A stretch of 64,000 nt of DNA. It comes from Clostridia bacterium (GTDB lineage: Bacteria; Bacillota; Clostridia; Oscillospirales; Acutalibacteraceae). Of the stretch, positions 1 through 64,000 are shown piece after piece (position 1 is the first letter of the stretch; the number at the start of each line of letters is the position of its first letter). Under the pieces are notes generated by a model. It did no database searches. It was not told where the DNA came from and saw nothing but the letters and a program-made list of their open reading frames with translations. Location: assembly GCA_017380575.1 (NCBI GenBank), contig JAFODS010000074.1, positions 1-64,000 of the forward strand, in the 5' to 3' direction. Position numbers and translations under genes: made by a program.

Positions 1-105
1 GATGAATTAAAGAAATATATTCATTACTACAACAACGAAAGAATTTCCCTGAAACTAAAAGGAATGAGTCCGGTACAATACCGAACTCATTCGCAAACAA
101 TATAA
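1..105 (+). pseudogene. IS3-family transposase, C-terminal end (cut by window edge)
   Basis: The first 34 codons are open and end in TAA at 103-105. They read as the end of an IS3-family (DDE/rve) transposase: the YYNNERI motif at residues 9-15 followed by LKGMSPVQYR is the usual C-terminus of the catalytic subunit. Only this tail is in the window, so it cannot be told whether the element is intact upstream. I call it from the motif alone; the subgroup (IS150-like or IS3-like) is not determined. Confidence 0.8.
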
Positions 106-140
106 TATTTATTTTTGTCTAATCTTTGGGGTTCACTTCA
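1..140 (+). mobile_element. right end of an IS3-family insertion sequence
   Basis: After the transposase stop comes a TTTTTGTCTAATCTTTGGGG stretch ending in TTCACTTCA at about 140. This TGTCTA...GGGG...TTCA layout is typical of IS3-family terminal repeats. The element ends about 20 bp past the stop codon of the convergent Na/Pi cotransporter gene, where a terminator would be expected. The left end and any target duplication lie outside the window. Confidence 0.6.
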
Positions 141-161
141 CCTCGGAGATAGCTCTTAATT

Positions 162-1916
162 TTATTTAGCGGGCAAAACGTATTTATCTTTGTATTCGTC
201 AAAGCTGTGTGTGAATGTTTCGCTGCCTGATGATTTGTAGTTATTAAGATATTCGTGAGTGTCAAAAACAGACTTGCTTATCTGAATCTGGCAAACGGCA
301 ATGTTTGAACAGTGGTCGGAAACTCTTTCGTAGTTTGTGAGCAAATCGGAAAGAACAAAACCGAGCTCGATTGTGCATTTACCACCTGTAAGACGTGCAA
401 TATGTCTTGATTTAATCTCAGCAAGAAGGTCGTCGATAACCTGCTCAAGAGGTTCAACCTTCTTCGCAAGTGCAAGGTCGTTTTCTGCAAATGCTTTTTC
501 TGTAAGCTCGAGTATTTCTTTGATTGCATCCGTTGCAACCTTAAGCTCTGCTTTTGCGTTTTCCGAGAAGTTAATCTCTTTATCGTTGATTTCCTGTGCG
601 GCTTTGGCAATGTTTACTGCATGGTCACCGATTCTTTCAAAGTCGCCGATGGCGTGAAGAAGGGTTGAAACCATATTGTTGTCCGCATCCGTAAGGGCGT
701 GGCCGGAAACCTTAACAAGGAAAGTTCCGAGCTTGTCTTCGTAATCGTCAAGCTTTTGTTCGCTTTCAATGATCTTGTCAACGATTTTGGTATCAAACTT
801 TTCTACAAGAGAGATTGAATCGAGCAAAGCTTCAATTGCAACCTGTCCCATCTGAACTGTATAGTTCTTGCTTTCTGAAACTGCGAGAGAAGGGGAGTTG
901 AGAAGACGGTCGTCGATGAATGCACTTTTGCCTGTTGCTTTTTTGTCCTTAACGGTTTTTCTTGCAAGCGTTTCAAGAAGCTTTGAAAACGGGAAGAGCA
1001 AAACAGTTGTTGCAACGTTGAAAATACTGTGGATAACAGCGATGCCTGCAGGCTCAATAGCTGAATCGACAAAAGCAAAATGAACAAACATATTTACAAT
1101 GTAGAAGAGGGCAAGCCAGAATATTGTTCCGATGAGGTTGAAATAAACGTGAACAGCAGCAACTCTTTTAGCGTTTTTGGAAACGCCGATACTGGAAAGA
1201 AGTGCTGTTACGCAAGTACCGATGTTCTGACCCATAATAATCGGAATAGCCATACCGTATGAAATTGCACCCGTCAGCGATAAAGCCTGAAGAATACCGA
1301 CTGTAGCGGATGAACTCTGAACAACAGCGGTCATAACAACACCGAGAAGAACACCCAGAATCGGATTTTCAAACATTACCATAAGGTTACGGAAACCGTC
1401 CATTTCAGCAAGCGGATCCATCGCATCGCTCATCATTTCCATACCAAACATAAGGATAGCGAAGCCAAGGCAGATGCCTCCGATGTCTTTCGTACGGTTT
1501 TTCTTTGAAATCATTGTCATCAGAATACCGATGAAAGCTACGATTGCGGAAAGAGCAGCAGGCTTGAGCAGATTAACAAAAACATTGTCACTGTCAATAC
1601 CGGTAAGGCTGAGAATCCAGGCTGTTGCGGTCGTACCGATGTTTGAACCCATAATTACACCGACAGCCTGACTGAGTTGCATAATTCCCGAGTTAACAAG
1701 ACCGACGAGCATAACCGTTACGGCAGATGAAGACTGAATCGTTGCAGTGATTGCAGCACCGAGAAGCAATGCTTTGACAGGCTTGTCCGTCATAACCCTG
1801 AGGATTTTTTCAAGCTTACCGCCGGCTGTTTTTTCGAGGTTGCCTGACATCGTATTCATACCGAAAAGGAAAAGGGCAAGACCGCCGAAAAGTGAAATGA
1901 AATTAAAAATTGTCAT
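162..1916 (-). CDS. Na/Pi-cotransporter family protein with C-terminal PhoU-like domain
   Basis: Predicted sodium-dependent phosphate transporter of the cytoplasmic membrane, 584 aa. Two inverted Na_Pi_cotrans repeats are visible, each with the signature QSSSA (residues about 61-65 and 200-204) among many hydrophobic segments. The last 220 residues are helical and charged, like a PhoU domain. The ATG at 1916 follows GGAGG with 7-nt spacing; an in-frame start at 1937 has no such site. A promoter with overlapping inverted repeats lies upstream (1965-2024). The gene appears monocistronic. Family assignment is firm; the transported ion is inferred. Confidence 0.9.
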   Translation of the reverse strand: MTIFNFISLFGGLALFLFGMNTMSGNLEKTAGGKLEKILRVMTDKPVKALLLGAAITATIQSSSAVTVMLVGLVNSGIMQLSQAVGVIMGSNIGTTATAWILSLTGIDSDNVFVNLLKPAALSAIVAFIGILMTMISKKNRTKDIGGICLGFAILMFGMEMMSDAMDPLAEMDGFRNLMVMFENPILGVLLGVVMTAVVQSSSATVGILQALSLTGAISYGMAIPIIMGQNIGTCVTALLSSIGVSKNAKRVAAVHVYFNLIGTIFWLALFYIVNMFVHFAFVDSAIEPAGIAVIHSIFNVATTVLLFPFSKLLETLARKTVKDKKATGKSAFIDDRLLNSPSLAVSESKNYTVQMGQVAIEALLDSISLVEKFDTKIVDKIIESEQKLDDYEDKLGTFLVKVSGHALTDADNNMVSTLLHAIGDFERIGDHAVNIAKAAQEINDKEINFSENAKAELKVATDAIKEILELTEKAFAENDLALAKKVEPLEQVIDDLLAEIKSRHIARLTGGKCTIELGFVLSDLLTNYERVSDHCSNIAVCQIQISKSVFDTHEYLNNYKSSGSETFTHSFDEYKDKYVLPAK

Positions 1917-1964
1917 GTTTTGCACCTCCGTAGGCACGTGGGTATATTGTTAGTCTATGCTGAA

Positions 1965-2024
1965 TGAAGTGCTAAAAACAAACACTTCACTTAAAATGTT
2001 AGCACTTATTCTGTAGAAAATCAA
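1965..2024 (-). promoter_or_regulatory. promoter with overlapping inverted repeats before the Na/Pi transporter gene
   Basis: On the minus strand, TTGATT (2019-2024) and TAACAT (1996-2001) are 17 bp apart. Two inverted repeats overlap the start of transcription: TGAAGTG/CACTTCA (1965-1971 and 1983-1989) and GTGCTAA/TTAGCAC (1969-1975 and 1999-2005). The second arm of the latter covers part of the -10 box, so an operator is possible. No regulator is suggested by the neighbours. Confidence 0.45.
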
Positions 2025-2095
2025 TATGTTTTGGGAATTATGGAATAAAAAAGAAGAAACTTTTTAGTGCAAGATTTTTTCCGCTTATAAAAGAA

Positions 2096-2119
2096 AAAGC
2101 AGAGCCGAAGCTCTGCTTT
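2096..2119 (-). terminator. terminator of the PRPP synthetase gene
   Basis: A perfect 10-bp stem AAAGCAGAGC/GCTCTGCTTT with a 4-nt loop sits just past the stop codon. It is followed on the minus strand by a T-rich run (TTTTTCTTTTAT). Confidence 0.85.
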
Positions 2120-2131
2120 GTTAATTTAATC

Positions 2132-3301
2132 TTATTTAAGTCCTTTTTTCTCAAGAAGAGCATTGATCTTATCAGCCGGATCAAGAAGCTCTGCGATTGA
2201 AGTGTCGTGGTTAAGAGTGTCAACCATATATGAAATGTACTTTGAAAGGTCAACCTCTACATACCACTCTCTTTCCCTGAGTTCGGGTGTGCGGTAAATA
2301 AGGTTTGTTGTGAATACTCTGTAGATAAGACCTTCTTTGTAAGCCTTATCAAAGCTTTCAAGACCGTTACAGAAAAGACCGAATGAAGAGAAGATGTAGA
2401 TTCTGTTTGCCTTAAGCTCCTTAAGCTTTGTAGCAACCTCGATCATTGATTCGCCTGAAGAAATCATATCGTCAACGATGATAACGTCTTTACCTGCAAC
2501 GTTGTCACCAAGGAACTCGTGAGCGATGATCGGGTTGCGTCCGTCAACGATTCTTGAATAGTCACGGCGCTTGTAGAACATACCGAGCTCAACGCCGAGA
2601 ACTGTTGAATAGAAGATACAACGTGACATACCGCCTTCGTCGGGAGAGATGATCATAAGGTTGTCCTTATCAAGTGAAAGATCCTCAACGTTACGAACCA
2701 TTGACTTGATCATCTGGTATGCAGGAGAAACGCTTTCAAAACCGCAAAGGGGAATAGCGTTCATAACTCTGGGGTCGTGAGCATCGAAAGTGATAAGGTT
2801 TTCAACGCCCATTGTCTGAAGCTCCTGAAGCATCATTGCACAGTCAAGTGACTCACGGCTTGAACGCTTGTGCTGTCTGCCTTCATAAAGCATCGGCATA
2901 ATAACAGAAATTCTCTTTGCCTTGCCTTCAATTGCGCTGATTGCACGTTTGATGTTTGCAAAGTGGTCGTCCGGAGACATCGGAACGTCCATGCCGTACA
3001 TTTTATATGTTACACCGTAGTTGAAGCAATCGCAGAGGATGAAAATATCATAACCTCTTACAGTCTGCTTAAGAGCTGCTTTGCTTTCACCTGTACCGAA
3101 ACGAGGGAAAGTAATATCTACGATATAAGTGTCCTTTTCATAACCTGCAAACGCGAGGGTGTCCTTATGCTCGCTGTTTCTTTCGTAACGCCATGTTTTG
3201 AGATAATGGTCAATTTTTGCGGCAAGTTCCTCACAACCGGGTAAAGCAATGATACCGAGCTGACCGACCGGAATTGTGTCGTAATTTGACTTGTTGTTCA
3301 T
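2132..3301 (-). CDS. prs: ribose-phosphate pyrophosphokinase (PRPP synthetase)
   Basis: Makes 5-phosphoribosyl-1-pyrophosphate from ribose-5-phosphate and ATP for purine, pyrimidine, NAD, His and Trp synthesis. The PRPP-binding loop IIVDDMISSGES and the TFDAHDPR segment identify the phosphoribosyl-diphosphokinase fold. At 389 aa it is longer than the usual 310-320 aa, with a longer N-terminus and a C-terminal extension of about 50 residues. I believe this long form is common in Clostridia. The ATG at 3301 has AAGGTGG 8 nt upstream; the in-frame start at 3343 is not supported. Cytoplasmic and monocistronic, with its own terminator. Confidence 0.88.
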   Translation of the reverse strand: MNNKSNYDTIPVGQLGIIALPGCEELAAKIDHYLKTWRYERNSEHKDTLAFAGYEKDTYIVDITFPRFGTGESKAALKQTVRGYDIFILCDCFNYGVTYKMYGMDVPMSPDDHFANIKRAISAIEGKAKRISVIMPMLYEGRQHKRSSRESLDCAMMLQELQTMGVENLITFDAHDPRVMNAIPLCGFESVSPAYQMIKSMVRNVEDLSLDKDNLMIISPDEGGMSRCIFYSTVLGVELGMFYKRRDYSRIVDGRNPIIAHEFLGDNVAGKDVIIVDDMISSGESMIEVATKLKELKANRIYIFSSFGLFCNGLESFDKAYKEGLIYRVFTTNLIYRTPELREREWYVEVDLSKYISYMVDTLNHDTSIAELLDPADKINALLEKKGLK

Positions 3302-3457
3302 AATCAGTTCCACCTTCGCATTAATAGTTATAGGCTTGTCCACGAGAAAATGGACATCACTCCATTATTGTACTATATTTGACAAAATTTTTAAAGTGAA
3401 AAGAGGGTATTTTTCACGAAAAATATATTTCAAAAAATAAGGGTTTATTTGTTGAGA

Positions 3458-4627
3458 TTACACAAAAGCATATTCTATATTCATAACTGCAAAGAAGTTT
3501 GTGCCGTTTTTGGAAATTTCTGACGAAATTTCAGCCATAAGGTCGTCATTTGAAAGAGAAAACTTTCTCGGAACAACAACGTCAAAAATGAGGTTTGTGT
3601 GGCTCGGACCGTCAACAACTCTGAAATCGTGAATCGACAGTTCTTCGCTGATTCTTTTTACAGCAGATTCAGCAATAATCTTCAGCTCATTTACACGTGC
3701 ATTGTTAACTTCAACCGGGTCGTAGTGGATGCTCAGAAGAATTCCGAATTCAGCCATAACATCTCTTTCGATATTGTCGATAATGTCGTGTGAATACAAA
3801 ACGTCAAAGTCGGACGGCATTTCAACGTGAACGCTTCCGAAAAATTTATCGGGGCCGTAGTTATGTAAAATCAGGTCGTGAATACCCGTAACGTGTTCGT
3901 AAGATAAAATTTTCGCTTCAAGCTTTTCAACAGTTTCTTTTGTTGGCGGCTCACCGATTAATGAGTTAAGTGTTTCTTTGAAAATTCCGTAGCCTGCCTT
4001 GAGTACAAAACCTGCAACGATTATGCCGAGCCAGCCGTCAATGTGAAGCGACGGGAAGAAGTTTGAAAGAACAAGGGCAATGAGCGTAACGCTTGTTGCG
4101 GCGATATCGCTCAGGCTGTCAGCAACAACTGCAGTCATAGCAGGGGAGTTGATTTTCTTACCTAGCTTACGGTTGAAAAGAGCAAGCCAGAGCTTACCGA
4201 AAATTGAAACAGCGATGATAATTGCACCGACAAGGTTGAAGGTTACGTATTCGGGATTACGGATTTTATCAATAGACTGTGTAAGAAGCTCAAAGCCCAT
4301 AAAAAGGACGATGAACGAAACAACCATTGCTGTGATATATTCAATTCTTCCGTGGCCGAACGGGTGGTCTTCGTCCGCAGGCTTACTTGACATTTTGAAG
4401 CCGAAAACGGTAACCGCGCATGAACCTGCATCGGAAAGGTTGTTAACAGCATCCGCAGTAATTGCGATACTGTTTGTAACTGTACCTACCAGAAACTTTG
4501 CAAGGAATAGGATAACGTTCACAACAATACCTGCACAACCGCTGAGTATACCGTATCTGCCTCTTACCTTGGGGTTTGATATATTGTCACTGTCTTTAAC
4601 GAAAAGTCTGACCAAAAGATCTGTCAA
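3458..4627 (-). CDS. cation diffusion facilitator family transporter
   Basis: Membrane efflux pump for divalent metals (Zn, Mn, Co or Fe type) driven by proton exchange. The N-terminal half has about six hydrophobic segments with the metal-site signature ADAVNNLSDAGS near residue 60 and DEDHPFGHGRIEYI after it. The C-terminal part is the soluble dimerisation domain, here extended to about 389 aa. The TTG at 4627 has AGGAG 7 nt upstream; a GTG nine bases earlier overlaps that site and is rejected. It is the third gene of an operon with an epimerase and a ribokinase, an unusual companion set. Confidence 0.85.
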   Translation of the reverse strand: MTDLLVRLFVKDSDNISNPKVRGRYGILSGCAGIVVNVILFLAKFLVGTVTNSIAITADAVNNLSDAGSCAVTVFGFKMSSKPADEDHPFGHGRIEYITAMVVSFIVLFMGFELLTQSIDKIRNPEYVTFNLVGAIIIAVSIFGKLWLALFNRKLGKKINSPAMTAVVADSLSDIAATSVTLIALVLSNFFPSLHIDGWLGIIVAGFVLKAGYGIFKETLNSLIGEPPTKETVEKLEAKILSYEHVTGIHDLILHNYGPDKFFGSVHVEMPSDFDVLYSHDIIDNIERDVMAEFGILLSIHYDPVEVNNARVNELKIIAESAVKRISEELSIHDFRVVDGPSHTNLIFDVVVPRKFSLSNDDLMAEISSEISKNGTNFFAVMNIEYAFV

Positions 4628-4650
4628 AGGAATCACTCCTGTTTATAATG

Positions 4651-5571
4651 TTATTCAGCTTCTTTGAAATTTAAAAGGTCATCAACCGTCGGCATGGAGC
4701 TTTCGGCACCCATACGGCTGACGGCAATTGAGCCTGCCTTGTTACCCATATCGCAGGCGGTATAAATATCACCGCACTTTTTATATTCAAGTGCAAGTGC
4801 CGCAGTAAAGCAATCGCCTGCAGCTGTAGTGTCAACAACATTGCTTTTGTATGTCGGAATAATCTTAAGATTTTCTCCGTCCCATACACTGCAACCCCTT
4901 GAGCCGAGCTTGAGGACAACGTACTTCGCTTTGATTCTTTTCATAATTATTTTCGAAGCTTCAAGAACGGAAGCTTCATCAGCAGGGGAAATTCCTGAAA
5001 GTGCTTCGGTTTCATTCTCGTTAGGGGAGATGATTTCAACACCCTGCATTCTTTCAAGGTTGAAATTTTTTGCGGGACCGCAGTCGATAACTGTTGTGAT
5101 TCCCTGTGCGATTGCTTTGTTCACACACTCAACAACAACATCCTCGTTCGTTTCAAACTGAACAAGAAGAAGGTCGAGGCTGTCATCAATGCAATCAGCG
5201 GCATCCTTCGGATCAATCTCGGAGTTTGCACTCTCATAAACAACGATGCGGTTTCTGCCTTCGCCGTCAATAATGATTGCTGCCAATCCTGTCTGTGTTC
5301 CGTCTGTGCGGACACAAGAGGAATCAATGCCGTTTTTTTGTAGGTTTTCGATGAGCTTTCTGCCGTTTGTATCGTCGGCAACCTTGCCTATCATCTTCGT
5401 TTTTGCTCCAAGACGTGCAAGTCCCGTTGCCTGGTTTGCACCTTTACCGCCACAGACATAACCGTAGTTTGTACCGAGCAGGTTTTCGCCAACATCGGGC
5501 ACTTTTTCCATATTGAGGATTATATCCATATTGATACTGCCGACAACTGCGGCACGGATATTCTTATACAT
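4651..5571 (-). CDS. rbsK: ribokinase (PfkB-family sugar kinase)
   Basis: Phosphorylates ribose, or a related pentose, at O5 using ATP. The PfkB family signatures are clear: GSINMD near the start, GGKGANQA near residue 42, and the C-terminal DTTAAGDCFTAALA near residue 250 with the catalytic Asp. The 306-aa length is normal. The ATG has AAGGTG 6 nt upstream. It follows the epimerase gene after 17 nt and precedes the cation transporter, so the three are co-transcribed. No ribose transporter is adjacent, so the real substrate could be another sugar such as allose or psicose. Confidence 0.82.
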   Translation of the reverse strand: MYKNIRAAVVGSINMDIILNMEKVPDVGENLLGTNYGYVCGGKGANQATGLARLGAKTKMIGKVADDTNGRKLIENLQKNGIDSSCVRTDGTQTGLAAIIIDGEGRNRIVVYESANSEIDPKDAADCIDDSLDLLLVQFETNEDVVVECVNKAIAQGITTVIDCGPAKNFNLERMQGVEIISPNENETEALSGISPADEASVLEASKIIMKRIKAKYVVLKLGSRGCSVWDGENLKIIPTYKSNVVDTTAAGDCFTAALALEYKKCGDIYTACDMGNKAGSIAVSRMGAESSMPTVDDLLNFKEAE

Positions 5572-5588
5572 AAAATCACCTTATTTTA

Positions 5589-6251
5589 TTAAAGAATAGC
5601 TCTGAAGCTTTCTGCAGACTCTTTCATATCCTTGTCTTTAATGAAAAGACTGCTTGTGCCGAGGACAAAAATTTCAGCTCCGACTTTGCTGAGCATTGCA
5701 CCGTTTGCAGGACTGATATTGCCGTCAACTTCAATCGGAATATCAGGTCTGCCGAGGCTGTCAAGAAAAGCTCTTGTTTTTGCAACCTTTTCTTTTGCCC
5801 CTGCAAATATTTTCTGACCTGCAAAACCGGGACTTACAGTCATAATAAGTGCCATATCGAGGTAGTCAACAAGATGCTCGTAGCAGTTAACAGGTGTTTG
5901 CGGATTGAGTGCAAGACCTGCCTTAATTCCTTTATCTTTGATTTTTGCAAGTGTACGCTGTGCGTGGATATCGCCTTCGTAGTGAATGCAAAGGTAGTCA
6001 TCCTTGCCGAGGTTCATCATATCGATAAACTGTGCAGGGGTGTTGACCATCATATGCACGTCAAGCGGAATGTCGGTCATACCCTTGATTGCATTAATCA
6101 TATCAAAACCGAGAGTGATGTTCGGCACAAAGCTGCCGTCCATTACGTCAAGGTGAAGCAGGTCAATTCCTGCTCTTTCAAGCTCTTTTACAGATTTTTC
6201 AATATTGAGCAAATCCGCACACATAACGGAAGCGGAAAGAAGTTTTTTCAT
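5589..6251 (-). CDS. ribulose-phosphate 3-epimerase family protein (Rpe or allulose-6-phosphate epimerase)
   Basis: TIM-barrel epimerase of 220 aa. The metal-binding HLDVMDGSFVPN motif (around residues 33-44) and MTVSPGFAGQ motif are present. Two details point towards the AlsE (D-allulose-6-phosphate 3-epimerase) branch rather than true Rpe: the N-terminal SVMCADLL and Ala in PGFAGQ, where Rpe has PGFGGQ. Linkage with a ribokinase-like gene fits a sugar-specific pathway. It is the first gene of the operon, behind a perfect palindrome at 6267-6290. Family is firm; the exact substrate is open. Confidence 0.8.
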   Translation of the reverse strand: MKKLLSASVMCADLLNIEKSVKELERAGIDLLHLDVMDGSFVPNITLGFDMINAIKGMTDIPLDVHMMVNTPAQFIDMMNLGKDDYLCIHYEGDIHAQRTLAKIKDKGIKAGLALNPQTPVNCYEHLVDYLDMALIMTVSPGFAGQKIFAGAKEKVAKTRAFLDSLGRPDIPIEVDGNISPANGAMLSKVGAEIFVLGTSSLFIKDKDMKESAESFRAIL

Positions 6252-6266
6252 TGCAATCAGTCCTTT

Positions 6267-6290
6267 GCTAAAATATAGTTATATTTTAGC
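6267..6290. promoter_or_regulatory. perfect 24-bp palindrome, probable operator of the epimerase-ribokinase operon
   Basis: Arms GCTAAAATATA and TATATTTTAGC are perfectly complementary around a GT centre. The right arm contains the -10 box (TAAAAT on the minus strand) of the operon, and the left arm covers the predicted start of transcription. That position suits a repressor site better than a terminator. No regulator gene is adjacent. Confidence 0.6.
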
Positions 6291-6310
6291 ACTTCTTCAC
6301 ATAAAATCAA
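6283..6310 (-). promoter_or_regulatory. promoter of the epimerase-ribokinase-CDF operon
   Basis: On the minus strand, TTGATT (6305-6310) and TAAAAT (6283-6288) are separated by 16 bp. The -10 lies inside the palindrome at 6267-6290. Confidence 0.5.
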
Positions 6311-6332
6311 GTTTTATTCAAAAAATCAGCTA

Positions 6333-6361
6333 TCGACAAAACATCGTTGTTATGCTATAAT
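6333..6361 (+). promoter_or_regulatory. promoter of the propeller protein gene
   Basis: TCGACA (6333-6338) and TATAAT (6356-6361) are 17 bp apart, with an extended -10 TG. The predicted start of transcription is about 40 nt before the ATG at 6412. Confidence 0.7.
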
Positions 6362-6411
6362 TTTTGCGTACACGGTAAATATTACCGAATTTTCAGAAAA
6401 GGAACTTGTTT

Positions 6412-8589
6412 ATGAAAAAACCTACTTTTTATCTTGGTGAATTCACACAGCGCGATAAAGTTTTTATCACAGCTGAAAACGGTGTTGACGTTGAAAATGT
6501 TTTAGCAATTGCATTTGAAGGCGAAACACTTTATATCGCACAGCCCGACTGTCTTGTTGAATATGCAGACGGTAAAACAAAGAAGCTTCCGGTTAAGGCT
6601 TCAAATCTTTTTACAAGAAAAGGCAAGCTTTATGCTGCAATCGGCAACTCACTTGCTGAAATCAAAAAGGGTAAGGCAAAGAAAATTCAGGACTTTGATG
6701 CTCCTGTTGTTGATATTTCAGTTGCCCTTGACGGCTCACTCTGGCTTATAACAGAGGAAGCTCTTTACAGACTTGACGGTGAAGAGTTTGTAAGAATTGT
6801 TGACGTACCTGAAGCGTCAATCTGCCTTGCAGCTCTTGATAACAAGGCAAAGTACGCTGAAACTGTTTTTGTAGGCTCAACGGTTGAAGGTCTTCTTTCA
6901 ATGAAGGGCAAGCGTCGACACTGGGCAGAGCTTCTTCCTGATATCACAGGCGTACTCAGCAAGAAAATCAACTGCATCGCTCTTGATGCACTCGGTCACC
7001 TCTGGGTTGGTTCTGACGACGGTCTTAATATCTATGACGGCAGAAGCTATTGGCTCAACGGCAACGATTTTTATTCAGTTCCTGACGGAGCAATCAACGA
7101 TATGTTCTTTGCTGCTGACGGCAAAAAGTATTTTGCAACAAGCACAGGTATTATCACTCTTATCGAAGGTAAGATTTCTTATTATTCATACGGTGCATGG
7201 CTCCTTCATCCGACAGTAACTAAGATTACGGTTTCGGATAACGGCACAATTGCCGCTGTGACTCCGAGAGGTGTAAGCCTTATTACAGCAAAGACGATGA
7301 CTCTTGCAGAGAAAGCAGCATTAATTGACGAGCTTGATGAAAAATATTTCACAAGAAACGAAGGCTACCATGTTGACAGAGTTCTCCGTAAATACGGTGA
7401 CCTTGATTCAGGTTGGCTTGCAAATTCAGATAACGACGGTCTTTTCACAGGACTTTATTGTGCAAGCCAGTGCTTCCGTTATCAGGTAACAGGCGACGAG
7501 CAGGCAAAGAAGAATGCAAAGCGTGCTGTTGAAGCTATGATCAAGCTTACTGAAGTTACAGGAAGAGAAGGCTTTACCGCACGAGCAACAAGATATTCAC
7601 ATGAAGAAAACTTCGGTGACGGAAACCGTGAAGAATGGCACGTCTGCGAGGATAACCCCGACTGCGAGTGGCTCGGCGAAACATCAAGTGACGAGATGAC
7701 AGGTCACTATTTCGCATACGGTATTTACTTTGACCTCGTTGCAGACGATGAAGAAAAGAAAAAGATCGCTTCTGTTGTAAAGAAGATTACAGACCATATT
7801 ATCGACCATAACTTCCACCTCACAGATGTTGACGGAATCCCGACAACATGGGCAAACTGGGAACCCGACCTTCTTAATAACGACGACAGATGGTATTATG
7901 AAAGAGGAACAAACTCTCTTGAGATTCTTTCCTTCCTTAAGACAACATACCACGTAACAGGCGACGAGAAGTACGAAAAGGTTTACGAAATGCTTATCAA
8001 GAAGCATCATTATGCAATGAACCTTATTCAGTACAAGTGCGAAGACGGTCATATCGCACACATCGACGACCAGCTTGACTTTGTAAATATTTATCCGCTT
8101 CTTGTTTATACAGATAATGCGGCACACAAGGAAATTTTCAAAATGGGTCTTACTCATCACTGGGCATACGAAAGAGTTGAGCGTTCGCCGTTCTTCAATA
8201 TCGTTTACGGTGCGTTGACAAACAATTACTGCGATATCGAAGAGTCAGCTAAGTCACTTTCGGAGATGAATCTTGACTTTGTCAGATGGCCTGTTTATAA
8301 CAGCTACCGTAAGGATATCGTATGGGATACCGAGCAGGAGGCTTCAGGTGTTCCTGCACAGCTTAAGTACCCCGTTGAGTATTGGTCAAGACTTCTTGTA
8401 AACTATGACGGTAACCAGTTTATCTGCGATTCAGGTGCAGAGGAGTTTGTTGCAATCAACAGTAAGCAGACAAACAAAACAAGCACACTTCCCGGCACAT
8501 CAGGTGCAAATGCAAAAAGAGCATCAATGCCGTATGTTTTCCTTCTTCCGTATTGGATGGGCAGATATCACGGACTTCTTGGTGATTAA
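6412..8589 (+). CDS. cytoplasmic beta-propeller protein with C-terminal helical (glycosidase-like) domain, function unknown
   Basis: 725 aa with no signal peptide or membrane segment. The first 300 residues carry beta-propeller blades of the Reg_prop type; the clearest is GHLWVGSDDGLNIYDG near residue 193, with similar blades around it. The remaining 400 residues are rich in Trp, Tyr, Asp and helices (for example RWYYERGTNSLEILSFL), reminiscent of an (alpha/alpha)6 glycosidase or epimerase toroid. I cannot name the family. The ATG at 6412 follows AGGAA with 7-nt spacing. It has its own promoter and terminator, so it acts alone. Confidence 0.7.
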   Translation: MKKPTFYLGEFTQRDKVFITAENGVDVENVLAIAFEGETLYIAQPDCLVEYADGKTKKLPVKASNLFTRKGKLYAAIGNSLAEIKKGKAKKIQDFDAPVVDISVALDGSLWLITEEALYRLDGEEFVRIVDVPEASICLAALDNKAKYAETVFVGSTVEGLLSMKGKRRHWAELLPDITGVLSKKINCIALDALGHLWVGSDDGLNIYDGRSYWLNGNDFYSVPDGAINDMFFAADGKKYFATSTGIITLIEGKISYYSYGAWLLHPTVTKITVSDNGTIAAVTPRGVSLITAKTMTLAEKAALIDELDEKYFTRNEGYHVDRVLRKYGDLDSGWLANSDNDGLFTGLYCASQCFRYQVTGDEQAKKNAKRAVEAMIKLTEVTGREGFTARATRYSHEENFGDGNREEWHVCEDNPDCEWLGETSSDEMTGHYFAYGIYFDLVADDEEKKKIASVVKKITDHIIDHNFHLTDVDGIPTTWANWEPDLLNNDDRWYYERGTNSLEILSFLKTTYHVTGDEKYEKVYEMLIKKHHYAMNLIQYKCEDGHIAHIDDQLDFVNIYPLLVYTDNAAHKEIFKMGLTHHWAYERVERSPFFNIVYGALTNNYCDIEESAKSLSEMNLDFVRWPVYNSYRKDIVWDTEQEASGVPAQLKYPVEYWSRLLVNYDGNQFICDSGAEEFVAINSKQTNKTSTLPGTSGANAKRASMPYVFLLPYWMGRYHGLLGD

Positions 8590-8600
8590 TAAAATTTTAA

Positions 8601-8630
8601 AGCGACAGGATTTTTTTCGGTCCTGTCGCT
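8601..8630 (+). terminator. terminator of the propeller protein gene
   Basis: A perfect 10-bp stem AGCGACAGGA/TCCTGTCGCT with a 10-nt T-rich loop begins 11 nt after the stop codon. The following bases are only moderately T-rich. Confidence 0.6.
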
Positions 8631-8646
8631 TAACTTTTGCAAAAAT

Positions 8647-8674
8647 AAAAGCCTTGCTGTTCGGCAAGGCTTTT
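8647..8674 (-). terminator. terminator of guaB
   Basis: A perfect 11-bp stem AAAAGCCTTGC/GCAAGGCTTTT with a 6-nt loop. On the minus strand it is followed by TTTTATTTTTGC. Confidence 0.85.
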
Positions 8675-8684
8675 AGTGTATATC

Positions 8685-10151
<1,467 letters not shown>

Positions 10152-10192
10152 TCAAAATCCTCCTCAACTGTGTCGATTTTTTAAATTATTTA

Positions 10193-10221
10193 ATTATAAC
10201 GTGAATTTCAGGAAAAAGCAA
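10193..10221 (-). promoter_or_regulatory. promoter of guaB
   Basis: On the minus strand, TTGCTT (10216-10221) and TATAAT (10193-10198) are 17 bp apart. Confidence 0.6.
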
Positions 10222-10299
10222 TCTTTATTTTAAACATTTTTTGAAAAATATCAAAGAAAATATTGCCCTTTACGGTATGTTGCTGTTTATGATGTAAAA

Positions 10300-10327
10300 A
10301 AGAAGCAAAGCTTGTGCTCTGCCTCTT
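10300..10327 (-). terminator. terminator of the mltG-like gene
   Basis: A 12-bp stem with G-U wobbles (AAGAGGCAGAGC with GCTTTGCTTCTT on the minus strand), a 4-nt loop, then TTTTTTAC. Confidence 0.75.
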
Positions 10328-10333
10328 TCAATT

Positions 10334-11203
10334 TTAGAATAATCCGGCTGTTCTTCCGTTTTTCTGATGCTGGGAAATTGTTGATGCATAGTAGAAATCA
10401 ACGCCTGACGGGTCTGTCAGGAAGAAATAATAATTTGTTTCTGCAGGGTTGAGTGTTGCGGTAATGGCCTTTAAGCCGGGGTTGCAGATTGGTCCTGCGG
10501 AAAGACCTTTGCAGTAATATGTGCTGTAAAGGTTCATATAACGCTTGATTTCATCGCTCTGTTTTTCAAGTGCAAGTCCGTTACCTTCAGCATCCTTCTG
10601 GTAGCCGAGATAGTCGCCGAGGCTGTTCTTGATGTAAAATGTTGTTACATCACTTTCAAGCTTCGGGAAAGAGGGGCTTTTAAGTCTGTTGTGAAAAACT
10701 GAAGCAACATTTGCACATTCACTGATGTCAAAATCGCACTCTTTCTGAATGATTGAAGCAAGGGTGATGATTTCGTCAATTGTCATACCGAGCTCAACTG
10801 CTTTTTGTTTCATTTCGGGAGTAATTTTATCGTTGAAATTATCGATGAATTTTTTCAATACACTTTTTGCGTCGGAGTTAAGGTAAAATTCGTATGTGTC
10901 GGGGAAAACATAACCCTCAAGAAGAAAAACTCGCTCGTCAGGGTTATCAATTGTTATTCCTTCGTAAGGCTCGTTGCAGACCTTAAGAAAATCTTCCTTT
11001 GAGCAGACACCGTTTGCCTCAAGTCTTTCAGCAATCTGAATGATAGTGAATCCTTCAGGGAACGTTACTGTTGCGGTGTTTTTTACGGTTGTTGTGGATG
11101 CACTTTTAGTTGTAAGAAAGGGCACACCCTCACCTTTTTCGCAGGCAGCGAACGAAAGCAACGCCATAATACAGCAAAGAAGAATGCAGAGAGATTTTTT
11201 CAT
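10334..11203 (-). CDS. MltG/YceG-like endolytic murein transglycosylase, lipoprotein form
   Basis: Cuts nascent peptidoglycan strands at the outer face of the membrane. Residues 45-285 match the YceG domain: FPEGFTIIQIAERL, the LEGYVFPDTYEF segment, ASIIQKE with the catalytic Glu at about 155, VASVFHNRL and GLSAGPICNPG. Unlike usual MltG, which is anchored by a transmembrane helix, this 289-aa protein begins with a lipoprotein signal peptide and a lipobox LSFAAC (Cys21). It also lacks the long N-terminal LysM-like part. The ATG has GAGGT 8 nt upstream. An Lgt gene is encoded in this window (36781-37806). Confidence 0.85.
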   Translation of the reverse strand: MKKSLCILLCCIMALLSFAACEKGEGVPFLTTKSASTTTVKNTATVTFPEGFTIIQIAERLEANGVCSKEDFLKVCNEPYEGITIDNPDERVFLLEGYVFPDTYEFYLNSDAKSVLKKFIDNFNDKITPEMKQKAVELGMTIDEIITLASIIQKECDFDISECANVASVFHNRLKSPSFPKLESDVTTFYIKNSLGDYLGYQKDAEGNGLALEKQSDEIKRYMNLYSTYYCKGLSAGPICNPGLKAITATLNPAETNYYFFLTDPSGVDFYYASTISQHQKNGRTAGLF

Positions 11204-11238
11204 TTGTTTTTACCTCAGTTTAAAATTTTCCGAAATCA

Positions 11239-11267
11239 ATAATACATTAATTTAAGCTTCGTGTCAA
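11239..11267 (-). promoter_or_regulatory. promoter of the mltG-like gene
   Basis: On the minus strand, TTGACA (11262-11267) and TATTAT (11239-11244) are 17 bp apart. Confidence 0.7.
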
Positions 11268-11310
11268 TAAAAGTGTCTTTACGGCAGATAATAAACACGG
11301 AGGTGAGTTG

Positions 11311-11484
11311 ATGGAAAAGAAGGATAAAAAGTCAAAGAAGCAACGTAAGCTTTCACCGCTCGTTGAATCTATTATTGAAGAGTGGGAAACTGCGAGTGAG
11401 GACGGAACTTTTGATGTTTTAGGCAGCTATACGGGAAATCCTGAGGATGGCGGAAAACCGATTCAGGATGCAGACGACCTCTAA
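11311..11484 (+). CDS. 57-aa hypothetical protein
   Basis: Short reading frame with a very good GGAGG ribosome site 7 nt before its ATG. A lysine-rich N-terminus (KKDKKSKKQRK) precedes an acidic half ending SYTGNPEDGGKPIQDADDL. No signal peptide or membrane helix. The C-terminal SYTG.P....P.QDADDL pattern looks conserved to me from Clostridia small proteins, but I cannot give it a name or role. A 10-bp hairpin at 11490-11514 directly follows. Divergent from mltG. Confidence 0.7.
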   Translation: MEKKDKKSKKQRKLSPLVESIIEEWETASEDGTFDVLGSYTGNPEDGGKPIQDADDL

Positions 11485-11489
11485 AAAAC

Positions 11490-11514
11490 AGCGGGGTAGA
11501 AAAACTACCCCGCT
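11490..11514. terminator. hairpin shared by the 57-aa gene and the convergent membrane gene
   Basis: Stem AGCGGGGTAG/CTACCCCGCT with a 5-nt loop. A T run (GTTTTTTAG) follows on the minus strand only, so it should terminate the membrane protein gene efficiently; on the plus strand it lacks a T tract. Confidence 0.75.
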
Positions 11515-11521
11515 ACAATTA

Positions 11522-12889
11522 TTATTTGCTGCTTTTAACGATTTTAACAGCACTCCAGATTGTTATAAGTGCAAATGATACCGTTACAAGAATATTGTGG
11601 AATGAACCGAGGTCCATAAAGTTCTGATATTCAGCACAGCCGATAAACATATATGCCGTGAAAGTGTAAAGAACGAAACACGGAAGAGCGTATGTACAGA
11701 ACTTGTCGTAAGAGATTTCCTGCAATGCAATGCCGAATTTCTTTGCAAGAACAGCGACAATTACGATTGTTGCAACCACTGCGATAACTGTATAAATAAT
11801 CATATTATCTGAGTTATCAAAACGCTCGAGTACGGGACGTACGACAGTTATACCGATCATTCCGATAAAGCCGAGAAGGAAGGTGCCGATGTTTGCAACT
11901 TTCTCGGGCAGCTTGCCGAATGCAATTTCGCAGAAGTCATCCTGCGGTTTAAGATTTACAAGGAAAGCGGTAATAATTCCGCCTGCAATGAAGCCTGTAA
12001 AATACTCCCAGAGTGACCACGGTGCAAAGTTTTCGGGAAGGAGATTACCCTGAAGCATATGGTATCCGCCGTTGCCGAAATAGAAGAACAGATCGGAAAC
12101 TGTGATAGCAATTGCGAAAGCAACGCAGGTAACTGTACCTGTAAGGGCGGCACGCTTATCCTTGATAATGAATCTTGTTGTAAGTAAAACTGCAACCGCA
12201 CTTACCGCAGAAGAAATTGTCATAATTTCCTGGAAATAGTTTCTGCCTGCAACACTTGTTCTGCCAAGAGCTTCAACTGTGAATTTCTTTGCCCAGGAAT
12301 CGTTATCAAAGTGTTTCATAAACGCTTCGTATGCACTATCGTCAATACCGACTTTTCTGAGCTCGTCGACAAAAACTGTTACTGATTCGGGCTGAACAAG
12401 CTTAAGAATCCAATGCGAAACTGTTGCCATTGCAAGGTAATAAGCAGCAAAGAAAACAGCCACAAGGATTATGATATGGTGAAATTTCCAACGCTTATTG
12501 CTGAAGCCTCTTCCGAGCATAACACCAAAGACAGAAGCGACACCAAAGCCGAGGCAAAGCATCATAAATACACCTGACCAGGGGGATATGTAAGCAAAGC
12601 CTTCATCAAGATTCAGAACACCTGTAATCTGATTAAGTAAAGTACCCCAGGCAGGCACGGTAATCATAAAAGAAAGCGATGTAAGTGCTGTCCATGCGAA
12701 GTTCAGTTTTTTTCTGTCACCGATTGCCGCTGTGATGAAAAGAATAAAAATGATACCTGCGTTAAGAAGTCCCCATGATGAACCCCAGCCGTGAGTTCCT
12801 CTGACTCGCCAGAGAAAGCCCATAAGTAATGCACCGACAAGGACGATAATTGATTTGCTTAAAACGGATTGTTTTGCACGTTCCTGCAT
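11522..12889 (-). CDS. polytopic membrane protein of unknown function
   Basis: 455 aa with roughly ten to twelve hydrophobic segments. Conserved-looking polar motifs lie in loops: FLWRVRGTHGWGSSWG after the first helix, TVPAWGTLLNQ, and YFGNGGYHMLQGNLLPENF in the second half. Residues around 190-215 form a short hydrophilic stretch. I do not recognise the family; transporter or membrane enzyme are both possible. The ATG at 12889 is preceded by GGGGG at 7 nt, better than the ATG six codons upstream. It has its own promoter and terminator and is divergent from tarI. Confidence 0.75.
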   Translation of the reverse strand: MQERAKQSVLSKSIIVLVGALLMGFLWRVRGTHGWGSSWGLLNAGIIFILFITAAIGDRKKLNFAWTALTSLSFMITVPAWGTLLNQITGVLNLDEGFAYISPWSGVFMMLCLGFGVASVFGVMLGRGFSNKRWKFHHIIILVAVFFAAYYLAMATVSHWILKLVQPESVTVFVDELRKVGIDDSAYEAFMKHFDNDSWAKKFTVEALGRTSVAGRNYFQEIMTISSAVSAVAVLLTTRFIIKDKRAALTGTVTCVAFAIAITVSDLFFYFGNGGYHMLQGNLLPENFAPWSLWEYFTGFIAGGIITAFLVNLKPQDDFCEIAFGKLPEKVANIGTFLLGFIGMIGITVVRPVLERFDNSDNMIIYTVIAVVATIVIVAVLAKKFGIALQEISYDKFCTYALPCFVLYTFTAYMFIGCAEYQNFMDLGSFHNILVTVSFALITIWSAVKIVKSSK

Positions 12890-12919
12890 TTTAAATCCCC
12901 CAATCATTTATTTGATTCG

Positions 12920-12948
12920 ATTATAGCACATAGTTTTTACTGTTTCAA
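12920..12948 (-). promoter_or_regulatory. promoter of the membrane protein gene
   Basis: On the minus strand, TTGAAA (12943-12948) and TATAAT (12920-12925) are 17 bp apart, with TG one base before the -10. Confidence 0.7.
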
Positions 12949-12967
12949 TATACACTTATGTGTTTTA

Positions 12968-12996
12968 TTGACAAAGACATTGCGTTATAGTATAAT
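12968..12996 (+). promoter_or_regulatory. consensus promoter of tarIJ
   Basis: TTGACA (12968-12973) and TATAAT (12991-12996) with a 17-bp spacer: a full consensus vegetative promoter about 30 nt before the ATG of tarI. Confidence 0.85.
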
Positions 12997-13032
12997 TTCA
13001 AAGGTATATTTGAAAAAGTGAGGTAATGTTTT

Positions 13033-13740
13033 ATGAATATAGCTGTTGTTCTTGCAGGCGGTTCAGGAAGCCGTATGGGTATGGTCGACAGACCGAAGCA
13101 GTTTATTGATATTTACGGAAAACCCGTAATTATTCATACGCTTGAAGCTTTTGAGATAAATGAAAAAATCGATGCAATCTGTGTTGTATGCGTTAAGGAG
13201 TGGCAGGATGACCTTACACTCTGGCTTAAGGAATACGACGTCCGTAAGGTGCGTTGGATTGCAAATGCAGGTGCTTCAAGACAGGAGTCTTCTCTTAATG
13301 CACTTGATGCAATCAAGGATGTCTGCGGTGATGATGATTACGTTATCATTCACGATGCTGCAAGACCGCTTATTTCACAGAAGATTATCAATGAAAACAT
13401 TATGAAGGTGCGCGAGTTCGGTGCTTGCGATACTGTTGTTCCCGCACACGATACAATTATCAGAAGTGTTGACGGTGAAAGCCTTGACTCGATTCCTGCT
13501 CGTAAGGAGCTTTATATGGGTCAGACTCCTCAGTCATTCAAGTATTCAATCGTAAGAAAAGCTTATGACGATTATTTTGCACTTCCCGAAAATGAGCGTC
13601 CCGAAATGACTGACGACTGCGGACTTGTTCTTGCATCAGGTGTTAAAATCGGAATGGCTATGGGTGACAAGCTCAATATGAAGATTACAACAATGGAAGA
13701 CTTGCTTCTTGTTAAGTCAATCGTAAGAACAGGCAGATAA
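13033..13740 (+). CDS. tarI: D-ribitol-5-phosphate cytidylyltransferase (TarI/IspD family)
   Basis: Activates ribitol-5-phosphate with CTP to CDP-ribitol, a precursor of ribitol-containing wall polymers. The 235-aa sequence has the nucleotidyltransferase start VVLAGGSGSRMG, the PKQF motif, HDAARP, and the substrate region MGQTPQSF...MTDDCG...NMKITTMEDL. IspD of isoprenoid synthesis belongs to the same family. The downstream tarJ gene, 16 nt away, and the NMKITT-DL ending favour TarI. The ATG follows GAGG at 9 nt and a consensus promoter. IspD remains an alternative if the genome lacks another copy. Confidence 0.85.
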   Translation: MNIAVVLAGGSGSRMGMVDRPKQFIDIYGKPVIIHTLEAFEINEKIDAICVVCVKEWQDDLTLWLKEYDVRKVRWIANAGASRQESSLNALDAIKDVCGDDDYVIIHDAARPLISQKIINENIMKVREFGACDTVVPAHDTIIRSVDGESLDSIPARKELYMGQTPQSFKYSIVRKAYDDYFALPENERPEMTDDCGLVLASGVKIGMAMGDKLNMKITTMEDLLLVKSIVRTGR

Positions 13741-13756
13741 GGAAGGGTGAAACACT

Positions 13757-14803
13757 TTGTTTGCTAAAAGCTACAAAATAACCGAACCGAAAAGATTTGA
13801 AATATTTGTTGAGGACATTCAGAATAACGATGTGCTTGTCCGCCCCGAATACCTTGCTGTTTGTAAGGCGGATATCCGTTATTACCTCGGAAACAGAAGC
13901 CTTAACGTTCTTAAAAGAAAGTTTCCGATGAGCCTTATCCACGAGGCAACAGGTATTGTTGTTAAGGATAAAAACGGAAAGCTTGCACCGGGTCAGCGTG
14001 TTGTTATGCTCCCGTGTCGTAAGGCTGACGATTGCGACGGTACAAAGTGTGACGAATGTGTAAGAGATAATCCGCATCTTCTTGATAACTACTGTCCCGA
14101 TTCAAAATTCTGCTCAAGTAACTTTGACGGATTCAGCAAGGAACTTATGGATATCAGCGAAGATTACCTTGTGCCGATTCCTGACGAAGTCGGTGCCGAG
14201 GCTGTTTTCTCGGAGCTTATTTCAGTCGGTTGCTGTGCACTCAGACGCGCAGGACTTGATAAGTCAAATGCTCCGAAGAACATCGCAGTATGGGGCGACG
14301 GAATTATGGGTTATATCATTGCCCTTGTTGCAAAATACAGCCTTGAATGTGATGTGGACGTTATCGGTCTCAGCAAGGAAAAGCTTGCAGAATTTGACTT
14401 TGCCAATATTTATTACGCAAATGATATTGAAGATTTGCCGAGAATGACAGTTGCTATTGAGGCTGTCGGAGGTAACGCTTCGGGAATTGCTGCAAATCAG
14501 GCGATTGACAAGCTTTATTCGGGCGGAAAGCTCATTCTCTGCGGTGTTGCTAACGATAATATTCCGCTTAATACAAGAATGGTGCTTGAACACGGACTTT
14601 CAATCAGAGGCACAACACGAAGCACAAGATGTGACTTTGAAAATGCACTTGAGCTTCTTAAAATTGAAGGATTCAGGGAGCGTGTTCTCAAGCTTCTTCT
14701 TTCAACAGTTGAGGTTGACGATATTAAAAAATATTACGCTGTGTTTGAAAAAGAATCAAAGTCAACAGCACTTGGCAAGAATATAATGAAGATTTCTTTT
14801 TAA
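13757..14803 (+). CDS. tarJ: ribulose-5-phosphate reductase (TarJ-like zinc-type dehydrogenase)
   Basis: Medium-chain dehydrogenase of 348 aa that would reduce ribulose-5-phosphate to ribitol-5-phosphate with NADPH, feeding TarI. TarJ hallmarks are seen: KRFEIFVEDI, LAVCKADIRYYLGNR near residue 35, FPMSLIHEATG, the dinucleotide motif GDGIMGY near residue 178, and NTRMVLEHGLSIRGTTRS. A Cys cluster (CDGTKCDECVRDNPHLLDNYC) may hold a structural zinc. The start is TTG, after GGAAGGG. Together with tarI it makes CDP-ribitol in the cytoplasm; no polymerase or export gene is adjacent. Confidence 0.87.
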   Translation: MFAKSYKITEPKRFEIFVEDIQNNDVLVRPEYLAVCKADIRYYLGNRSLNVLKRKFPMSLIHEATGIVVKDKNGKLAPGQRVVMLPCRKADDCDGTKCDECVRDNPHLLDNYCPDSKFCSSNFDGFSKELMDISEDYLVPIPDEVGAEAVFSELISVGCCALRRAGLDKSNAPKNIAVWGDGIMGYIIALVAKYSLECDVDVIGLSKEKLAEFDFANIYYANDIEDLPRMTVAIEAVGGNASGIAANQAIDKLYSGGKLILCGVANDNIPLNTRMVLEHGLSIRGTTRSTRCDFENALELLKIEGFRERVLKLLLSTVEVDDIKKYYAVFEKESKSTALGKNIMKISF

Positions 14804-14809
14804 AAAGAT

Positions 14810-14841
14810 AACGGATATAAAGCAAACGCTTTATATCCGTT
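14810..14841. terminator. terminator of tarIJ overlapping the end of the PHP gene
   Basis: A perfect 14-bp stem AACGGATATAAAGC/GCTTTATATCCGTT with a 4-nt loop, then TTCTTTCATTTTT on the plus strand. It contains the stop codon of the convergent PHP gene and probably serves both directions. Confidence 0.8.
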
Positions 14842-15565
14842 CTTTCATTTTTGGCAAGTTTTTAATGTAATCAATAACAGCCTTTGCAGATTTGTCGGGA
14901 AGATCAATTGTGTTTTCTGCATCCTTGATGTTTTCAAGGTAATGTGCGTCTGAATCGACAAAAATCGGAACACCGTCAAGGATCGGGTGCATATTTATAA
15001 GAGCTTCTCTGTCTGCTTCCGAGGTCATTTCAACTGCAGAAAATCCCATATCATCAGTTATCATACCGAGGTTGGAAATCACGCTGTAAGAGCTTCTGTC
15101 GATATGGGCAGGGTAGCAGACACCGCCGTAATTTTCAACAGTTTTGCAGACGTCGCTGATGCTGATTGCACTTGCGAGAGTAAGAAGCTTTTCCTGCTTT
15201 CCGATGACATTGTCTTCCTCGTCCATAATCAGCTGTTCACCGAAAATTTCGGGACGGTTTTTAACGGGTGGCATCGTGGAAATCACGTGGTCCGAAAACC
15301 TCATTGCATTTTCAATGTTATCAAAAAGACAGACAACGTGAACTTCTTCTGAAGTGCAAAGCTCCATTCCGGGAATTACGGTTATGCCGATACTTTCTCC
15401 GACCTTTATGGCAGAAGCACAGTTTTCGCAGGTGTTATGGTCTGTCAGTGCGATGATATCAAGCCCCAGAAGCTTTGCCATGTTGACGAGGTTGTATGGA
15501 GTCATATCGTTATCACCGCAGGGCGAAAGACACGAATGTGTATGAAAATCGTAATAGAACTGCAT
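14831..15565 (-). CDS. PHP domain metal-dependent phosphoesterase
   Basis: 244 aa with the PHP fold: DFHTHSCLSPCGDND (metal-binding HTH near residue 8), ALTDHNTCENC near residue 40, GMELCTSEEVHVVC near residue 65, and later YPAHIDR and FVDSDAHYL. Such proteins hydrolyse phosphate esters, sometimes nucleotides. It is the last gene of the [FeFe]-hydrogenase-like operon, starting one base after the DRTGG gene, and the same gene set is known to travel together in Clostridia. The substrate is unknown. Confidence 0.85.
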   Translation of the reverse strand: MQFYYDFHTHSCLSPCGDNDMTPYNLVNMAKLLGLDIIALTDHNTCENCASAIKVGESIGITVIPGMELCTSEEVHVVCLFDNIENAMRFSDHVISTMPPVKNRPEIFGEQLIMDEEDNVIGKQEKLLTLASAISISDVCKTVENYGGVCYPAHIDRSSYSVISNLGMITDDMGFSAVEMTSEADREALINMHPILDGVPIFVDSDAHYLENIKDAENTIDLPDKSAKAVIDYIKNLPKMKERI

Positions 15566-15566
15566 T

Positions 15567-15893
15567 TTAAATCAGCTTTGAAATGGCAGCTGCCATCTGA
15601 TATGAATTTTTATCTGTCTGCAGGATGATAACATCATTCTGCATTGCTCTTTTAAGTGCATCTTCATCAAGTGCGGCATTTTCTGTAAGCACAATGCAAG
15701 CAACGTCAGCAAGAACGGCAACTCCCACAGAATTGATATTTCCCATAACGGTAAGCCATACGTCACCCTCGTTGGCACGTGACATAACCCAGCTGAGCAA
15801 ATCTCCGCAGTAACAACCGCTGATTTCTCTTTCAAGGTTTTCTCCGCAAAGCACTTTTAAGCCGAGCTCTTCAACAAGATTTTTTACGTCCAT
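15567..15893 (-). CDS. DRTGG-like domain protein (second copy)
   Basis: 108-aa single-domain protein. The pattern of a short N-terminal helix with VLCGENLEREISGCYCGDLLSWVMSRA followed by VWLTVMGNINSVGVAVLADV matches the DRTGG domain, a ligand-binding fold that often sits next to CBS or hydrogenase-like proteins. It overlaps the hydrogenase-like gene by 10 nt, so the two are translationally coupled. A paralogue (17668-18018) opens the same operon. Its role is probably ligand or redox sensing, by inference. Confidence 0.75.
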   Translation of the reverse strand: MDVKNLVEELGLKVLCGENLEREISGCYCGDLLSWVMSRANEGDVWLTVMGNINSVGVAVLADVACIVLTENAALDEDALKRAMQNDVIILQTDKNSYQMAAAISKLI

Positions 15894-17215
15894 TTCAGTT
15901 TCTCCTCGTCAATACCTCTGAAAGGTACGGGTATAAGTTTATCGATTTCATTTTCAGCCATTTCCTTTGAAGCCATTTCGTTACGGATTCGGAAAATACA
16001 GTCGTCAACGCTTGCATAACCTCTTACGATATCTTCCGCAAGGGCACGGCAGGTCGGAGCACCGCAGGTGCCGCAATCAAGACCGGGGAAGTTTTCGACC
16101 ATTTCGGAAACCTGATTCATAAGCTTCATTGAATCGGTAACGTTATCAGCAAGTTTCAGAACGGAAAGAGGCTCAAGAGGGTAGTCCCAACCAAGCTCTT
16201 TCGGAACTTCCGTTTCAATATGATTGCACGAAACGGGAAGATATTTTTTTAGTGTGGTAAGACGGGTTTTTGCAACGAAGGTGTTTGCAACCGTAAGGCA
16301 ACCACCGACGCAACCGCCTGTGCAGGCGTTAAGCTCGATAAATTCAATATCATTGAGCTTTTCGTCCTCAACCTCTTCAAGAATCTGGATAACGTTTTCA
16401 ATGCCGTCAGCTGCTATGTATTTTTCACAAAGCGAAGCGGAAGCTTCTCCACCGCTGGCTGCCCAGCCGACACCGATTCTGCCTGATTGCTCAAGCTCCT
16501 TGAGTTTTTCTCTGCTAAGCTTATCCATTTTCTGAACAAGAAGCGGATAAACCTCACTCATTGCAATTGCACCGTTAACGTCAGAACTGTTTGCAGCGAG
16601 AGGTGACTTGATAGCCGTTATTTTTGCAGGACAGGGTGTTATGAAAAACACACCGATATCCTCGTCGGAAAGTCCTGTTTTTTCTCTCGCTTCCTGACGG
16701 GCAAGTCTTGCAGATTCGTCCATCGGGGTTTTGAGCGTGATCATATTGTCAATAAGCTCAGGGTAACGGACACGGATAAGTCTTATAACAGCAGGACAGG
16801 CAGTTGAAATAACGGGTTTTACAAGCTGCTGTGTTTTAAGAATCTTCCTTGTTGCGTCGGAAACAATTTCTGCTCCCTTTGCTACCTCAAAAACGCTGTC
16901 AAAGCCAATCTCAAGCAGTGCCGTAAGCACGTAGTTTACATCGTCAAGGTTGTTAAACTGACCGTAAAGCGACGGCGCAGGCAGAGCAATTTTATATTTG
17001 AATGCCTCAATATCTGAAAGAGGATCACTCATTGCTGTTTTTGCATGGTGAGGGCAGATTCGGATACATTCACCGCAGTCAATGCAACGCTCGGAAATGA
17101 TTGTTGCTTTGCCTCGGCGTACACGTATTGCCTGAGTCGGACAGCGTTTGATACAGTTCATACAGCCAAGACACTTGTCTTTGTTAAGGCTAACTGAATG
17201 AAACACAGTGCTCAT
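15884..17215 (-). CDS. [FeFe]-hydrogenase-like iron-sulfur protein, putative sensory type (HydS-like)
   Basis: 443 aa. Two [4Fe-4S] ferredoxin motifs open the protein (Cys15/18/21/25 and Cys44/47/50/54). The H-cluster domain follows, with all four cluster cysteines: Cys140 (STACPAV), Cys195 (TPCPAK), Cys298 and Cys302 (ACTGGC). Catalytic hydrogenases have two Cys in the first motif (TSCCP); here the proton-transfer Cys is Ala139, the change described for sensory HydS enzymes. A C-terminal [4Fe-4S] domain uses Cys381/384/389/406. Position between an RsbW-like ATPase gene and a DRTGG gene supports H2 or redox sensing. No maturation genes are in the window. Confidence 0.85.
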   Translation of the reverse strand: MSTVFHSVSLNKDKCLGCMNCIKRCPTQAIRVRRGKATIISERCIDCGECIRICPHHAKTAMSDPLSDIEAFKYKIALPAPSLYGQFNNLDDVNYVLTALLEIGFDSVFEVAKGAEIVSDATRKILKTQQLVKPVISTACPAVIRLIRVRYPELIDNMITLKTPMDESARLARQEAREKTGLSDEDIGVFFITPCPAKITAIKSPLAANSSDVNGAIAMSEVYPLLVQKMDKLSREKLKELEQSGRIGVGWAASGGEASASLCEKYIAADGIENVIQILEEVEDEKLNDIEFIELNACTGGCVGGCLTVANTFVAKTRLTTLKKYLPVSCNHIETEVPKELGWDYPLEPLSVLKLADNVTDSMKLMNQVSEMVENFPGLDCGTCGAPTCRALAEDIVRGYASVDDCIFRIRNEMASKEMAENEIDKLIPVPFRGIDEEKLKWT

Positions 17216-17245
17216 TTTGCTCCTCCTTTTCTTAGTTGTGAAAGT

Positions 17246-17668
17246 TTATTTATTGTAGATTTTAAGCGTGATTGTTGTACCGACACCGATTTCGGTTTCA
17301 ATATCCATTTCGTCGGTATATTTTTTGATGTTCGGAAGACCCATACCTGCACCAAAGCCGAGTGAACGCACATTTTCAGGTGCTGTTGAGTAACCTTCCT
17401 TCATAGCAAGTTCAATATCGGGGATACCGGGTCCTTTATCGGCAAGAACAACTGTTATATCTTCAGGTGTAATTGTTGCATCGATAACACCGCCCTCAGC
17501 ATGGATAACCATATTGATTTCTGCTTCGTAAACGGCAATTGCAACTTTTCTTATAAGTGTAGCGTCAAAGCCAAGGTCTTTTAAAGAACGCTTGAGCTTG
17601 CCCGATGCCTCACCTGCACAGATGAAGTCATAGGCATTGACGTCATAATGAAGTTTAACCTCTTCCAT
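17246..17668 (-). CDS. HATPase-fold anti-sigma/serine kinase-like protein
   Basis: 140 aa with the GHKL ATP-binding boxes: N-box EINMVIHAEGG, G1 DKGPGIPD and the glycine lid GFGAGMGLPNIKKY. This is the RsbW/SpoIIAB type of kinase, which usually phosphorylates an antagonist or binds a sigma factor. The start codon overlaps the stop of the upstream DRTGG gene by one base. In this operon it is the likely output module of the hydrogenase-like sensor, though no partner is visible. Confidence 0.85.
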   Translation of the reverse strand: MEEVKLHYDVNAYDFICAGEASGKLKRSLKDLGFDATLIRKVAIAVYEAEINMVIHAEGGVIDATITPEDITVVLADKGPGIPDIELAMKEGYSTAPENVRSLGFGAGMGLPNIKKYTDEMDIETEIGVGTTITLKIYNK

Positions 17669-18018
17669 TATTTTCCGCTGCCTCCTCTGAGTCCTTTTGC
17701 ATAAAGGCGACCGCAGGAAGTGAACATTTCAAGATCTGTTTTAATAAGAACAATATCACGGTCTTCAGCAAGGTTAATCATGCCGATGTCGGGTGATTTG
17801 CCTCTTACAAAAACAATACATTTCATATCCATCATTTCAGCAGTTCTGACAACCTGAGGGTTGACAAGTCCCGTAAGCAGAACAGCCTGCTCCTTAACAT
17901 AAGCAAGAACGTCACTCATCATATCGCTGCCGCAAGCAGTATGAACCTCACGGTCAAGGAAGTCTTCACCGTAAACAATAGTACCTTCAAGAATTTCAAC
18001 AATTTCTTTTACCGTCAT
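17668..18018 (-). CDS. DRTGG domain protein (first copy)
   Basis: 116-aa single-domain protein. MTVKEIVEILEGTIVYGED is the typical DRTGG opening, followed by ACGSDMMSDVLAYVKEQAVLLTGL and a second beta-alpha unit. It is the first gene of the sensory hydrogenase operon, with GGAGGG 6 nt before its ATG. Predicted cytosolic; ligand unknown. A TATAAT-like box at 18045-18050 could be its -10, without a good -35. Confidence 0.78.
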   Translation of the reverse strand: MTVKEIVEILEGTIVYGEDFLDREVHTACGSDMMSDVLAYVKEQAVLLTGLVNPQVVRTAEMMDMKCIVFVRGKSPDIGMINLAEDRDIVLIKTDLEMFTSCGRLYAKGLRGGSGK

Positions 18019-18176
18019 TTTTAACCCTCCATGAGAATTATTGCATTATATGATACCATACATTACAGTAAAAATCTACATAAAATCACATCAAATTAAT
18101 AAAAAAATGTTAAAAATTAATGAATAATATAGAACACACCTTTGATGTGATTAACCGTGTTGTTATAAATAAACGT

Positions 18177-18440
18177 TATCGACAAATTCGGTTTTGTCGG
18201 GTTCATTTATTTCGCACAATCTTACTCTGTGGGCGTAGGGATGGGCCTCCCGGACCATCCGCAGATTCTGCTGAGTTAACGGACGGTCGAGGACGCCCGT
18301 CCCTACGCAGTTGACTGAAGCAGGGTTCGTAGGGGCGCGCATTGCGCGTCCGCTGAATCAATCACTTTTTTACGGACGACCACTGGTCGCCCCTACAATA
18401 ATAATTTGAAAATTGCTCGACAAACCCAAAATTTATCGAA
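18177..18440. repeat. composite intergenic element 1 (palindromic ends, three GTAGGG modules)
   Basis: This fills most of the 489-bp gap 18019-18507. It is bounded by related inverted ends around TCGACAAATTCGG (18179) and CGACAAACCCAAAATTTATCG (18418). Inside are three GTAGGG...CCCTAC modules: C (18235-18306), B (18329-18351, a GCGCGCAATGCGC-type hairpin) and A (18374-18396). Module B is identical to that at 52093-52115, and the module order is the exact reverse complement of element 2. No coding capacity. The remaining bases hold the trpS terminator and the AT-rich leader of the DRTGG operon. Confidence 0.8.
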
Positions 18441-18456
18441 TATTTTTATTGCAAAA

Positions 18457-18491
18457 AACACCTGCAAAGATAAACAATCTCTGCAGGTGTT
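18457..18491 (-). terminator. terminator of trpS
   Basis: A 10-bp stem AACACCTGCA/TGCAGGTGTT, extended by a few inner pairs, followed on the minus strand by a TTTTTTGC run. Confidence 0.75.
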
Positions 18492-18507
18492 GTGTATTAT
18501 AAAACAA

Positions 18508-19518
18508 TTATTTCTTAATCTGCCAGAAGCCGACTTTCTTCATAACCTTTGTGAGCGTCTTGTTTGCAATGTATGAAGCCTTCATTGCACCCTCTGCGGC
18601 ACACTTTTCAAGGTAAGCCTTATCTGCCATAAGCTCGTAATATTTTTCCTGAACGGGTTTGATGCTTTCAATAACGCTTTCAGCAACAGCAAGCTTGAAG
18701 TCGCCGTAGCCCTTACCGTCAAATTCTTTCTCAATCGCATCATAATCAAGACCTGTACAGCAGGAATAGATAGACATAAGATTGTTGATGCCGTCTTTAC
18801 CGTCAGCATATCTTACCTTAGCCTCAGAGTCTGTAACTGCAGACTTGAACTTCTTTCGGATATCGTCGGGTGTGTCAAGAAGAGCGATTGAAGCCTTCGG
18901 GTTCGGGTCGGATTTTGACATTTTCTTTGTCGGGTCCTGAAGCGACATAACCCTTGCACCTGCTTTGCCGATATACGGATTGGGAATTGTGAAAGTAGGG
19001 GAATAGATGCCGTTGAAACGGTCAGCGATATCTCTTGCAAGCTCAAGATGCTGCTTCTGATCGGCACCGATAGGCACGTAGTCAGCCTGATAAAGAAGGA
19101 TGTCTGCCGCCATAAGTGTCGGATATGAGAAAAGACCAACGTTGATGTTGTCAGCGTGTTTTGCTGATTTATCCTTGAACTGTGTCATTCTTGCAGCTTC
19201 ACCGAACTGGGTGTAGCAGTTAAGAATCCATGCAAGCTCAGCGTGCTGAGGCACGTGTGACTGAACAAAAACAACGCTTTCTTCAGGGTCAAGACCGATT
19301 GCAAGAAGCAAAGCATACATTTCAAGTGTCTGCTTGCGAAGCTTTGCGGGTTCCTGACGTACTGTTATTGCATGAAGGTCAGCGACAGCGTAAAGACAGT
19401 CGTTATCCTTACTCATAGATGCCCAGTTCTTAAGAGCACCGAGGTAGTTGCCGAGCGTAGGCACGCTTGTCGGCTGAATTGCACTGAGTACTCTTGCTTT
19501 CTTTTCAACGTTTTCCAT
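18508..19518 (-). CDS. trpS: tryptophan--tRNA ligase
   Basis: Charges tRNA-Trp. The 336-aa class I synthetase has the HIGH-equivalent PTLGNYLGAL near residue 20, GADQKQHLELARD in the middle and KKMSKSDPN near residue 200. Length and motifs are normal. The ATG follows GGAGG at 7 nt. The gap to the divergent HAD gene is only about 100 bp, too short for a T-box leader. Cytoplasmic. Confidence 0.97.
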   Translation of the reverse strand: MENVEKKARVLSAIQPTSVPTLGNYLGALKNWASMSKDNDCLYAVADLHAITVRQEPAKLRKQTLEMYALLLAIGLDPEESVVFVQSHVPQHAELAWILNCYTQFGEAARMTQFKDKSAKHADNINVGLFSYPTLMAADILLYQADYVPIGADQKQHLELARDIADRFNGIYSPTFTIPNPYIGKAGARVMSLQDPTKKMSKSDPNPKASIALLDTPDDIRKKFKSAVTDSEAKVRYADGKDGINNLMSIYSCCTGLDYDAIEKEFDGKGYGDFKLAVAESVIESIKPVQEKYYELMADKAYLEKCAAEGAMKASYIANKTLTKVMKKVGFWQIKK

Positions 19519-19570
19519 AATGATACCTCCGATGTGTAACTGCTGACTATTTTAACACATTTAATCGGGA

Positions 19571-19599
19571 TTGTAAATCATAAATATTTGTGTTACAAT
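19571..19599 (+). promoter_or_regulatory. promoter of the HAD phosphatase gene
   Basis: TTGTAA (19571-19576) and TACAAT (19594-19599), 17 bp apart, with an extended -10 TG. The predicted start of transcription falls near the ATG at 19607, which argues for the TTG start at 19625. Confidence 0.5.
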
Positions 19600-19624
19600 A
19601 CTTTTAATGATTGGAGTGATAGTT

Positions 19625-20281
19625 TTGGCAAAGTTTGACTGTGTATTGCTCGATTTTGACGGTACGATTGCCGACACGAGCGAAGGCATTTTTGAAGGAA
19701 TTCGTTACGGAATAAAAATGGAAGGTTTGCCTCAGCCGAGTCCTGAGGATATGAAAACATTTATAGGCCCTCCGCTTAATGTCGGTTTCAGAAACCATTT
19801 TCCCGATATCAGCGACGATCAGGTTGAAATGCTTATCATCCATTACAGGGCAAAATATTCCGTTGACGGATATTATAAATTTAAGCTTTACGACGGAATG
19901 GAGGATTTGCTTCTTTCCTTACGTGAGGCAGGAATCAAAACCGGAATTGCAACATCAAAGCCTCAGGTTTTTATCGATCATATTGTAAAGACCTGCAATC
20001 TCTCGCATCTTTTTGATGTTGTAGTCGGTGCGGAAACAGATGTGCTTGAGGCAGGTAAAAAAGTTATAATCGAAAAAGCACTCGATTTGCTCAAACCGCA
20101 CAACTGTGAAAAGCCGCTTATGGTCGGCGATACGAAGTACGATATCCTCGGTGCAAACGATGCAGGCGTACCGAGCGTTGCCGTAACATTCGGCTTCGGA
20201 AGTATTGATGAAATGATTGTCGCAGGTGCAACGTATGTTGCCAAAAACTGCGATGATATAAAGAATATTGTTTTCGGATAA
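19625..20281 (+). CDS. HAD-family hydrolase (phosphoglycolate phosphatase-like)
   Basis: 218-aa HAD subfamily IA phosphatase. The nucleophile motif LLDFDGTIADT opens the protein, motif II lies in IATSKPQ near residue 110, and motif III/IV is MVGDTKYDILGANDAG near residue 165. A cap domain sits between motifs I and II. I chose the TTG at 19625 because GGAG is 8 nt upstream and the promoter lies too close to the ATG at 19607. Substrates could be phosphoglycolate or pyrophosphate (PpaX-like). Monocistronic. Confidence 0.85.
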   Translation: MAKFDCVLLDFDGTIADTSEGIFEGIRYGIKMEGLPQPSPEDMKTFIGPPLNVGFRNHFPDISDDQVEMLIIHYRAKYSVDGYYKFKLYDGMEDLLLSLREAGIKTGIATSKPQVFIDHIVKTCNLSHLFDVVVGAETDVLEAGKKVIIEKALDLLKPHNCEKPLMVGDTKYDILGANDAGVPSVAVTFGFGSIDEMIVAGATYVAKNCDDIKNIVFG

Positions 20282-20286
20282 AATAA

Positions 20287-20311
20287 ATCCCACAGAGCTG
20301 TTCTGTGGGAT
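20287..20311. terminator. bidirectional terminator between the HAD and DUF2809 genes
   Basis: A perfect 10-bp stem ATCCCACAGA/TCTGTGGGAT with a 5-nt loop between two convergent genes, with AGTTTT after it on the plus strand. Confidence 0.75.
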
Positions 20312-20315
20312 AGTT

Positions 20316-20702
20316 TTATGTCTTTTTTCTGAATCTTATAATGTCAAAAATTGCTGCGATCACACATCCGACGGCATAGCACGCTATATCTGCCCAGGCA
20401 AAAGAAGTACCCATCATTGTTACAAGTATCGGATTGGTGATTCCGAGGATATCAACGTAATTAAAATACTGACCGATTTCAACGAGGATTGCGAAAATCA
20501 TAACGTAAAGACTCATCAGTCTGAACTTGTCAGGAAAAACAATTCTCGCAAAGCTCCATACAACCACGGTGACAATCATATCTCCTACATAGGGACGGAT
20601 GAAATCATCGTGTACATATAAGGCGATTAACACTTCAACGAAAAACAGAAAGACAAACACTGCAAGAAAAATCAACCTTTTTTTGAGTAACTTTGATTTC
20701 AT
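20316..20702 (-). CDS. DUF2809 family membrane protein
   Basis: 128 aa with four hydrophobic segments. The segment ALYVHDDFIRPYVGDMIVTV is typical of DUF2809, as is EIGQYFNYVDILG in the second half. Function is unknown. The ATG at 20702 follows GAGGTG at 5 nt; an upstream in-frame ATG is not supported. It has its own promoter and shares a terminator with the HAD gene. Confidence 0.8.
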   Translation of the reverse strand: MKSKLLKKRLIFLAVFVFLFFVEVLIALYVHDDFIRPYVGDMIVTVVVWSFARIVFPDKFRLMSLYVMIFAILVEIGQYFNYVDILGITNPILVTMMGTSFAWADIACYAVGCVIAAIFDIIRFRKKT

Positions 20703-20721
20703 AAAATCACCTCTCACCAAT

Positions 20722-20750
20722 AGTATAACATACAGTAAAAATTAAAGCAA
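20722..20750 (-). promoter_or_regulatory. promoter of the DUF2809 gene
   Basis: On the minus strand, TTGCTT (20745-20750) and TATACT (20722-20727) are 17 bp apart. Confidence 0.55.
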
Positions 20751-20755
20751 ATTAA

Positions 20756-20784
20756 AAGACTGTGCTGAATTTCAGCACAGTCTT
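20756..20784 (-). terminator. terminator of the rnf operon
   Basis: A perfect 13-bp stem AAGACTGTGCTGA/TCAGCACAGTCTT with a 3-nt loop, just past the rnfB stop, followed by TTTTAATTT on the minus strand. Confidence 0.85.
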
Positions 20785-20797
20785 AGTTCTTTATAAA

Positions 20798-21604
20798 TCA
20801 GTCTTCAAGTGTAATAAGATTAATGCACTTTGAGGGGCAAACCTCTGTACACTTGCCACAGCCTGTACATTTGCTGAAGTCGACCTTGGCACAGAAATTC
20901 TCAACCTTAACAGCATCGAATTCGCAAGCCTTGACGCACTTCATACAGCCGATACAGCCAAGCTCACATTCCTTACGTGTAACAGCACCCTTGTCTTTAT
21001 TAACGCAAAGAACAACGGCCTTTGCCTCGTGAAGGGGCATCATCTTGATAATGCCGTTGGGGCAAGTCTTAAGACACATCTTACAAGCCTTACATATTGC
21101 GGGGTTGACACGTGCAACACCGTCGCAGATGCTGATTGCTTCATAAGGACAAGCCTTTGCACAGTCACCAAGACCGATACAGCCGTAAATACACTCTTTC
21201 GGACCACCGAAAAGCTGCTTTGCCATCAGGCAGGATTCAACACCATTGTAAACCATTTTTGTCTTTGCTTTTTCGCAGAAGCCCTGACATGTTACAACAG
21301 CAGCTGAAGGAGCAACGTTACCTGCAGAAAGACCTGCAATTTCAGCAATCTGTGCTGAAACGTCGTTGCCTCCGGGTGCACAGAGTGCAGTGTTTTTTGT
21401 AATGCCCTTTGAAAGAGCAGCGGCATAACCGTCGCAGCCTGAAAATCCGCATGCACCGCAGTTTGCGCCGGGAAGACATTCACGGATTGCTTCAGCCTTC
21501 TCGTCAACGGGAACAGCCATAACCACCGAAGCAACGGCAAGTCCCACACCTGCAATAAGACCGATAGCAGAAACGATAAGAACAGCCAATAAAATTGAAT
21601 TCAT
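20798..21604 (-). CDS. rnfB: Rnf complex subunit B (iron-sulfur)
   Basis: Electron-transfer subunit of the ferredoxin:NAD+ oxidoreductase. The 268-aa protein has an N-terminal membrane helix, the Rnf-type [4Fe-4S] motif CLPGANCGACGFSGC near residue 45, and then four ferredoxin motifs: CIGLGDCAKAC, CKACKMCLKTC, CIGCMKCVKAC and CTGCGKCTEVC. It receives electrons from reduced ferredoxin. It is the last gene of the operon, 15 nt after rnfA. All cysteines appear in place. Confidence 0.96.
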   Translation of the reverse strand: MNSILLAVLIVSAIGLIAGVGLAVASVVMAVPVDEKAEAIRECLPGANCGACGFSGCDGYAAALSKGITKNTALCAPGGNDVSAQIAEIAGLSAGNVAPSAAVVTCQGFCEKAKTKMVYNGVESCLMAKQLFGGPKECIYGCIGLGDCAKACPYEAISICDGVARVNPAICKACKMCLKTCPNGIIKMMPLHEAKAVVLCVNKDKGAVTRKECELGCIGCMKCVKACEFDAVKVENFCAKVDFSKCTGCGKCTEVCPSKCINLITLED

Positions 21605-21619
21605 ATTTTCTGCCCTCCC

Positions 21620-22219
21620 TTATGCAAAGATGTTTTCGACGACTCCTGCAAAGCCGAGGAATGAAAGTGAAACGAGTGAAGCTGCAATAAGTGTGATCGG
21701 AAGTCCTTTAAGGAACTTCGGAATGTCGCAGGATTCAAGTCTTGAACGTACACCTGCAAACATAACCATTGCAACAAGGAAACCAACACCGCCGCCGATT
21801 GCACAGATGAGTGACTCTGCAAAGTTGTAACCGTTGTCAATGTTGAGCGTAACAACACCGAGAACCGCACAGTTTGTTGTGATAAGCGGAAGGTAAATTC
21901 CGAGTGAATTGTAAAGTGAAGGTATGTACTTTTTAAGTACGATTTCAACCATCTGAACAAGCGCTGCGATAACAAGGATGAATACGATTGTCTGGAGGTA
22001 TTCAAGATTATTTGCAACAAGAAGATACTTGTTGATAGGGTAGGTAACTGCCGTGGAAAGAGCCATAACGAAGATAACTGCAAGTGACATACCGACTGCA
22101 GTGTTCACCTTCTTTGAAACACCGAGGAACGGGCAGATACCAAGGAACTTAGCAAGAACAAAGTTCTGAGTAAGAATCATTGTAAGGAAGATGCTGACTA
22201 ATGTTTTTGTCATTTCCAT
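21620..22219 (-). CDS. rnfA: Rnf complex subunit A
   Basis: Integral membrane subunit of 199 aa with six hydrophobic helices, the RnfA/RnfE family fold. LAKFLGICPFLGVSKK with a conserved Cys and LPLITTNCAVLGV with a second Cys are the positions that carry the membrane [2Fe-2S] cluster shared with RnfE. Its start overlaps the rnfE stop by one base. It forms part of the ion-translocating core. Confidence 0.96.
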   Translation of the reverse strand: MEMTKTLVSIFLTMILTQNFVLAKFLGICPFLGVSKKVNTAVGMSLAVIFVMALSTAVTYPINKYLLVANNLEYLQTIVFILVIAALVQMVEIVLKKYIPSLYNSLGIYLPLITTNCAVLGVVTLNIDNGYNFAESLICAIGGGVGFLVAMVMFAGVRSRLESCDIPKFLKGLPITLIAASLVSLSFLGFAGVVENIFA

Positions 22220-22962
22220 TATGCCTCAACCTCCTTCTTCTCGCAAGACTCGTCGGTTGCTCTGATTGCACAGGACTTAGCCATCGGACAGTTTTCACAG
22301 CCCTTAAGCTCAGCCTTCGGCTTGCCTTTTGATTCAGCAAGCTTGTTTGCAAGAGCCATTACAAGACCGTAGGTGAAGAAACCGCCGGGAGCAAGGATGA
22401 ATATAAGCATCGGGTTTTCATTGAGGAACGGAATTGAAAATCCGTCAAAAGAACCACCGATAAGTCCGCTGATGCCTGCGAGGAATGTACCTGCACCGAG
22501 GATTTCACGGATTGTTGCCATAACGAAAAGTGCTACCGTAAAGCCAATGCCCATTCCGAGACCGTCAACAGCCGAAGCCAACACACCGTTTTTGCCTGCA
22601 AATGCCTCAGCACGACCGAGGATGATACAGTTAACAACGATAAGCGGAAGGTAAACACCAAGCTGTTCGTCGAGCACGGGAACAAAAGCCTTAACAAGCA
22701 TCTGAACGATTGTAACGAAAGATGCGATAACTACGATGTAAGCAGGGATACGCACCTTTGCGGGGATAACTTTTCTTAATGCTGAAATAACGATATTAGA
22801 GCAGATAAGAACAATTGAAGCGGAAAGACCCATACCGATTGCACCGGTAACAGAAGTTGAGGTTGCAAGCGTAGGACAGGTACCGAGAACAAGTCTTAAA
22901 ACAGGGTTTTCGATAATAATACCCTTGGTAAGCTCTTTACCGAGTGATTTTTTCTCTGCCAT
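22219..22962 (-). CDS. rnfE: Rnf complex subunit E, with Cys-rich tail
   Basis: Membrane subunit of 247 aa, homologous to RnfA in inverted topology. NPVLRLVLGTCPTLATST and LPLIVVNCIILGRAEAF carry the cluster cysteines. It is longer than usual RnfE because of a hydrophilic tail from about residue 208 that has CENCPMAKSC and one more Cys near residue 241. That tail could bind a metal or cluster; it is absent in the classical subunit. One-base overlaps with rnfG and rnfA show translational coupling. Confidence 0.95.
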   Translation of the reverse strand: MAEKKSLGKELTKGIIIENPVLRLVLGTCPTLATSTSVTGAIGMGLSASIVLICSNIVISALRKVIPAKVRIPAYIVVIASFVTIVQMLVKAFVPVLDEQLGVYLPLIVVNCIILGRAEAFAGKNGVLASAVDGLGMGIGFTVALFVMATIREILGAGTFLAGISGLIGGSFDGFSIPFLNENPMLIFILAPGGFFTYGLVMALANKLAESKGKPKAELKGCENCPMAKSCAIRATDESCEKKEVEA

Positions 22963-23525
22963 CAGTTTGCACCTGCCTTTCCTTCATTAATTGTCTTATA
23001 GTTTGCAAGGGCAGTGTTGACTGCTTCTGCAACTGCTTTTGATGAAATTGTTGCACCTGAAAGAGCATCAATTTCGTTGTTTGCAGCGTTTGCTGAATTC
23101 TTAAGAACTTTTATTTCATCGCTCATTCCGATGAATTTGCTCCTGAATTCAGACTTCTGTGCATTCATTCCGAGACCCGGAGTGTCGTTAATCTGAAGAA
23201 GCTCAACGCCTGTGATTTTACCATCGTTATCAATGCCTGTCATAACGATGATTTCACCGCCGTAGCTCTTGGCTGTTGTTGTGAAAACAAAGCCTGCCTC
23301 GTTGCCGTCTTTGTCAAGACCAACTACGTATTTGATACCGTTTTCAGTCTTTTCTTCAAAAGTTTCTGCAGCTGTGAGAACAGTTTTTCTTGTTTCAATT
23401 TCAGTTTTTATTGCAAGCTCATCAATGATGGGTGCAGTAACCTGGTTAGCGAATGCGAGAAGTGCTGTTGAAACAAGACAGATTACGAACAATGCTATTG
23501 TGGGGACGAGGATAGCTTTTTTCAT
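22962..23525 (-). CDS. rnfG: Rnf complex subunit G (flavoprotein)
   Basis: 187 aa with one N-terminal membrane helix and an extracytoplasmic FMN-binding domain. The flavinylation motif DALSGATISSKAV places the FMN-bearing threonine at 159. FMN is attached by the ApbE encoded at the head of this operon. The ATG overlaps the rnfD stop by four bases (ATGA). Length is typical. Confidence 0.95.
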   Translation of the reverse strand: MKKAILVPTIALFVICLVSTALLAFANQVTAPIIDELAIKTEIETRKTVLTAAETFEEKTENGIKYVVGLDKDGNEAGFVFTTTAKSYGGEIIVMTGIDNDGKITGVELLQINDTPGLGMNAQKSEFRSKFIGMSDEIKVLKNSANAANNEIDALSGATISSKAVAEAVNTALANYKTINEGKAGAN

Positions 23526-24523
23526 GACTTCTTCGCCTCCTTTTCCTTCTTCTCCTTTTTGGGAGTGCCGAAAGGCTTCGGAAGAGTGATGTTTTCAATC
23601 AACGGAACAAGGATGTTCATAATGATGATTGAGTATGAAACACCTTCGGGAAGGTTACCGAAAATACGGATAAGAGATGTGATAACACCGCAACCGATTG
23701 CGAAGATGATTTTGCCTTTGAAAGTAATCGGTGATGTTGTGTAGTCAGTTGCCATAAATATTGCACCAAGAAGAAGACCACCGCCAAGAAGCTCGTAAGC
23801 AACGAAGCTGAGGTCGCCCTTGCCTGCAACAAGCATAAAGAGTGCAACTGTACCGATGTAAATGAGAGGAATTGTCGGTGAAATTACCTTGCGGATAACA
23901 AGGTAAAGACCGCCGAGAAGAATTGCGATTGCACAGGTTTCACCAAGACAGCCTGCACGCCAGCCAACAAGCATTTCTGTCAGCGTAGCTTCGGGTGCAA
24001 CGCCTGAAGAAATCATTGAATGAATGTCTGCAAGCGGTGAAGCAGAGGTCATTCCGTCAAGGTTGCTGCCTGACCATGTAAGCGGAGCTGTCCATGTTGA
24101 CATCGCAACGGGGAAGGAAGCAAGAAGGACGATACGTCCTGCTATTGCAGGGTTAACGAAATTCTGTCCGATACCGCCGAAGAACTGCTTTGTTACAACA
24201 ATCGCAACTGCAGAACCGATCGGTACCATCCAGAGAGGAATACTTACCGGAAGGTTGAAGGCGAGCAAAAGTCCCGTGATAACGGCACTGAGGTCACCGA
24301 CAGTCTGGTCACGGTTCATTACAACTCTTGAAAAATATTCAAAAATGACGCAAGTGCCGACTGCGATACATTCAATAAGCAATGCTCTGGGTCCGAAGAA
24401 AACAACGGAAGCGATGAGTGCAGGAACAAGTGCAATGATTACGTCAAGCATAATGTTTCTGACTGTTTTATGTGTGCGGTCGTGCGGAGAAGCACTGACA
24501 ACGAGTTTATTGTTCAAAGCCAT
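23522..24523 (-). CDS. rnfD: Rnf complex subunit D (membrane flavoprotein)
   Basis: 333-aa membrane subunit with NQTVGD-like RDQTVGDLSAVITGLLLAFN, GGIGQNFVNPAIAGR and a DATGYTTSPITF-type ATDYTTSPITF segment. The covalent FMN site reads DGMTSASPLA at residues 156-165; the usual (S/T)GAT is TSAS here, so the acceptor would be Ser162 rather than Thr. The start at 24523 overlaps the rnfC stop (TAATG), with AGGTG 7 nt upstream; a 35-residue longer frame inside rnfC is rejected. Confidence 0.94.
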   Translation of the reverse strand: MALNNKLVVSASPHDRTHKTVRNIMLDVIIALVPALIASVVFFGPRALLIECIAVGTCVIFEYFSRVVMNRDQTVGDLSAVITGLLLAFNLPVSIPLWMVPIGSAVAIVVTKQFFGGIGQNFVNPAIAGRIVLLASFPVAMSTWTAPLTWSGSNLDGMTSASPLADIHSMISSGVAPEATLTEMLVGWRAGCLGETCAIAILLGGLYLVIRKVISPTIPLIYIGTVALFMLVAGKGDLSFVAYELLGGGLLLGAIFMATDYTTSPITFKGKIIFAIGCGVITSLIRIFGNLPEGVSYSIIIMNILVPLIENITLPKPFGTPKKEKKEKEAKKS

Positions 24524-25866
24524 TATTTTGCACCTGCCTCTCTTACGATTGCCTTTGCAAGACGCATATGCTGAACAAGCGGTTTCTTTGCAGGGCAGGA
24601 GTAAGCACAGCTTCCGCACTCCATACAAACCATAACGCCGTCCTTAACAAGGGCATCTGCATCCTTTGCTTTTGCATTACGTACAATTCGTGTCGGAACA
24701 AGACTGATCGGACAAGCTGAAGCACAGCGTCCGCAACGGATACAGTCTGTTTCTTTGAATACCTTTGCATCTTCCTTTGAAAAAGCAAGCAAAGCGTTGT
24801 TGCTCTTTGAAAGAGGATGGTCAAGGTCTGTGATAGCGGTACCCATCATCGGACCGCCTGCAACGATTTTTACAGGCTCGTCTTTGAAACCACCGCAGAA
24901 TTCGATGATGTCGCTGATGCTTGTACCGATAGGAACACGAAGGTTTTTAGGTTCCTTGATTGCCATACCGTCAACTGTAAGCGAACGGCTGACAAGAGGC
25001 TTACCTGTTTTAAGGTAACGGGAAATGAATGCTGTTGATGCAACGTTCATAACCATACAGCCGATGTCTGACGGGAGCTTGCCCGGAGGAAGCTGACGTC
25101 CTGTTGCAGACTGAATCATCATCTTTTCAGCACCCTGCGGGTAGCGTGATTCAAGCTGCATAATCTTGATTGCACCGTTAGCACTGCTGTCACCGTCAAC
25201 AATCTGCTCAAGGATTTTGAATGCCTCGGGCTTGTTATCCTCAACAGCGATAACAACATTAGGAATCTCAAGAAATTCCATAATTGTTCGGATACCTGAA
25301 TATATATCCCATGAGTTTTCGATACATTCACGGTAGTCAACAGTAATGTAAGGCTCACACTCAGCCGCATTTATGATGAGTGTGTCTATCTTTGCAGGTG
25401 CATTGAGTTTGATATGTGTCGGGAAACCTGCACCGCCAAGACCTACAAGGCCTGATTCTCTGATAGCCTTGATAAAATCTTCTTTCGTTTCAACGTGAGG
25501 AGGCTTAATTCCCTCGTAAAGACGCATTTCACCGTCTGATTCAATTGTGACACCCTGAGCCATTGCACCGCCCGGGAGCTTTACGTTACCGATTGCGGTA
25601 ACTGTACCTGAAACGGAAGCGTGGATTGGTGCGCTTACAGGCTTGTCGCTGTCGCCGATAACCTGACCGACGGCAACTGTGTCGCCAACCTTAACTGTCG
25701 GTGTACAAGGTGCACCGATATGTTGCTGCATAGGTAAAATAACCTGTTTAGGTTCCGGCATACGAACAACTTCAAGCTCTGCCGTGTTCTTGTGGTGAGC
25801 AACCTTAACTCCGCCACGAACTTTTTTCACAGCCTTGATTACGCCGGGAACGTGAATTTTACCCAT
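24523..25866 (-). CDS. rnfC: Rnf complex subunit C (NADH-binding)
   Basis: Peripheral 447-aa subunit that exchanges electrons with NAD. The N-terminal RnfC barrel-sandwich domain precedes the NADH/FMN loop GLVGLGGAGFPTHIKL near residue 130, an SLBB-like region, and two C-terminal [4Fe-4S] motifs, CIRCGRCASACP and CMECGSCAYSCP. The ATG at 25866 has GGGG 8 nt upstream; the TTG six codons earlier is not needed. It is the first of the six rnf genes. Confidence 0.95.
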   Translation of the reverse strand: MGKIHVPGVIKAVKKVRGGVKVAHHKNTAELEVVRMPEPKQVILPMQQHIGAPCTPTVKVGDTVAVGQVIGDSDKPVSAPIHASVSGTVTAIGNVKLPGGAMAQGVTIESDGEMRLYEGIKPPHVETKEDFIKAIRESGLVGLGGAGFPTHIKLNAPAKIDTLIINAAECEPYITVDYRECIENSWDIYSGIRTIMEFLEIPNVVIAVEDNKPEAFKILEQIVDGDSSANGAIKIMQLESRYPQGAEKMMIQSATGRQLPPGKLPSDIGCMVMNVASTAFISRYLKTGKPLVSRSLTVDGMAIKEPKNLRVPIGTSISDIIEFCGGFKDEPVKIVAGGPMMGTAITDLDHPLSKSNNALLAFSKEDAKVFKETDCIRCGRCASACPISLVPTRIVRNAKAKDADALVKDGVMVCMECGSCAYSCPAKKPLVQHMRLAKAIVREAGAK

Positions 25867-25886
25867 TTGTTCAACCCCTTTCAATT

Positions 25887-26411
25887 CTATATACGATTAA
25901 TAATTTTATCCAAAGCGGGAAGCACCAGCTTCAGCGTTGTTCCCGTAACAAAACCTGTTGCAACGGCAAACAACATCAGTAACGGGCCGTAACCCGTAAT
26001 CAATGCCCACGTACCTGAAAGAATACAAGCTACCGTGAGCTGACCGATATTATGACAAACGGCACAGATGATTCCGATACCGATATATCCGAATTTGATT
26101 TTTTTGCTTCGCAGAAGAATACAGGCAGCAAGCGTGCTGAGGAGACCTCCTGCCGCACTCATAAGCATTGCTGTTGTTCCTCTTGTAATTCCTGCAAAAG
26201 CAGCTTTAAAAAAAGTTATCGCAAATGCACTGCCGACACCCGATGAGGACGCTAGAAACATTGTAACAACGTTCGAAAGTCCTGGCTTTGCTCCGGGCGG
26301 TAACCCGGGCAGGGGAGGTATCAGCGATTCAAGGAATGAAAGTGAAAGAGCCAATGCTCCCATAATTCCGAGAAAAGCGATTGTTTTTGTTTTAGACTTT
26401 TTTGTATTCAT
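25887..26411 (-). CDS. Gx transporter family protein (heptaprenyl diphosphate synthase component I-like)
   Basis: 174-aa membrane protein with about five helices and the LPPGAKPGLSNVVTMF segment typical of the Gx/Hpre_diP_synt_I family. Despite the old name, members regularly sit between a NusG-II protein and rnf or related redox genes, and their function is unproven. The ribosome site before the ATG at 26411 is weak; a TTG two codons upstream (26417) is possible. It lies 20 nt before rnfC. Confidence 0.8.
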   Translation of the reverse strand: MNTKKSKTKTIAFLGIMGALALSLSFLESLIPPLPGLPPGAKPGLSNVVTMFLASSSGVGSAFAITFFKAAFAGITRGTTAMLMSAAGGLLSTLAACILLRSKKIKFGYIGIGIICAVCHNIGQLTVACILSGTWALITGYGPLLMLFAVATGFVTGTTLKLVLPALDKIINRI

Positions 26412-26422
26412 AAACAATACCG

Positions 26423-26788
26423 TCAGTAAGTTATCATATCTGTTTTGTCTGCACCCTTGATTGTGATAACAATTTTTTCAGGCAGACAGGCGGCAGTTTG
26501 TCCCTTGGAGGAAAGCCAACCGCTGTTTATGCAGAGTTCATCTCTGCAGGTTGCTTTAGTGAAACAAATAGCACCGTTTTTAACGGAGATAACCGTGTTT
26601 TCTTTCGGTGAAAAAGTGTATGCTTCATCGACTGCATCAAGCTTGATTTCTTCTGTTTTTTCACCGTCCACATAAATCTGTGCAATAAGCTCATTGTTAT
26701 TGAAAAGGTTTGGAAGGAAAAGCAGGAAGCTTAAAAGCAGAACACCTGCAATTATCAAAATATCTGTACGTCTGAAAAGCTTTCTCAT
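26423..26788 (-). CDS. NusG domain II-containing membrane-anchored protein
   Basis: 121 aa with an N-terminal helix (residues 10-27) and an extracytoplasmic NusG-II-like beta domain. Three Cys occur in FTKATCRDELCINSG and AACLPEKIVI. Such proteins accompany ApbE and Rnf genes in Firmicutes; a role in redox or flavin delivery is inferred only from context. Its ATG overlaps the apbE stop by four bases. Confidence 0.82.
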   Translation of the reverse strand: MRKLFRRTDILIIAGVLLLSFLLFLPNLFNNNELIAQIYVDGEKTEEIKLDAVDEAYTFSPKENTVISVKNGAICFTKATCRDELCINSGWLSSKGQTAACLPEKIVITIKGADKTDMITY

Positions 26789-27819
26789 TTTGCCACCACA
26801 AAGCTTTCGTCGGTAAGAGTGAAGCTGTCCTTGATTCCGTCCGTAACACGGACTGTTTTATTCTTGAAAACAAACACAGCCTGAGCGTCGTATTCATTAA
26901 GAAGTTCGATACTTTGGTTATAGCCGAGAATATAGCAGGCTGTTGAGAGTGCATCGCTGAGCAAACCTGAATCACAGATTACGGTTATACTTGAAAGTCT
27001 GCTGTCGGCAGGGTAACCTGTTGTGGCATCAAGAATATGGTGGTATGTTTTTCCGTCCTGTTCAAAGAACTTTTCATAATTTCCTGATGTGGAAACGAAG
27101 GTATCGGAAAGCTTGAGTGTACCCATTGAAGCCAGATCGTTTTCGGGATTGACAATGCCGATATTGAAATCTTTTTTGCCGTAAAGAAGGAGGCTTCCAC
27201 CAACAGAAATAACCGCGGAATCTGTATTGGTTGCTGAAAGAAGAGCTTTGACTCTGTCGCAGGCTGCACCTTTTCCGACTGCACCTAAATCAAGTGTTTG
27301 TCCCTCGGCAATTCTTACTGTTGTATTAGTGACTTTGATTGCGGAGTAGCGCACGTCGCTGAGTTTTTCGGTAATTTCCTTTTCAGTCGGAAGACGCTGT
27401 TTGTCTCCGCCGAAGTCCCAGAGTTTTGTTACCTCACCGACGGTGATATCAAAAACACCTCCGCAGTTTTTTGCAACATCAACGGATTTCGAAATTATAT
27501 CAGCGGTTTCGGCAGAAACGGAAACTGCAGTGCCGGGATTAGCATTGATTCTGTAAATGTCAGAGTTTTTCTCGTTTCGTGAAAGAAGGGCTTTTTCAGT
27601 TTCGTTTATATTTTCAATAACAAGCTCAGCGTTTTCTTTGCCGTCAGGTCCGAAGAGTCGCAGATTTATAACCGTACCCATTGCAATAGCTGTGGTCTGA
27701 TATTCTCTGCTGTTTCTGACAGAATCAAAAACGATGATTCCGACAATCAGTGCGACACAGACAGCGACGGCAATCAAGGCACGCTTATTAATATTTTTCA
27801 GCTTTTCTGCAGTTTTCAA
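26785..27819 (-). CDS. apbE: FAD:protein FMN transferase
   Basis: Transfers FMN from FAD to Thr or Ser of RnfG and RnfD on the outer membrane face. The 344-aa protein has an N-terminal membrane helix, then the ApbE domain: AIAMGTVINLRL, LWDFGGDKQRLP, LDLGAVGKGAACDRV, SVGGSLLLYGKK and HHILDATTGYPA with the Mg-binding Asp. It is the first gene of the rnf operon. The likely start is a TTG at 27819 with AGGTG 5 nt upstream; a GTG at 27837 lacks a site. Promoter at 27866-27894. Confidence 0.92.
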   Translation of the reverse strand: MKTAEKLKNINKRALIAVAVCVALIVGIIVFDSVRNSREYQTTAIAMGTVINLRLFGPDGKENAELVIENINETEKALLSRNEKNSDIYRINANPGTAVSVSAETADIISKSVDVAKNCGGVFDITVGEVTKLWDFGGDKQRLPTEKEITEKLSDVRYSAIKVTNTTVRIAEGQTLDLGAVGKGAACDRVKALLSATNTDSAVISVGGSLLLYGKKDFNIGIVNPENDLASMGTLKLSDTFVSTSGNYEKFFEQDGKTYHHILDATTGYPADSRLSSITVICDSGLLSDALSTACYILGYNQSIELLNEYDAQAVFVFKNKTVRVTDGIKDSFTLTDESFVVAK

Positions 27820-27865
27820 AACATCACCTGAACCCACAATAAACCATAGTAACTTATTCTAAATG

Positions 27866-27894
27866 ATTATATACCTTTTTGATTTTTTGTTCAA
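27866..27894 (-). promoter_or_regulatory. promoter of the apbE-rnf operon
   Basis: On the minus strand, TTGAAC (27889-27894) and TATAAT (27866-27871) are 17 bp apart. No other strong promoter was seen within the nine-gene operon. Confidence 0.7.
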
Positions 27895-27954
27895 TAGAAA
27901 AACGATTAATTAATTATTTAACAAACTTTCTTCATTGTGTTTAAAACAAAGAAA

Positions 27955-27979
27955 AACACCCGCTGTAAAAGCGGGTGTT
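27955..27979 (-). terminator. terminator of the Cys-repeat surface protein gene
   Basis: A perfect 10-bp stem AACACCCGCT/AGCGGGTGTT with a 5-nt loop, then TTTTTCTTTGTTTT on the minus strand. Confidence 0.88.
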
Positions 27980-27998
27980 AAAGTTAGTTTTTAAAAGA

Positions 27999-29663
27999 TT
28001 ATACGTACCAGATCCAACCGAAGAGGATGTAAACGATAATCCACTGGATTGTAGAATACTTAACAGTTACTTCGCAAGTTGCAGAAACTTTACCGTCGGG
28101 AGTTTTTGCAGTAATGGTAGCGTTACCCAATCCTGTTGCATAAACTTCACCGTCTTCGTTAACTGTTGCAACACTTTCGTCTGAAGATTCCCAGATGATG
28201 TCTGTTGAATATGCAGCCTCTTCAGGAAGAATAGTAACGAAGAGACGTACTGTCTGCTTGAAGTTCATACCAAGCTCCTGCATGCTCATAACAAGCTCTG
28301 TCGGATTTGCAACAAGCTTTGCAACCGGACGGTCTTCGTGAGAACCGCAGTTGTCACAGATTCTTCTCTCTGTACCTTCCTTGCTATATGTGGGCTTTTC
28401 AACAACCTTCCAAGCAAGCCACTTGTGACCTGTTTTCGTAAGTGTTGTAGAACTCTTTACATCCTGACAAGCAGGGCAGAAGTTACGAACATAACCGTCT
28501 TCGGTACATGTTGCTTCCTTACGGTCAATAATGTAGTTATGACCTGTTTTTGGAAGTGTAGTTTCTGTTATTGTATCACCACAGTCCTTACATACTGTTC
28601 TGATATAACCGTTTTCTTCACAAGCAGGAGCTTTCTTAACGATTTCTGTTTCGCCGTGACCTTTTTTCTCAATCGTAGTTGAGCTGATAACAGTGTTACA
28701 ATCAGGGCAGATTACTCTGTCGTAACCGTCTTCTGTACAAGTAGCATCCTTGTGCTCGTTCTTTTTGTTAGGATGATTCTTCGGATTGATTGTTGTTTCG
28801 GAGATTGTTTCACCGCAGTCTTTACAGATTACCTTGTTATAACCTGCTTCTGTACAAGTAGCATCTTTATGCTCGGTTTCTTTATTCGGATGGTTCTTGG
28901 GAGCGATTGTTGTTTCTGAGAGTGTTTCACCGCAATCACCGCAGATTACTTTGTCGTAGCCTGCTTCTGTACAAGTAGCATCCTTGTGGTCGTTTTTCTT
29001 GTTCTTGTGTTCAGACTTTTCAATTACAGATGAGTTTGCGATTTCACCGCAGATTTTACAGTACTGAACAATAGTACCTTCTTCGGAACATGTTGCTTCT
29101 TTAGTAATAACCCAAGAATCAGCGGGTTCGTGAACGTGAACTGTAGGAAGGTTGTTTTCAACAACTATTGAATCTGTAAGGTCGATGTTAGCTTCAGTAC
29201 CGTCGTTTGCACTGATAGCACATGTTTCAAAATCAACAGTAAACTCAGAAGCAGTTACATCACCAACAACAGCATCTTCGCCGGTAGCTTTTGTATAAGT
29301 ATATGTAACAACATCACACTCAGCAACAACAGGATCTGTCATTGCGAAACTGATTTTACCGTTAGCAGTGTTGAAGCTTGTTGAAGCACCTGCAACAAGA
29401 AGGTCAACGCTGAAAGCGATCTTAGAAAGTGTAAGACCCTGACATGTTGTTGTGATTGTAGCATCGAATGAATTAAAGCTGTTTTCTTTAAGCTTAAGGA
29501 CGATAACAGCCTGTTCTTCTGTTTCGCTTACCAACTCAAGTGAAAATACCGGAGCTGCAGGAGTAGTCTGCTCATCAGCTGCAAGAACAAATGCAGGCGC
29601 AATTGTAAGGAACATAAGCGCTGCAAGGAAAACTGAAAGAGCTTTTGTAAAAATCTTTTTCAT
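27999..29663 (-). CDS. secreted surface protein: cohesin-like domain, seven Cys-rich repeats, Big_2 domain, hydrophobic tail
   Basis: 554 aa. A signal peptide covers residues 1-27 (APAFVLAA). Residues about 30-155 resemble a cohesin and are homologous to the N-terminal domain of the protein at 40564-42024 (FSLELVSETEEQAVIVLKL). Seven repeats of ATCTEAGY...CxxCG follow, separated by TGH or PKNH; the last lacks its first Cys. A bacterial Ig-like Big_2 domain (ESSDESVATVNEDGEVYATG) and a C-terminal hydrophobic stretch ending GWIWYV close it. The ATG at 29663 has GGAGG at 8 nt. Probably surface attached; function unknown. Confidence 0.85.
   Translation of the reverse strand: MKKIFTKALSVFLAALMFLTIAPAFVLAADEQTTPAAPVFSLELVSETEEQAVIVLKLKENSFNSFDATITTTCQGLTLSKIAFSVDLLVAGASTSFNTANGKISFAMTDPVVAECDVVTYTYTKATGEDAVVGDVTASEFTVDFETCAISANDGTEANIDLTDSIVVENNLPTVHVHEPADSWVITKEATCSEEGTIVQYCKICGEIANSSVIEKSEHKNKKNDHKDATCTEAGYDKVICGDCGETLSETTIAPKNHPNKETEHKDATCTEAGYNKVICKDCGETISETTINPKNHPNKKNEHKDATCTEDGYDRVICPDCNTVISSTTIEKKGHGETEIVKKAPACEENGYIRTVCKDCGDTITETTLPKTGHNYIIDRKEATCTEDGYVRNFCPACQDVKSSTTLTKTGHKWLAWKVVEKPTYSKEGTERRICDNCGSHEDRPVAKLVANPTELVMSMQELGMNFKQTVRLFVTILPEEAAYSTDIIWESSDESVATVNEDGEVYATGLGNATITAKTPDGKVSATCEVTVKYSTIQWIIVYILFGWIWYV
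28320..29110 (-). repeat. seven in-frame Cys-rich repeats (coding)
   Basis: Tandem coding repeats of about 100-120 bp in the surface protein gene, each encoding a paired-Cys unit of the form ATC.E.GY....C..CG. Two central copies are nearly identical at the DNA level, suggesting recent duplication. Confidence 0.75.
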
Positions 29664-29702
29664 TTTTATTACCTCCGTAAGAATATAAAAATAGACATAC
29701 TT

Positions 29703-29731
29703 ATAATAATCCTTTTTTGCAAAAAGGTCAA
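29703..29731 (-). promoter_or_regulatory. promoter of the Cys-repeat surface protein gene
   Basis: On the minus strand, TTGACC (29726-29731) and TATTAT (29703-29708) are 17 bp apart. Confidence 0.7.
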
Positions 29732-29881
29732 GGTATGTTTTGACGAAAAAAGAGATATCGCTTTGTTTAAATTCACATATTTTTACAAATATATGTTTTT
29801 GTTCATATAAAAATCTGCCTGAATTTTTCGTGTAACGGTGAAAAACTATATTTATGAAAAGAAATTCAAGGGAGAATATGT

Positions 29882-31489
29882 ATGACAAAACGTATGATTG
29901 CTGTTCTGACAGCCTTTTCTTTACTCTACGGTAGTGTTGCTTTAAAAATGTATAAAATTGCGACGGGTGAAACGGTGCTGGCTGACAGCACACGAAAAAA
30001 GTATACAATAACCGCAGGCGAGATAAGAGGGGATATTCTTGACTGTAACGGTTTAAAACTTGTTTCGTATGATTATGAAAACATAGTTGCGGCAAAACCT
30101 ACCTTCAAAGCACTTTCTGCACTTGAGAGTGTTCTTGAAACAAGTGAATATGAGCTTTTGCGGGAAAGAATGAAAAATCTGACTGCGGTTTCGCTGAGCG
30201 TAGGAAAACAGGAACTTGACGAGAACTCGGATTTTGCTGTGTTGCGGAAATACTTCCGATATGAGGAAAATCAGATTGCTGACCATATAATCGGATACCT
30301 CAACGGTGAAGGCAGGGGAGTAAGCGGAATTGAGAAAAGCTTTGACAGCATTCTTTATACGGGCAAGAGCCTTTCGGCAAGCTTCAGTTCCGATGTTTAC
30401 GGTCGGGTGCTCAGCGGAATGGAGATTACAGTAAATAACGGTGAACTCACAACCGGAGCTGTAACTCTCACTGTTGATACAGAAATACAAAAAGCAGTTG
30501 AAACTGCACTTGATAAAAATAACGTAAAATGCGGAGGTGCAGTTGTTGTTGAAATCGCAACGGGTGCAATAAGGGCAATCGCATCACGTCCCGACTTTGA
30601 TGCAAGAAACATTTCGACTTATCTGAATGATAAAGATTCTCCGCTTCTTAACAGAGCATTGAATCCGTACAGTGTCGGGTCAGTTTTCAAAGTTGTTGTT
30701 GCAGCATCAGCGATTGAAAAGGGTCTCGGTTCTTTTAATTATGAATGCACAGGCAGCGTTGATATTGACGGAACAACATTTATCTGCAACAAGAACACGG
30801 TGCACGGCAAGCTTGATATAACAAAGGCTCTTGAATGTTCATGTAATACCTTTTTTATAGAGCTTGCGAAGAAAGTCGGGGCGAAGGCTTTGCTTGAAAC
30901 AGCATCTCTTATGGGATTCGGTCAGGAAAATATACTTGCTGACGGAATCGTTTCAAAATCGGGAGTGATACCGTCACTTGATGAGCTTGAATCAAGCGGA
31001 GCGTTTGCAAATTTCTCCTTCGGTCAGGGTCGGTTTACTGCAACTATGCTTCAGCTTTGCAATATGATGTCAGCTGTTGCGGATGAAGGCAGATTCAGAA
31101 AACCGTATCTTGTTGAAAGAGTAACGGGAGCTGACGGTACGGTAATTCAGTCGCACAGCGGCGATTATCCTGTTTTTGTTCTTTCGTCAAAAACTTGTGA
31201 AAAGCTTAAACCGATGCTTGTAAGCGTGATAGAAAACGGTAACGCGCAAAAAGCAAAGCTGAGAAACGGTGTTCCGGCGGCAGGCAAAACCGCAACCGCA
31301 CAGACAGGCGTATTCAGAGAAAACGGTACAGAAATTTGCAACACCTGGTTTGCAGGCTTTTTTCCTGCCGATAATCCGAAGTATACGGTTGTTATTCTCA
31401 AAGAAGGCGGAGTGTCAGGGGCGATGGATTGTGCACCTATATTTAAATGTATCGCAGATGAAATTACGGAGTTTGAAAAAAATTCTTAA
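29882..31489 (+). CDS. class B penicillin-binding protein (transpeptidase)
   Basis: 535 aa with an N-terminal membrane anchor and a periplasm-side transpeptidase domain that cross-links peptidoglycan. The three active-site motifs are visible: SVFK (Ser267-Lys270), SCN (320-322) and KTA (469-471) instead of the usual KTG. The pedestal region includes TAGEIRGDILDCNG, the usual R-G-x-I-x-D-x-N-G motif, and GRGVSGIEKSFD. The length is shorter than SpoVD or FtsI. The ATG follows GGGAG at 7 nt. It stands alone, not in a division cluster, so a specialised role is likely. Confidence 0.92.
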   Translation: MTKRMIAVLTAFSLLYGSVALKMYKIATGETVLADSTRKKYTITAGEIRGDILDCNGLKLVSYDYENIVAAKPTFKALSALESVLETSEYELLRERMKNLTAVSLSVGKQELDENSDFAVLRKYFRYEENQIADHIIGYLNGEGRGVSGIEKSFDSILYTGKSLSASFSSDVYGRVLSGMEITVNNGELTTGAVTLTVDTEIQKAVETALDKNNVKCGGAVVVEIATGAIRAIASRPDFDARNISTYLNDKDSPLLNRALNPYSVGSVFKVVVAASAIEKGLGSFNYECTGSVDIDGTTFICNKNTVHGKLDITKALECSCNTFFIELAKKVGAKALLETASLMGFGQENILADGIVSKSGVIPSLDELESSGAFANFSFGQGRFTATMLQLCNMMSAVADEGRFRKPYLVERVTGADGTVIQSHSGDYPVFVLSSKTCEKLKPMLVSVIENGNAQKAKLRNGVPAAGKTATAQTGVFRENGTEICNTWFAGFFPADNPKYTVVILKEGGVSGAMDCAPIFKCIADEITEFEKNS

Positions 31490-31504
31490 AAAGTTAAAAA
31501 ATGC

Positions 31505-31533
31505 TTGATTTGCTATATACCTTGTGTTATAAT
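31505..31533 (+). promoter_or_regulatory. promoter of rpsB-tsf
   Basis: TTGATT (31505-31510) and TATAAT (31528-31533), 17 bp apart, with an extended -10 TG. A leader of about 95 nt follows up to the rpsB ATG; it may carry the S2 autoregulatory structure, which I could not verify by folding. Confidence 0.75.
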
Positions 31534-31635
31534 CTATCGGCAATCATTACACACGTAGAGTGTTTTGAGCGAAGTGCATTCAAAAAATGTCCGCTTTTTA
31601 AGCTCTGCGGAGGCAAAACTAAGGAGGAAAAAATT

Positions 31636-32361
31636 ATGCCAGTTGTATCAATGAAGCAATTACTCGAAGCAGGTGTTCACTTCGGACACCAGACAAGAAG
31701 ATGGAACCCGAAAATGGCTCAGTACATTTTCACAGAGCGTAACGGTATCTACATCATCGACCTTCAGAAGACAGTTGGTAAGCTTGAAGAAGCTTACATG
31801 TTCATCCGTGAGGTTGCTGCAAACGGAGATGAAATTCTCTTCGTAGGTACAAAGAAGCAGGCTCAGGATTCTGTTAAGGAAGAAGCTATCCGTTGCGGTA
31901 TGCCGTACGTTAACGCACGTTGGCTCGGCGGTATGCTCACAAACTTCAACACAATCAAGAGAAGAATCAAGAGACTTGAGCAGCTCAAGAAGATGGAAGC
32001 TGACGGAACATTCGACCTTCTCCCGAAGAAGGAAGTTATCAAGCTCAACCTCGAAATCGAGAAGCTTGAGAAGTTCATGGGCGGTATCGTTAACATGAAG
32101 AAGCAGCCCGCTGCTATGTTCATCGTTGACCCGCGCAAGGAAAGAATCGCTGTTCAGGAAGCAAAGAAGCTCGGTATTCCCCTTGTAGCAGTTGTTGACA
32201 CAAACTGTGATCCTGATGAAATCGATTACGTTATCCCCGGTAACGACGACGCTATCCGTGCTGTTCGTCTTATCGCTGGCGCAATGGCAGATGCTGTTAT
32301 CGAAGGCCGTCAGGGTGAGCAGTCAGAAGCTGCACCGGCTGAGGAAGCAGTTGCTGAATAA
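31636..32361 (+). CDS. rpsB: 30S ribosomal protein S2
   Basis: Structural protein of the small subunit, 241 aa. The opening [27 protein letters not shown] and [41 protein letters not shown] are diagnostic. The ATG at 31636 has AAGGAGG upstream; a frame extending 45 codons further is untranslated leader. It is followed by tsf after a terminator-like attenuator, the usual gene pair. Confidence 0.98.
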
Positions 32362-32372
32362 TTTTTGATTTA

Positions 32373-32402
32373 AAACCCCGTTATATTTCAGTGACGGGGT
32401 TT
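32373..32402 (+). terminator. attenuator/terminator between rpsB and tsf
   Basis: Stem AAACCCCGT/ACGGGGTTT with a 12-nt loop, followed by CTTTTAG. The T run is short, so partial read-through into tsf is likely. Confidence 0.6.
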
Positions 32403-32438
32403 CTTTTAGATTATACTTACTTATAGGAGGAATTTATT

Positions 32439-33539
32439 ATGGCATTTACAGCTAAAGACGTTCAGGCTCTTCGTGAGAAGACAGGCGTTGGTATGATGGA
32501 TTGTAAGAAGGCTCTTGTTGAAACAGATGGCGACATCGACAAGGCTATTGATATTCTCAGAGAAAAGGGTCTTGCTTCTGCTGCTAAGAAGGCAAGCCGT
32601 GTTGCTGCTGAAGGTGTTGTTGCAGCATACAACGATGCTACAGCAGGTGCTCTTGTTGAGATCAACTGTGAAACAGACTTCGTTGCTAAGGGTGCTCCGT
32701 TCGTAGAGCTTGCTGCTAAGGTTGTCAAGACTGTTGTTGCTGCTAAGCCTGCTGATGTTGACGCTCTTCTTGCTACAAAGGCAGTTGATTCAGACAAGAC
32801 AGTTGAAGAAGAGGTTCAGGAGGTATTCCTTGCTCTTCGTGAGAACATGAAAGTTCGTAGATTTGCTCTTGTTGAAGGCCACACTGTATCATACATCCAC
32901 GCTGGTGGTTCAGTTGGTGTTCTTGCTGCATTTGACGTTGACGATGCAACAGCTGCTAACGATGAGTTCGTAGCAATGGGTAAGAACGTTGCAATGCAGA
33001 TCGCTGCTATGAGCCCTGAGTACCTCGGTAAGGCTGATATTTCAGCTGATGAGCTTGCTAAGATGCAGTCAATCACAGTTGACAGTGCTCTCAACAAGCC
33101 CGAATCACTTCCCGTTCCTATCCTCAACAGCCTCATTGATGAAGCAATCAATGACGGTAAGTGGACTGCAGAGGACGCAGAGATCTACAAGGGTCTTGAC
33201 CAGAAGCAGAGAAAGAACTTCCCGAACTTCATTTCAAAGGAAGCTATGGCTACACTTGCAGAAATCGCAGTTTCACACAAGGCTGAAATTTCTGACAACA
33301 AGATCTTCTCAGGTCTTGTACAGGGCCGTCTTTCAAAGCAGATCAAGGAAGTTTGTCTCCTTGAGCAGGCATTTGTTCGTTCAGACCTCTTCGAGGGCGA
33401 CGTAAACGGCTACATCAACTCAGTTGCTAAGGCACTCGGCGCAGACATCAAGCTCAAGAGCTTTGTTCGTTTTGCAAAGGGCGAAGGCATCGAGAAGAAG
33501 GTTGACAATTTCGCAGCAGAAATTGCAAGCATGATGTAA
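32439..33539 (+). CDS. tsf: elongation factor Ts, enlarged form
   Basis: Nucleotide exchange factor for EF-Tu. The N-terminal UBA-like helix pair and the signature LREKTGVGMMDCKKAL, then INCETDFVAK, are unmistakable. At 366 aa it is about 60-80 residues longer than usual. The extra sequence lies in the C-terminal half (roughly residues 205-285: LPVPILNSLIDEAINDGKW to IAVSHKAEISDNK) before the conserved GRLSKQIKEVCLLEQ and FVRFAKGEGIEKK. The ATG has GGAGG upstream. Confidence 0.96.
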   Translation: MAFTAKDVQALREKTGVGMMDCKKALVETDGDIDKAIDILREKGLASAAKKASRVAAEGVVAAYNDATAGALVEINCETDFVAKGAPFVELAAKVVKTVVAAKPADVDALLATKAVDSDKTVEEEVQEVFLALRENMKVRRFALVEGHTVSYIHAGGSVGVLAAFDVDDATAANDEFVAMGKNVAMQIAAMSPEYLGKADISADELAKMQSITVDSALNKPESLPVPILNSLIDEAINDGKWTAEDAEIYKGLDQKQRKNFPNFISKEAMATLAEIAVSHKAEISDNKIFSGLVQGRLSKQIKEVCLLEQAFVRSDLFEGDVNGYINSVAKALGADIKLKSFVRFAKGEGIEKKVDNFAAEIASMM

Positions 33540-33563
33540 TTAATCTCGAAAGAGTAAAAATTA

Positions 33564-33588
33564 AGAGCCAATCCGAAGGGTTGGCTCT
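33564..33588 (+). terminator. terminator of tsf
   Basis: Stem AGAGCCAA/TTGGCTCT, plus inner CC-GG pairs, followed by ATTTTTTTCC. Confidence 0.88.
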
Positions 33589-33599
33589 ATTTTTTTCCA

Positions 33600-33628
33600 T
33601 TGACGAACGGTTTACTTTGTTATATAAT
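33600..33628 (+). promoter_or_regulatory. promoter of the dockerin protein gene
   Basis: TTGACG (33600-33605) and TATAAT (33623-33628), 17 bp apart, directly after the tsf terminator. Confidence 0.75.
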
Positions 33629-33683
33629 GGATTTAAAGGGAAGTATAAAACTTTCACTAACACAAAAAGGAAAGGTGATTTAA

Positions 33684-34550
33684 ATGAAAATAACAAAGAG
33701 ATTTTCAGCAATACTCTTATCTGTAGTTTTGTTGCTTACACTCGTTACTTTGCCTGTGGCAGCAGAAGAAGCTGTTCAGCAGGATATAAAAGGTGATGTC
33801 GACGGTGACGGAAACGTAAATTCTTCGGATGCCTTGCTGGTTCTTAAACACGCGGTCAAGAAATCCGAATTGACAGGCAAGCCTTTACAGCAGGCAGATG
33901 TTAACAAAGACGGTGTAATTAATTCATCCGATGCTTTGGTAATTTTGAAAATATCTGTTGGTATGGAAGAAGAAGACCCGAAACCGTCCGACAAAGAGGA
34001 TATTGTTGCACTTTATAACACAAGTCTTATAAATTCAGCTGAACAGAGCAAGCTTGTTCTTGATATTTCCACCGATGTCAGTGTTAAAGTTAATAAGTTC
34101 TTGTTAGACGGTGAGGAAAATGAGGAGCTTACAAAGATCTTTGAAGACAGCCTTAACGAAACCGAGTACGAGGATTTAAAGCTTACTTTTGTTAACGGTG
34201 AAACTGAGGACGGAATTATAGCAGCAGATTTATTCTCGACTTTGGCTATTTCAGCAGACGATGTTGAGACTGCAACGGCTGTTCCGCACGGTGACGGTTA
34301 CAAGGTTACATTGAAGCTTTATCCTGTGAGCGAAACATATAGTGAAGATGACCTTGCCGGAAGCGGTTATGAATCATATAAAGAGAATGTAAATATCGAG
34401 ATACTCGCTGTTACTGACGGACAGGGCAGACTTATGCTTCTTGATTACTATACATACGGAAATGTCAAAGCTACTGCAACTGAAGAAGGCGTGAAAGTAA
34501 CAATGGATTTTGATATGGAAGAAAGAGAAGTTATGAGCTTCGCATATTAA
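33684..34550 (+). CDS. secreted protein with N-terminal type I dockerin domain
   Basis: 288 aa. A signal peptide (residues 1-27) is followed at once by a dockerin: two calcium-binding repeats, GDVDGDGNVNSSDALLVLKH and ADVNKDGVINSSDALVILKI, at about residues 33-95. Dockerins bind cohesins to build cell-surface complexes. The remaining 190 residues are acidic and beta-rich with no recognised motif and no catalytic domain. Dockerins are usually C-terminal; the N-terminal position is unusual. The ATG has AAAGGTG 6 nt upstream. Its cohesin partner could be one of the cohesin-like proteins in this window, but that is inference. Confidence 0.87.
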   Translation: MKITKRFSAILLSVVLLLTLVTLPVAAEEAVQQDIKGDVDGDGNVNSSDALLVLKHAVKKSELTGKPLQQADVNKDGVINSSDALVILKISVGMEEEDPKPSDKEDIVALYNTSLINSAEQSKLVLDISTDVSVKVNKFLLDGEENEELTKIFEDSLNETEYEDLKLTFVNGETEDGIIAADLFSTLAISADDVETATAVPHGDGYKVTLKLYPVSETYSEDDLAGSGYESYKENVNIEILAVTDGQGRLMLLDYYTYGNVKATATEEGVKVTMDFDMEEREVMSFAY

Positions 34551-34556
34551 AAAATG

Positions 34557-34582
34557 AAGGATAGCTCTTCGGAGCTATCCTT
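34557..34582 (+). terminator. terminator of the dockerin gene
   Basis: A perfect 11-bp stem AAGGATAGCTC/GAGCTATCCTT with a TTCG tetraloop, then AAATTTTT. Confidence 0.85.
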
Positions 34583-34604
34583 AAATTTTTGCAGACAAAA
34601 AGAA

Positions 34605-34631
34605 AAACCGTGAGGATTTTCCTCACGGTTT
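34605..34631 (-). terminator. terminator of the rplU-prp-rpmA operon
   Basis: Stem AAACCGTGAGGA/TCCTCACGGTTT with a 3-nt loop; on the minus strand a TTCTTTTTG run follows. It may act in both directions. Confidence 0.85.
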
Positions 34632-34647
34632 CTTTTGTTAATAAAGA

Positions 34648-34932
34648 TTACTGCTCAACGGGATATACGCTGACCTTTTTGCGGTCCTTACCCATACGCT
34701 CGAACTTAACTGTACCGTCAATAAGAGCGAAGAGAGAATCGTCCTTGCCTCTGCCAACGTTGTTGCCCGGATGGATGTGTGTTCCACGCTGCTTGTAAAG
34801 GATGTTGCCTGCGAGAACGAACTGTCCGTCAGCACGCTTTGCACCAAGTCTCTTTGACTCAGAGTCACGTCCGTTACGAGTAGAACCCATACCTTTCTTA
34901 TGAGCGAAAAGCTGAATGTTTAACTTAAGCAT
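34648..34932 (-). CDS. rpmA: 50S ribosomal protein L27
   Basis: 94-aa large-subunit protein near the peptidyl transferase centre. The first residues [14 protein letters not shown] show the Firmicutes N-terminal extension that must be cut after the Phe by the Prp protease to expose the functional AHKKG end. The rest ([30 protein letters not shown]) is typical. It is the last gene of rplU-prp-rpmA. Confidence 0.98.
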
Positions 34933-34947
34933 TTTGGCACCTCCATG

Positions 34948-35250
34948 TTAAATAACTTTAATGTTGTCGGGGTAATCCCCAGCCAGACTTCCGAGATGAA
35001 GTCTAAGGCCTTCAAGAATTTGCTGCGCTTCAGATAACTCTGATGTAACACGGATATTCATATATCCGTCATCAACCTCTGCCGTGATTTCGCAACCGAC
35101 AATTTCGGAGAGGGTATTGGCTGCCATATAGGCTGCCGACGAAACAAAGGCACAAATAATGTCCTGTCCCGACTCTGCCGAACCTGAATGTCCGCTGATT
35201 TCATAACCGCAGATAAGGTTATCTTCAGTGAAAAATCTTGCTTTAATCAT
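34948..35250 (-). CDS. prp: ribosomal-processing cysteine protease Prp
   Basis: 100-aa protease that removes the N-terminal extension of L27. The catalytic pair is visible in ISGHSGSAESGQDIICAFVS: His21 and Cys33, with the expected spacing. Its place between rplU and rpmA is the standard arrangement in Firmicutes. Essential in organisms with extended L27, as here. Confidence 0.93.
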   Translation of the reverse strand: MIKARFFTEDNLICGYEISGHSGSAESGQDIICAFVSSAAYMAANTLSEIVGCEITAEVDDGYMNIRVTSELSEAQQILEGLRLHLGSLAGDYPDNIKVI

Positions 35251-35255
35251 AGCAA

Positions 35256-35567
35256 TTAAGCGTTGATTGCAGAAATTTCAACCTTAGTGTAGGGCTGTCT
35301 GTGGCCCTTCTTGCGCTTCTCGTTCTTCTTCGGCTTGTAAGTAAATACTGTTACTTTCTTAGCCTTACCATTCTTGATAGCCTTTGCTGTTACTGTTGCG
35401 CCGTCAACATAAGGAGCGCCTACAACAATGCCATCTTCCTTACCAACAGCTACTACCTTGTCAAAAACAACTTCGCTGTCAGCTTCAACGTCAAGCTTCT
35501 CGATGAAGAGAGTATCTCCTGCTTCAACCTTGTACTGCTTGCCGCCTGTAACGATGATTGCGTACAT
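35256..35567 (-). CDS. rplU: 50S ribosomal protein L21
   Basis: 103-aa large-subunit protein. [18 protein letters not shown] and the C-terminal [11 protein letters not shown]-type sequence ([16 protein letters not shown]) are diagnostic. It is the first gene of the operon, preceded by a consensus promoter and a structured leader of about 100 nt. Confidence 0.98.
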
Positions 35568-35604
35568 TCTAACTAACCTTCCTTTATTATGGACTCGCTA
35601 CGTG

Positions 35605-35643
35605 GGGCGGATAAAATCACTTTATGTCGCAAATGCGACGCCC
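35605..35643 (-). ncRNA. candidate L21 leader RNA structure
   Basis: In the 5' leader of rplU, GGGCG/CGCCC closes a junction with two inner hairpins: GTCGCA-TT-TGCGAC and an ATAAA/TTTAT stem. Leaders upstream of rplU in Firmicutes often form a conserved L21 autoregulatory element. I see the pairing by eye only and have not matched it to the published consensus. Confidence 0.5.
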
Positions 35644-35662
35644 GTAATATGCGGTATTTCGA

Positions 35663-35691
35663 ATTATAGCATAACAGTCAAGCTTTGTCAA
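35663..35691 (-). promoter_or_regulatory. promoter of the rplU-prp-rpmA operon
   Basis: On the minus strand, TTGACA (35686-35691) and TATAAT (35663-35668) with a 17-bp spacer and an extended -10 TG. Full consensus, as expected for ribosomal genes. Confidence 0.88.
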
Positions 35692-35700
35692 CTGTTATTT

Positions 35701-35928
35701 TCAGTCTTTTTTGCTGACGTCTGTGTCAATTTCTCCGTTATCCTCGGGAAGGATAAAAGCAAGCACAATGTAAAGCAAAGTGAAGGGGAAGCCTGTTGTA
35801 AAAATTGCGGCAATAGCAAAAACAACACGGATTATTGTAGGGTCGATATTGAAAAAGTTCGCAATACCTGCACAAACACCACAGAGCTTTTTGTCTGTTG
35901 AGCTTTTGTAAAGTCTTTTGTTAGTCAT
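35701..35928 (-). CDS. PspC domain protein
   Basis: 75-aa membrane protein. KRLYKSSTDKKLCGVCAGIANFFNIDPTI and the following hydrophobic helix are the PspC/phage-shock C signature. It likely acts in envelope stress or as a small membrane-bound regulator; no PspA is adjacent. The ATG at 35928 follows AAGGA at 9 nt. It starts 5 nt after folD stops and is probably co-transcribed with folD and lgt. Confidence 0.85.
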   Translation of the reverse strand: MTNKRLYKSSTDKKLCGVCAGIANFFNIDPTIIRVVFAIAAIFTTGFPFTLLYIVLAFILPEDNGEIDTDVSKKD

Positions 35929-35933
35929 GTTTC

Positions 35934-36788
35934 TTATTCCTTTCCGTTTTGTATTCTTGTTGCAGTAATTGTGTTCTGCATAAGTGTTGCAATGGTCATC
36001 GGGCCAACGCCGCCGGGAACGGGAGTGATGTAACTTGCCTTCTCTTTGCAAGCCTCAAAATCAACGTCACCGCAAAGCTTGCCGTCGTCCATTCTGTTGA
36101 TGCCGACGTCGATGATAACTGCACCGTCCTTAACCATATCGGCAGTAACAAAGTTCGGTCTGCCGACAGCTGCAACAATAACATCTGCACCTGCAACAAC
36201 CTCCTTAAGGTTCTTGGTGCGTGAATGGCAGATTGTAACCGTTGCATTTTCTTTGAGCATAAGCATTGCCATAGGCTTGCCTACGATGTTGCTTCTGCCG
36301 ATTACAACACAGTTTTTACCGTCAAGGTCGATGTTTTCATAACGAAGCATTTCCATAATTCCTGCGGGTGTGCAGGGAAGGAAATTGAAATCACCGATCA
36401 TAATGTGACCGACGTTCTCAGGGTGGAATGCGTCAACGTCCTTTTCAGGCTTTATAAGATTGAGAACCTTTTTTTCGTCAAGGTGCTTCGGCAGGGGAAG
36501 CTGGCAGAGGATGCCGTTAACTGATTTATCGTTGTTGAGCTTTTCAACAAGCTCAATCAGTTCTTCTTCCTTTGTTTCTGCAGGAAGAACATATTCAAGC
36601 GAACGGATTCCGCAGAATTCGCAAGCCTTCTTCTTGTTGTTTACATAAACTCTGGAAGCCGGGTCGTCACCGACGAGTATAACTGCGAGGCACGGCTCAA
36701 TGCCGTTTTCTTTAAGCTCTTTTACTTCATCCGAAACACGGAGCTTTACCGCTTCGGAAACTTCTTTACCGCTGATGATTTTATACAT
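35934..36788 (-). CDS. folD: methylenetetrahydrofolate dehydrogenase/cyclohydrolase
   Basis: Bifunctional 284-aa enzyme interconverting methylene-, methenyl- and formyl-tetrahydrofolate. YVNNKKKACEFCGI (with the catalytic Lys), LCQLPLPKHL and the nucleotide motif GRSNIVGKPMAMLML near residue 165 are present, with TPVPGGVGPMTIATLM at the end. The ATG at 36788 has GAGGA at 8 nt; the earlier in-frame start is inside lgt. It overlaps the lgt stop by 8 nt. Confidence 0.97.
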   Translation of the reverse strand: MYKIISGKEVSEAVKLRVSDEVKELKENGIEPCLAVILVGDDPASRVYVNNKKKACEFCGIRSLEYVLPAETKEEELIELVEKLNNDKSVNGILCQLPLPKHLDEKKVLNLIKPEKDVDAFHPENVGHIMIGDFNFLPCTPAGIMEMLRYENIDLDGKNCVVIGRSNIVGKPMAMLMLKENATVTICHSRTKNLKEVVAGADVIVAAVGRPNFVTADMVKDGAVIIDVGINRMDDGKLCGDVDFEACKEKASYITPVPGGVGPMTIATLMQNTITATRIQNGKE

Positions 36789-37806
36789 CTTGTTTTTCCT
36801 CGCTTTCTGCAGTTTCAGCATCAGCTGTTTTCTTGGATTTTTTTGATTTTCTTACTTCGTAAACTTCGCCTCTTGCTTCAGCTTCTTTTTTTAGCTCTTC
36901 TTCAAGGAAGAAATCAATGCCGTCAATCGGCTTCGGATTCTTGGTGTACTTACGGATAAGAACAACAAGAGCGATGAAGCAAACGAGAGCGAGAGCTGCG
37001 GAAATAACCTGTGAAACACGAAGGGTTGTGCCTGTGATGTAAAGGCTGTCTGTACGAAGTCCTTCAACAACGGCTCTTTCAAGTCCGTACCATACGCCGT
37101 AGCAAAGGAAAATCTGTCCGCTGAACTTACGGAATTTCTGACAGATGAGATAGAGAACAAAGAAACCGAGAAGGCACCAGATGGATTCGTAAAGGAAGGT
37201 CGGATGAACAGCCTTGTTCGGATCCATTGTTATTCCGTTTGCCACGAACTCGTCCTGATGTCCGATTATGTATGTGGCAATTTTGCTGCTCCACATACCC
37301 CACGGCAGGTCTGTATTTGTGCCGAAGGCCTCCTGATTTGCAAAATTACCCCAACGGCCGATACCCTGACCGATAAGAAGGCTCATTGAAGCCATATCAA
37401 GAAGATTCCAAAAATTCATTTTACGAACCTTGCAGACGACGAATGCGGCCGCAAGACCGCCGATAATACCGCCGTAAATTGCAAGTCCGCCTTCCCATAT
37501 GGCAAAGATATCAAGCGGATTATCCTTGTAAAGATCCCATTTGAATATACAATAATATAATCTTGCACCGATGATGCCGAAGATTGTGCCGTAAATAAGC
37601 ACGTCGAGCATCTTGTCAAGGCTTATCTTCCATTTATAAGCCATTCGTCCTCCGAAGAGCACGGCAAGCAAAAAGCCGAAAGCAATAATTGCACCGTACC
37701 AACGGATTGTGATATCTGCTCCGAAAAGATTGAAATCCGCAAGGATTGAGGAAACATTCATGCTTCCCGAAAGTCCGTTAAAAAATACTTCTACTGTATC
37801 GTGCAT
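36781..37806 (-). CDS. lgt: prolipoprotein diacylglyceryl transferase
   Basis: Membrane enzyme that adds diacylglycerol to the lipobox Cys of prolipoproteins such as the MltG-like protein in this window. Seven helices are visible, with IRWYGAIIAFGFLL, GARLYYCIFKWD and the Lgt signature GQGIGRWGNFANQEAFG near residue 145. At 341 aa it is longer than average because of a charged C-terminal tail of about 45 residues (EEELKKEAEARGE...). ATG at 37806 with GAGG at 8 nt. Confidence 0.96.
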   Translation of the reverse strand: MHDTVEVFFNGLSGSMNVSSILADFNLFGADITIRWYGAIIAFGFLLAVLFGGRMAYKWKISLDKMLDVLIYGTIFGIIGARLYYCIFKWDLYKDNPLDIFAIWEGGLAIYGGIIGGLAAAFVVCKVRKMNFWNLLDMASMSLLIGQGIGRWGNFANQEAFGTNTDLPWGMWSSKIATYIIGHQDEFVANGITMDPNKAVHPTFLYESIWCLLGFFVLYLICQKFRKFSGQIFLCYGVWYGLERAVVEGLRTDSLYITGTTLRVSQVISAALALVCFIALVVLIRKYTKNPKPIDGIDFFLEEELKKEAEARGEVYEVRKSKKSKKTADAETAESEEKQDV

Positions 37807-37816
37807 TTTTGTCACC

Positions 37817-39091
37817 TCAGTTGTTTGGTAAAATTACAGAAAGTGTGCTGTAGTTTTCGTCAAGAGTTTTGTTAAGAAGCTCTCTGATGTCTTCAACAGT
37901 TACTGTTTTGTAGGTTTCAAAATCGGTGAAAACGTCCTCGTCTGCAAAATATGAAACAGCCATATTGTTTGCAAGACCGTCAACGTCGTTCATTCCCATA
38001 ATCATTCTGCCGTAAAGCTTTTTCTTTGTTCGTTCAAAAACTTTTTCGTCAAATCCTTTTTCGCGGAAATGTCTGATTTCTTTTTTGATTTCCTCGCTGA
38101 CAGTTTTCGGGTCGTTGCTTTCACCTGCGAAAAGAACACACGAGTAACCGAAGCCTGTGAAATATTCAAAACCGAAGTTGTTGTTTATAAGGTTTGCATC
38201 GAAAAGTCGCTTATAAAGGTCAGTTGACGGACCCGAAATCATATCAAGGAGAATTTCCATAGCAATTTCTTCTTTTGCTGTTCTTTCGGGGGTGTCCCAT
38301 TCCTCTTTGAAGCCGAGCATAAACTGAGGAGTTGCAACGGAAAGCTTTTTCTCGCAGTAATCTGCCTTAACTTCCTTCGGCTCTTCAATAATCTTTCTCT
38401 GTGCCATTTTACCTTCAACGGGTTTAAGCACCTTGTCGGCAACTTCAAGAACCTCTTCGACTGTTGTGTTACCTGCAACTGCAAGCACCATATTGTTGAG
38501 ATTGTAGAAATTGTTGTAGCAATCGTAAAGCATATCTGCCGTAATCTGTGCGATTGATTCCTGAGTTCCTGCAATGTCAATTCTTACGGGCAGGTTGTGG
38601 TACATATTGCGAAGGCAGTTGAACATAACCTCCCAGTCGGGAATGTCCTTATACATATCAATTTCCTGACCGATGATGCCCTGTTCCTTTTCAACAGTTG
38701 CCTGAGTGAAATACGGATTCTGAACAAAGTCGAGGAGAATTTCAAGGTTTTCTTTGAAATTGCCTGAGCAGGAGAAAAGATAACCTGTTCTGTCAAAGCT
38801 TGTGTAAGCATTAGCTGATGCGCCTGTTTTTGCAAATCTTTCAAAAGCATCAAGGTCTTCGCTTTCAAAAAGCTTGTGTTCAAGGAAATGAGCCGTGCCT
38901 TCAGGGATTTCTCTGAAAGAGCCGTCCTTGGTTTCAATCATTGTGTCGATTGAACCGTACTTTGTTGCAAAAATCGCATAAGTGCTTGTGTAGCCTGCCT
39001 TGGGCATAATAAGAATCTTAAGACCTGACGGGTGGTCAATGTCATAATACATTTCGTTAAGAAGCTCGTTTCTGATTTCATTAATCTTCAT
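37817..39091 (-). CDS. M16 zinc peptidase-like protein (YmfH type, active-site motif present)
   Basis: 424 aa. The zinc-binding HxxEH motif is intact as HFLEH in GTAHFLEHKLFES near residue 60, and the expected downstream Glu region follows. In Firmicutes such genes form a pair with a motif-lacking partner (ymfF-ymfH); the pair has been linked to EF-P modification, and the exact reaction is uncertain. The ATG at 39091 has GGAGG at 9 nt; it overlaps its partner by 11 nt. Cytoplasmic, no signal peptide. Confidence 0.88.
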   Translation of the reverse strand: MKINEIRNELLNEMYYDIDHPSGLKILIMPKAGYTSTYAIFATKYGSIDTMIETKDGSFREIPEGTAHFLEHKLFESEDLDAFERFAKTGASANAYTSFDRTGYLFSCSGNFKENLEILLDFVQNPYFTQATVEKEQGIIGQEIDMYKDIPDWEVMFNCLRNMYHNLPVRIDIAGTQESIAQITADMLYDCYNNFYNLNNMVLAVAGNTTVEEVLEVADKVLKPVEGKMAQRKIIEEPKEVKADYCEKKLSVATPQFMLGFKEEWDTPERTAKEEIAMEILLDMISGPSTDLYKRLFDANLINNNFGFEYFTGFGYSCVLFAGESNDPKTVSEEIKKEIRHFREKGFDEKVFERTKKKLYGRMIMGMNDVDGLANNMAVSYFADEDVFTDFETYKTVTVEDIRELLNKTLDENYSTLSVILPNN

Positions 39092-40358
39092 CGTCGATGA
39101 CCTCCCCGTTAGATTTGAGCATAAACACGGTGTCGAGAGTAATTGTCTTTGCAACCTCGACAACCTGAGATTTTTCAACTTCGTTTATTTCCTCAACGTA
39201 AGCTTCGGGAGTTTTGAGTGACTCTCTGAAAATCTGTGAGGAATACCACGCGCAGATTGATTCCGGTGTGTCGTTGTTGCTGATGATTGAATCGGTAATA
39301 CTCTTGATTGAAGAGGAGAAGTCTTCGTCAGAAAAATCACCCTTTGCAACAAGTGAAAGCTGATTTAAAATTTCATTTCTTGCTTTTTCTTCGTTTGCGT
39401 CTTCAATACCGCTTTGTACCATAACGATACCCTTTGAAGAGAAAAATGCAGCGGAGCAATAGTAGCAAAGGCTCATCTTTTCGCGAACAACGGAGAAAAG
39501 CTTTGAATAAGTGCCGCCACCGAAAATATCAACGGCAATTCGCATCGGCACGGAGTTATCGTATTCGTCAGCCATAGCCGTGCGGAAGCCCATAACGAGC
39601 TTGCCCTGCTTGATGGGCATTTCTTCGCAGACATATTCGGGCTGATTGACTTCATTCACGAAAACCGTGTTGATTTCAGCAACATCTCTTTTAATTGAGC
39701 TGAAACGGTTCTTAAGCATCTCGGCAACGGGAGCAATGTCCATACTGCCGACCATTGTGACCTGAATAGTAGCCTTACAAAGAACCTCTTTCCAGGCTGA
39801 GTAAACTTCTTCGGGAGTGAGTGTCTTCACCTCATCAACTGAACCTAAGCGGTTGATGCTGTAAGCCTCATCCTTGAACATTATTTCTTCGCAACGCATA
39901 AGTGCATAACGGCGCTTGTCATTCATTTCGTTTTCGATAGCTTCAATAAGAAGACGCTTTTCCTGCTCGATGATGTCAGCGGGGAAGCTTTCACCTTCGG
40001 TAAGAGGGTCGAAAATCATATCTGTAAGAAGCTGAACACATTCGAGAGCAACCGTATCTCCGTCGAGGGCGAAACGGTCGTCGATAGCTGTGAGGTTAAA
40101 AGAAAGAATCTGTGACTCACCGCGTTTGAGAACACCTGCAGAAACAGATGCTCCGTAAAGCTCGTCAAGCACACGGTTAAGAGTGATATAATCGGGATAT
40201 TTTGCACATCTTCTGTGAAGAATGAAGGGGAGAATTGCCCTTGCCGATGTGCCTGAATCAAGCGGCATAGCCATACTGATATTGATACGGCAGGTCTTGA
40301 ATTTGTCGGTGCCCTGCGCACAAAGGCGTACGCCGTCAGCGATGTTTTCAAAATGCAT
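39081..40358 (-). CDS. M16 peptidase-like protein (YmfF type, catalytic motif absent)
   Basis: 425 aa homologous to the downstream protein. In the position of HxxEH it has HRRCAKYPD, so zinc catalysis is not possible. It is the non-catalytic half of an M16 heterodimer. The segment FGGGTYSKLFSVVREKMSLCYYCSA is a conserved M16 C-terminal signature. The ATG at 40358 follows AAGG at 10 nt. It is the first gene of a run that includes the YmfH-like gene, lgt and folD. A TATACT box at 40398-40403 may be its -10; the -35 is poor. Confidence 0.87.
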   Translation of the reverse strand: MHFENIADGVRLCAQGTDKFKTCRINISMAMPLDSGTSARAILPFILHRRCAKYPDYITLNRVLDELYGASVSAGVLKRGESQILSFNLTAIDDRFALDGDTVALECVQLLTDMIFDPLTEGESFPADIIEQEKRLLIEAIENEMNDKRRYALMRCEEIMFKDEAYSINRLGSVDEVKTLTPEEVYSAWKEVLCKATIQVTMVGSMDIAPVAEMLKNRFSSIKRDVAEINTVFVNEVNQPEYVCEEMPIKQGKLVMGFRTAMADEYDNSVPMRIAVDIFGGGTYSKLFSVVREKMSLCYYCSAAFFSSKGIVMVQSGIEDANEEKARNEILNQLSLVAKGDFSDEDFSSSIKSITDSIISNNDTPESICAWYSSQIFRESLKTPEAYVEEINEVEKSQVVEVAKTITLDTVFMLKSNGEVIDDED

Positions 40359-40480
40359 AAAAACACAACCTTAATAAAAATTTGCTATATTTAAATTAGT
40401 ATACCACAAAGCAGACAGAAATAAAAGTATTTTAGAAAAATATTACCACACACTTTCAGCAATATAAATGTAAATCATTG

Positions 40481-40509
40481 TTGAAGTTTTGAAATATATA
40501 TGTTATAAT
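40481..40509 (+). promoter_or_regulatory. promoter of the cohesin-like/LRR protein gene
   Basis: TTGAAG (40481-40486) and TATAAT (40504-40509), 17 bp apart, with an extended -10 TG. Confidence 0.7.
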
Positions 40510-40563
40510 GCCGTTATCGGAAGTGTCGGTACGGCATTTCTAAAAAATCAGGGAGGATTTATA

Positions 40564-42024
40564 ATGAAAACATTATTTTCAAAAATCACAGCAGCAATTC
40601 TTGTTGTTATGATGATGTTCAGCATCGTTCCCGTAATGGGATTGGAGCTTTCATCACAGGCAGCAGAGAAGGTAACATTTTCGCTAAACCTTGCAGAAGA
40701 AACAAGCACTCAGGTTGTTCTTACTGTTAAGCTTGACAGCGGCAGCTTCGGTGCAGTTGACTTTGGCGTTACATACAATTCAGCTAAAGTTAAAAAGTGT
40801 ACAAAGATTACAGGTAATACAGATATCGCTCTTAGCGGCGGTGTTCAGCAGTTCTATGCTCCGACAGGTCTCGGCAGTATCGCTGTTGAGCCGGCATACG
40901 ACAAGGCAGGCAGTGTTATTGCAACTTATACATTTGAGAAAAATGCAGGCACGAATGTTACAAAGGATGACTTTGCACTTAAAGTTTCAAACTGTGACGA
41001 TGCTACCGGAGCAAAGGCAAGTGTTACTGTAAAAAATACACTTCCGACAGAGCAACCGACACAGAAGCCTACACAGAAGCCGACTGAAAAGCCGACAGAA
41101 AAGCCGACAGAAAAGCCGACTGAAAAGCCGACACAGAAGCCTACAGAACCTACAAAACCGACTCAGAAGCCGACTGAATCTACAAAGCCGACACAGAAAC
41201 CGACTGACCCGACGAAGCCGACTCAGAAGCCGACTAACCCAACTGAGAAACCGACATCAACAACAGCTACAACACTTACAACAGTACCTTCTTCAACAGA
41301 GGCAACAACAGTACTTGCTGTAAGCAACGGTAAATGCGGTGACAATGCAGAGTGGTACTTTGACGAAACAACAGGAACACTTGTAATCTCAGGCTCAGGC
41401 GATATGTGGGATTATTCTGCAGTTGAACCCGAGTGGGTAACAAAGCACGGCATTTACATCAAGGAAGTTACAATCAGTTACGGTATCACAAGCATCGGTG
41501 CAGGCAGCTTCAAAAATTGCCTCAACCTTGAAACAGTTTACATCCCGTCTTCTGTAGTAAGAATCGGTGCAGGCGCTTTCGACGGTTGCTACAACCTCAA
41601 GAATGTATATTATGAGGGTACAGAAGAGGATTTCAGAAATCTCTTCCCGCAGGCAGAATCAATCTTCGGTTCAACAGCAAACTTTAACTTTGATTCTTCA
41701 ATCGTTGTAGACGGTAATCAGTATGAGGATATGACTGATGCTGAGAACGAACCTGAAAATCCTGCTGATAAGCTTGGTATCGACAAAAACACATTGATTA
41801 TCATCATTGCAGTTGTTGCTCTTCTTATCGTTGTTGTTGCTGTACTTCTTGTTCTTAAAAGCAAGAAGAAAAAGGCACCGGCAAAGGAGCAGGAAGTAAA
41901 GGCTGAAGAGGAACCGTTCCAGTATCAGGATCCGAATCAGTTCCAGGCTCCGGATCAGTTCCAGTATGTGGATCCGTTCCAGCAGTACCAGAACCAGAAC
42001 AACGATCAGAACGATCAGAAATAA
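40564..42024 (+). CDS. surface protein: cohesin-like domain, Pro-Thr linker, BspA-type LRR, membrane anchor
   Basis: 486 aa. Signal peptide (1-31), then a cohesin-like domain (about 35-160; FSLNLAEETSTQVVLTVKL) homologous to that of the protein at 27999-29663. A tandem PTQKPTEKP-type linker covers about residues 162-235. One or two BspA-like leucine-rich repeats follow (GITSIGAGSFKNCLNLETVY). A C-terminal helix (LIIIIAVVALLIVVVAVLLV) is followed by basic residues and a Gln-rich cytoplasmic tail. It is anchored with its domains outside. ATG at 40564 with GGAGG at 7 nt. Binding partner unknown. Confidence 0.85.
   Translation: MKTLFSKITAAILVVMMMFSIVPVMGLELSSQAAEKVTFSLNLAEETSTQVVLTVKLDSGSFGAVDFGVTYNSAKVKKCTKITGNTDIALSGGVQQFYAPTGLGSIAVEPAYDKAGSVIATYTFEKNAGTNVTKDDFALKVSNCDDATGAKASVTVKNTLPTEQPTQKPTQKPTEKPTEKPTEKPTEKPTQKPTEPTKPTQKPTESTKPTQKPTDPTKPTQKPTNPTEKPTSTTATTLTTVPSSTEATTVLAVSNGKCGDNAEWYFDETTGTLVISGSGDMWDYSAVEPEWVTKHGIYIKEVTISYGITSIGAGSFKNCLNLETVYIPSSVVRIGAGAFDGCYNLKNVYYEGTEEDFRNLFPQAESIFGSTANFNFDSSIVVDGNQYEDMTDAENEPENPADKLGIDKNTLIIIIAVVALLIVVVAVLLVLKSKKKKAPAKEQEVKAEEEPFQYQDPNQFQAPDQFQYVDPFQQYQNQNNDQNDQK
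41047..41265 (+). repeat. in-frame Pro-Thr-Lys linker repeats (coding)
   Basis: Degenerate tandem repeats of 12-15 bp (ccgacagaaaag-like) encode PT[QE]KPT units. They form a rigid, probably glycosylated spacer between the cohesin-like domain and the LRRs. Slippage could change its length between strains. Confidence 0.85.
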
Positions 42025-42042
42025 TAACTCCAAAAACTAATA

Positions 42043-42070
42043 AAACAGGTAGCTTTCGAGCTGCCTGTTT
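42043..42070 (+). terminator. terminator of the cohesin-like/LRR gene
   Basis: Stem AAACAGGTAGCT/AGCTGCCTGTTT with one G-U pair and a TTCG loop, then TTCTTTT. Confidence 0.85.
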
Positions 42071-42091
42071 TTCTTTTCCGTAATATTCATC

Positions 42092-42120
42092 TTGACAAAG
42101 AACGTCTTTTATCATATTAT
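42092..42120 (+). promoter_or_regulatory. promoter of the YjdF-like membrane protein gene
   Basis: TTGACA (42092-42097) and TATTAT (42115-42120), 17 bp apart. Confidence 0.7.
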
Positions 42121-42152
42121 TTAGATGAACTTTTCAACAGAGGATGAGAAAA

Positions 42153-42947
42153 ATGAAAGAATATATTTCTCGTATCAGAGAAAACTGTAAAACATGGGAA
42201 ATCATAGTTTGGTGGGTTTTCCGCGGACTTATGATTTATGCTTTGATTGCAAGTATAATCGGTGTTAAAAACGGAACAAGAGATGCGGCAGATATTTCGC
42301 AGGTTCTTGCAAACTTTGCGGCAATGTTTGCTTGGGAAATTATGATGATGTTCCCGAAAAACACTCTTTTCCGTCACGTTCCTTCATACATTCAGCTTCT
42401 TATTACGTTTATGGCTTTCTGCGGTTCGTTCGGCGGCAAGTTTATGAATTTTTACTACGACCTGAGCTGGTGGGATTCAGGTATGCATTTCCTCAACAGC
42501 GGTCTTGCTGTTCTTTGCGGATATGAAGCGGTAGTTGCAATGCAGAAGAGAGATAAAAAAGAGTGTTCAGTTGCAATCGTAGTGCTTGCTTCGTTCGGAT
42601 TTGCTCTTTTTGCAACAATCTGTTGGGAGCTCTTTGAGTTCTTTGCAGATCAGTTTATGTGTAACCCTGAAACAGGGGCTATCGGAGATGCACAGCACTG
42701 GTGCTACGAGCTTGCAAAGGGTACTGCAAAGGAAGCAACAATTTTTGATCCGATTTATCCTGAGCGTTGGCCGATTATGGACACAATGGCAGATACCGTT
42801 CTTAATGCAGCGGGTGCTGCAATCGGTTGGGTTGTTCTTAAAATTTTCCCGTTCCATCACAAGGGAAAGAATGACATCAACAAGCAGATTGCAGAGCTTA
42901 ATGCAAAGCCTGAAAAGAAGGCAAAGAAAGAAACAGTTACAAAATAA
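42153..42947 (+). CDS. membrane protein related to DUF2238/YjdF
   Basis: 264 aa with six to seven helices. Motifs include WWDSGMHFLNSGLAVLCGYE, ICWELFEFFADQ and PIMDTMADTVLNAAGAAIG, the W-E-x-x-E and D-T-x-x-D patterns of the DUF2238 family. Function unknown. A Lys-rich C-terminal tail is cytoplasmic. The ATG at 42153 is 9 nt from AGAGG; the ATG at 42144 is too close to it. Own promoter and terminator. Confidence 0.75.
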   Translation: MKEYISRIRENCKTWEIIVWWVFRGLMIYALIASIIGVKNGTRDAADISQVLANFAAMFAWEIMMMFPKNTLFRHVPSYIQLLITFMAFCGSFGGKFMNFYYDLSWWDSGMHFLNSGLAVLCGYEAVVAMQKRDKKECSVAIVVLASFGFALFATICWELFEFFADQFMCNPETGAIGDAQHWCYELAKGTAKEATIFDPIYPERWPIMDTMADTVLNAAGAAIGWVVLKIFPFHHKGKNDINKQIAELNAKPEKKAKKETVTK

Positions 42948-42953
42948 AAAAAG

Positions 42954-42981
42954 AGGATTGGTAGCTTTTGCTACCAATCCT
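42954..42981. terminator. bidirectional terminator
   Basis: A perfect 12-bp stem AGGATTGGTAGC/GCTACCAATCCT with a TTTT loop; T runs on both strands. It serves the YjdF-like gene and the convergent DUF6514 gene. Confidence 0.88.
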
Positions 42982-42983
42982 TT

Positions 42984-43214
42984 TTATCTGTTAAGTTCAT
43001 CAATTACAACATCATAAAAATGGCAGAGTTCAATTTCGCAGGAGTTAAGAAGCGAAACAATTCTTTCTGCGGTGTTTCGGTTAACGGAAACGTCGGCAAA
43101 CTTTGAAAGATGGGAACCGTTTTCCTTGTCTGTTGCTTCAATTCCGTATGTGAGAACGAAGTTTCCGTCGTCAAGAACGAGTGCACCTTTTGTAATTGAA
43201 TATAAAGCTTTCAT
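42984..43214 (-). CDS. DUF6514-like small protein
   Basis: 76 aa, no signal peptide. KGALVLDDGNFVLTYGIEATDKE followed by VSVNRNTAERIVSLLNSCEIELCHFYDVVIDEL matches a small Clostridia family of unknown role. The ATG at 43214 has GGAAGG at 6 nt. Its promoter is nearly consensus, with a perfect palindrome just after the start of transcription, so it is probably regulated. Confidence 0.75.
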   Translation of the reverse strand: MKALYSITKGALVLDDGNFVLTYGIEATDKENGSHLSKFADVSVNRNTAERIVSLLNSCEIELCHFYDVVIDELNR

Positions 43215-43232
43215 AATAAACCTTCCAATGAT

Positions 43233-43247
43233 GTGAATTAAATTCAC
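43233..43247. promoter_or_regulatory. 15-bp palindrome in the leader of the DUF6514 gene
   Basis: GTGAATT-A-AATTCAC is a perfect inverted repeat between the predicted start of transcription (about 43252) and the ribosome site. It could be an operator. No matching site was seen elsewhere in the window. Confidence 0.5.
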
Positions 43248-43258
43248 GTTTCGCTAAT

Positions 43259-43287
43259 ATCATACACCTGATACAGAGAGTTGTCAA
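43259..43287 (-). promoter_or_regulatory. promoter of the DUF6514 gene
   Basis: On the minus strand, TTGACA (43282-43287) and TATGAT (43259-43264) with a 17-bp spacer. Confidence 0.75.
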
Positions 43288-43597
43288 TATCATTTGCCTT
43301 TTTCTGCTATAATGACGAAGCTGAAATGCAAATAAAACCGAAAGAAATAAAATTTTGTCGCAAAAAGTAAATACGAAGTATACGATTGTTGCGTTTTTGT
43401 GTCTTGCGAAAAGGGGAATATAAAAGCTTGTTTTGTCGACTTATGAAGAATAAATGTAAGCCGAAATTTCGTGCCTACTAAATGCAGAAAAAACTTATTG
43501 AAGAAAAACCAAATGTTGTATAAATATCTCTTAATGGTATAATTATGCCTTTGAATGTTCAGATTGTCATTTTCACTAAATACCGTTTGTATATACC
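43288..43597. other. AT-rich intergenic stretch without recognised genes
   Basis: About 310 bp between divergent genes. It contains TATAAT boxes at about 43306 and at 43538-43543 (the latter with TTGTAT 16 bp upstream), but no reading frame with a ribosome site and no clear hairpin. A small RNA cannot be excluded. Confidence 0.4.
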
Positions 43598-43626
43598 TTG
43601 AAAAAAAGCTGGTTTTGTGGTATCAT
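43598..43626 (+). promoter_or_regulatory. promoter of the DtxR-family regulator gene
   Basis: TTGAAA (43598-43603) and TATCAT (43621-43626), 17 bp apart, giving a leader of under 20 nt. A second candidate lies upstream at 43516-43543. Confidence 0.5.
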
Positions 43627-43650
43627 AAAAAAGTCACAGGAGGTGTGATT

Positions 43651-44022
43651 ATGCTTTTGCAGGAATCAGGCGAAATGTACCTTGAATCTATATATGTATT
43701 AACTAAAAAAAGCAGTGCCGTGCGTTCAATAGACGTATGTGAATATATGGGATATTCAAAGCCGAGTGTCAGCCGTGCGATAGGTCTTCTTAAAAACGGC
43801 GGATATGTAAGCGTTGACGGAGAGGGTCACCTCAGCCTTACAGAGGTCGGCAAGGATGTTGCAGAGAAAATTTATCAGCGTCATACAATGCTTACGGAAT
43901 TGCTTGTGCGTCTTGGTGTTTCAAGGGAAGTTGCCGCAGAGGATGCGTGTAAAATTGAGCATGTTATAAGCGAAGAAACAGTTGCGGCGATAAAGAATTA
44001 TGTCGAAAGTGCGAGTGAGTGA
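43651..44022 (+). CDS. DtxR/MntR-family metal-dependent transcriptional regulator
   Basis: 123 aa. The N-terminal winged helix reads ESGEMYLESIYVLTKK...VRSIDVCEYMGYSKPSVSRAIGLLK, and the dimerisation/metal domain has IYQRHTMLTELLVRLGV...AEDACKIEHVISEETVAAIK with the Cys, Glu and His ligands of iron- or manganese-responsive repressors. It lacks the C-terminal SH3-like domain. The ATG at 43651 follows AGGAGGTG at 5 nt. Downstream is a DUF3006 gene. Targets are unknown; no feoAB or mntH is nearby. Confidence 0.88.
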   Translation: MLLQESGEMYLESIYVLTKKSSAVRSIDVCEYMGYSKPSVSRAIGLLKNGGYVSVDGEGHLSLTEVGKDVAEKIYQRHTMLTELLVRLGVSREVAAEDACKIEHVISEETVAAIKNYVESASE

Positions 44023-44023
44023 T

Positions 44024-44257
44024 TTGAAGTATTCTGTTGACAGAATTGAAGAAGGCTTTGCAGTCTGTGAAGACGAAAACGGAAAGACAGTAAATATTGA
44101 AATCGGAAAGTTGCCCGAAGGCGTGAAAGAGGGCGACCTTATTTCTGCCGATAACGGAGAAGCTGTTATTCTTGCGGAAGAAACGGAAGCACGAAGAAAA
44201 AAGCTTGCAGAAAAAAGAAGAGCACTTTTTGAAAGAAAGAGAAGGAGAGTCGATTAA
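44024..44257 (+). CDS. DUF3006 family small protein
   Basis: 77 aa starting LKYSVDRIEEGFAVCEDENG, the usual DUF3006 opening, and ending in a Lys/Arg-rich helix (EARRKKLAEKRRALFERKRRR). I take the TTG at 44024, one base after the regulator's stop, because family members start at this point; an in-frame ATG at 44000 overlaps the regulator and is possible. Function unknown; co-transcribed with the DtxR-family gene. Confidence 0.72.
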   Translation: MKYSVDRIEEGFAVCEDENGKTVNIEIGKLPEGVKEGDLISADNGEAVILAEETEARRKKLAEKRRALFERKRRRVD

Positions 44258-44266
44258 GACTCTCCT
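44243..44266. terminator. hairpin terminator shared by convergent genes
   Basis: Stem AGGAGAGTC/GACTCTCCT containing the DUF3006 stop codon, then TTGTTATTG on the plus strand. It also covers the end of the convergent 72-aa gene. Confidence 0.65.
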
Positions 44267-44472
44267 TTGTTATTGTACCCGAACCCTTTATAATGCTTTT
44301 TCTTCCTGCTTGTCGGAAGACCCTGAGAAATTTTTGGGAAGCTGTTGTCGCTGTCTGCCGTCGGCTGAATGTTGTATGTGCCGTATTTATGCAGAATTTC
44401 ATCGCAGGTTTCAGGCTGACCAAAAACAGGTTCATCGATTTTTCCGTAAACTTTGTTGTCGTTGTTATTCAT
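44254..44472 (-). CDS. 72-aa hypothetical protein
   Basis: Hydrophilic small protein opening MNNNDNKVYGKIDEPVFGQP, with KYGTYNIQPTADSDNSFP in the middle and a basic end. No membrane segment. The KYGTY.IQPTAD pattern looks like a recurring Clostridia motif to me, but I know no function. The ATG follows GGGTGA at 4 nt. Its stop region overlaps the end of the DUF3006 gene by 4 nt in convergent orientation. Confidence 0.68.
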   Translation of the reverse strand: MNNNDNKVYGKIDEPVFGQPETCDEILHKYGTYNIQPTADSDNSFPKISQGLPTSRKKKHYKGFGYNNKGES

Positions 44473-44526
44473 AATATCACCCGAAATTATTTTGCTGATT
44501 CTGATATTAAAAATTCATAAATAAAC

Positions 44527-44555
44527 TTGACAAAAACTGAAAATTATAGTATTAT
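44527..44555 (+). promoter_or_regulatory. promoter of the mgtC-like pair
   Basis: TTGACA (44527-44532) and TATTAT (44550-44555), 17 bp apart. The 70-nt leader contains a 9-bp hairpin (CGGGCGTGA/TCACGTCCG, about 44573-44600) of unknown role. Confidence 0.7.
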
Positions 44556-44631
44556 ACGTCATTATAACTCGGCGGGCGTGAACATATAATCACGTCCGTT
44601 AGCATATTATATAGGAAAAGGAGGGTTTGTT

Positions 44632-45366
44632 ATGGATTCTTTGATCCCTTGGTTGGATCCGTTCCGTCAGGTCACATTTTCTGCATTAATCATTAAAGTT
44701 CTTATGGCAGTCTTCTTCGGCGGACTTATCGGACTTGAACGCGGACAAAAGCACCGTGCGGCAGGCAGCCGTACTTATATGATTGTTTGTCTCGGTGCCG
44801 CACTTACGATGATACTCAGCCAGTATGAAGCAAACCTTCTTTCAGGACTCTGGGCAGAAATTGCCGATAAAGTCGGAATAAAAACAGACGTTTCACGTTT
44901 CGGTGCACAGGTTATCAACGGAATCGGTTTCCTCGGTGCGGGTACGATTATTGTTACGGGACGTCAGGAGGTTAAGGGTCTTACAACTGCAGCCGGTCTT
45001 TGGGCTTCGGCATGTATGGGACTTGCAATCGGTTCGGGTTTCTACGAATGTGCAGTTTTCGGATTCCTTCTTATTCTTATCACAACAACAATTTTCAACA
45101 AGCTCGGTGCGTGGGTAATTGCCAATGCAAGGAATATGGACCTTTACGTTGAATTTGACAGAATGGATAACCTCGGTGAAATTATCAGCACCATCAAAGC
45201 TTTGAATATTCAAATTTTTGATGTTGATACACAGCGAGAAAAACAGTCCAACGGTGTTGTCATCGGTGCGGTAATTTCGATGGGTCTCCCGAAGGGCGAA
45301 ACCCATTCTCACGTAATGTCGAAAATTTCAAAGCTCGATTACGTCACGCTTGTTGATGAAATATAA
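44632..45366 (+). CDS. MgtC/SapB family membrane protein (first of pair)
   Basis: 244 aa: four to five helices with the MgtC signature FFGGLIGLERGQKHRAAGSRTYM, RFGAQVINGIGFLGAGTIIV and KGLTTAAGLWASACMGLAIG, then a soluble ACT-like C-terminal domain (about residues 165-244). The family is tied to magnesium homeostasis and membrane potential, but the mechanism is unclear. The ATG has AAGGAGGG at 6 nt. It is followed after 12 nt by a paralogue, so the two may form a heteromer. Confidence 0.9.
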   Translation: MDSLIPWLDPFRQVTFSALIIKVLMAVFFGGLIGLERGQKHRAAGSRTYMIVCLGAALTMILSQYEANLLSGLWAEIADKVGIKTDVSRFGAQVINGIGFLGAGTIIVTGRQEVKGLTTAAGLWASACMGLAIGSGFYECAVFGFLLILITTTIFNKLGAWVIANARNMDLYVEFDRMDNLGEIISTIKALNIQIFDVDTQREKQSNGVVIGAVISMGLPKGETHSHVMSKISKLDYVTLVDEI

Positions 45367-45378
45367 GGAGGGTGAAGA

Positions 45379-46059
45379 ATGCTTGGTTTTCTTGATGTCT
45401 TAAGAGACGTTACAACCGTTTCCGTGCTCTTCCGCCTCTTTGTTGCTGTCGTATGCGGCGGTATAATCGGTATCGAGCGAGAGCATAAGCGCCGTCCGGC
45501 AGGCTTCCGCACCCATATCCTTATCTGCCTCGGTGCATCAATGACAACTCTTACAAGTCAGTTCTTGTTTTACGATCTTAATCTTTATACGGATATCGGC
45601 AGACTTGGTGCTCAGGTTGTTGCAGGTATCGGTTTCATCGGTGCCGGTGCAATCATCGTAACAAAGCGTCGTCAGGTAAAGGGTCTTACAACTGCAGCAG
45701 GTCTTTGGACTTGTGCAATTATCGGACTTGCAATCGGTGCAGGATACTATGAAGCGGCTGTGATCGCAACGTTTGTTATTGTTATTGCGGAAATCTTTTT
45801 TGTTAAGTTTGAATATTGGGTTCTTGTTAATTCAAGAAACCTCAATATCTATGTTGAATATGAAGATAACGAAAATCTTGATAACGTTATCCGTCTTATC
45901 AAGGGTTACAGAATTGTTATCATCGACCTTGAAATTACAAAATCGGGTAACAATGCCTGTGCGATTTTCCAGCTTCAGCTTCCGAAGAAGATTTCGCACG
46001 ATAAAATTATGACGGCAATTTCAACCGCTGAAGGAATCGTTTCGGTCGAAGAATTGTAA
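45379..46059 (+). CDS. MgtC/SapB family membrane protein (second of pair)
   Basis: 226 aa, paralogous to the preceding protein (VCGGIIGIEREHKRRPAGFRTH, GIGFIGAGAIIVTKR, KGLTTAAGLWTCAIIGLAIG), with a shorter C-terminal ACT-like domain. Good AAGGAGGG-type ribosome site before the ATG. It forms an operon with the first copy through a tandem duplication that must be old, since the two have clearly diverged. Confidence 0.9.
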   Translation: MLGFLDVLRDVTTVSVLFRLFVAVVCGGIIGIEREHKRRPAGFRTHILICLGASMTTLTSQFLFYDLNLYTDIGRLGAQVVAGIGFIGAGAIIVTKRRQVKGLTTAAGLWTCAIIGLAIGAGYYEAAVIATFVIVIAEIFFVKFEYWVLVNSRNLNIYVEYEDNENLDNVIRLIKGYRIVIIDLEITKSGNNACAIFQLQLPKKISHDKIMTAISTAEGIVSVEEL

Positions 46060-46066
46060 ATTTGTG

Positions 46067-46095
46067 TTGTAAAAAGTCTTTCAATGTAGTATCAT
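46067..46095 (+). promoter_or_regulatory. promoter of the GH78 gene
   Basis: TTGTAA (46067-46072) and TATCAT (46090-46095), 17 bp apart, just after the second mgtC-like gene. Confidence 0.45.
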
Positions 46096-46113
46096 CTTTT
46101 CGGAGGCGATACT

Positions 46114-48288
46114 ATGACACACAAAGAACTTTTTTCAGATGCAAGATGGATATGCCCGAAGAGTGACGCCGATGCGGCACTTTTTCGTGCTGAATTTATA
46201 AACAATAAGGCTCAGTCTGCAGAAATAACAATCTGCGGATTGGGCTATTTTATTTTGTATATCAACGGTCAGCGTGTGAGCGAGGACGAATTTGCTCCTG
46301 CTTATACGGATTATCACAACCGTCCGGATATGGTGCTTTCATATCCTTTGAACGACGTTTTTTCACACAGAATTCACGTAATGAAATATGACATTACAAA
46401 ATATCTGCGTGAGGGTAAAAACGTTCTCGGTGTAATGGTCGGCGGCGGATTTTATCACCAGCTTTTAAGAAAAGGTGAGGGTAATGTCAGCTACGGAAAA
46501 ATCAAGCTTTGCTATAAAATTGATTTTGAGGACGGAACCCATGTTCTCTCTGATGCGAACACACTTTACAAAAGAGGCTTTTTTGTGAAGTCAAACCTTT
46601 TCCACGGTGAAAATCACGACTTTTCAAGATTCGACAGACAGTGGAACACACTTGAAGCACAGAAACACGGATGGGCAAAGCCTGATATCGTAACACCGCC
46701 TTTGAGCAATTATCTTATTCAGAACTGTCCGTCAGATAAAGTTGTTGAAACTCTCGTTCCTGAGCTTGTTAAAGAAGCTGATACATATAATGTATATAAG
46801 GTGGAAAGAAACATTACGGGTTATCCTGTTCTTCGCTGTAAGGAAAGCTCGGAGCACCTTTGGTATGAATGTGCGGAGGAGCTTGATGAAAAGCTTGATA
46901 TTGACAATACATCCGTTGGCTACGGTGAACAAAGACAGCGTTATTTTGCAATAACGGACGGTGTTGGTGAGCTTTATCATCCGTACTTTACCTGGCACGG
47001 TTTTCAGTATTTCGCTGTCAGCAACAACTGTGAAGTCGCTGAAGTACGCGTGATTCATACGGATATGGATGTAACATCATCTTTCGAATGCAGTGACGAA
47101 ACACTCAATTGGTATTACAAGGCTTTTTTGAATACTCAGCTCGGAAACACTCACGGCTGTATTCCGTCGGACTGTCCGCACCGTGAACGCCTCGGATATA
47201 CGGGTGACGGAATGCTTACCTGCAATGCCGTTATGACTGAGTTCGATGCCGAAAAAATGTACAGAAAATGGATTGAGGATATCAAAGACTGTCAGGATCA
47301 GCTGACGGGTCACGTTCAGCACACAGCACCGTTCGGTGGCGGTGGTGGCGGTCCTGCAGGCTGGGGCGGTGCGATGATAGTTGTACCGTATCATTTCTAC
47401 CGTCATTATGGTGATGTTGAAGCACTAAGAGATGTTTATCCCAATATGGCAAAGTTCGTTGAATATATGGAAAGCCGTTGTGAGAACGGACTTATTGTAC
47501 GCGAAGAAAAAGACGGTTGGTGCCTTGGCGATTGGTGTACACCTGAAAAAGTTGCAATTCCCGAACCGTTTGTAAACACAACACTCTACATAAGCCAGCT
47601 TAAAATGCTTGTTCAGCTCTGTAATGCTATCGGTGTTGATACAGCGGATTACGAAAAGATGATTGCGGAGCATACAGACGCTGTACAGAAGGCTTATGCT
47701 GACGGAAACGGAAGCTTCCTTTCCTGCCTTCAGGGTGCGGATGCCTTTGCCGCAGAGTGCGGAGCAGGGGACGAGAGAACAATCGGAAATCTTGTTGAAA
47801 AATACACATCTCTTCAGCAGTTTGATACAGGTATTTTCGGCACACTCAGCCTTATGAATGTTCTTTACTCGTCGGGTAACGGAAATCTTGCAACTGAGCT
47901 TCTTGCAAACAAAAACACGGTTTCATTTGAAACAATGAGAAAAGCAGGTGCTTCTACAATCTGGGAAAACTGGAATGCAGAATCGTCACATTCTCACCCG
48001 ATGTTCGGTGCAAGCACGGTTTATCTTTTCAACGATATTCTCGGCATTAAACAGACCGAAAATTCCGTAAGATACGACGAGGTTATAATCAAACCCGTTT
48101 TTGCCGATTGCCTTGACTTTGCAAAAGGTTATATAACCACACCTCACGGAAAGATTTCTGTTGACTGGAAAAAAGATAACGGTGAGATTTCTGTTGAAAT
48201 CAATATTCCCGAAGGCGTAAAAGCGAAATTCAGCTACGGTGAAAAAGAAAAATCACTTACTGCGGGATTTAACAAAATTGATATATAA
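46114..48288 (+). CDS. family GH78 alpha-L-rhamnosidase-like glycosidase
   Basis: 724 aa without a signal peptide, so it acts inside the cell on imported oligosaccharides. The N-terminal part is beta-rich (AEITICGLGYFILYINGQRV). The catalytic (alpha/alpha)6 domain contains the GH78 signature PSDCPHRERLGYTGDG at residues 351-366, with the conserved Asp and Glu residues, and WENWNAESSHSHPMFGAS later. A small C-terminal beta domain follows. The ATG has GGAGG at 7 nt. No rhamnose catabolism genes are adjacent. Specificity for rhamnose is inferred from the family. Confidence 0.88.
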   Translation: MTHKELFSDARWICPKSDADAALFRAEFINNKAQSAEITICGLGYFILYINGQRVSEDEFAPAYTDYHNRPDMVLSYPLNDVFSHRIHVMKYDITKYLREGKNVLGVMVGGGFYHQLLRKGEGNVSYGKIKLCYKIDFEDGTHVLSDANTLYKRGFFVKSNLFHGENHDFSRFDRQWNTLEAQKHGWAKPDIVTPPLSNYLIQNCPSDKVVETLVPELVKEADTYNVYKVERNITGYPVLRCKESSEHLWYECAEELDEKLDIDNTSVGYGEQRQRYFAITDGVGELYHPYFTWHGFQYFAVSNNCEVAEVRVIHTDMDVTSSFECSDETLNWYYKAFLNTQLGNTHGCIPSDCPHRERLGYTGDGMLTCNAVMTEFDAEKMYRKWIEDIKDCQDQLTGHVQHTAPFGGGGGGPAGWGGAMIVVPYHFYRHYGDVEALRDVYPNMAKFVEYMESRCENGLIVREEKDGWCLGDWCTPEKVAIPEPFVNTTLYISQLKMLVQLCNAIGVDTADYEKMIAEHTDAVQKAYADGNGSFLSCLQGADAFAAECGAGDERTIGNLVEKYTSLQQFDTGIFGTLSLMNVLYSSGNGNLATELLANKNTVSFETMRKAGASTIWENWNAESSHSHPMFGASTVYLFNDILGIKQTENSVRYDEVIIKPVFADCLDFAKGYITTPHGKISVDWKKDNGEISVEINIPEGVKAKFSYGEKEKSLTAGFNKIDI

Positions 48289-48293
48289 GAAAA

Positions 48294-48319
48294 ATCCCTG
48301 ACTCGTCTGAGTCAGGGAT
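48294..48319. terminator. bidirectional terminator between the GH78 gene and cysK
   Basis: A perfect 11-bp stem ATCCCTGACTC/GAGTCAGGGAT with a 4-nt loop and T-rich flanks on both strands between convergent genes. Confidence 0.85.
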
Positions 48320-48324
48320 AAATT

Positions 48325-49251
48325 TTATTCAAAAAGCGGAGTTGAGAAGTATCTCTCTGCTGTGTCAGGAAGAACGGTTACAACCGTCTTGCCTTTACCG
48401 AGCTTCTTTGCAAGCTTCATTGCTGCGGCAACGTTTGTACCGCTTGAAATTCCGCACATAATACCTTCTTTTGCTGCAAGGTCGCGTGCTGTCTGCAAAG
48501 CTTCCTCGTCCTTTATGATGCAGACATCGTTATAAATCGAAGTGTTAAGGATAGGAGGAATAAGTCCGTCGCCGATACCCATCTGGACGTGAGTTCCGAT
48601 TGATCCGCCCGAAAGAATTGCAGCGTGTTCAGGCTCAACAGCCCAAATTTCGATTTCGGGATTTTTCTTCTTGAGTGTTTCACCGATACCTGTTATTGTG
48701 CCGCCTGTGCCGATGCCTGAGCAGAAGCCGTGAATCGGACCGTCAACCTGATTGAGAATTTCAACACCTGTCTGTTCACGCTGAATTGCAACGTTTGCAG
48801 GATTTTCAAACTGCTGAGGAACGAAAACGTTCGGATTTTCGTCACGCATCTTAAGTGCGAGCTTAAGGCATTCGTCAATGCAGTCACCGATATTGCCTGC
48901 ATCGTGAACGTAGACAACCTCTGCACCGTAATGCTCAACGATTTTTCGTCTTTCTTCGCTGACGGAATCGGGCATAATAATAATTGCCTTGTAGCCTCTT
49001 ACCGCACTTACAAGTGCAAGACCGATTCCCTGATTGCCGCTTGTCGGTTCAACGATTATTGTATCTTTGTTAATAAGACCGCGGTTTTCAGCATCAATAA
49101 TCATATTGTATGCTGTTCTTGTTTTGATTGAACCGCCAACGTTGAGACCTTCGTATTTAACAAGGATTTCAGCGCTGTCAGAATCAACCATATTCGCGAG
49201 CCTGATAAGGGGAGTGTTACCCATTGCTTCTAAAACATTGTTGTAAATCAT
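48325..49251 (-). CDS. cysK: cysteine synthase (O-acetylserine sulfhydrylase)
   Basis: PLP enzyme of 308 aa making cysteine from O-acetylserine and sulfide. The PLP lysine lies in GGSIKTRTAY near residue 44, the substrate loop is EPTSGNQGIGLA near residue 70, and the phosphate loop is CSGIGTGGTITG near residue 175. These fit the CysK/CysM family. The ATG follows AGGAG at 8 nt. Upstream (49300-49330) there is only a short CTGAC/GTCAG inverted repeat; no T-box or S-box was recognised. Confidence 0.93.
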   Translation of the reverse strand: MIYNNVLEAMGNTPLIRLANMVDSDSAEILVKYEGLNVGGSIKTRTAYNMIIDAENRGLINKDTIIVEPTSGNQGIGLALVSAVRGYKAIIIMPDSVSEERRKIVEHYGAEVVYVHDAGNIGDCIDECLKLALKMRDENPNVFVPQQFENPANVAIQREQTGVEILNQVDGPIHGFCSGIGTGGTITGIGETLKKKNPEIEIWAVEPEHAAILSGGSIGTHVQMGIGDGLIPPILNTSIYNDVCIIKDEEALQTARDLAAKEGIMCGISSGTNVAAAMKLAKKLGKGKTVVTVLPDTAERYFSTPLFE

Positions 49252-49393
49252 CTGAATTACTCCTGATATAAAACGTTTTTACTATAATATGCCGTGTGTA
49301 AAATCCTGACACAGTCAGAACAAAAATCAATGTAGTATACCATAAATGTGTTTTAATATCAATATTTATAATGAAAATTTTTACATCAATTTG

Positions 49394-49422
49394 TTGACAG
49401 GTCATTTCTATTGTGGTAGAAT
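49394..49422 (+). promoter_or_regulatory. promoter of the Big_2/DUF4474 gene
   Basis: TTGACA (49394-49399) and TAGAAT (49417-49422), 17 bp apart. Confidence 0.72.
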
Positions 49423-49484
49423 GGCTTGCATTTTTGAAAACTGTTTTTATAAAGTAAATGATACAAATTAATAGGAGGTAAACT

Positions 49485-50636
49485 ATGAAAACTACAAAGA
49501 AATCAATAAGATTCATTGCACTTGTGCTCGTTCTGATTATGGTTGCATCCGCTTCGCCCTTGAGTGCGGCTGCACTTAACAAGTCCGTACCGGCAGAAAG
49601 TGCAGGTCACACACTTGTTATGCAGAGTGATCACCTTACAGTTGCAAGAAAGAAAACAATCCAGATGACAGCAACGGTAACAAATGTTGAGGAGCAGCCC
49701 GTTATATACTGGGCATCTTCAGATGAAAGCATTGCAACTGTTGACCACAACGGTGTTGTTAAGGGTGTTTCTGTCGGTGTTGTTACAATTGCGGCAGCAA
49801 CAGTTGTTGACGGTGAAGTTCTCAGCGGAGAGTTCACAATCAATGTTGTAAGACAGAACAATTTCCTCAGAAACCTTCTTGAAGATAAGCAGGTTCTCAG
49901 CTATCAGTACAGCTATATTGACGATTATTATTATACAAATGATAAGGATGCATGGCAGTACAATTTCGGCTTCGGAAAGATTTATGACTTCGTTTCACCC
50001 TACATTCTTCTTGAGTACGACTATATCCGCGTTTTCTTTACTTACGAGAACAAGGACTGGATGCTTCAGATGTGGAAGGGTCAGTACGGCCTTGTTTTCT
50101 ACGGCGGTGAAGTTGGTATTTATACCAAGGAGCACTCAGATAAGGGTATCGATGAGTGGACATTCTTTAACTGCCCCGCAGAGGAAGATTGGATCAATAT
50201 GGAAATGACTCTCTGGCACGAGGATATCAACGGCAACTGGAACCGTGAATTCACAAGAGAGTATGATAAATACTGGTGGTGTACAGGCTTCAAAAACGGA
50301 CATCTCCGTCAGGAAGAGCCTGCAGATGAGCTTCGTCTTACAGGCAGAATGACATTCAAGGACGCTGAAATGACAAAGCTTGTTGCAGACGGACTTGCAG
50401 AATGCGGACTTGCAAAAGCAGGTAGCAAAAATGCGATGGGTGTTGACTCAATTTATGTTGACGGCAACGATATCCATTTCAGCTGGCAGAACATCTCTGA
50501 AGCAGAAAGCACAATGCTTATCAAGGTAAGCACAGGTATTCTCGGTTCACTTCTTGTTCTTCCGTTTGCTCCGATGATTCTTCCTTTTGTCGGTGCTTAC
50601 GCAGTGCTCGTATTGCTTACATCAGGTCTTCTTTAA
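49485..50636 (+). CDS. secreted protein with Big_2 and DUF4474 domains
   Basis: 383 aa. Signal peptide to about residue 29, a Big_2 Ig-like domain at about 42-125 (WASSDESIATVDHNGVVKG), then a DUF4474-like region (about 130-345) with DAWQYNFGFGKIYDFVSPY, WMLQMWKGQYGLVFYGGEVGIY and YWWCTGFKNGHL. The extreme C-terminus (about 350-383) is hydrophobic and uncharged. DUF4474 has no known activity. The ATG has AGGAGG at 7 nt. Likely exported and membrane-associated. Confidence 0.83.
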   Translation: MKTTKKSIRFIALVLVLIMVASASPLSAAALNKSVPAESAGHTLVMQSDHLTVARKKTIQMTATVTNVEEQPVIYWASSDESIATVDHNGVVKGVSVGVVTIAAATVVDGEVLSGEFTINVVRQNNFLRNLLEDKQVLSYQYSYIDDYYYTNDKDAWQYNFGFGKIYDFVSPYILLEYDYIRVFFTYENKDWMLQMWKGQYGLVFYGGEVGIYTKEHSDKGIDEWTFFNCPAEEDWINMEMTLWHEDINGNWNREFTREYDKYWWCTGFKNGHLRQEEPADELRLTGRMTFKDAEMTKLVADGLAECGLAKAGSKNAMGVDSIYVDGNDIHFSWQNISEAESTMLIKVSTGILGSLLVLPFAPMILPFVGAYAVLVLLTSGLL

Positions 50637-50650
50637 TTTAATAATATCTC

Positions 50651-50675
50651 CAAAGACCGCCTTGTGCGGTCTTTG
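50651..50675 (+). terminator. terminator of the Big_2/DUF4474 gene
   Basis: A perfect 10-bp stem CAAAGACCGC/GCGGTCTTTG with a 5-nt loop, then GTTTTTT. Confidence 0.9.
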
Positions 50676-50728
50676 GTTTTTTAGAAAATCCAATCTGGTG
50701 TGTTTGATGAACACTAACGTTTGCACTA

Positions 50729-50757
50729 TTGAAATTCACCTTGGTTTCTTTTATAAT
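50729..50757 (+). promoter_or_regulatory. promoter of the DUF6560-like membrane gene
   Basis: TTGAAA (50729-50734) and TATAAT (50752-50757), 17 bp apart. Confidence 0.7.
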
Positions 50758-50785
50758 GTACTCAGAAAATAAGGAGGGTGTAAAG

Positions 50786-51841
50786 ATGAATCCATTAATT
50801 CGTCCGATTGTAAAGATAATAGACAAAGAGCTTCATAAACCGAAAAAGGGTGATGGGAAAACGGTGTATCTTCCTCCGTTGTTGCTTATAATCGGAATTG
50901 TGTGTACGGCTGTGCTATTGATTCCTGCTTTCTTTGGATTCTTCATAATGAAATCAATCGGCGGAGGGGTTGCTTTCCTTGCCATGGCGTTATTGTCATC
51001 TTCAATGATTATCGGATATTTTAACCAACGTATTTACTACGACGAAAGCGGATTTGTTTCAAAAACATTTTTTGGAAATAAACGAGAATTTTTGTATTCC
51101 GATATAGAATATATTTCAGGCAGATTCGAAAAGGATACTAAAATCATCGCTAAAGGTAAAAAGATTCATCTCGATGAAATTGCGATCGGAAAAATTGAGT
51201 TTATCGCTTTTGCAGAAAAACAGTATCAAAAAACAAATTGCGGAAAATCGATTCCTAAAAAGAATAAGACCTCGAAATTTGACTTTGTTTTTAAAGGAAA
51301 TGTCCGCAATCCTGGTGCGCCTATATTTGTTTATGCGTTTATAACGGTACTCTGGTTGGTTGTAATTGCGTTTGTCCTTTTTTATAACCAACCAACTGAA
51401 ATGGATTCGCTTGAATTCAAAACCGTAACGGTACAAAGCTACAGAATAAAAGGTGACGAAATTCAGCTTGATATTGACGGTTTTGAAACAAGACCGTATC
51501 TGCGCGGTTATGAACAGACGATAGCTGATTATAATGGATTTATTTCCTTGCTTAACAACAAATCAGAATTTGAAATCGGATATGAAACATTTGTTGATGA
51601 CCGCGTAACGAAATACAGAATTGAATATGTAAAGGATAAAAACGGTACGGTTTATACCACTCCGGAAGATTATTATAGGTTCTATCAGTCTGAAAGGAAA
51701 ATTTTGGCTGTTTTCATTTTATGCTTAGTTATTGTGTGGTTGTTATACGTTGGTTTTGTAATATATGTCGGAAGAAATCCAAGAAAATTCAAGCCTGAAT
51801 TTGTACACAAATTCTTTAAAAAGGGCGATATAAAGTTTTAA
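50786..51841 (+). CDS. membrane protein with PH-like middle region, function unknown
   Basis: 351 aa. Two helices near residues 30-75, a soluble region with YYDESGFVSKTFFGNKREFLYSDIEYISG (bacterial PH-domain style beta strands), another helix near residues 190-210, an extracytoplasmic part and a final helix near residues 310-335. The codon use is more A+T-rich than in its neighbours, which hints at a different origin. The ATG at 50786 has AAGGAGGG at 7 nt. No name can be assigned with confidence. Confidence 0.75.
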   Translation: MNPLIRPIVKIIDKELHKPKKGDGKTVYLPPLLLIIGIVCTAVLLIPAFFGFFIMKSIGGGVAFLAMALLSSSMIIGYFNQRIYYDESGFVSKTFFGNKREFLYSDIEYISGRFEKDTKIIAKGKKIHLDEIAIGKIEFIAFAEKQYQKTNCGKSIPKKNKTSKFDFVFKGNVRNPGAPIFVYAFITVLWLVVIAFVLFYNQPTEMDSLEFKTVTVQSYRIKGDEIQLDIDGFETRPYLRGYEQTIADYNGFISLLNNKSEFEIGYETFVDDRVTKYRIEYVKDKNGTVYTTPEDYYRFYQSERKILAVFILCLVIVWLLYVGFVIYVGRNPRKFKPEFVHKFFKKGDIKF

Positions 51842-51844
51842 AGA

Positions 51845-51879
51845 AAACTCTGCGCATTTCATCAGGATGCGTAGAGTTT
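51845..51879 (+). terminator. terminator of the PH-like membrane gene
   Basis: Stem AAACTCTGCGCAT/ATGCGTAGAGTTT with one G-U pair and a 9-nt loop, then TTGTAT. Confidence 0.8.
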
Positions 51880-51997
51880 TTGTATAATATTGCTGTTGAT
51901 AAGGTCACCTTGCTCAAACAGCGAGGGAGAATATTTTACCGAGAAAAATTCTTGTTATATATGTGGCAAAAGAGCAGTCCTTTATTCGTATATTAAA

Positions 51998-52272
51998 AAA
52001 CACCTCGACAAATTCGGGTTTGTAGAACAGATTTCAAATCAACAATTGTAGGGGCGACCATTGGTCGTCCACAAAAACGTAATTGATTAAGCGGACGCGC
52101 AATGCGCGCCCCTACGAACCCTGTTTCAATCAATCACGTAGGGACGGGCGTCCTCGACCGTCCGTTAATTCAGCGTAATCTGCGGACCGTCCGGGAGGCC
52201 GGTCCCTACGAGCACAGAGATAGATGGTGCAAAATCAAAGAACTCTACAAACCCGAATGTGTCGGGGTGTTT
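51998..52272. repeat. composite intergenic element 2 (29-bp inverted ends, three GTAGGG modules)
   Basis: 275 bp bounded by 29-bp terminal inverted repeats (51998-52026 and 52244-52272; 27 of 29 positions match) of the AAACACC-CGACA-ATTCGGGTTTGTAGA type. Inside lie modules A (52048-52070), B (52093-52115) and C (52138-52209), each bounded by GTAGGG or CCCTAC. The same modules occur in element 1 in inverted order; B is identical and A differs at one base. No open frame of its own. It occupies most of the non-coding gap 51880-52559. Confidence 0.85.
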
Positions 52273-52565
52273 GGCATTATTGTCAGATGCAACAGCATAT
52301 TTTATGTTTCACAAAAGCTTTACCGAAAAGATTGCAAAAATATGCAGAAAACTTGAATTTATGCAATAATTATGAATAATATTCAAAAACGTAAATCCTA
52401 TCAAAAATATATGAAAATTTCTTGCATCAAATTTGCCTGAAAGTGTTGAAATCGGGCGAAAAAAGTGTTATATTTATATGAACTCGTAAATTTGCATAGA
52501 TTATTTGCTTTCTTTTGCGGTGGCTTGTGCAGGTTTACAAAAAGTGATTTTTTATAATTTTTCTG
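52273..52565. promoter_or_regulatory. AT-rich upstream region of the arg operon with an ARG-box-like site
   Basis: No gene seen. TGAAT-AAT-ATTCA at 52373-52385 is a perfect inverted repeat close to the ArgR/AhrC box, though one base short of the usual 14-bp spacing. TGAATTTATGCA at 52354-52365 is a second partial match. They lie about 190-210 bp upstream of the argG promoter. Confidence 0.4.
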
Positions 52566-52594
52566 TTGCATATTTATGCATAACGTGCTAATAT
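52566..52594 (+). promoter_or_regulatory. promoter and overlapping palindrome of the arg operon
   Basis: TTGCAT (52566-52571) and TAATAT (52589-52594), 17 bp apart. A perfect 14-bp palindrome TGCATATTTATGCA (52567-52580) covers the -35 and spacer; its layout (5-bp arms, 4 A/T centre) is that of an ArgR box. A further TGCATAA follows the -10. Repression by an ArgR-type protein is inferred. Confidence 0.55.
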
Positions 52595-52637
52595 ATGTGC
52601 ATAAACGTTGGCAGAAATGCATATTGGAGGTTTTATT

Positions 52638-53867
52638 ATGAATAAAGAAAACATAAAGAAGGTTGTCCTTGCTTACTCAGGCGGTCTTGATACATCAATC
52701 ATCATCCCTTGGCTCAAGGAAAACTACAACAACTGTGAGGTTATCGCAGTTTCAGGTAACGTTGGTCAGGCAAGTGAACTTGAAGGTCTTGAAGAAAAAG
52801 CTATCAAGACAGGTGCTTCAAAAATATACATCGAAGACCTTACAAAGGAATTCCTTGAGGACTATGTATTCCCGGGTATCCAGGCAGGTGCAAAGTATGA
52901 GGACTATCTCCTTGGCACTGCTTACGCTCGTCCTCCCATTGCAAAGAGAATTGCTGAAATCGCTATCGCAGAAGGTGCAGACGCTATCTGCCACGGTTGT
53001 ACAGGTAAGGGTAATGACCAGGTAAGATTCGAGCTTGCTATCAAGGCTTTCGCACCTGATATGCCGATCATCGCTCCGTGGAGAGAGTGGGACATCAAGT
53101 CACGTGAGGAAGAAATCGAATACGCTGAGGCACACAACGTTCCTCTTAAGATTAACCGCGAAACAAACTATTCAAAGGATAAGAACATCTGGCACCTTTC
53201 ACACGAAGGTCTTGACCTTGAAGATCCTGCAAACGAGCCACTTTACAATAAGGAAGGCTTCCTTGAAATGGGCGTTTCTCCTGAAATGGCTCCTGATGTT
53301 CCGACATACGTTACAATCCACTTTGAAAAGGGTGTTCCCACAGCAATTGACGGTGTAGAAATGGATGCAGTTGCTCTTGTTGAAAAGCTCAACGAGCTCG
53401 GCGGTGCAAACGGTATCGGTCTTCTTGACATCGTTGAAAACAGACTTGTTGGTATGAAATGCCGTGGCGTTTATGAAACACCGGGCGGAGCTATCCTTTA
53501 CAAGGCTCACGAAGTTCTTGAGTCAATCACACTTGATAAGGAAACAGCACACTACAAGACACTTGTTGCTCAGAAGCTTGCTGAGCTTACATATAACGCA
53601 CAGTGGTACACACCGCTTACAGATGCTATTCTTGCATTTGTTAAGGAAACACAGAAGACAGTTACAGGTGACGTTAAGCTCAAGCTCTACAAGGGTAATA
53701 TGATTAACGCAGGTGTAACATCACCGTTCTCACTCTACGATCCTGAAATCGCAACATTTGATGAGGATAACGTTTACAATCAGGCTGATTCAGCAGGATT
53801 TATCAACCTCTACGGTCTTCCCATCAAGGTTTATGCTAAGATGAAGGCTAAGAACAACCTTAAATAA
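52638..53867 (+). CDS. argG: argininosuccinate synthase
   Basis: Joins citrulline and aspartate with ATP to argininosuccinate. The 409-aa protein has the N-type ATP pyrophosphatase loop [10 protein letters not shown] near residue 13, [24 protein letters not shown] and APWREWD. All typical. The ATG at 52638 follows GGAGG at 7 nt. It heads the operon argG-argH-argF-carA-carB; the preceding ornithine-pathway genes (argCJBD) are not in the window. Confidence 0.98.
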
Positions 53868-53894
53868 TCAATTAATCAATTCGGAGAAGTTACT

Positions 53895-55268
53895 ATGGAA
53901 AAAATGTGGGCAGGAAGATTCCAGAAGGCTCTTGATAAAGAGGCTGACGATTTCAACTCTTCCATTCATTTTGACTGCAAAATGTATAAGCAGGATATCA
54001 CGGGCTCAATGAAGCACGCAGCAATGCTTGCTATGCAGGGCATTATCAGTGATGACGACTGTGATAAGATAACCGCAGGTCTTCAGTCAATTCTTGACGA
54101 CCTTAACAGCGGTGACCTTGCTTTTGATATGGACGCTGAAGATATTCATATGTTTGTTGAGTCCGAACTTACAAAGCGTATCGGCGACGTCGGTAAAAGA
54201 CTTCATACGGCAAGAAGCCGCAATGACCAGGTTGCGGTTGATATCCGTCTTTTCCTTCGTGACGAAACAAACGAGATTATAGCTCTTGTCAAAAAGCTCC
54301 TTGCAGCAATACTTGTGCAGGCAAAGGCTCACAAAACTTCCATTCTTCCCGGATATACTCATCTGCAGAGAGCACAGCCGATTACATTTGCACATCATCT
54401 TCTTGCTTATGCAATGATGTTTACACGTGACATCGGCAGACTTGAAGATGCTTTGAAGAGAATGAATTATTCTCCTCTCGGCTCATGTGCTCTTTCAGGT
54501 ACAACATATAACACAAACCGTGAATTCGTTGCTGAGGCTCTCGGCTTTGACGGCATTACTCTTAACAGTATCGATGGTGTTTCTGACCGTGATTTCTGTG
54601 TTGAGCTTATGGCGGCTTATTCAACAATTATGATGCACCTTTCACGTTTTTCAGAGGAAATCATCCTCTGGTCGAGCTGGGAATTCAAGTTTATCGAGCT
54701 TGATGACAGTTACACAACAGGCTCAAGCATTATGCCACAGAAGAAAAATCCTGATATGGCAGAGCTTGTTCGCGGTAAGACCGGACGTGTTTACGGTGAC
54801 CTTTTCACAATGCTTACGGTGCTCAAGGGTATTCCTCTTGCATACAACAAGGATATGCAGGAAGATAAGGAATGTATCTTTGACAGCATCGACACCGTTA
54901 AGAAATGTCTTAAGGTGTTTGCACCGATGATAGAAACTATGACTGTGCTTACAGATAATATGTATTCTGCAGCACAGAAAGGTTTCATTAATGCAACTGA
55001 CCTTGCAGACTATCTTACAAAGAAGGGTATGCCTTTCAGAAGTGCATACAAAATCGTTGGTCAGATTGTTGCATATTGTATAGATAATAACTTAGTGCTT
55101 GAAACAATGTCACTTGAAGATTATAATAAATACAGTGACCTTTTCTGCGAAGACCTCTACAAGGAAATATCTCTTGAAACCTGCGTTGCTAAAAGAATCT
55201 CTGCAGGTGGTACAGGTATTGACTCTGTTGAGAAGCAGATTGAATATGTAAGCACTTTTATCGACTGA
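53895..55268 (+). CDS. argH: argininosuccinate lyase
   Basis: Splits argininosuccinate to arginine and fumarate. The 457-aa fumarase-superfamily enzyme has [10 protein letters not shown] near residue 100, the HLQRAQP segment with the catalytic His near residue 156, and the signature [12 protein letters not shown] near residue 276. The ATG has GGAG 8 nt upstream and lies 27 nt after argG. Confidence 0.98.
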
Positions 55269-55274
55269 TAAAAA

Positions 55275-55298
55275 AGGGTGGATTATTTTATCCGCCCT
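55275..55298 (+). terminator. internal terminator/attenuator between argH and argF
   Basis: Stem AGGGTGGA/TCCGCCCT (one G-U) with an 8-nt loop followed by CTTTTTCG. It would reduce transcription of argF, carA and carB relative to argGH. Confidence 0.65.
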
Positions 55299-55324
55299 CT
55301 TTTTCGAATATTGGAGGACTACAA

Positions 55325-56308
55325 ATGGTAAACTTGAAAGGCAGAGATTTCCTTAAACTGCTTGATTTCACAAGCGAAGAAATAGGATATCTTATCGACC
55401 TTGCCGCAGATCTGAAGGCAAAGAAAAAGGCAGGAACAGCTCATAGACTCCACGAGGGCAAGAATATTGCTCTCATCTTTGAGAAGACAAGCACAAGAAC
55501 ACGTTGCAGCTTTGAGGTTGCCGCAAATGACCTTGGTATGCACACAACCTACCTTGCAGAAGGCTCACAGATCGGCAAGAAAGAAAGTATTGCAGACACA
55601 GCAAGAGTTCTTGCAGGAATGTTTGACGGCATCGAATACAGAGGCTACGGCCAGGAGCTTGTTGAAGAGCTTGCAAAGTATTCAAAGGTTCCCGTATGGA
55701 ACGGCCTTACAAACGAATTCCACCCGACTCAGATATTAGCCGATTTCCTTACAATCAAGGAACATTTCGGTTACCTTAAAGGTATAAATTTTGTTTATAT
55801 GGGCGATGCCCGTTACAATATGGGTAATTCACTTATGGTTGGCTGTGCGAAGATGGGTCTTAACTTCACGGCAGCCGCACCTGCAAAGTACTTCCCGGAC
55901 AAGGCACTCGTTGATGAATGCCTTGAAATCGCAAAGGAAACAGGTTCAGTTATCCGCTTCTGCGAAGATCCGATTGAAGCCGTTAAGGATGCAAACGTAA
56001 TTTACACGGATGTATGGGTTTCAATGGGCGAACCGATTGAAGTATGGCAGGAGAGAATAGACGACCTCGCACCGTATCAGGTTAATAAGATTCTTATGGA
56101 TGCGGCAGCAGAAAACGTTGTGTTTATGCACTGCCTTCCTGCTTACCACGACCACAAAACTGCGGTAGGTAAGGAAATGGGCGAAAAGTTCGGACGTGAT
56201 GCAATGGAAGTTACAGACGAAGTTTTCGAAAGTGAAAAATCAATCGTTTTCGAAGAGGCAGAAAACAGAATGCATACGATCAAAGCCGTTATGGCTGCTA
56301 CACTTTGA
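55325..56308 (+). CDS. argF: ornithine carbamoyltransferase
   Basis: Makes citrulline from ornithine and carbamoyl phosphate. At 327 aa it has the carbamoyl-phosphate loop [12 protein letters not shown] near residue 57, [12 protein letters not shown] near residue 135, and the ornithine-binding HCLPAYHD near residue 270. The ATG has GGAGG upstream. Its substrate is supplied by the CarAB encoded directly downstream, so the operon serves arginine synthesis (or, in reverse, arginine breakdown). Confidence 0.97.
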
Positions 56309-56322
56309 TAGGAGGTTTTCGG

Positions 56323-57387
56323 ATGAAAAAAGTTTACATTGTTCTTGAAGACGGTCACGTTTTTGAGGGTGAAAGATTCGGCGCTGAAGGTGAAGTAACA
56401 GGCGAGTTCGTTTTCACCACAGGAATGGGTGCTTATGTTGAAACTCTTACTGACCCGACATATTACGGACAGATAGTAATGCACACATTCCCGCTTATCG
56501 GAAACTACGGCATTATGGAAGAAGATTTTGAGAGTGATAAGTCATACATCGAGGCTTACGTTGTCCGTGAGTGGTGCGATGCTCCCTCAAACTTCAGATG
56601 TGAATATACTCTTGACGAGTACCTCAAAAAGCAGGGTATCGTTGGTGTCTGCGGTGTTGACACACGTGAAATTACACGTGTTATCCGTGACAACGGTGTT
56701 ATGAATGCAAAAATCGTTGATGATCCGTCAACTGTTGACTTTGATGAACTCAAAGCTTATAAAATTACAGATGCAGTTGCAACAGTAAGCACAAAGGAAG
56801 CTTACACGGTTGAGTCAGAAGCTCACAGCAAGAAGGTTGCAGTTGTTGACTTCGGAAAAACTAAGGCTACGGTTGCTGAGCTTACAAAGCGTGGATGCGA
56901 CGTAACGGTTGTTCCTTTCAACACATCTGCTGATGAAATCCTCGCACTTGGTGCGGACGGTATCGTTCTTTCAAACGGACCTGCTGACCCGAAGGATATT
57001 CCGGATGCAGTTGAAGAAATCAAAAAACTTATCGGCAAAGCTCCGATGCTTGGTATCGGCCTCGGTCACCAGCTTGCAGCGCTCGCACTCGGCGGCGAAA
57101 CAGTAAAGCTTCAGTATGGTCACCGCGGTGCTAACCAGCCGGTTAAGAGCACAGAATCAGGCAAGACTTACATCACAAGCCAGAATCACGGCTATGAAGT
57201 AGTTGCAAAGAGCCTTGACTGCGGATTCGAAAGCTTTGTGAATGCTAACGACGGTACCTGCGAAGGTATGAAATATGCGGACAAGCTTCTTATCACAACT
57301 CAGTTCCAGCCCGAAGCTTGTATCAGCCCCTTGAACACACACTACGTTTATGACGAATTTATCACTATGATGGGAGGTAAAAACTGA
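56323..57387 (+). CDS. carA: carbamoyl phosphate synthetase small subunit with degenerate glutaminase site
   Basis: 354 aa with the two CarA domains: the N-terminal half (TTGMGAYVETLTDPTYYGQI) and a class I amidotransferase half. The nucleophile elbow reads LGIGLGHQ, so the catalytic Cys is Gly246 (codon GGC). The triad His is also gone: QFQPEAC has Gln329 where QFHPEA is usual; Glu331 remains. Such a subunit cannot hydrolyse glutamine by the known mechanism. The reading frame is otherwise intact and the family structure motifs (NGPADPKD, YGHRGANQPV, SQNHGYEV) are kept, so it is maintained, perhaps as a structural or regulatory subunit. ATG at 56323, 14 nt after argF. Confidence 0.93.
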   Translation: MKKVYIVLEDGHVFEGERFGAEGEVTGEFVFTTGMGAYVETLTDPTYYGQIVMHTFPLIGNYGIMEEDFESDKSYIEAYVVREWCDAPSNFRCEYTLDEYLKKQGIVGVCGVDTREITRVIRDNGVMNAKIVDDPSTVDFDELKAYKITDAVATVSTKEAYTVESEAHSKKVAVVDFGKTKATVAELTKRGCDVTVVPFNTSADEILALGADGIVLSNGPADPKDIPDAVEEIKKLIGKAPMLGIGLGHQLAALALGGETVKLQYGHRGANQPVKSTESGKTYITSQNHGYEVVAKSLDCGFESFVNANDGTCEGMKYADKLLITTQFQPEACISPLNTHYVYDEFITMMGGKN

Positions 57388-60300
57388 TGCCGCTTAATAA
57401 AGACATAAAAAAAGTACTTGTTATCGGTTCAGGTCCGATTGTTATCGGTCAGGCTGCAGAGTTTGACTATGCAGGTGCACAGGCTTGCCGCGTTCTTAAG
57501 GATGCAGGTCTTGACGTTGTTCTTGTTAACTCAAACCCCGCAACAATTATGACCGACAGTGCACTTGCAAACGAGATTTACCTTGAACCCCTCACAGTTG
57601 AAACAGTAAAGAGAATTATTGAAAAAGAGCGTCCTGACTCAATTCTTGCAGGTCTTGGCGGACAGACAGGTCTTACAATCGCTATGCAGCTTGCTAAGGA
57701 CGGCTACCTTGAAAAGATGGGCGTTAAGCTTCTCGGTACAAATGCTGAAGCTATCGACAAGGCTGAAGACAGACAGATGTTCCGCGACACAATGCTTAAA
57801 ATCGGTCAGCCCTGTATCCCGTCGGACATCGCAACAACAGTTGACCGTGCTGCTGAAATCGCGGAAGAAATTGGCTATCCCGTAATTCTTCGTCCTGCTT
57901 TCACACTCGGCGGTGCAGGCGGCGGTGTTGCTTACAACGAAAAGGAACTCCGAGTTATTACATACAACGGACTTATGCTTTCTCCCATCACTCAGGTGCT
58001 TGTTGAAAAGTACATCGCAGGTTGGAAGGAAATCGAGTTCGAGGTAATGCGTGACAGTGCAGGTAATGCAATTGCAATCTGTTCAATGGAAAACATCGAC
58101 CCCGTTGGTGTTCATACAGGTGACAGTATCGTTGTTGCTCCTGCAATGACACTTTCAGACAAAGAGTATCAGATGCTTCGTTCAGCATCTCTTGATATTA
58201 TCACAGAGCTTGGCATCGAAGGCGGATGTAACTGTCAGTTTGCACTTGACCCTGAAAGCTTTGAATACGCTGTTATCGAGGTTAATCCCCGAGTATCGCG
58301 TTCATCAGCTCTTGCTTCAAAGGCAACAGGTTTCCCGATTGCAAAGGTTACATCAAAGATTGCTCTCGGTTATACACTTGACGAAATCAGAAATGATATT
58401 ACAGGTAAAACTTGTGCTTGCTTCGAGCCGACAGTTGACTACTGTGTTGTTAAATTCCCGAAGTGGCCGTTTGACAAGTTCGTTTCAACAAGCCGTAAGC
58501 TCGGCACACAGATGAAGGCAACGGGCGAGGTTATGGCTATTGCACCTTCATTCGAAATGGCTATTATGAAGGCTGTACGCGGTGCTGAAATCGGTCTTGA
58601 TACGCTTAACTATAATAAATTCCCTGAGAATATGGATGTTATCGAAAAGCTCCATGACCAGGATGATATAAGACTTTTCACAGTTTTCAAGGCTCTTAAA
58701 GAGGGCGTAAGCATTGATGAGATTCACTCAATCACAATGATTGATGAATGGTTCCTTGCAAAGCTCAAGAATCTTGCTGACTATGAAAAAATGCTTGAAA
58801 GCGGTGACCTTGATGAAGATTATTACATCAAGGGTAAGAAATTAGGCTACAAGGATTCAACAATCCTCAGGTATGCAGGTAAGCTTCCCGAAAAGAAGCT
58901 CGACGCTGTTTACAAGATGGTTGATACCTGCGGTGCTGAATTCAAGGCTGAAACACCGTACTTCTATTCAACATACGACACAGAATGTGAATCAAGAGAA
59001 ATCAAACGCGGTGAGAAGGAAACAATCATCGTTCTCGGCTCAGGTCCGATCCGTATCGGTCAGGGTATCGAGTTTGACTACTCATCAGTTCACTGTGTAT
59101 GGACTCTTAAAGAACTCGGTTACGAAGTCGTTATCATCAACAACAACCCCGAAACAGTTTCAACAGACTTTGATACAGCTGACAGACTTTACTTTGAACC
59201 CCTCAACGACGAAGACGTTATGAACGTTATCAAGGTTGAAAATCCCGTTGGTGTCGTTGTTGCTTTCGGTGGACAGACAGCTATCAAGCTCACAAAGTTC
59301 CTTGACGAAAGCGGAATCAAAATCCTCGGCACATCAGCTGAAGGTATCGATATCGCAGAAGACAGAGAGCGTTTTGATGCTCTTCTTGAGTCATTCAATA
59401 TCAAGAGACCGCAGGGTCTTACAGTTATGAATGTTGACGAGGCTCTCAAGGCTGCTGACGAGCTCGGCTATCCCGTTCTTCTTCGTCCGTCATACGTTAT
59501 CGGCGGTCAGAATATGACAATCGCTTATAACGAAACAGACGTACGTATCTATATGGACATCATCCTCGCTCAGAAGATTGAAAACCCTGTTCTTGTTGAC
59601 CAGTATCTTATGGGTGACGAGCTTGAGGTTGACGTTATTTCTGACGGTAAGGATGTTCTTATCCCGGGTGTTATGGAGCATATTGAGCGTGCAGGTGTTC
59701 ACTCAGGTGACTCAATCGCTGTTTATCCTCCGTATAACATTCCCGACAAGATGCTTGACAAGGTAATTGAATGTTCAACAAACCTTGCTCTTGCACTCGG
59801 CACAAAGGGTCTTGTTAATATCCAGTATCTTATCTTCCGTAACGAGCTTTACGTTATCGAAGTTAACCCGCGTGCTTCACGTACAATTCCTTACATCAGT
59901 AAGGTTACAGGCGTACCGATGGTTGAGCTTGCAACAAAGGTTATGACGGGCACTCCGCTTAAGGAGCTTGGATTCGGCACAGGACTTTACAAGATTCCGC
60001 CGTACTTCGCAATCAAGGTTCCCGTATTCTCATTCGAAAAGCTCAGTGATATCAACTCAGAGCTTGGTCCTGAAATGAAGTCAACAGGTGAAGTTCTCGG
60101 TATCGGCAGAACTCTCAACGAGGCACTCTTCAAGGGTCTTGTTTCTGCAGGATTCAAGGTAGGTCTTGAAAGCACCTATCACGATAAGAAGTATAACGCA
60201 GGTGTTCTTATCAGCGTACACGATAAGGACAAGCCCGAAATCGTTGGTATTGCAAAGAAGTTTGCAGATCTCGGTCTTAAAATCTACTCAACTGCAAAGA

Positions 60301-61439
60301 CAGGCGTAGGCCTCCGTGCAGCAGGTATTGAGGTCGAAACAATCGGTGACTTCAACGATTGCAGTGCAGTCCTCGATGTTCTTGAAACAGGTAAGATTGA
60401 CTATATCGTTTACACAGGTTCAACAAAGCAGGCAACAATCCAGAACTTTATCAAGATTCACAGACGTGCTGTTCAGCTTTCAATATGTACTCTTACATCT
60501 CTTGATACAGCAAACGCTCTCTGCGATACTCTTGCAAGCCGTTTCACTCAGAGAAACACAGAGCTTGTTGATATCAACAACCTCCGCGAAGAGAAGATGC
60601 AGCTTAAGTTCACAAAGATGCAGGCAACAGGTAACGACGATATTTATTTCAATAACTTCTGCAAGGTTATTCCGTCACCTGAATCACTCACAGTTAACTT
60701 CACGGACCGTCACTTCGGTATCGGTGCAGACGGTGTTGTTCTTCTTGAAAGCTCAGATATCGCAGATGCAAAGATGGTTGTTTATAACAACGACGGCACA
60801 CAGACACGTATGGCTGTAAACAGCATCCGTTGTGCTGCTAAGTATCTCTACGATAACGGCATTGTTCCGAAGAAGAATATGACAATCGAAACAAGCAGCG
60901 GTGTTATGAAGGTTAAGCTTTATACATTCAACGGTGAGGTTCGCTCAGCAACAGTTGATATCGGCAAGCCTGATTTCAACCCTGCAAGCATCCCGATGAA
61001 CATTGATGCAGAAAATGCAATCGGCTACGAAGCAGAAATCGGCGGCGAGAAGTATACACTCAACTGTGTATCAGTCGGTAACCCGCACTGTATCGTATTC
61101 AGAGATGATATCGATTCCGTAAACATCAATGAATTCGGTGATATGATCAGAAACTCTGAACTTCTTCCTGAATACATCAATACAGGTGTAGCAAGACTCA
61201 TTGATAAGAACACAATCAAGCTCAGATGTTACGAGCGTGCAGTTAACGGTGAAAGCCTCAGCTGCGGTGCTTCAGCAGCAGCTTGTGTTGTTGTTGCAAC
61301 AGAGCTTGGAATGTGCAAGAAGGGCGAAGACATAACAGTCAAAATGCCGGGCGGTGACCTCGTAATCACTTACACAGACGAAACAATCCTCGTTAACGGT
61401 GACACACAGAAGGTTTACGAAGGCGTTGTAGAATATTAA
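57387..61439 (+). CDS. carB: carbamoyl phosphate synthetase large subunit fused to a DapF-like domain
   Basis: 1350 aa. Residues 1-1070 are a full CarB: two ATP-grasp synthetase halves (starts GSGPIVIGQAAEFDYAG and GSGPIRIGQGIEFDYSS; LRPAFTLGGAGGG and LRPSYVIGGQNM) and the C-terminal MGS-like allosteric domain. Residues 1071-1350 (from 60597) are a complete diaminopimelate epimerase fold: KMQATGNDD, DRHFGIGADGV, NPHCIVFRDD, MPGGDLVI. In the first active-site segment MAVNSIRC replaces the usual CGNG, so catalytic Cys is Ala1143; the second is kept (Cys1293 in ESLSCGAS). The frame is continuous, with no stop at the junction. Start overlaps carA by one base. Confidence 0.95.
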   Translation: MPLNKDIKKVLVIGSGPIVIGQAAEFDYAGAQACRVLKDAGLDVVLVNSNPATIMTDSALANEIYLEPLTVETVKRIIEKERPDSILAGLGGQTGLTIAMQLAKDGYLEKMGVKLLGTNAEAIDKAEDRQMFRDTMLKIGQPCIPSDIATTVDRAAEIAEEIGYPVILRPAFTLGGAGGGVAYNEKELRVITYNGLMLSPITQVLVEKYIAGWKEIEFEVMRDSAGNAIAICSMENIDPVGVHTGDSIVVAPAMTLSDKEYQMLRSASLDIITELGIEGGCNCQFALDPESFEYAVIEVNPRVSRSSALASKATGFPIAKVTSKIALGYTLDEIRNDITGKTCACFEPTVDYCVVKFPKWPFDKFVSTSRKLGTQMKATGEVMAIAPSFEMAIMKAVRGAEIGLDTLNYNKFPENMDVIEKLHDQDDIRLFTVFKALKEGVSIDEIHSITMIDEWFLAKLKNLADYEKMLESGDLDEDYYIKGKKLGYKDSTILRYAGKLPEKKLDAVYKMVDTCGAEFKAETPYFYSTYDTECESREIKRGEKETIIVLGSGPIRIGQGIEFDYSSVHCVWTLKELGYEVVIINNNPETVSTDFDTADRLYFEPLNDEDVMNVIKVENPVGVVVAFGGQTAIKLTKFLDESGIKILGTSAEGIDIAEDRERFDALLESFNIKRPQGLTVMNVDEALKAADELGYPVLLRPSYVIGGQNMTIAYNETDVRIYMDIILAQKIENPVLVDQYLMGDELEVDVISDGKDVLIPGVMEHIERAGVHSGDSIAVYPPYNIPDKMLDKVIECSTNLALALGTKGLVNIQYLIFRNELYVIEVNPRASRTIPYISKVTGVPMVELATKVMTGTPLKELGFGTGLYKIPPYFAIKVPVFSFEKLSDINSELGPEMKSTGEVLGIGRTLNEALFKGLVSAGFKVGLESTYHDKKYNAGVLISVHDKDKPEIVGIAKKFADLGLKIYSTAKTGVGLRAAGIEVETIGDFNDCSAVLDVLETGKIDYIVYTGSTKQATIQNFIKIHRRAVQLSICTLTSLDTANALCDTLASRFTQRNTELVDINNLREEKMQLKFTKMQATGNDDIYFNNFCKVIPSPESLTVNFTDRHFGIGADGVVLLESSDIADAKMVVYNNDGTQTRMAVNSIRCAAKYLYDNGIVPKKNMTIETSSGVMKVKLYTFNGEVRSATVDIGKPDFNPASIPMNIDAENAIGYEAEIGGEKYTLNCVSVGNPHCIVFRDDIDSVNINEFGDMIRNSELLPEYINTGVARLIDKNTIKLRCYERAVNGESLSCGASAAACVVVATELGMCKKGEDITVKMPGGDLVITYTDETILVNGDTQKVYEGVVEY

Positions 61440-61450
61440 TTCAAAATAAT

Positions 61451-61476
61451 AAAAGGCTGTCGCAAGACAGCCTTTT
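61451..61476 (+). terminator. terminator of the arg-car operon
   Basis: A perfect 11-bp stem AAAAGGCTGTC/GACAGCCTTTT with a GCAA tetraloop, then TCTTTTAT. Confidence 0.88.
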
Positions 61477-61480
61477 TCTT

Positions 61481-62335
61481 TTATACCGTACCTGTTACTG
61501 TGAGGGTTGCTGTGCCGGGATTGATTACAAAAGCACCTGTTGTCGGATCCTGAGTGTAAGTTGCTGCAGGTACTGTAATCTGACCTGGTAATGTTGCAAA
61601 TTCACCTGTTGTTTCATCATAGGTGTAGTTTGTGCCTTCTGTCCACGCTGTGCCGTTGAAGCTGACTGAGGTGATGTCAAGAATCGGATCGAATGTGTCA
61701 GAAATTACAAGATTATCCGTTGCGATGGCAGGTTCATTGCCGGTGTTCTGAACAACGAAGGTATAGGTGATTTCTCCGTTATCAATAACTGTTGTCGGAC
61801 AAAGTGATTTTGAAATTGAAAGCTGTGGTCCCTGTGCGGTAGGAATTGTTGCCTGAGCAACAATGTCCGAACTGAGTCCGCCGCCCGTAACAGTTGCTGT
61901 GTTTGTTATTGTATCTCCTGCATCAAACGGAGCAAATTCGTTTACTCTTGCAGAGTAGATAAGGGTCGCGTTGCTGTTTGCAGGAATTGTCAGGCCGCTT
62001 ACAGTAAGCGGAGGTCCTGCGGTTGCTGTGGGTGCCGGCTGTAAAATACCGTTGATGAAAAGTCTTGCCGAACCGTCAATGTAGGTCAGCGGGACAAGTG
62101 TTGTGTCACCGAAGGTGTATGCACCAAGGTCATCTGTAACCGTAAGGTCTGTGAAGGGCAGAGTGCCCGAATTTGTAATATTCACAACGTAGCTGACTGT
62201 TTCACCGGGAACATAGTTGTCGGAAAGTGCAGTCTTTGTTGCTGAAACAACTTCAATGATTTCGCCTGTAACGATATTAGAGTTAATGGTACTGTCATTG
62301 AAGGTAAGTGTTGCACGGTTAAAAAAAGTTGCCAT
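61481..62335 (-). CDS. DUF11-type conserved repeat protein without signal peptide
   Basis: 284 aa, Thr/Asn/Val-rich and beta-structured. Residues 30-170 and 175-284 are two DUF11-like units (VPGETVSYVVNITNSGTLPF and NGEITYTFVVQNTGNEPA). The N-terminus MATFFNRATLTFNDSTINSN is a known opening of a Clostridia family that lacks a signal peptide, so its export route is unclear; a spore or surface role is only a guess. The ATG at 62335 has AAGGAGG at 7 nt. A TGAGGT/ACCTCA inverted repeat (62358-62373) lies in the leader. Confidence 0.78.
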   Translation of the reverse strand: MATFFNRATLTFNDSTINSNIVTGEIIEVVSATKTALSDNYVPGETVSYVVNITNSGTLPFTDLTVTDDLGAYTFGDTTLVPLTYIDGSARLFINGILQPAPTATAGPPLTVSGLTIPANSNATLIYSARVNEFAPFDAGDTITNTATVTGGGLSSDIVAQATIPTAQGPQLSISKSLCPTTVIDNGEITYTFVVQNTGNEPAIATDNLVISDTFDPILDITSVSFNGTAWTEGTNYTYDETTGEFATLPGQITVPAATYTQDPTTGAFVINPGTATLTVTGTV

Positions 62336-62461
62336 TTTTCTTCCTCCTTTTAATTTTTGAGGTTAACACCTCATTAGTTATAATATGAAAACAGTTAGGA
62401 GGATGATACTGCAAAATAAGCTTATCACCAATCCCGATGAGATGTTATTTTTACTAAAAAT

Positions 62462-62711
62462 ACAAACAAATTCGGGTTTGTCGGGGTGTTTTAACACAAT
62501 TATGAAATCAAGCAAAGCCTCCCTTGCCTAAAGGGAGGTGGATTTTGCGAAGCAAAAGACGGAGGGATACTTTTAGAAAAAATATTTGAATTTCGTTGTT
62601 TTCTTTTAAAATATCCCCCAGTCACGACTTCGTCGTGCCAGCCCCCTTTAGGCAAGGGGGCCTGAAAACTGCACCACTGAAAAGCCCGACAAACCCAATT
62701 TGTCTGGTTTG
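62462..62711. repeat. composite intergenic element 3 (same palindromic ends, different interior)
   Basis: It lies within the 468-bp gap 62336-62803. The ends carry the CAAATTCGGGTTTGTCGGGG (62466) and CGACAAACCCAATTTGTC (62687) palindromes found at the borders of elements 1 and 2. The interior differs: hairpins CCTCCCTT/AAGGGAGG (62518-62538), TTTTGC/GCAAAA, CACGAC/GTCGTG and GCCCCCTT/AAGGGGGC (62641-62661). The outer two hairpins are related and inverted. No coding capacity. The rest of the gap holds the leaders of the two flanking genes. Confidence 0.75.
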
Positions 62712-62739
62712 TACTGTTTTACATTTTATTCGCTATGTA

Positions 62740-62768
62740 TTGAACAAACAAAAATTAAATGTTATAAT
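62740..62768 (+). promoter_or_regulatory. promoter of the discoidin-like protein gene
   Basis: TTGAAC (62740-62745) and TATAAT (62763-62768), 17 bp apart, with an extended -10 TG. Confidence 0.72.
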
Positions 62769-62803
62769 GAAATGTAAAATTATTCAATTCAGGAGGCGCA
62801 GAT

Positions 62804-64000
62804 ATGAAAATGAAAAAAGCAATAGCTGTTGTTCTGACCCTTACGATGATGCTGAGCTTCAGCTTCTTGTCGCTGTCACAGCCGACATTGCAGAAGATGT
62901 TCGAAGGGATATTCTCTGTTAATGCAGCAGCACTTGAAGATGCTATTATGAAGTATGCTCCCGAAGGTACGGAAGACTTGGCACTCAGAGCAAGTGTAAC
63001 CGCATCCAGTAGTTATACTTCAGCGAACGGCCAATGGCACCTTGACCGAATCAATGACGGCAGTTTTACTTTCGACGGTGGACCTGCAGGCTTCAGTACT
63101 GCAACTGATGAGGTAGCATACAACAACAATATGACGCAGGAGGAAAAAGATGCTGCTGTTGCTACGTCAAAGGTAAAGGAGTTTATAATGACTTTCGACC
63201 TTGAGGGTTTTTATAATGTCAGCCGAGTAGCTTTGTTCACATACGGAGCTTTTCCGGATACTTTTGAAATTCAGGTATCGGAAGACGGTGAAACTTATAA
63301 AACGGTTGCTTCTGAAAGCGGACGTGAAGGTTATTCGAAGGAAGCGCTTTCTCTTGATTTTGCTACAATAAAAGCACGTTTCGTTCGTCTTTATGTTACT
63401 AAGAGAGGTCGACTTGACGGCAACAATATTCACTTTGTTCAGTTTAACGAAATTGGTATTTACGGTACTCCTGCGGCTCCGACAAATACCGGTCTTGAAA
63501 TAAATTCGTATGCACCCGAGCATTGCATCAACCTTGCACCCGAAAGCACGGTTACCGCTCCCGGCAGCTATGAGTCAGGTGACGGAAAGTGGGGCGTGGC
63601 AAATATTAACAATGAAGACACTTCACGAAACAGCGGTTTCACTATTTTTAAAAATAATGCCTCTAATATAGATTTCAGTCTCGGTAATATCGCTGAGGTT
63701 AAAAGAGTGGTTCTTTTCCCGAACGGTATTGCACCTAAAACACTTGAGATCCGTACATCCTTTGACGGTGTGAATTATAAAACAGTCAAGACTGTATCAA
63801 TTCCTGAAAGTGTTTCTCAAAATAACGGAAATACAGACAGTGAAAATAAAGTACTCAAGTATTTCACCTTTGATTTGCCTGAAAAAACATTTGCTTCACA
63901 CGTACAGGTATTAATCACTGAAAGCTTTGGTCTGGATGATATAACTGCTCAGTGTGCAGAAATTGCAATTTACGGTGTCAGAAATATTTTTGATGCACAA
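62804..64000 (+). CDS. secreted protein with discoidin (F5/8 type C)-like domains, N-terminal part
   Basis: Open from the ATG at 62804 to the window end (399 codons, no stop). The ATG follows AGGAGG at 8 nt. A signal peptide of about 35-45 residues (MKMKKAIAVVLTLTMMLSFS) is followed by two domains of the galactose-binding/discoidin type: about residues 60-225 (ending RLYVTKRG...FNEIGIYG) and about 240-395 (starting INLAPESTVTAPGSYESG, ending ECAEIAIYG in pattern). Such domains bind glycans; the catalytic or anchoring part must lie beyond the window. Likely a large cell-surface or secreted carbohydrate-binding enzyme. Confidence 0.83.
   Translation, partial: MKMKKAIAVVLTLTMMLSFSFLSLSQPTLQKMFEGIFSVNAAALEDAIMKYAPEGTEDLALRASVTASSSYTSANGQWHLDRINDGSFTFDGGPAGFSTATDEVAYNNNMTQEEKDAAVATSKVKEFIMTFDLEGFYNVSRVALFTYGAFPDTFEIQVSEDGETYKTVASESGREGYSKEALSLDFATIKARFVRLYVTKRGRLDGNNIHFVQFNEIGIYGTPAAPTNTGLEINSYAPEHCINLAPESTVTAPGSYESGDGKWGVANINNEDTSRNSGFTIFKNNASNIDFSLGNIAEVKRVVLFPNGIAPKTLEIRTSFDGVNYKTVKTVSIPESVSQNNGNTDSENKVLKYFTFDLPEKTFASHVQVLITESFGLDDITAQCAEIAIYGVRNIFDAQ

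Follow-up and report, generated by a model that had tools for sequence, protein, structure and literature searches.

Carbamoyl-phosphate synthase (CPSase) is a classic allosteric enzyme. We analyzed a window of 64,000 nucleotides from a Clostridia bacterium (contig JAFODS010000074.1, positions 1 to 64,000) in which its carB gene continues into a sequence of the diaminopimelate epimerase (DapF) family. With bacterial CarB (TIGR01369), the locus shares all CarB domains, the MGS domain, a carA partner, and the ornithine-site Thr1042, but it differs in a 280-residue DapF-fold extension, in the replacement of K993, and in the replacement of the glutaminase residues of CarA. With DapF (TIGR00652; PDB 2otn, 1bwz, and 5h2g), it shares the whole two-lobed sequence, the second catalytic Cys, and most ligand residues; unlike DapF, its first Cys is Ala, it is fused to CarB, and it lies away from dapL and lysA. 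The vertebrate ammonia-type CPS I (PDB 5dot and 5dou), as described in passages of PMC4655335, likewise keeps a GATase with its Cys replaced and has an allosteric C terminus, whereas the window has a separate CarA and an additional DapF-fold domain, and some relatives of the same genus keep the GATase Cys. A further DapF-family model, NF038284, is flagged as a bifunctional DapF/glutamate racemase; it spans 254 positions with no CarB part, and the window protein scored 102 bits against its cut-off of 350.

One reading frame spans CarB and a DapF-fold domain

The fused gene is a single uninterrupted frame of 1350 codons at 57387-61439 on the + strand. Its CarB part (residues 1-1070; 57387..60596, + strand), recognized by TIGR01369 and the Pfam CPSase domains, comprises both ATP-grasp halves and the MGS domain, and the TIGR01369 match is full length, covering residues 4-1047 with 1398 bits against an NCBIfam cut-off of 1027. 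The MGS-like allosteric domain (residues 951-1037; 60237..60497, + strand) was placed with Pfam MGS and an alignment to E. coli CarB. Beyond it, junction comparison delimited a linker, NTELVDINNLREEK (60555..60596, + strand), which leads into the DapF-fold domain (residues 1071-1350; 60597..61436, + strand), a predicted pseudo-epimerase recognized by TIGR00652 and by PDB DapF matches. The TIGR00652 match covers residues 1074-1348 with 222 bits against a cut-off of 115 (227 bits when the domain was a separate query), and Pfam reported two DAP_epimerase stretches on the fusion protein. In the PDB search, the solved structures matching this second part were named DapF, apart from one O-ureido-serine racemase, and the best was 2otn. 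No curated model covering the CarB and DapF pair was present among the best 25 of 46 matching NCBIfam families. With both halves above their curated cut-offs in one frame, the in-frame fusion proposed in the initial annotation is borne out. Its description of a DapF match from first to last motif was overstated, however, since Ala replaces the first Cys and Val the Gly after it, and CGASA stands in place of CGTGA.

The fusion recurs across Clostridia

With the window's DapF domain as the query, DapF matches in frames of at least 1300 codons were found in 45 of the 98 relatives, the window's own genome being one of them. The class-level sample gave such frames in at least 35 of 291 genomes (own included), and a phylum-wide one in at least 11 of 249, not counting the window's genome. 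CarB and DapF shared one frame in all 60 loci inspected from the relative and class searches and in 11/11 phylum-sample loci. From the relatives we used 40 of the 44 other fused frames, all but G065, G090, G086, and G051, and set aside shorter cases at contig edges as well; among 34 fused frames of the class set, one (G077) was already included, and we added 20 of the remaining 33. The 61 fusions analyzed are these 60 loci and the window; they were picked by likeness to the window's own DapF domain, and several of the genomes behind them are incomplete. In a set of named records that overlaps these genomes (e.g., L193 and G009:C21), 75 of 80 were fused. Most of the named records have titles such as Clostridia, Oscillospiraceae, or Ruminococcus, and many bear gut sample names; fused records not marked MAG include Ruminococcus sp. 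FC2018, Mobilibacterium timonense, and Treponema sp. C6A8.

The initial annotation had allowed for a sequencing error hiding a stop near 60597. This is excluded by the occurrence of the same frame in 45/98 relatives and in G559 and G583, two fused loci of the phylum sample that come from single-contig genomes and have a linker similar to the window's. More generally, we give negligible probability to an assembly or sequencing artefact that joined two genes; we found no point in its favor, the DapF domain is under in-frame purifying selection, and the reading is refuted because the fusion recurs in other genomes. Nor is the fusion the exceptional architecture it was first taken for, being widespread in Clostridia: a look at the taxonomic range of CarB proteins of about 1350 residues found such frames in the relative, class, and phylum samples alike, and some relatives keep an intact, probably working epimerase. 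We found no description of a CarB-DapF fusion in the open-access papers searched; automatic domain databases may list the architecture.

The plasmid collection held no near match to the window, and in a protein search none of the 60 best of 62 CarB matches reached beyond residue 1080, so that no fusion was seen among them; the best 10 of 39 DapF matches there were annotated dapF or nameless. The Treponema-named records L265, L268, and L246 also carry the fusion, one of them (sp. C6A8) in a record not marked MAG, which suggests transfer to spirochaetes.

Catalytic residues of the fused DapF domain

The first catalytic Cys site (Cys73/Cys83) is Ala in the window (60813..60815, + strand), as judged by motif alignment and comparison with PDB DapF structures, and MAVNSIRC stands in place of MCGNGIRC. 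In the second motif, SCGASA, the catalytic Cys and the Gly after it are kept and the Thr223 position is Ala, giving CGA for CGT (61263..61271, + strand; motif alignment). The window thus has one of the two cysteines expected of an active DapF. Both cysteines were kept in 20 of the 61 fusions (hereafter intact) and in 17/17 separate DapFs aligned, whereas one or both were lost in 41/61 fusions (hereafter altered) versus 0/17 separate DapFs. The first Cys of the altered fusions is replaced by Ala in 29, Gly in 6, Ser in 3, Phe in 1, and Thr in 1; in the one other case it is present and the second Cys is lost. For the C. glutamicum enzyme (CgDapF), passages of PMC5296763 report that C83A or C221A almost completely abolishes activity.

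We infer that the window domain no longer epimerizes. That the protein still works as both CPSase and diaminopimelate epimerase is highly improbable: a full-length fold above the DapF cut-off and the existence of intact relatives speak for this, but the first catalytic Cys is Ala, two more ligand-site positions have changed, the same Cys change nearly abolished CgDapF activity in the work cited, and the genome has a separate two-Cys dapF next to dapL and lysA. It is likewise improbable, if slightly less so, that the domain has acquired a new activity with one cysteine, for instance as a dehydratase or isomerase with the DapF/proline-racemase fold. Loss of one Cys gave rise to dehydratases in the proline racemase family, and the altered domains retain the second Cys in 38/41, E212 in 40/41, and R213 in 38/41 cases. 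Against such an activity, the first Cys was mostly replaced by inert Ala or Gly (35/41) rather than by one new catalytic residue, and the window's upstream neighbors are arginine genes.

Origin of the fused gene and its junction

A CarB tree with 81 rows, made by a quick search with SH-aLRT support only, placed 60/61 fusions in one clade (support 99). Its sister was L116 (support 100), in which carA, carB, and dapF are adjacent, separate genes; separate carA-carB-dapF-dapL operons occur in L158, L159, and L163. We regard it as strongly indicated that carB and dapF, which related genomes have as operon neighbors, merged into a single gene in Clostridia. The remaining fusion, L081, falls outside the main clade, which points to two fusion events or to one with later splits. 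A DapF tree had the same outline with weak support and placed L089 among separate copies. The intact or altered state required ten changes on the CarB tree, where a clade of 29 fusions including the window (support 100) had only Cys-altered members, 26 of them with argF upstream.

Because the CarB of L116 ends in SLVDINTL before its stop, the linker of the fusions, TELVDIN, probably represents the former CarB C terminus. We considered and rejected an internal start from which the window's DapF part would be translated separately, as the internal ATG at 60597 has no Shine-Dalgarno word; in the congener L045, a Shine-Dalgarno-like word lies 4 bases ahead of the internal ATG. When two overlapping sets were pooled and identical junctions dropped (133 fusions), a Shine-Dalgarno-like word preceded a start codon at the old dapF start in 16/50 intact versus 5/83 altered junctions. 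Free DapF may therefore also be produced by some of the intact fusions. The intact fusions L062, L064, L074, and L083 read ATGAGGAG followed by an ATG in frame where dapF used to begin; this internal-ribosome-site-like junction might allow both fused and free DapF to be made. In L106 and L107, a separate dapF follows carA directly with no carB between, possibly through fission or rearrangement of a fused gene; the genome of L106 has a carA-carB pair elsewhere (L153).

Genomic context of intact and altered fusions

Among the 20 genomes with intact fusions, 18 have no other DapF and 7 of those 18 also have no diaminopimelate dehydrogenase, Ddh (five of these seven are at least 93% complete), in counts that, like those for dapL and argF below, treat related genomes as independent. 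Ddh or another DapF is thus present in 13/20. The genomes with altered fusions have another DapF in 23/41, Ddh only in 16/41, and neither in 2/41 (G087 and G064). Ddh was searched for with one query protein at E 1e-20, and five genomes with weak matches only (≤111 bits) were scored as lacking it. Between intact and altered fusions in genomes at least 90% complete, the presence of an alternative route (other DapF or Ddh) differed only weakly (p 0.09); redundancy by itself does not predict Cys loss. A second CarB as the driver was tried and dropped, there being no association (6/20 intact, 12/41 altered).

Among loci with room, dapL lies within 4 kb downstream in 11/16 intact versus 0/35 altered fusions, as scored on 54 of the 61 loci (six split-CarB-match loci and the window were left out, and three loci had no room). 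The overlapping named set gave 12/27 versus 0/34 for dapL near the fusion. The argF gene is upstream of 26/41 altered versus 0/20 intact fusions (16/31 versus 0/21 in the named set). With phylogenetic pairing on the CarB tree, 3-4 of 9 pairs for a second DapF and 2-5 of 6 pairs for DapL absence went in the expected direction and none in the opposite one; with so few differing pairs, neither association is significant. Because 18/20 genomes have no other DapF and dapL is often next, the intact fusions look like truly bifunctional CPSase and DapF enzymes.

The window genome has a separate dapF with both Cys (its start cut by a contig end) beside dapL and lysA, a ddh, and a second, unfused CarB on C20. 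Its fusion is not placed with dapL and lysA, the usual though not strictly defining setting of DapF, and has arginine genes upstream and unrelated genes downstream. Three ddh matches (L120 8200-9183, L122 on C45, and G000:C61) accompany the dapF-dapL pair in this genome, and carB-purC-ddh neighborhoods on C20 and C45 are similar, perhaps through duplication or mixed strains in the assembly. In G487, a Cys-intact fusion and a separate Cys-intact dapF with dapL share one contig (L283 5379-15631, reverse-strand coordinates).

The arginine cluster, CarA, and the MGS domain

The fusion is the last gene of an argG-argH-argF-carA-carB/dapF cluster, all on the + strand: argininosuccinate synthase, argG (52608..53867; TIGR00032, 459 bits); argininosuccinate lyase, argH (53895..55268; TIGR00838, 637 bits); ornithine carbamoyltransferase, argF (55325..56308; TIGR00658, 421 bits); and carA (56305..57387; TIGR01368, 399 bits, and alignment to E. 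coli CarA). Downstream lie a DUF11 repeat protein (61481-62335, - strand) and an F5/8 type C (discoidin-like) protein (62804-64000, + strand), which are unrelated to arginine.

An altered CarA beside the fusion had been noted from the start, and both the glutaminase Cys and His are indeed missing: the GATase Cys is Gly (GIGLGHQ, codon 57058-57060) and the His is Gln (QFQPEA, codon 57307-57309), leaving Gly-Gln-Glu where a glutaminase-competent CarA has Cys-His-Glu. The CarA partners of the fusions have the complete triad in 40/57 and depart from it in 17/57, with the Cys lost in 12/57. Loss of the triad in the window is recent, because the states differ among species of the genus (GQE, GHE, CQE, CHE, and SHA). 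The glutaminase half of CarA is still constrained (dN/dS of 0.08-0.16 for the five closest), and the window genome has another CarA with the glutaminase Cys on C31, cut by a contig end. According to passages of PMC4655335, human CPS1 lost the same GATase Cys and takes free ammonia. With Gly at the position whose replacement marks an ammonia-type CPSase, the window enzyme and its altered CarA would, by analogy, use free ammonia and not glutamine.

The MGS domain has changed as well. K993 of E. coli CarB is crucial for UMP binding, as stated in passages of PMC6245113; in an alignment to that protein the window has Asp at this position and keeps T977 and the ornithine Thr1042. K993 was kept in 20/20 intact fusions, 13/15 altered fusions without argF, and 6/25 altered argF-linked fusions, and Thr1042 in 60/60 fusions and the window. 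The pattern in the argF-linked fusions fits an arginine-serving enzyme freed from pyrimidine control.

Constraint and the ligand pocket of the altered domain

In comparisons of the window with five congeners, dN/dS was 0.029-0.054 for the DapF domain and 0.014-0.038 for CarB residues 1-929; two more distant congeners gave 0.13 and 0.11. Purifying selection on the altered domain is strong, near CarB's level, and these low ratios denote constraint, not proof of regulation.

The ligand side chains of CgDapF, as given in passages of PMC5296763, are N15, N74, N85, N159, N194, E212, R213, and T223. Judged by that list, all eight are present in 20/20 intact and 25/41 altered fusions, at least one being changed in 16/41 altered domains. 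The window keeps 7/8, with T223 as Ala, short of the full set of an active DapF, and over twelve pocket sites it differs only at C83, G84, and T223. Retention of N74, N159, N194, E212, and R213, which hold the L-amino acid end, leaves the recognition half of the diaminopimelate pocket in place. T223 and G84 are lost in the window genus too, which may mean that its domain binds no ligand at all.

These residues bear on the rival that the DapF domain is purely structural, helping CarB to fold or dimerize and binding nothing. The losses of T223, G84, and the Cys in the window genus and the strong constraint in a domain without catalysis agree with it, as do the dimeric DapF structures described in passages of PMC5296763. 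We consider it rather unlikely, however, given that folding alone need not require the eight ligand side chains that survive in 25 of 41 Cys-altered domains or the recognition-side residues of the window.

A proposed path from enzyme to module

Our preferred reading, which we hold to be probable though well short of certain, is that an arginine-dedicated CPSase arose from a bifunctional CarB-DapF, whose DapF-fold part turned into a noncatalytic, probably ligand-binding or structural module. Sequence comparison shows or strongly indicates that neighboring carB and dapF genes fused and that, in the window lineage, the fused gene lies in an arginine cluster, with the first catalytic Cys of its DapF domain gone, the UMP-binding Lys of its MGS domain lost, the ornithine Thr retained, the DapF fold still strongly constrained, and a separate intact dapF elsewhere in the genome. 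The recognition half of the diaminopimelate pocket, which is retained, may then hold an amino acid, or the DapF-fold domain may stabilize the oligomer; in this way the domain could set synthase activity through the neighboring MGS domain; the altered CarA would bring free ammonia as substrate instead of glutamine. A more specific form, in which the epimerase became a permanent amino-acid sensor through which diaminopimelate, or some other amino acid, is coupled to arginine synthesis, is possible but tentative.

The initial annotation suggested regulation or substrate channelling. Regulation is plausible, since the DapF part sits behind the allosteric MGS domain and stays conserved despite the loss of one catalytic Cys. 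Channelling is rejected: to our knowledge, CPSase and DapF have no metabolite in common, and the window domain should not epimerize.

Living relatives show apparent stages in the passage from enzyme to noncatalytic module, as neighbor genes, intact fusion, and altered conserved domain. This suggests that CPSase is under an uncharacterized control in Clostridia common in the gut, and that arginine, lysine, and cell-wall supply are connected. An annotation as diaminopimelate epimerase is probably wrong for fusions of the window type, whereas for intact ones it is probably right.
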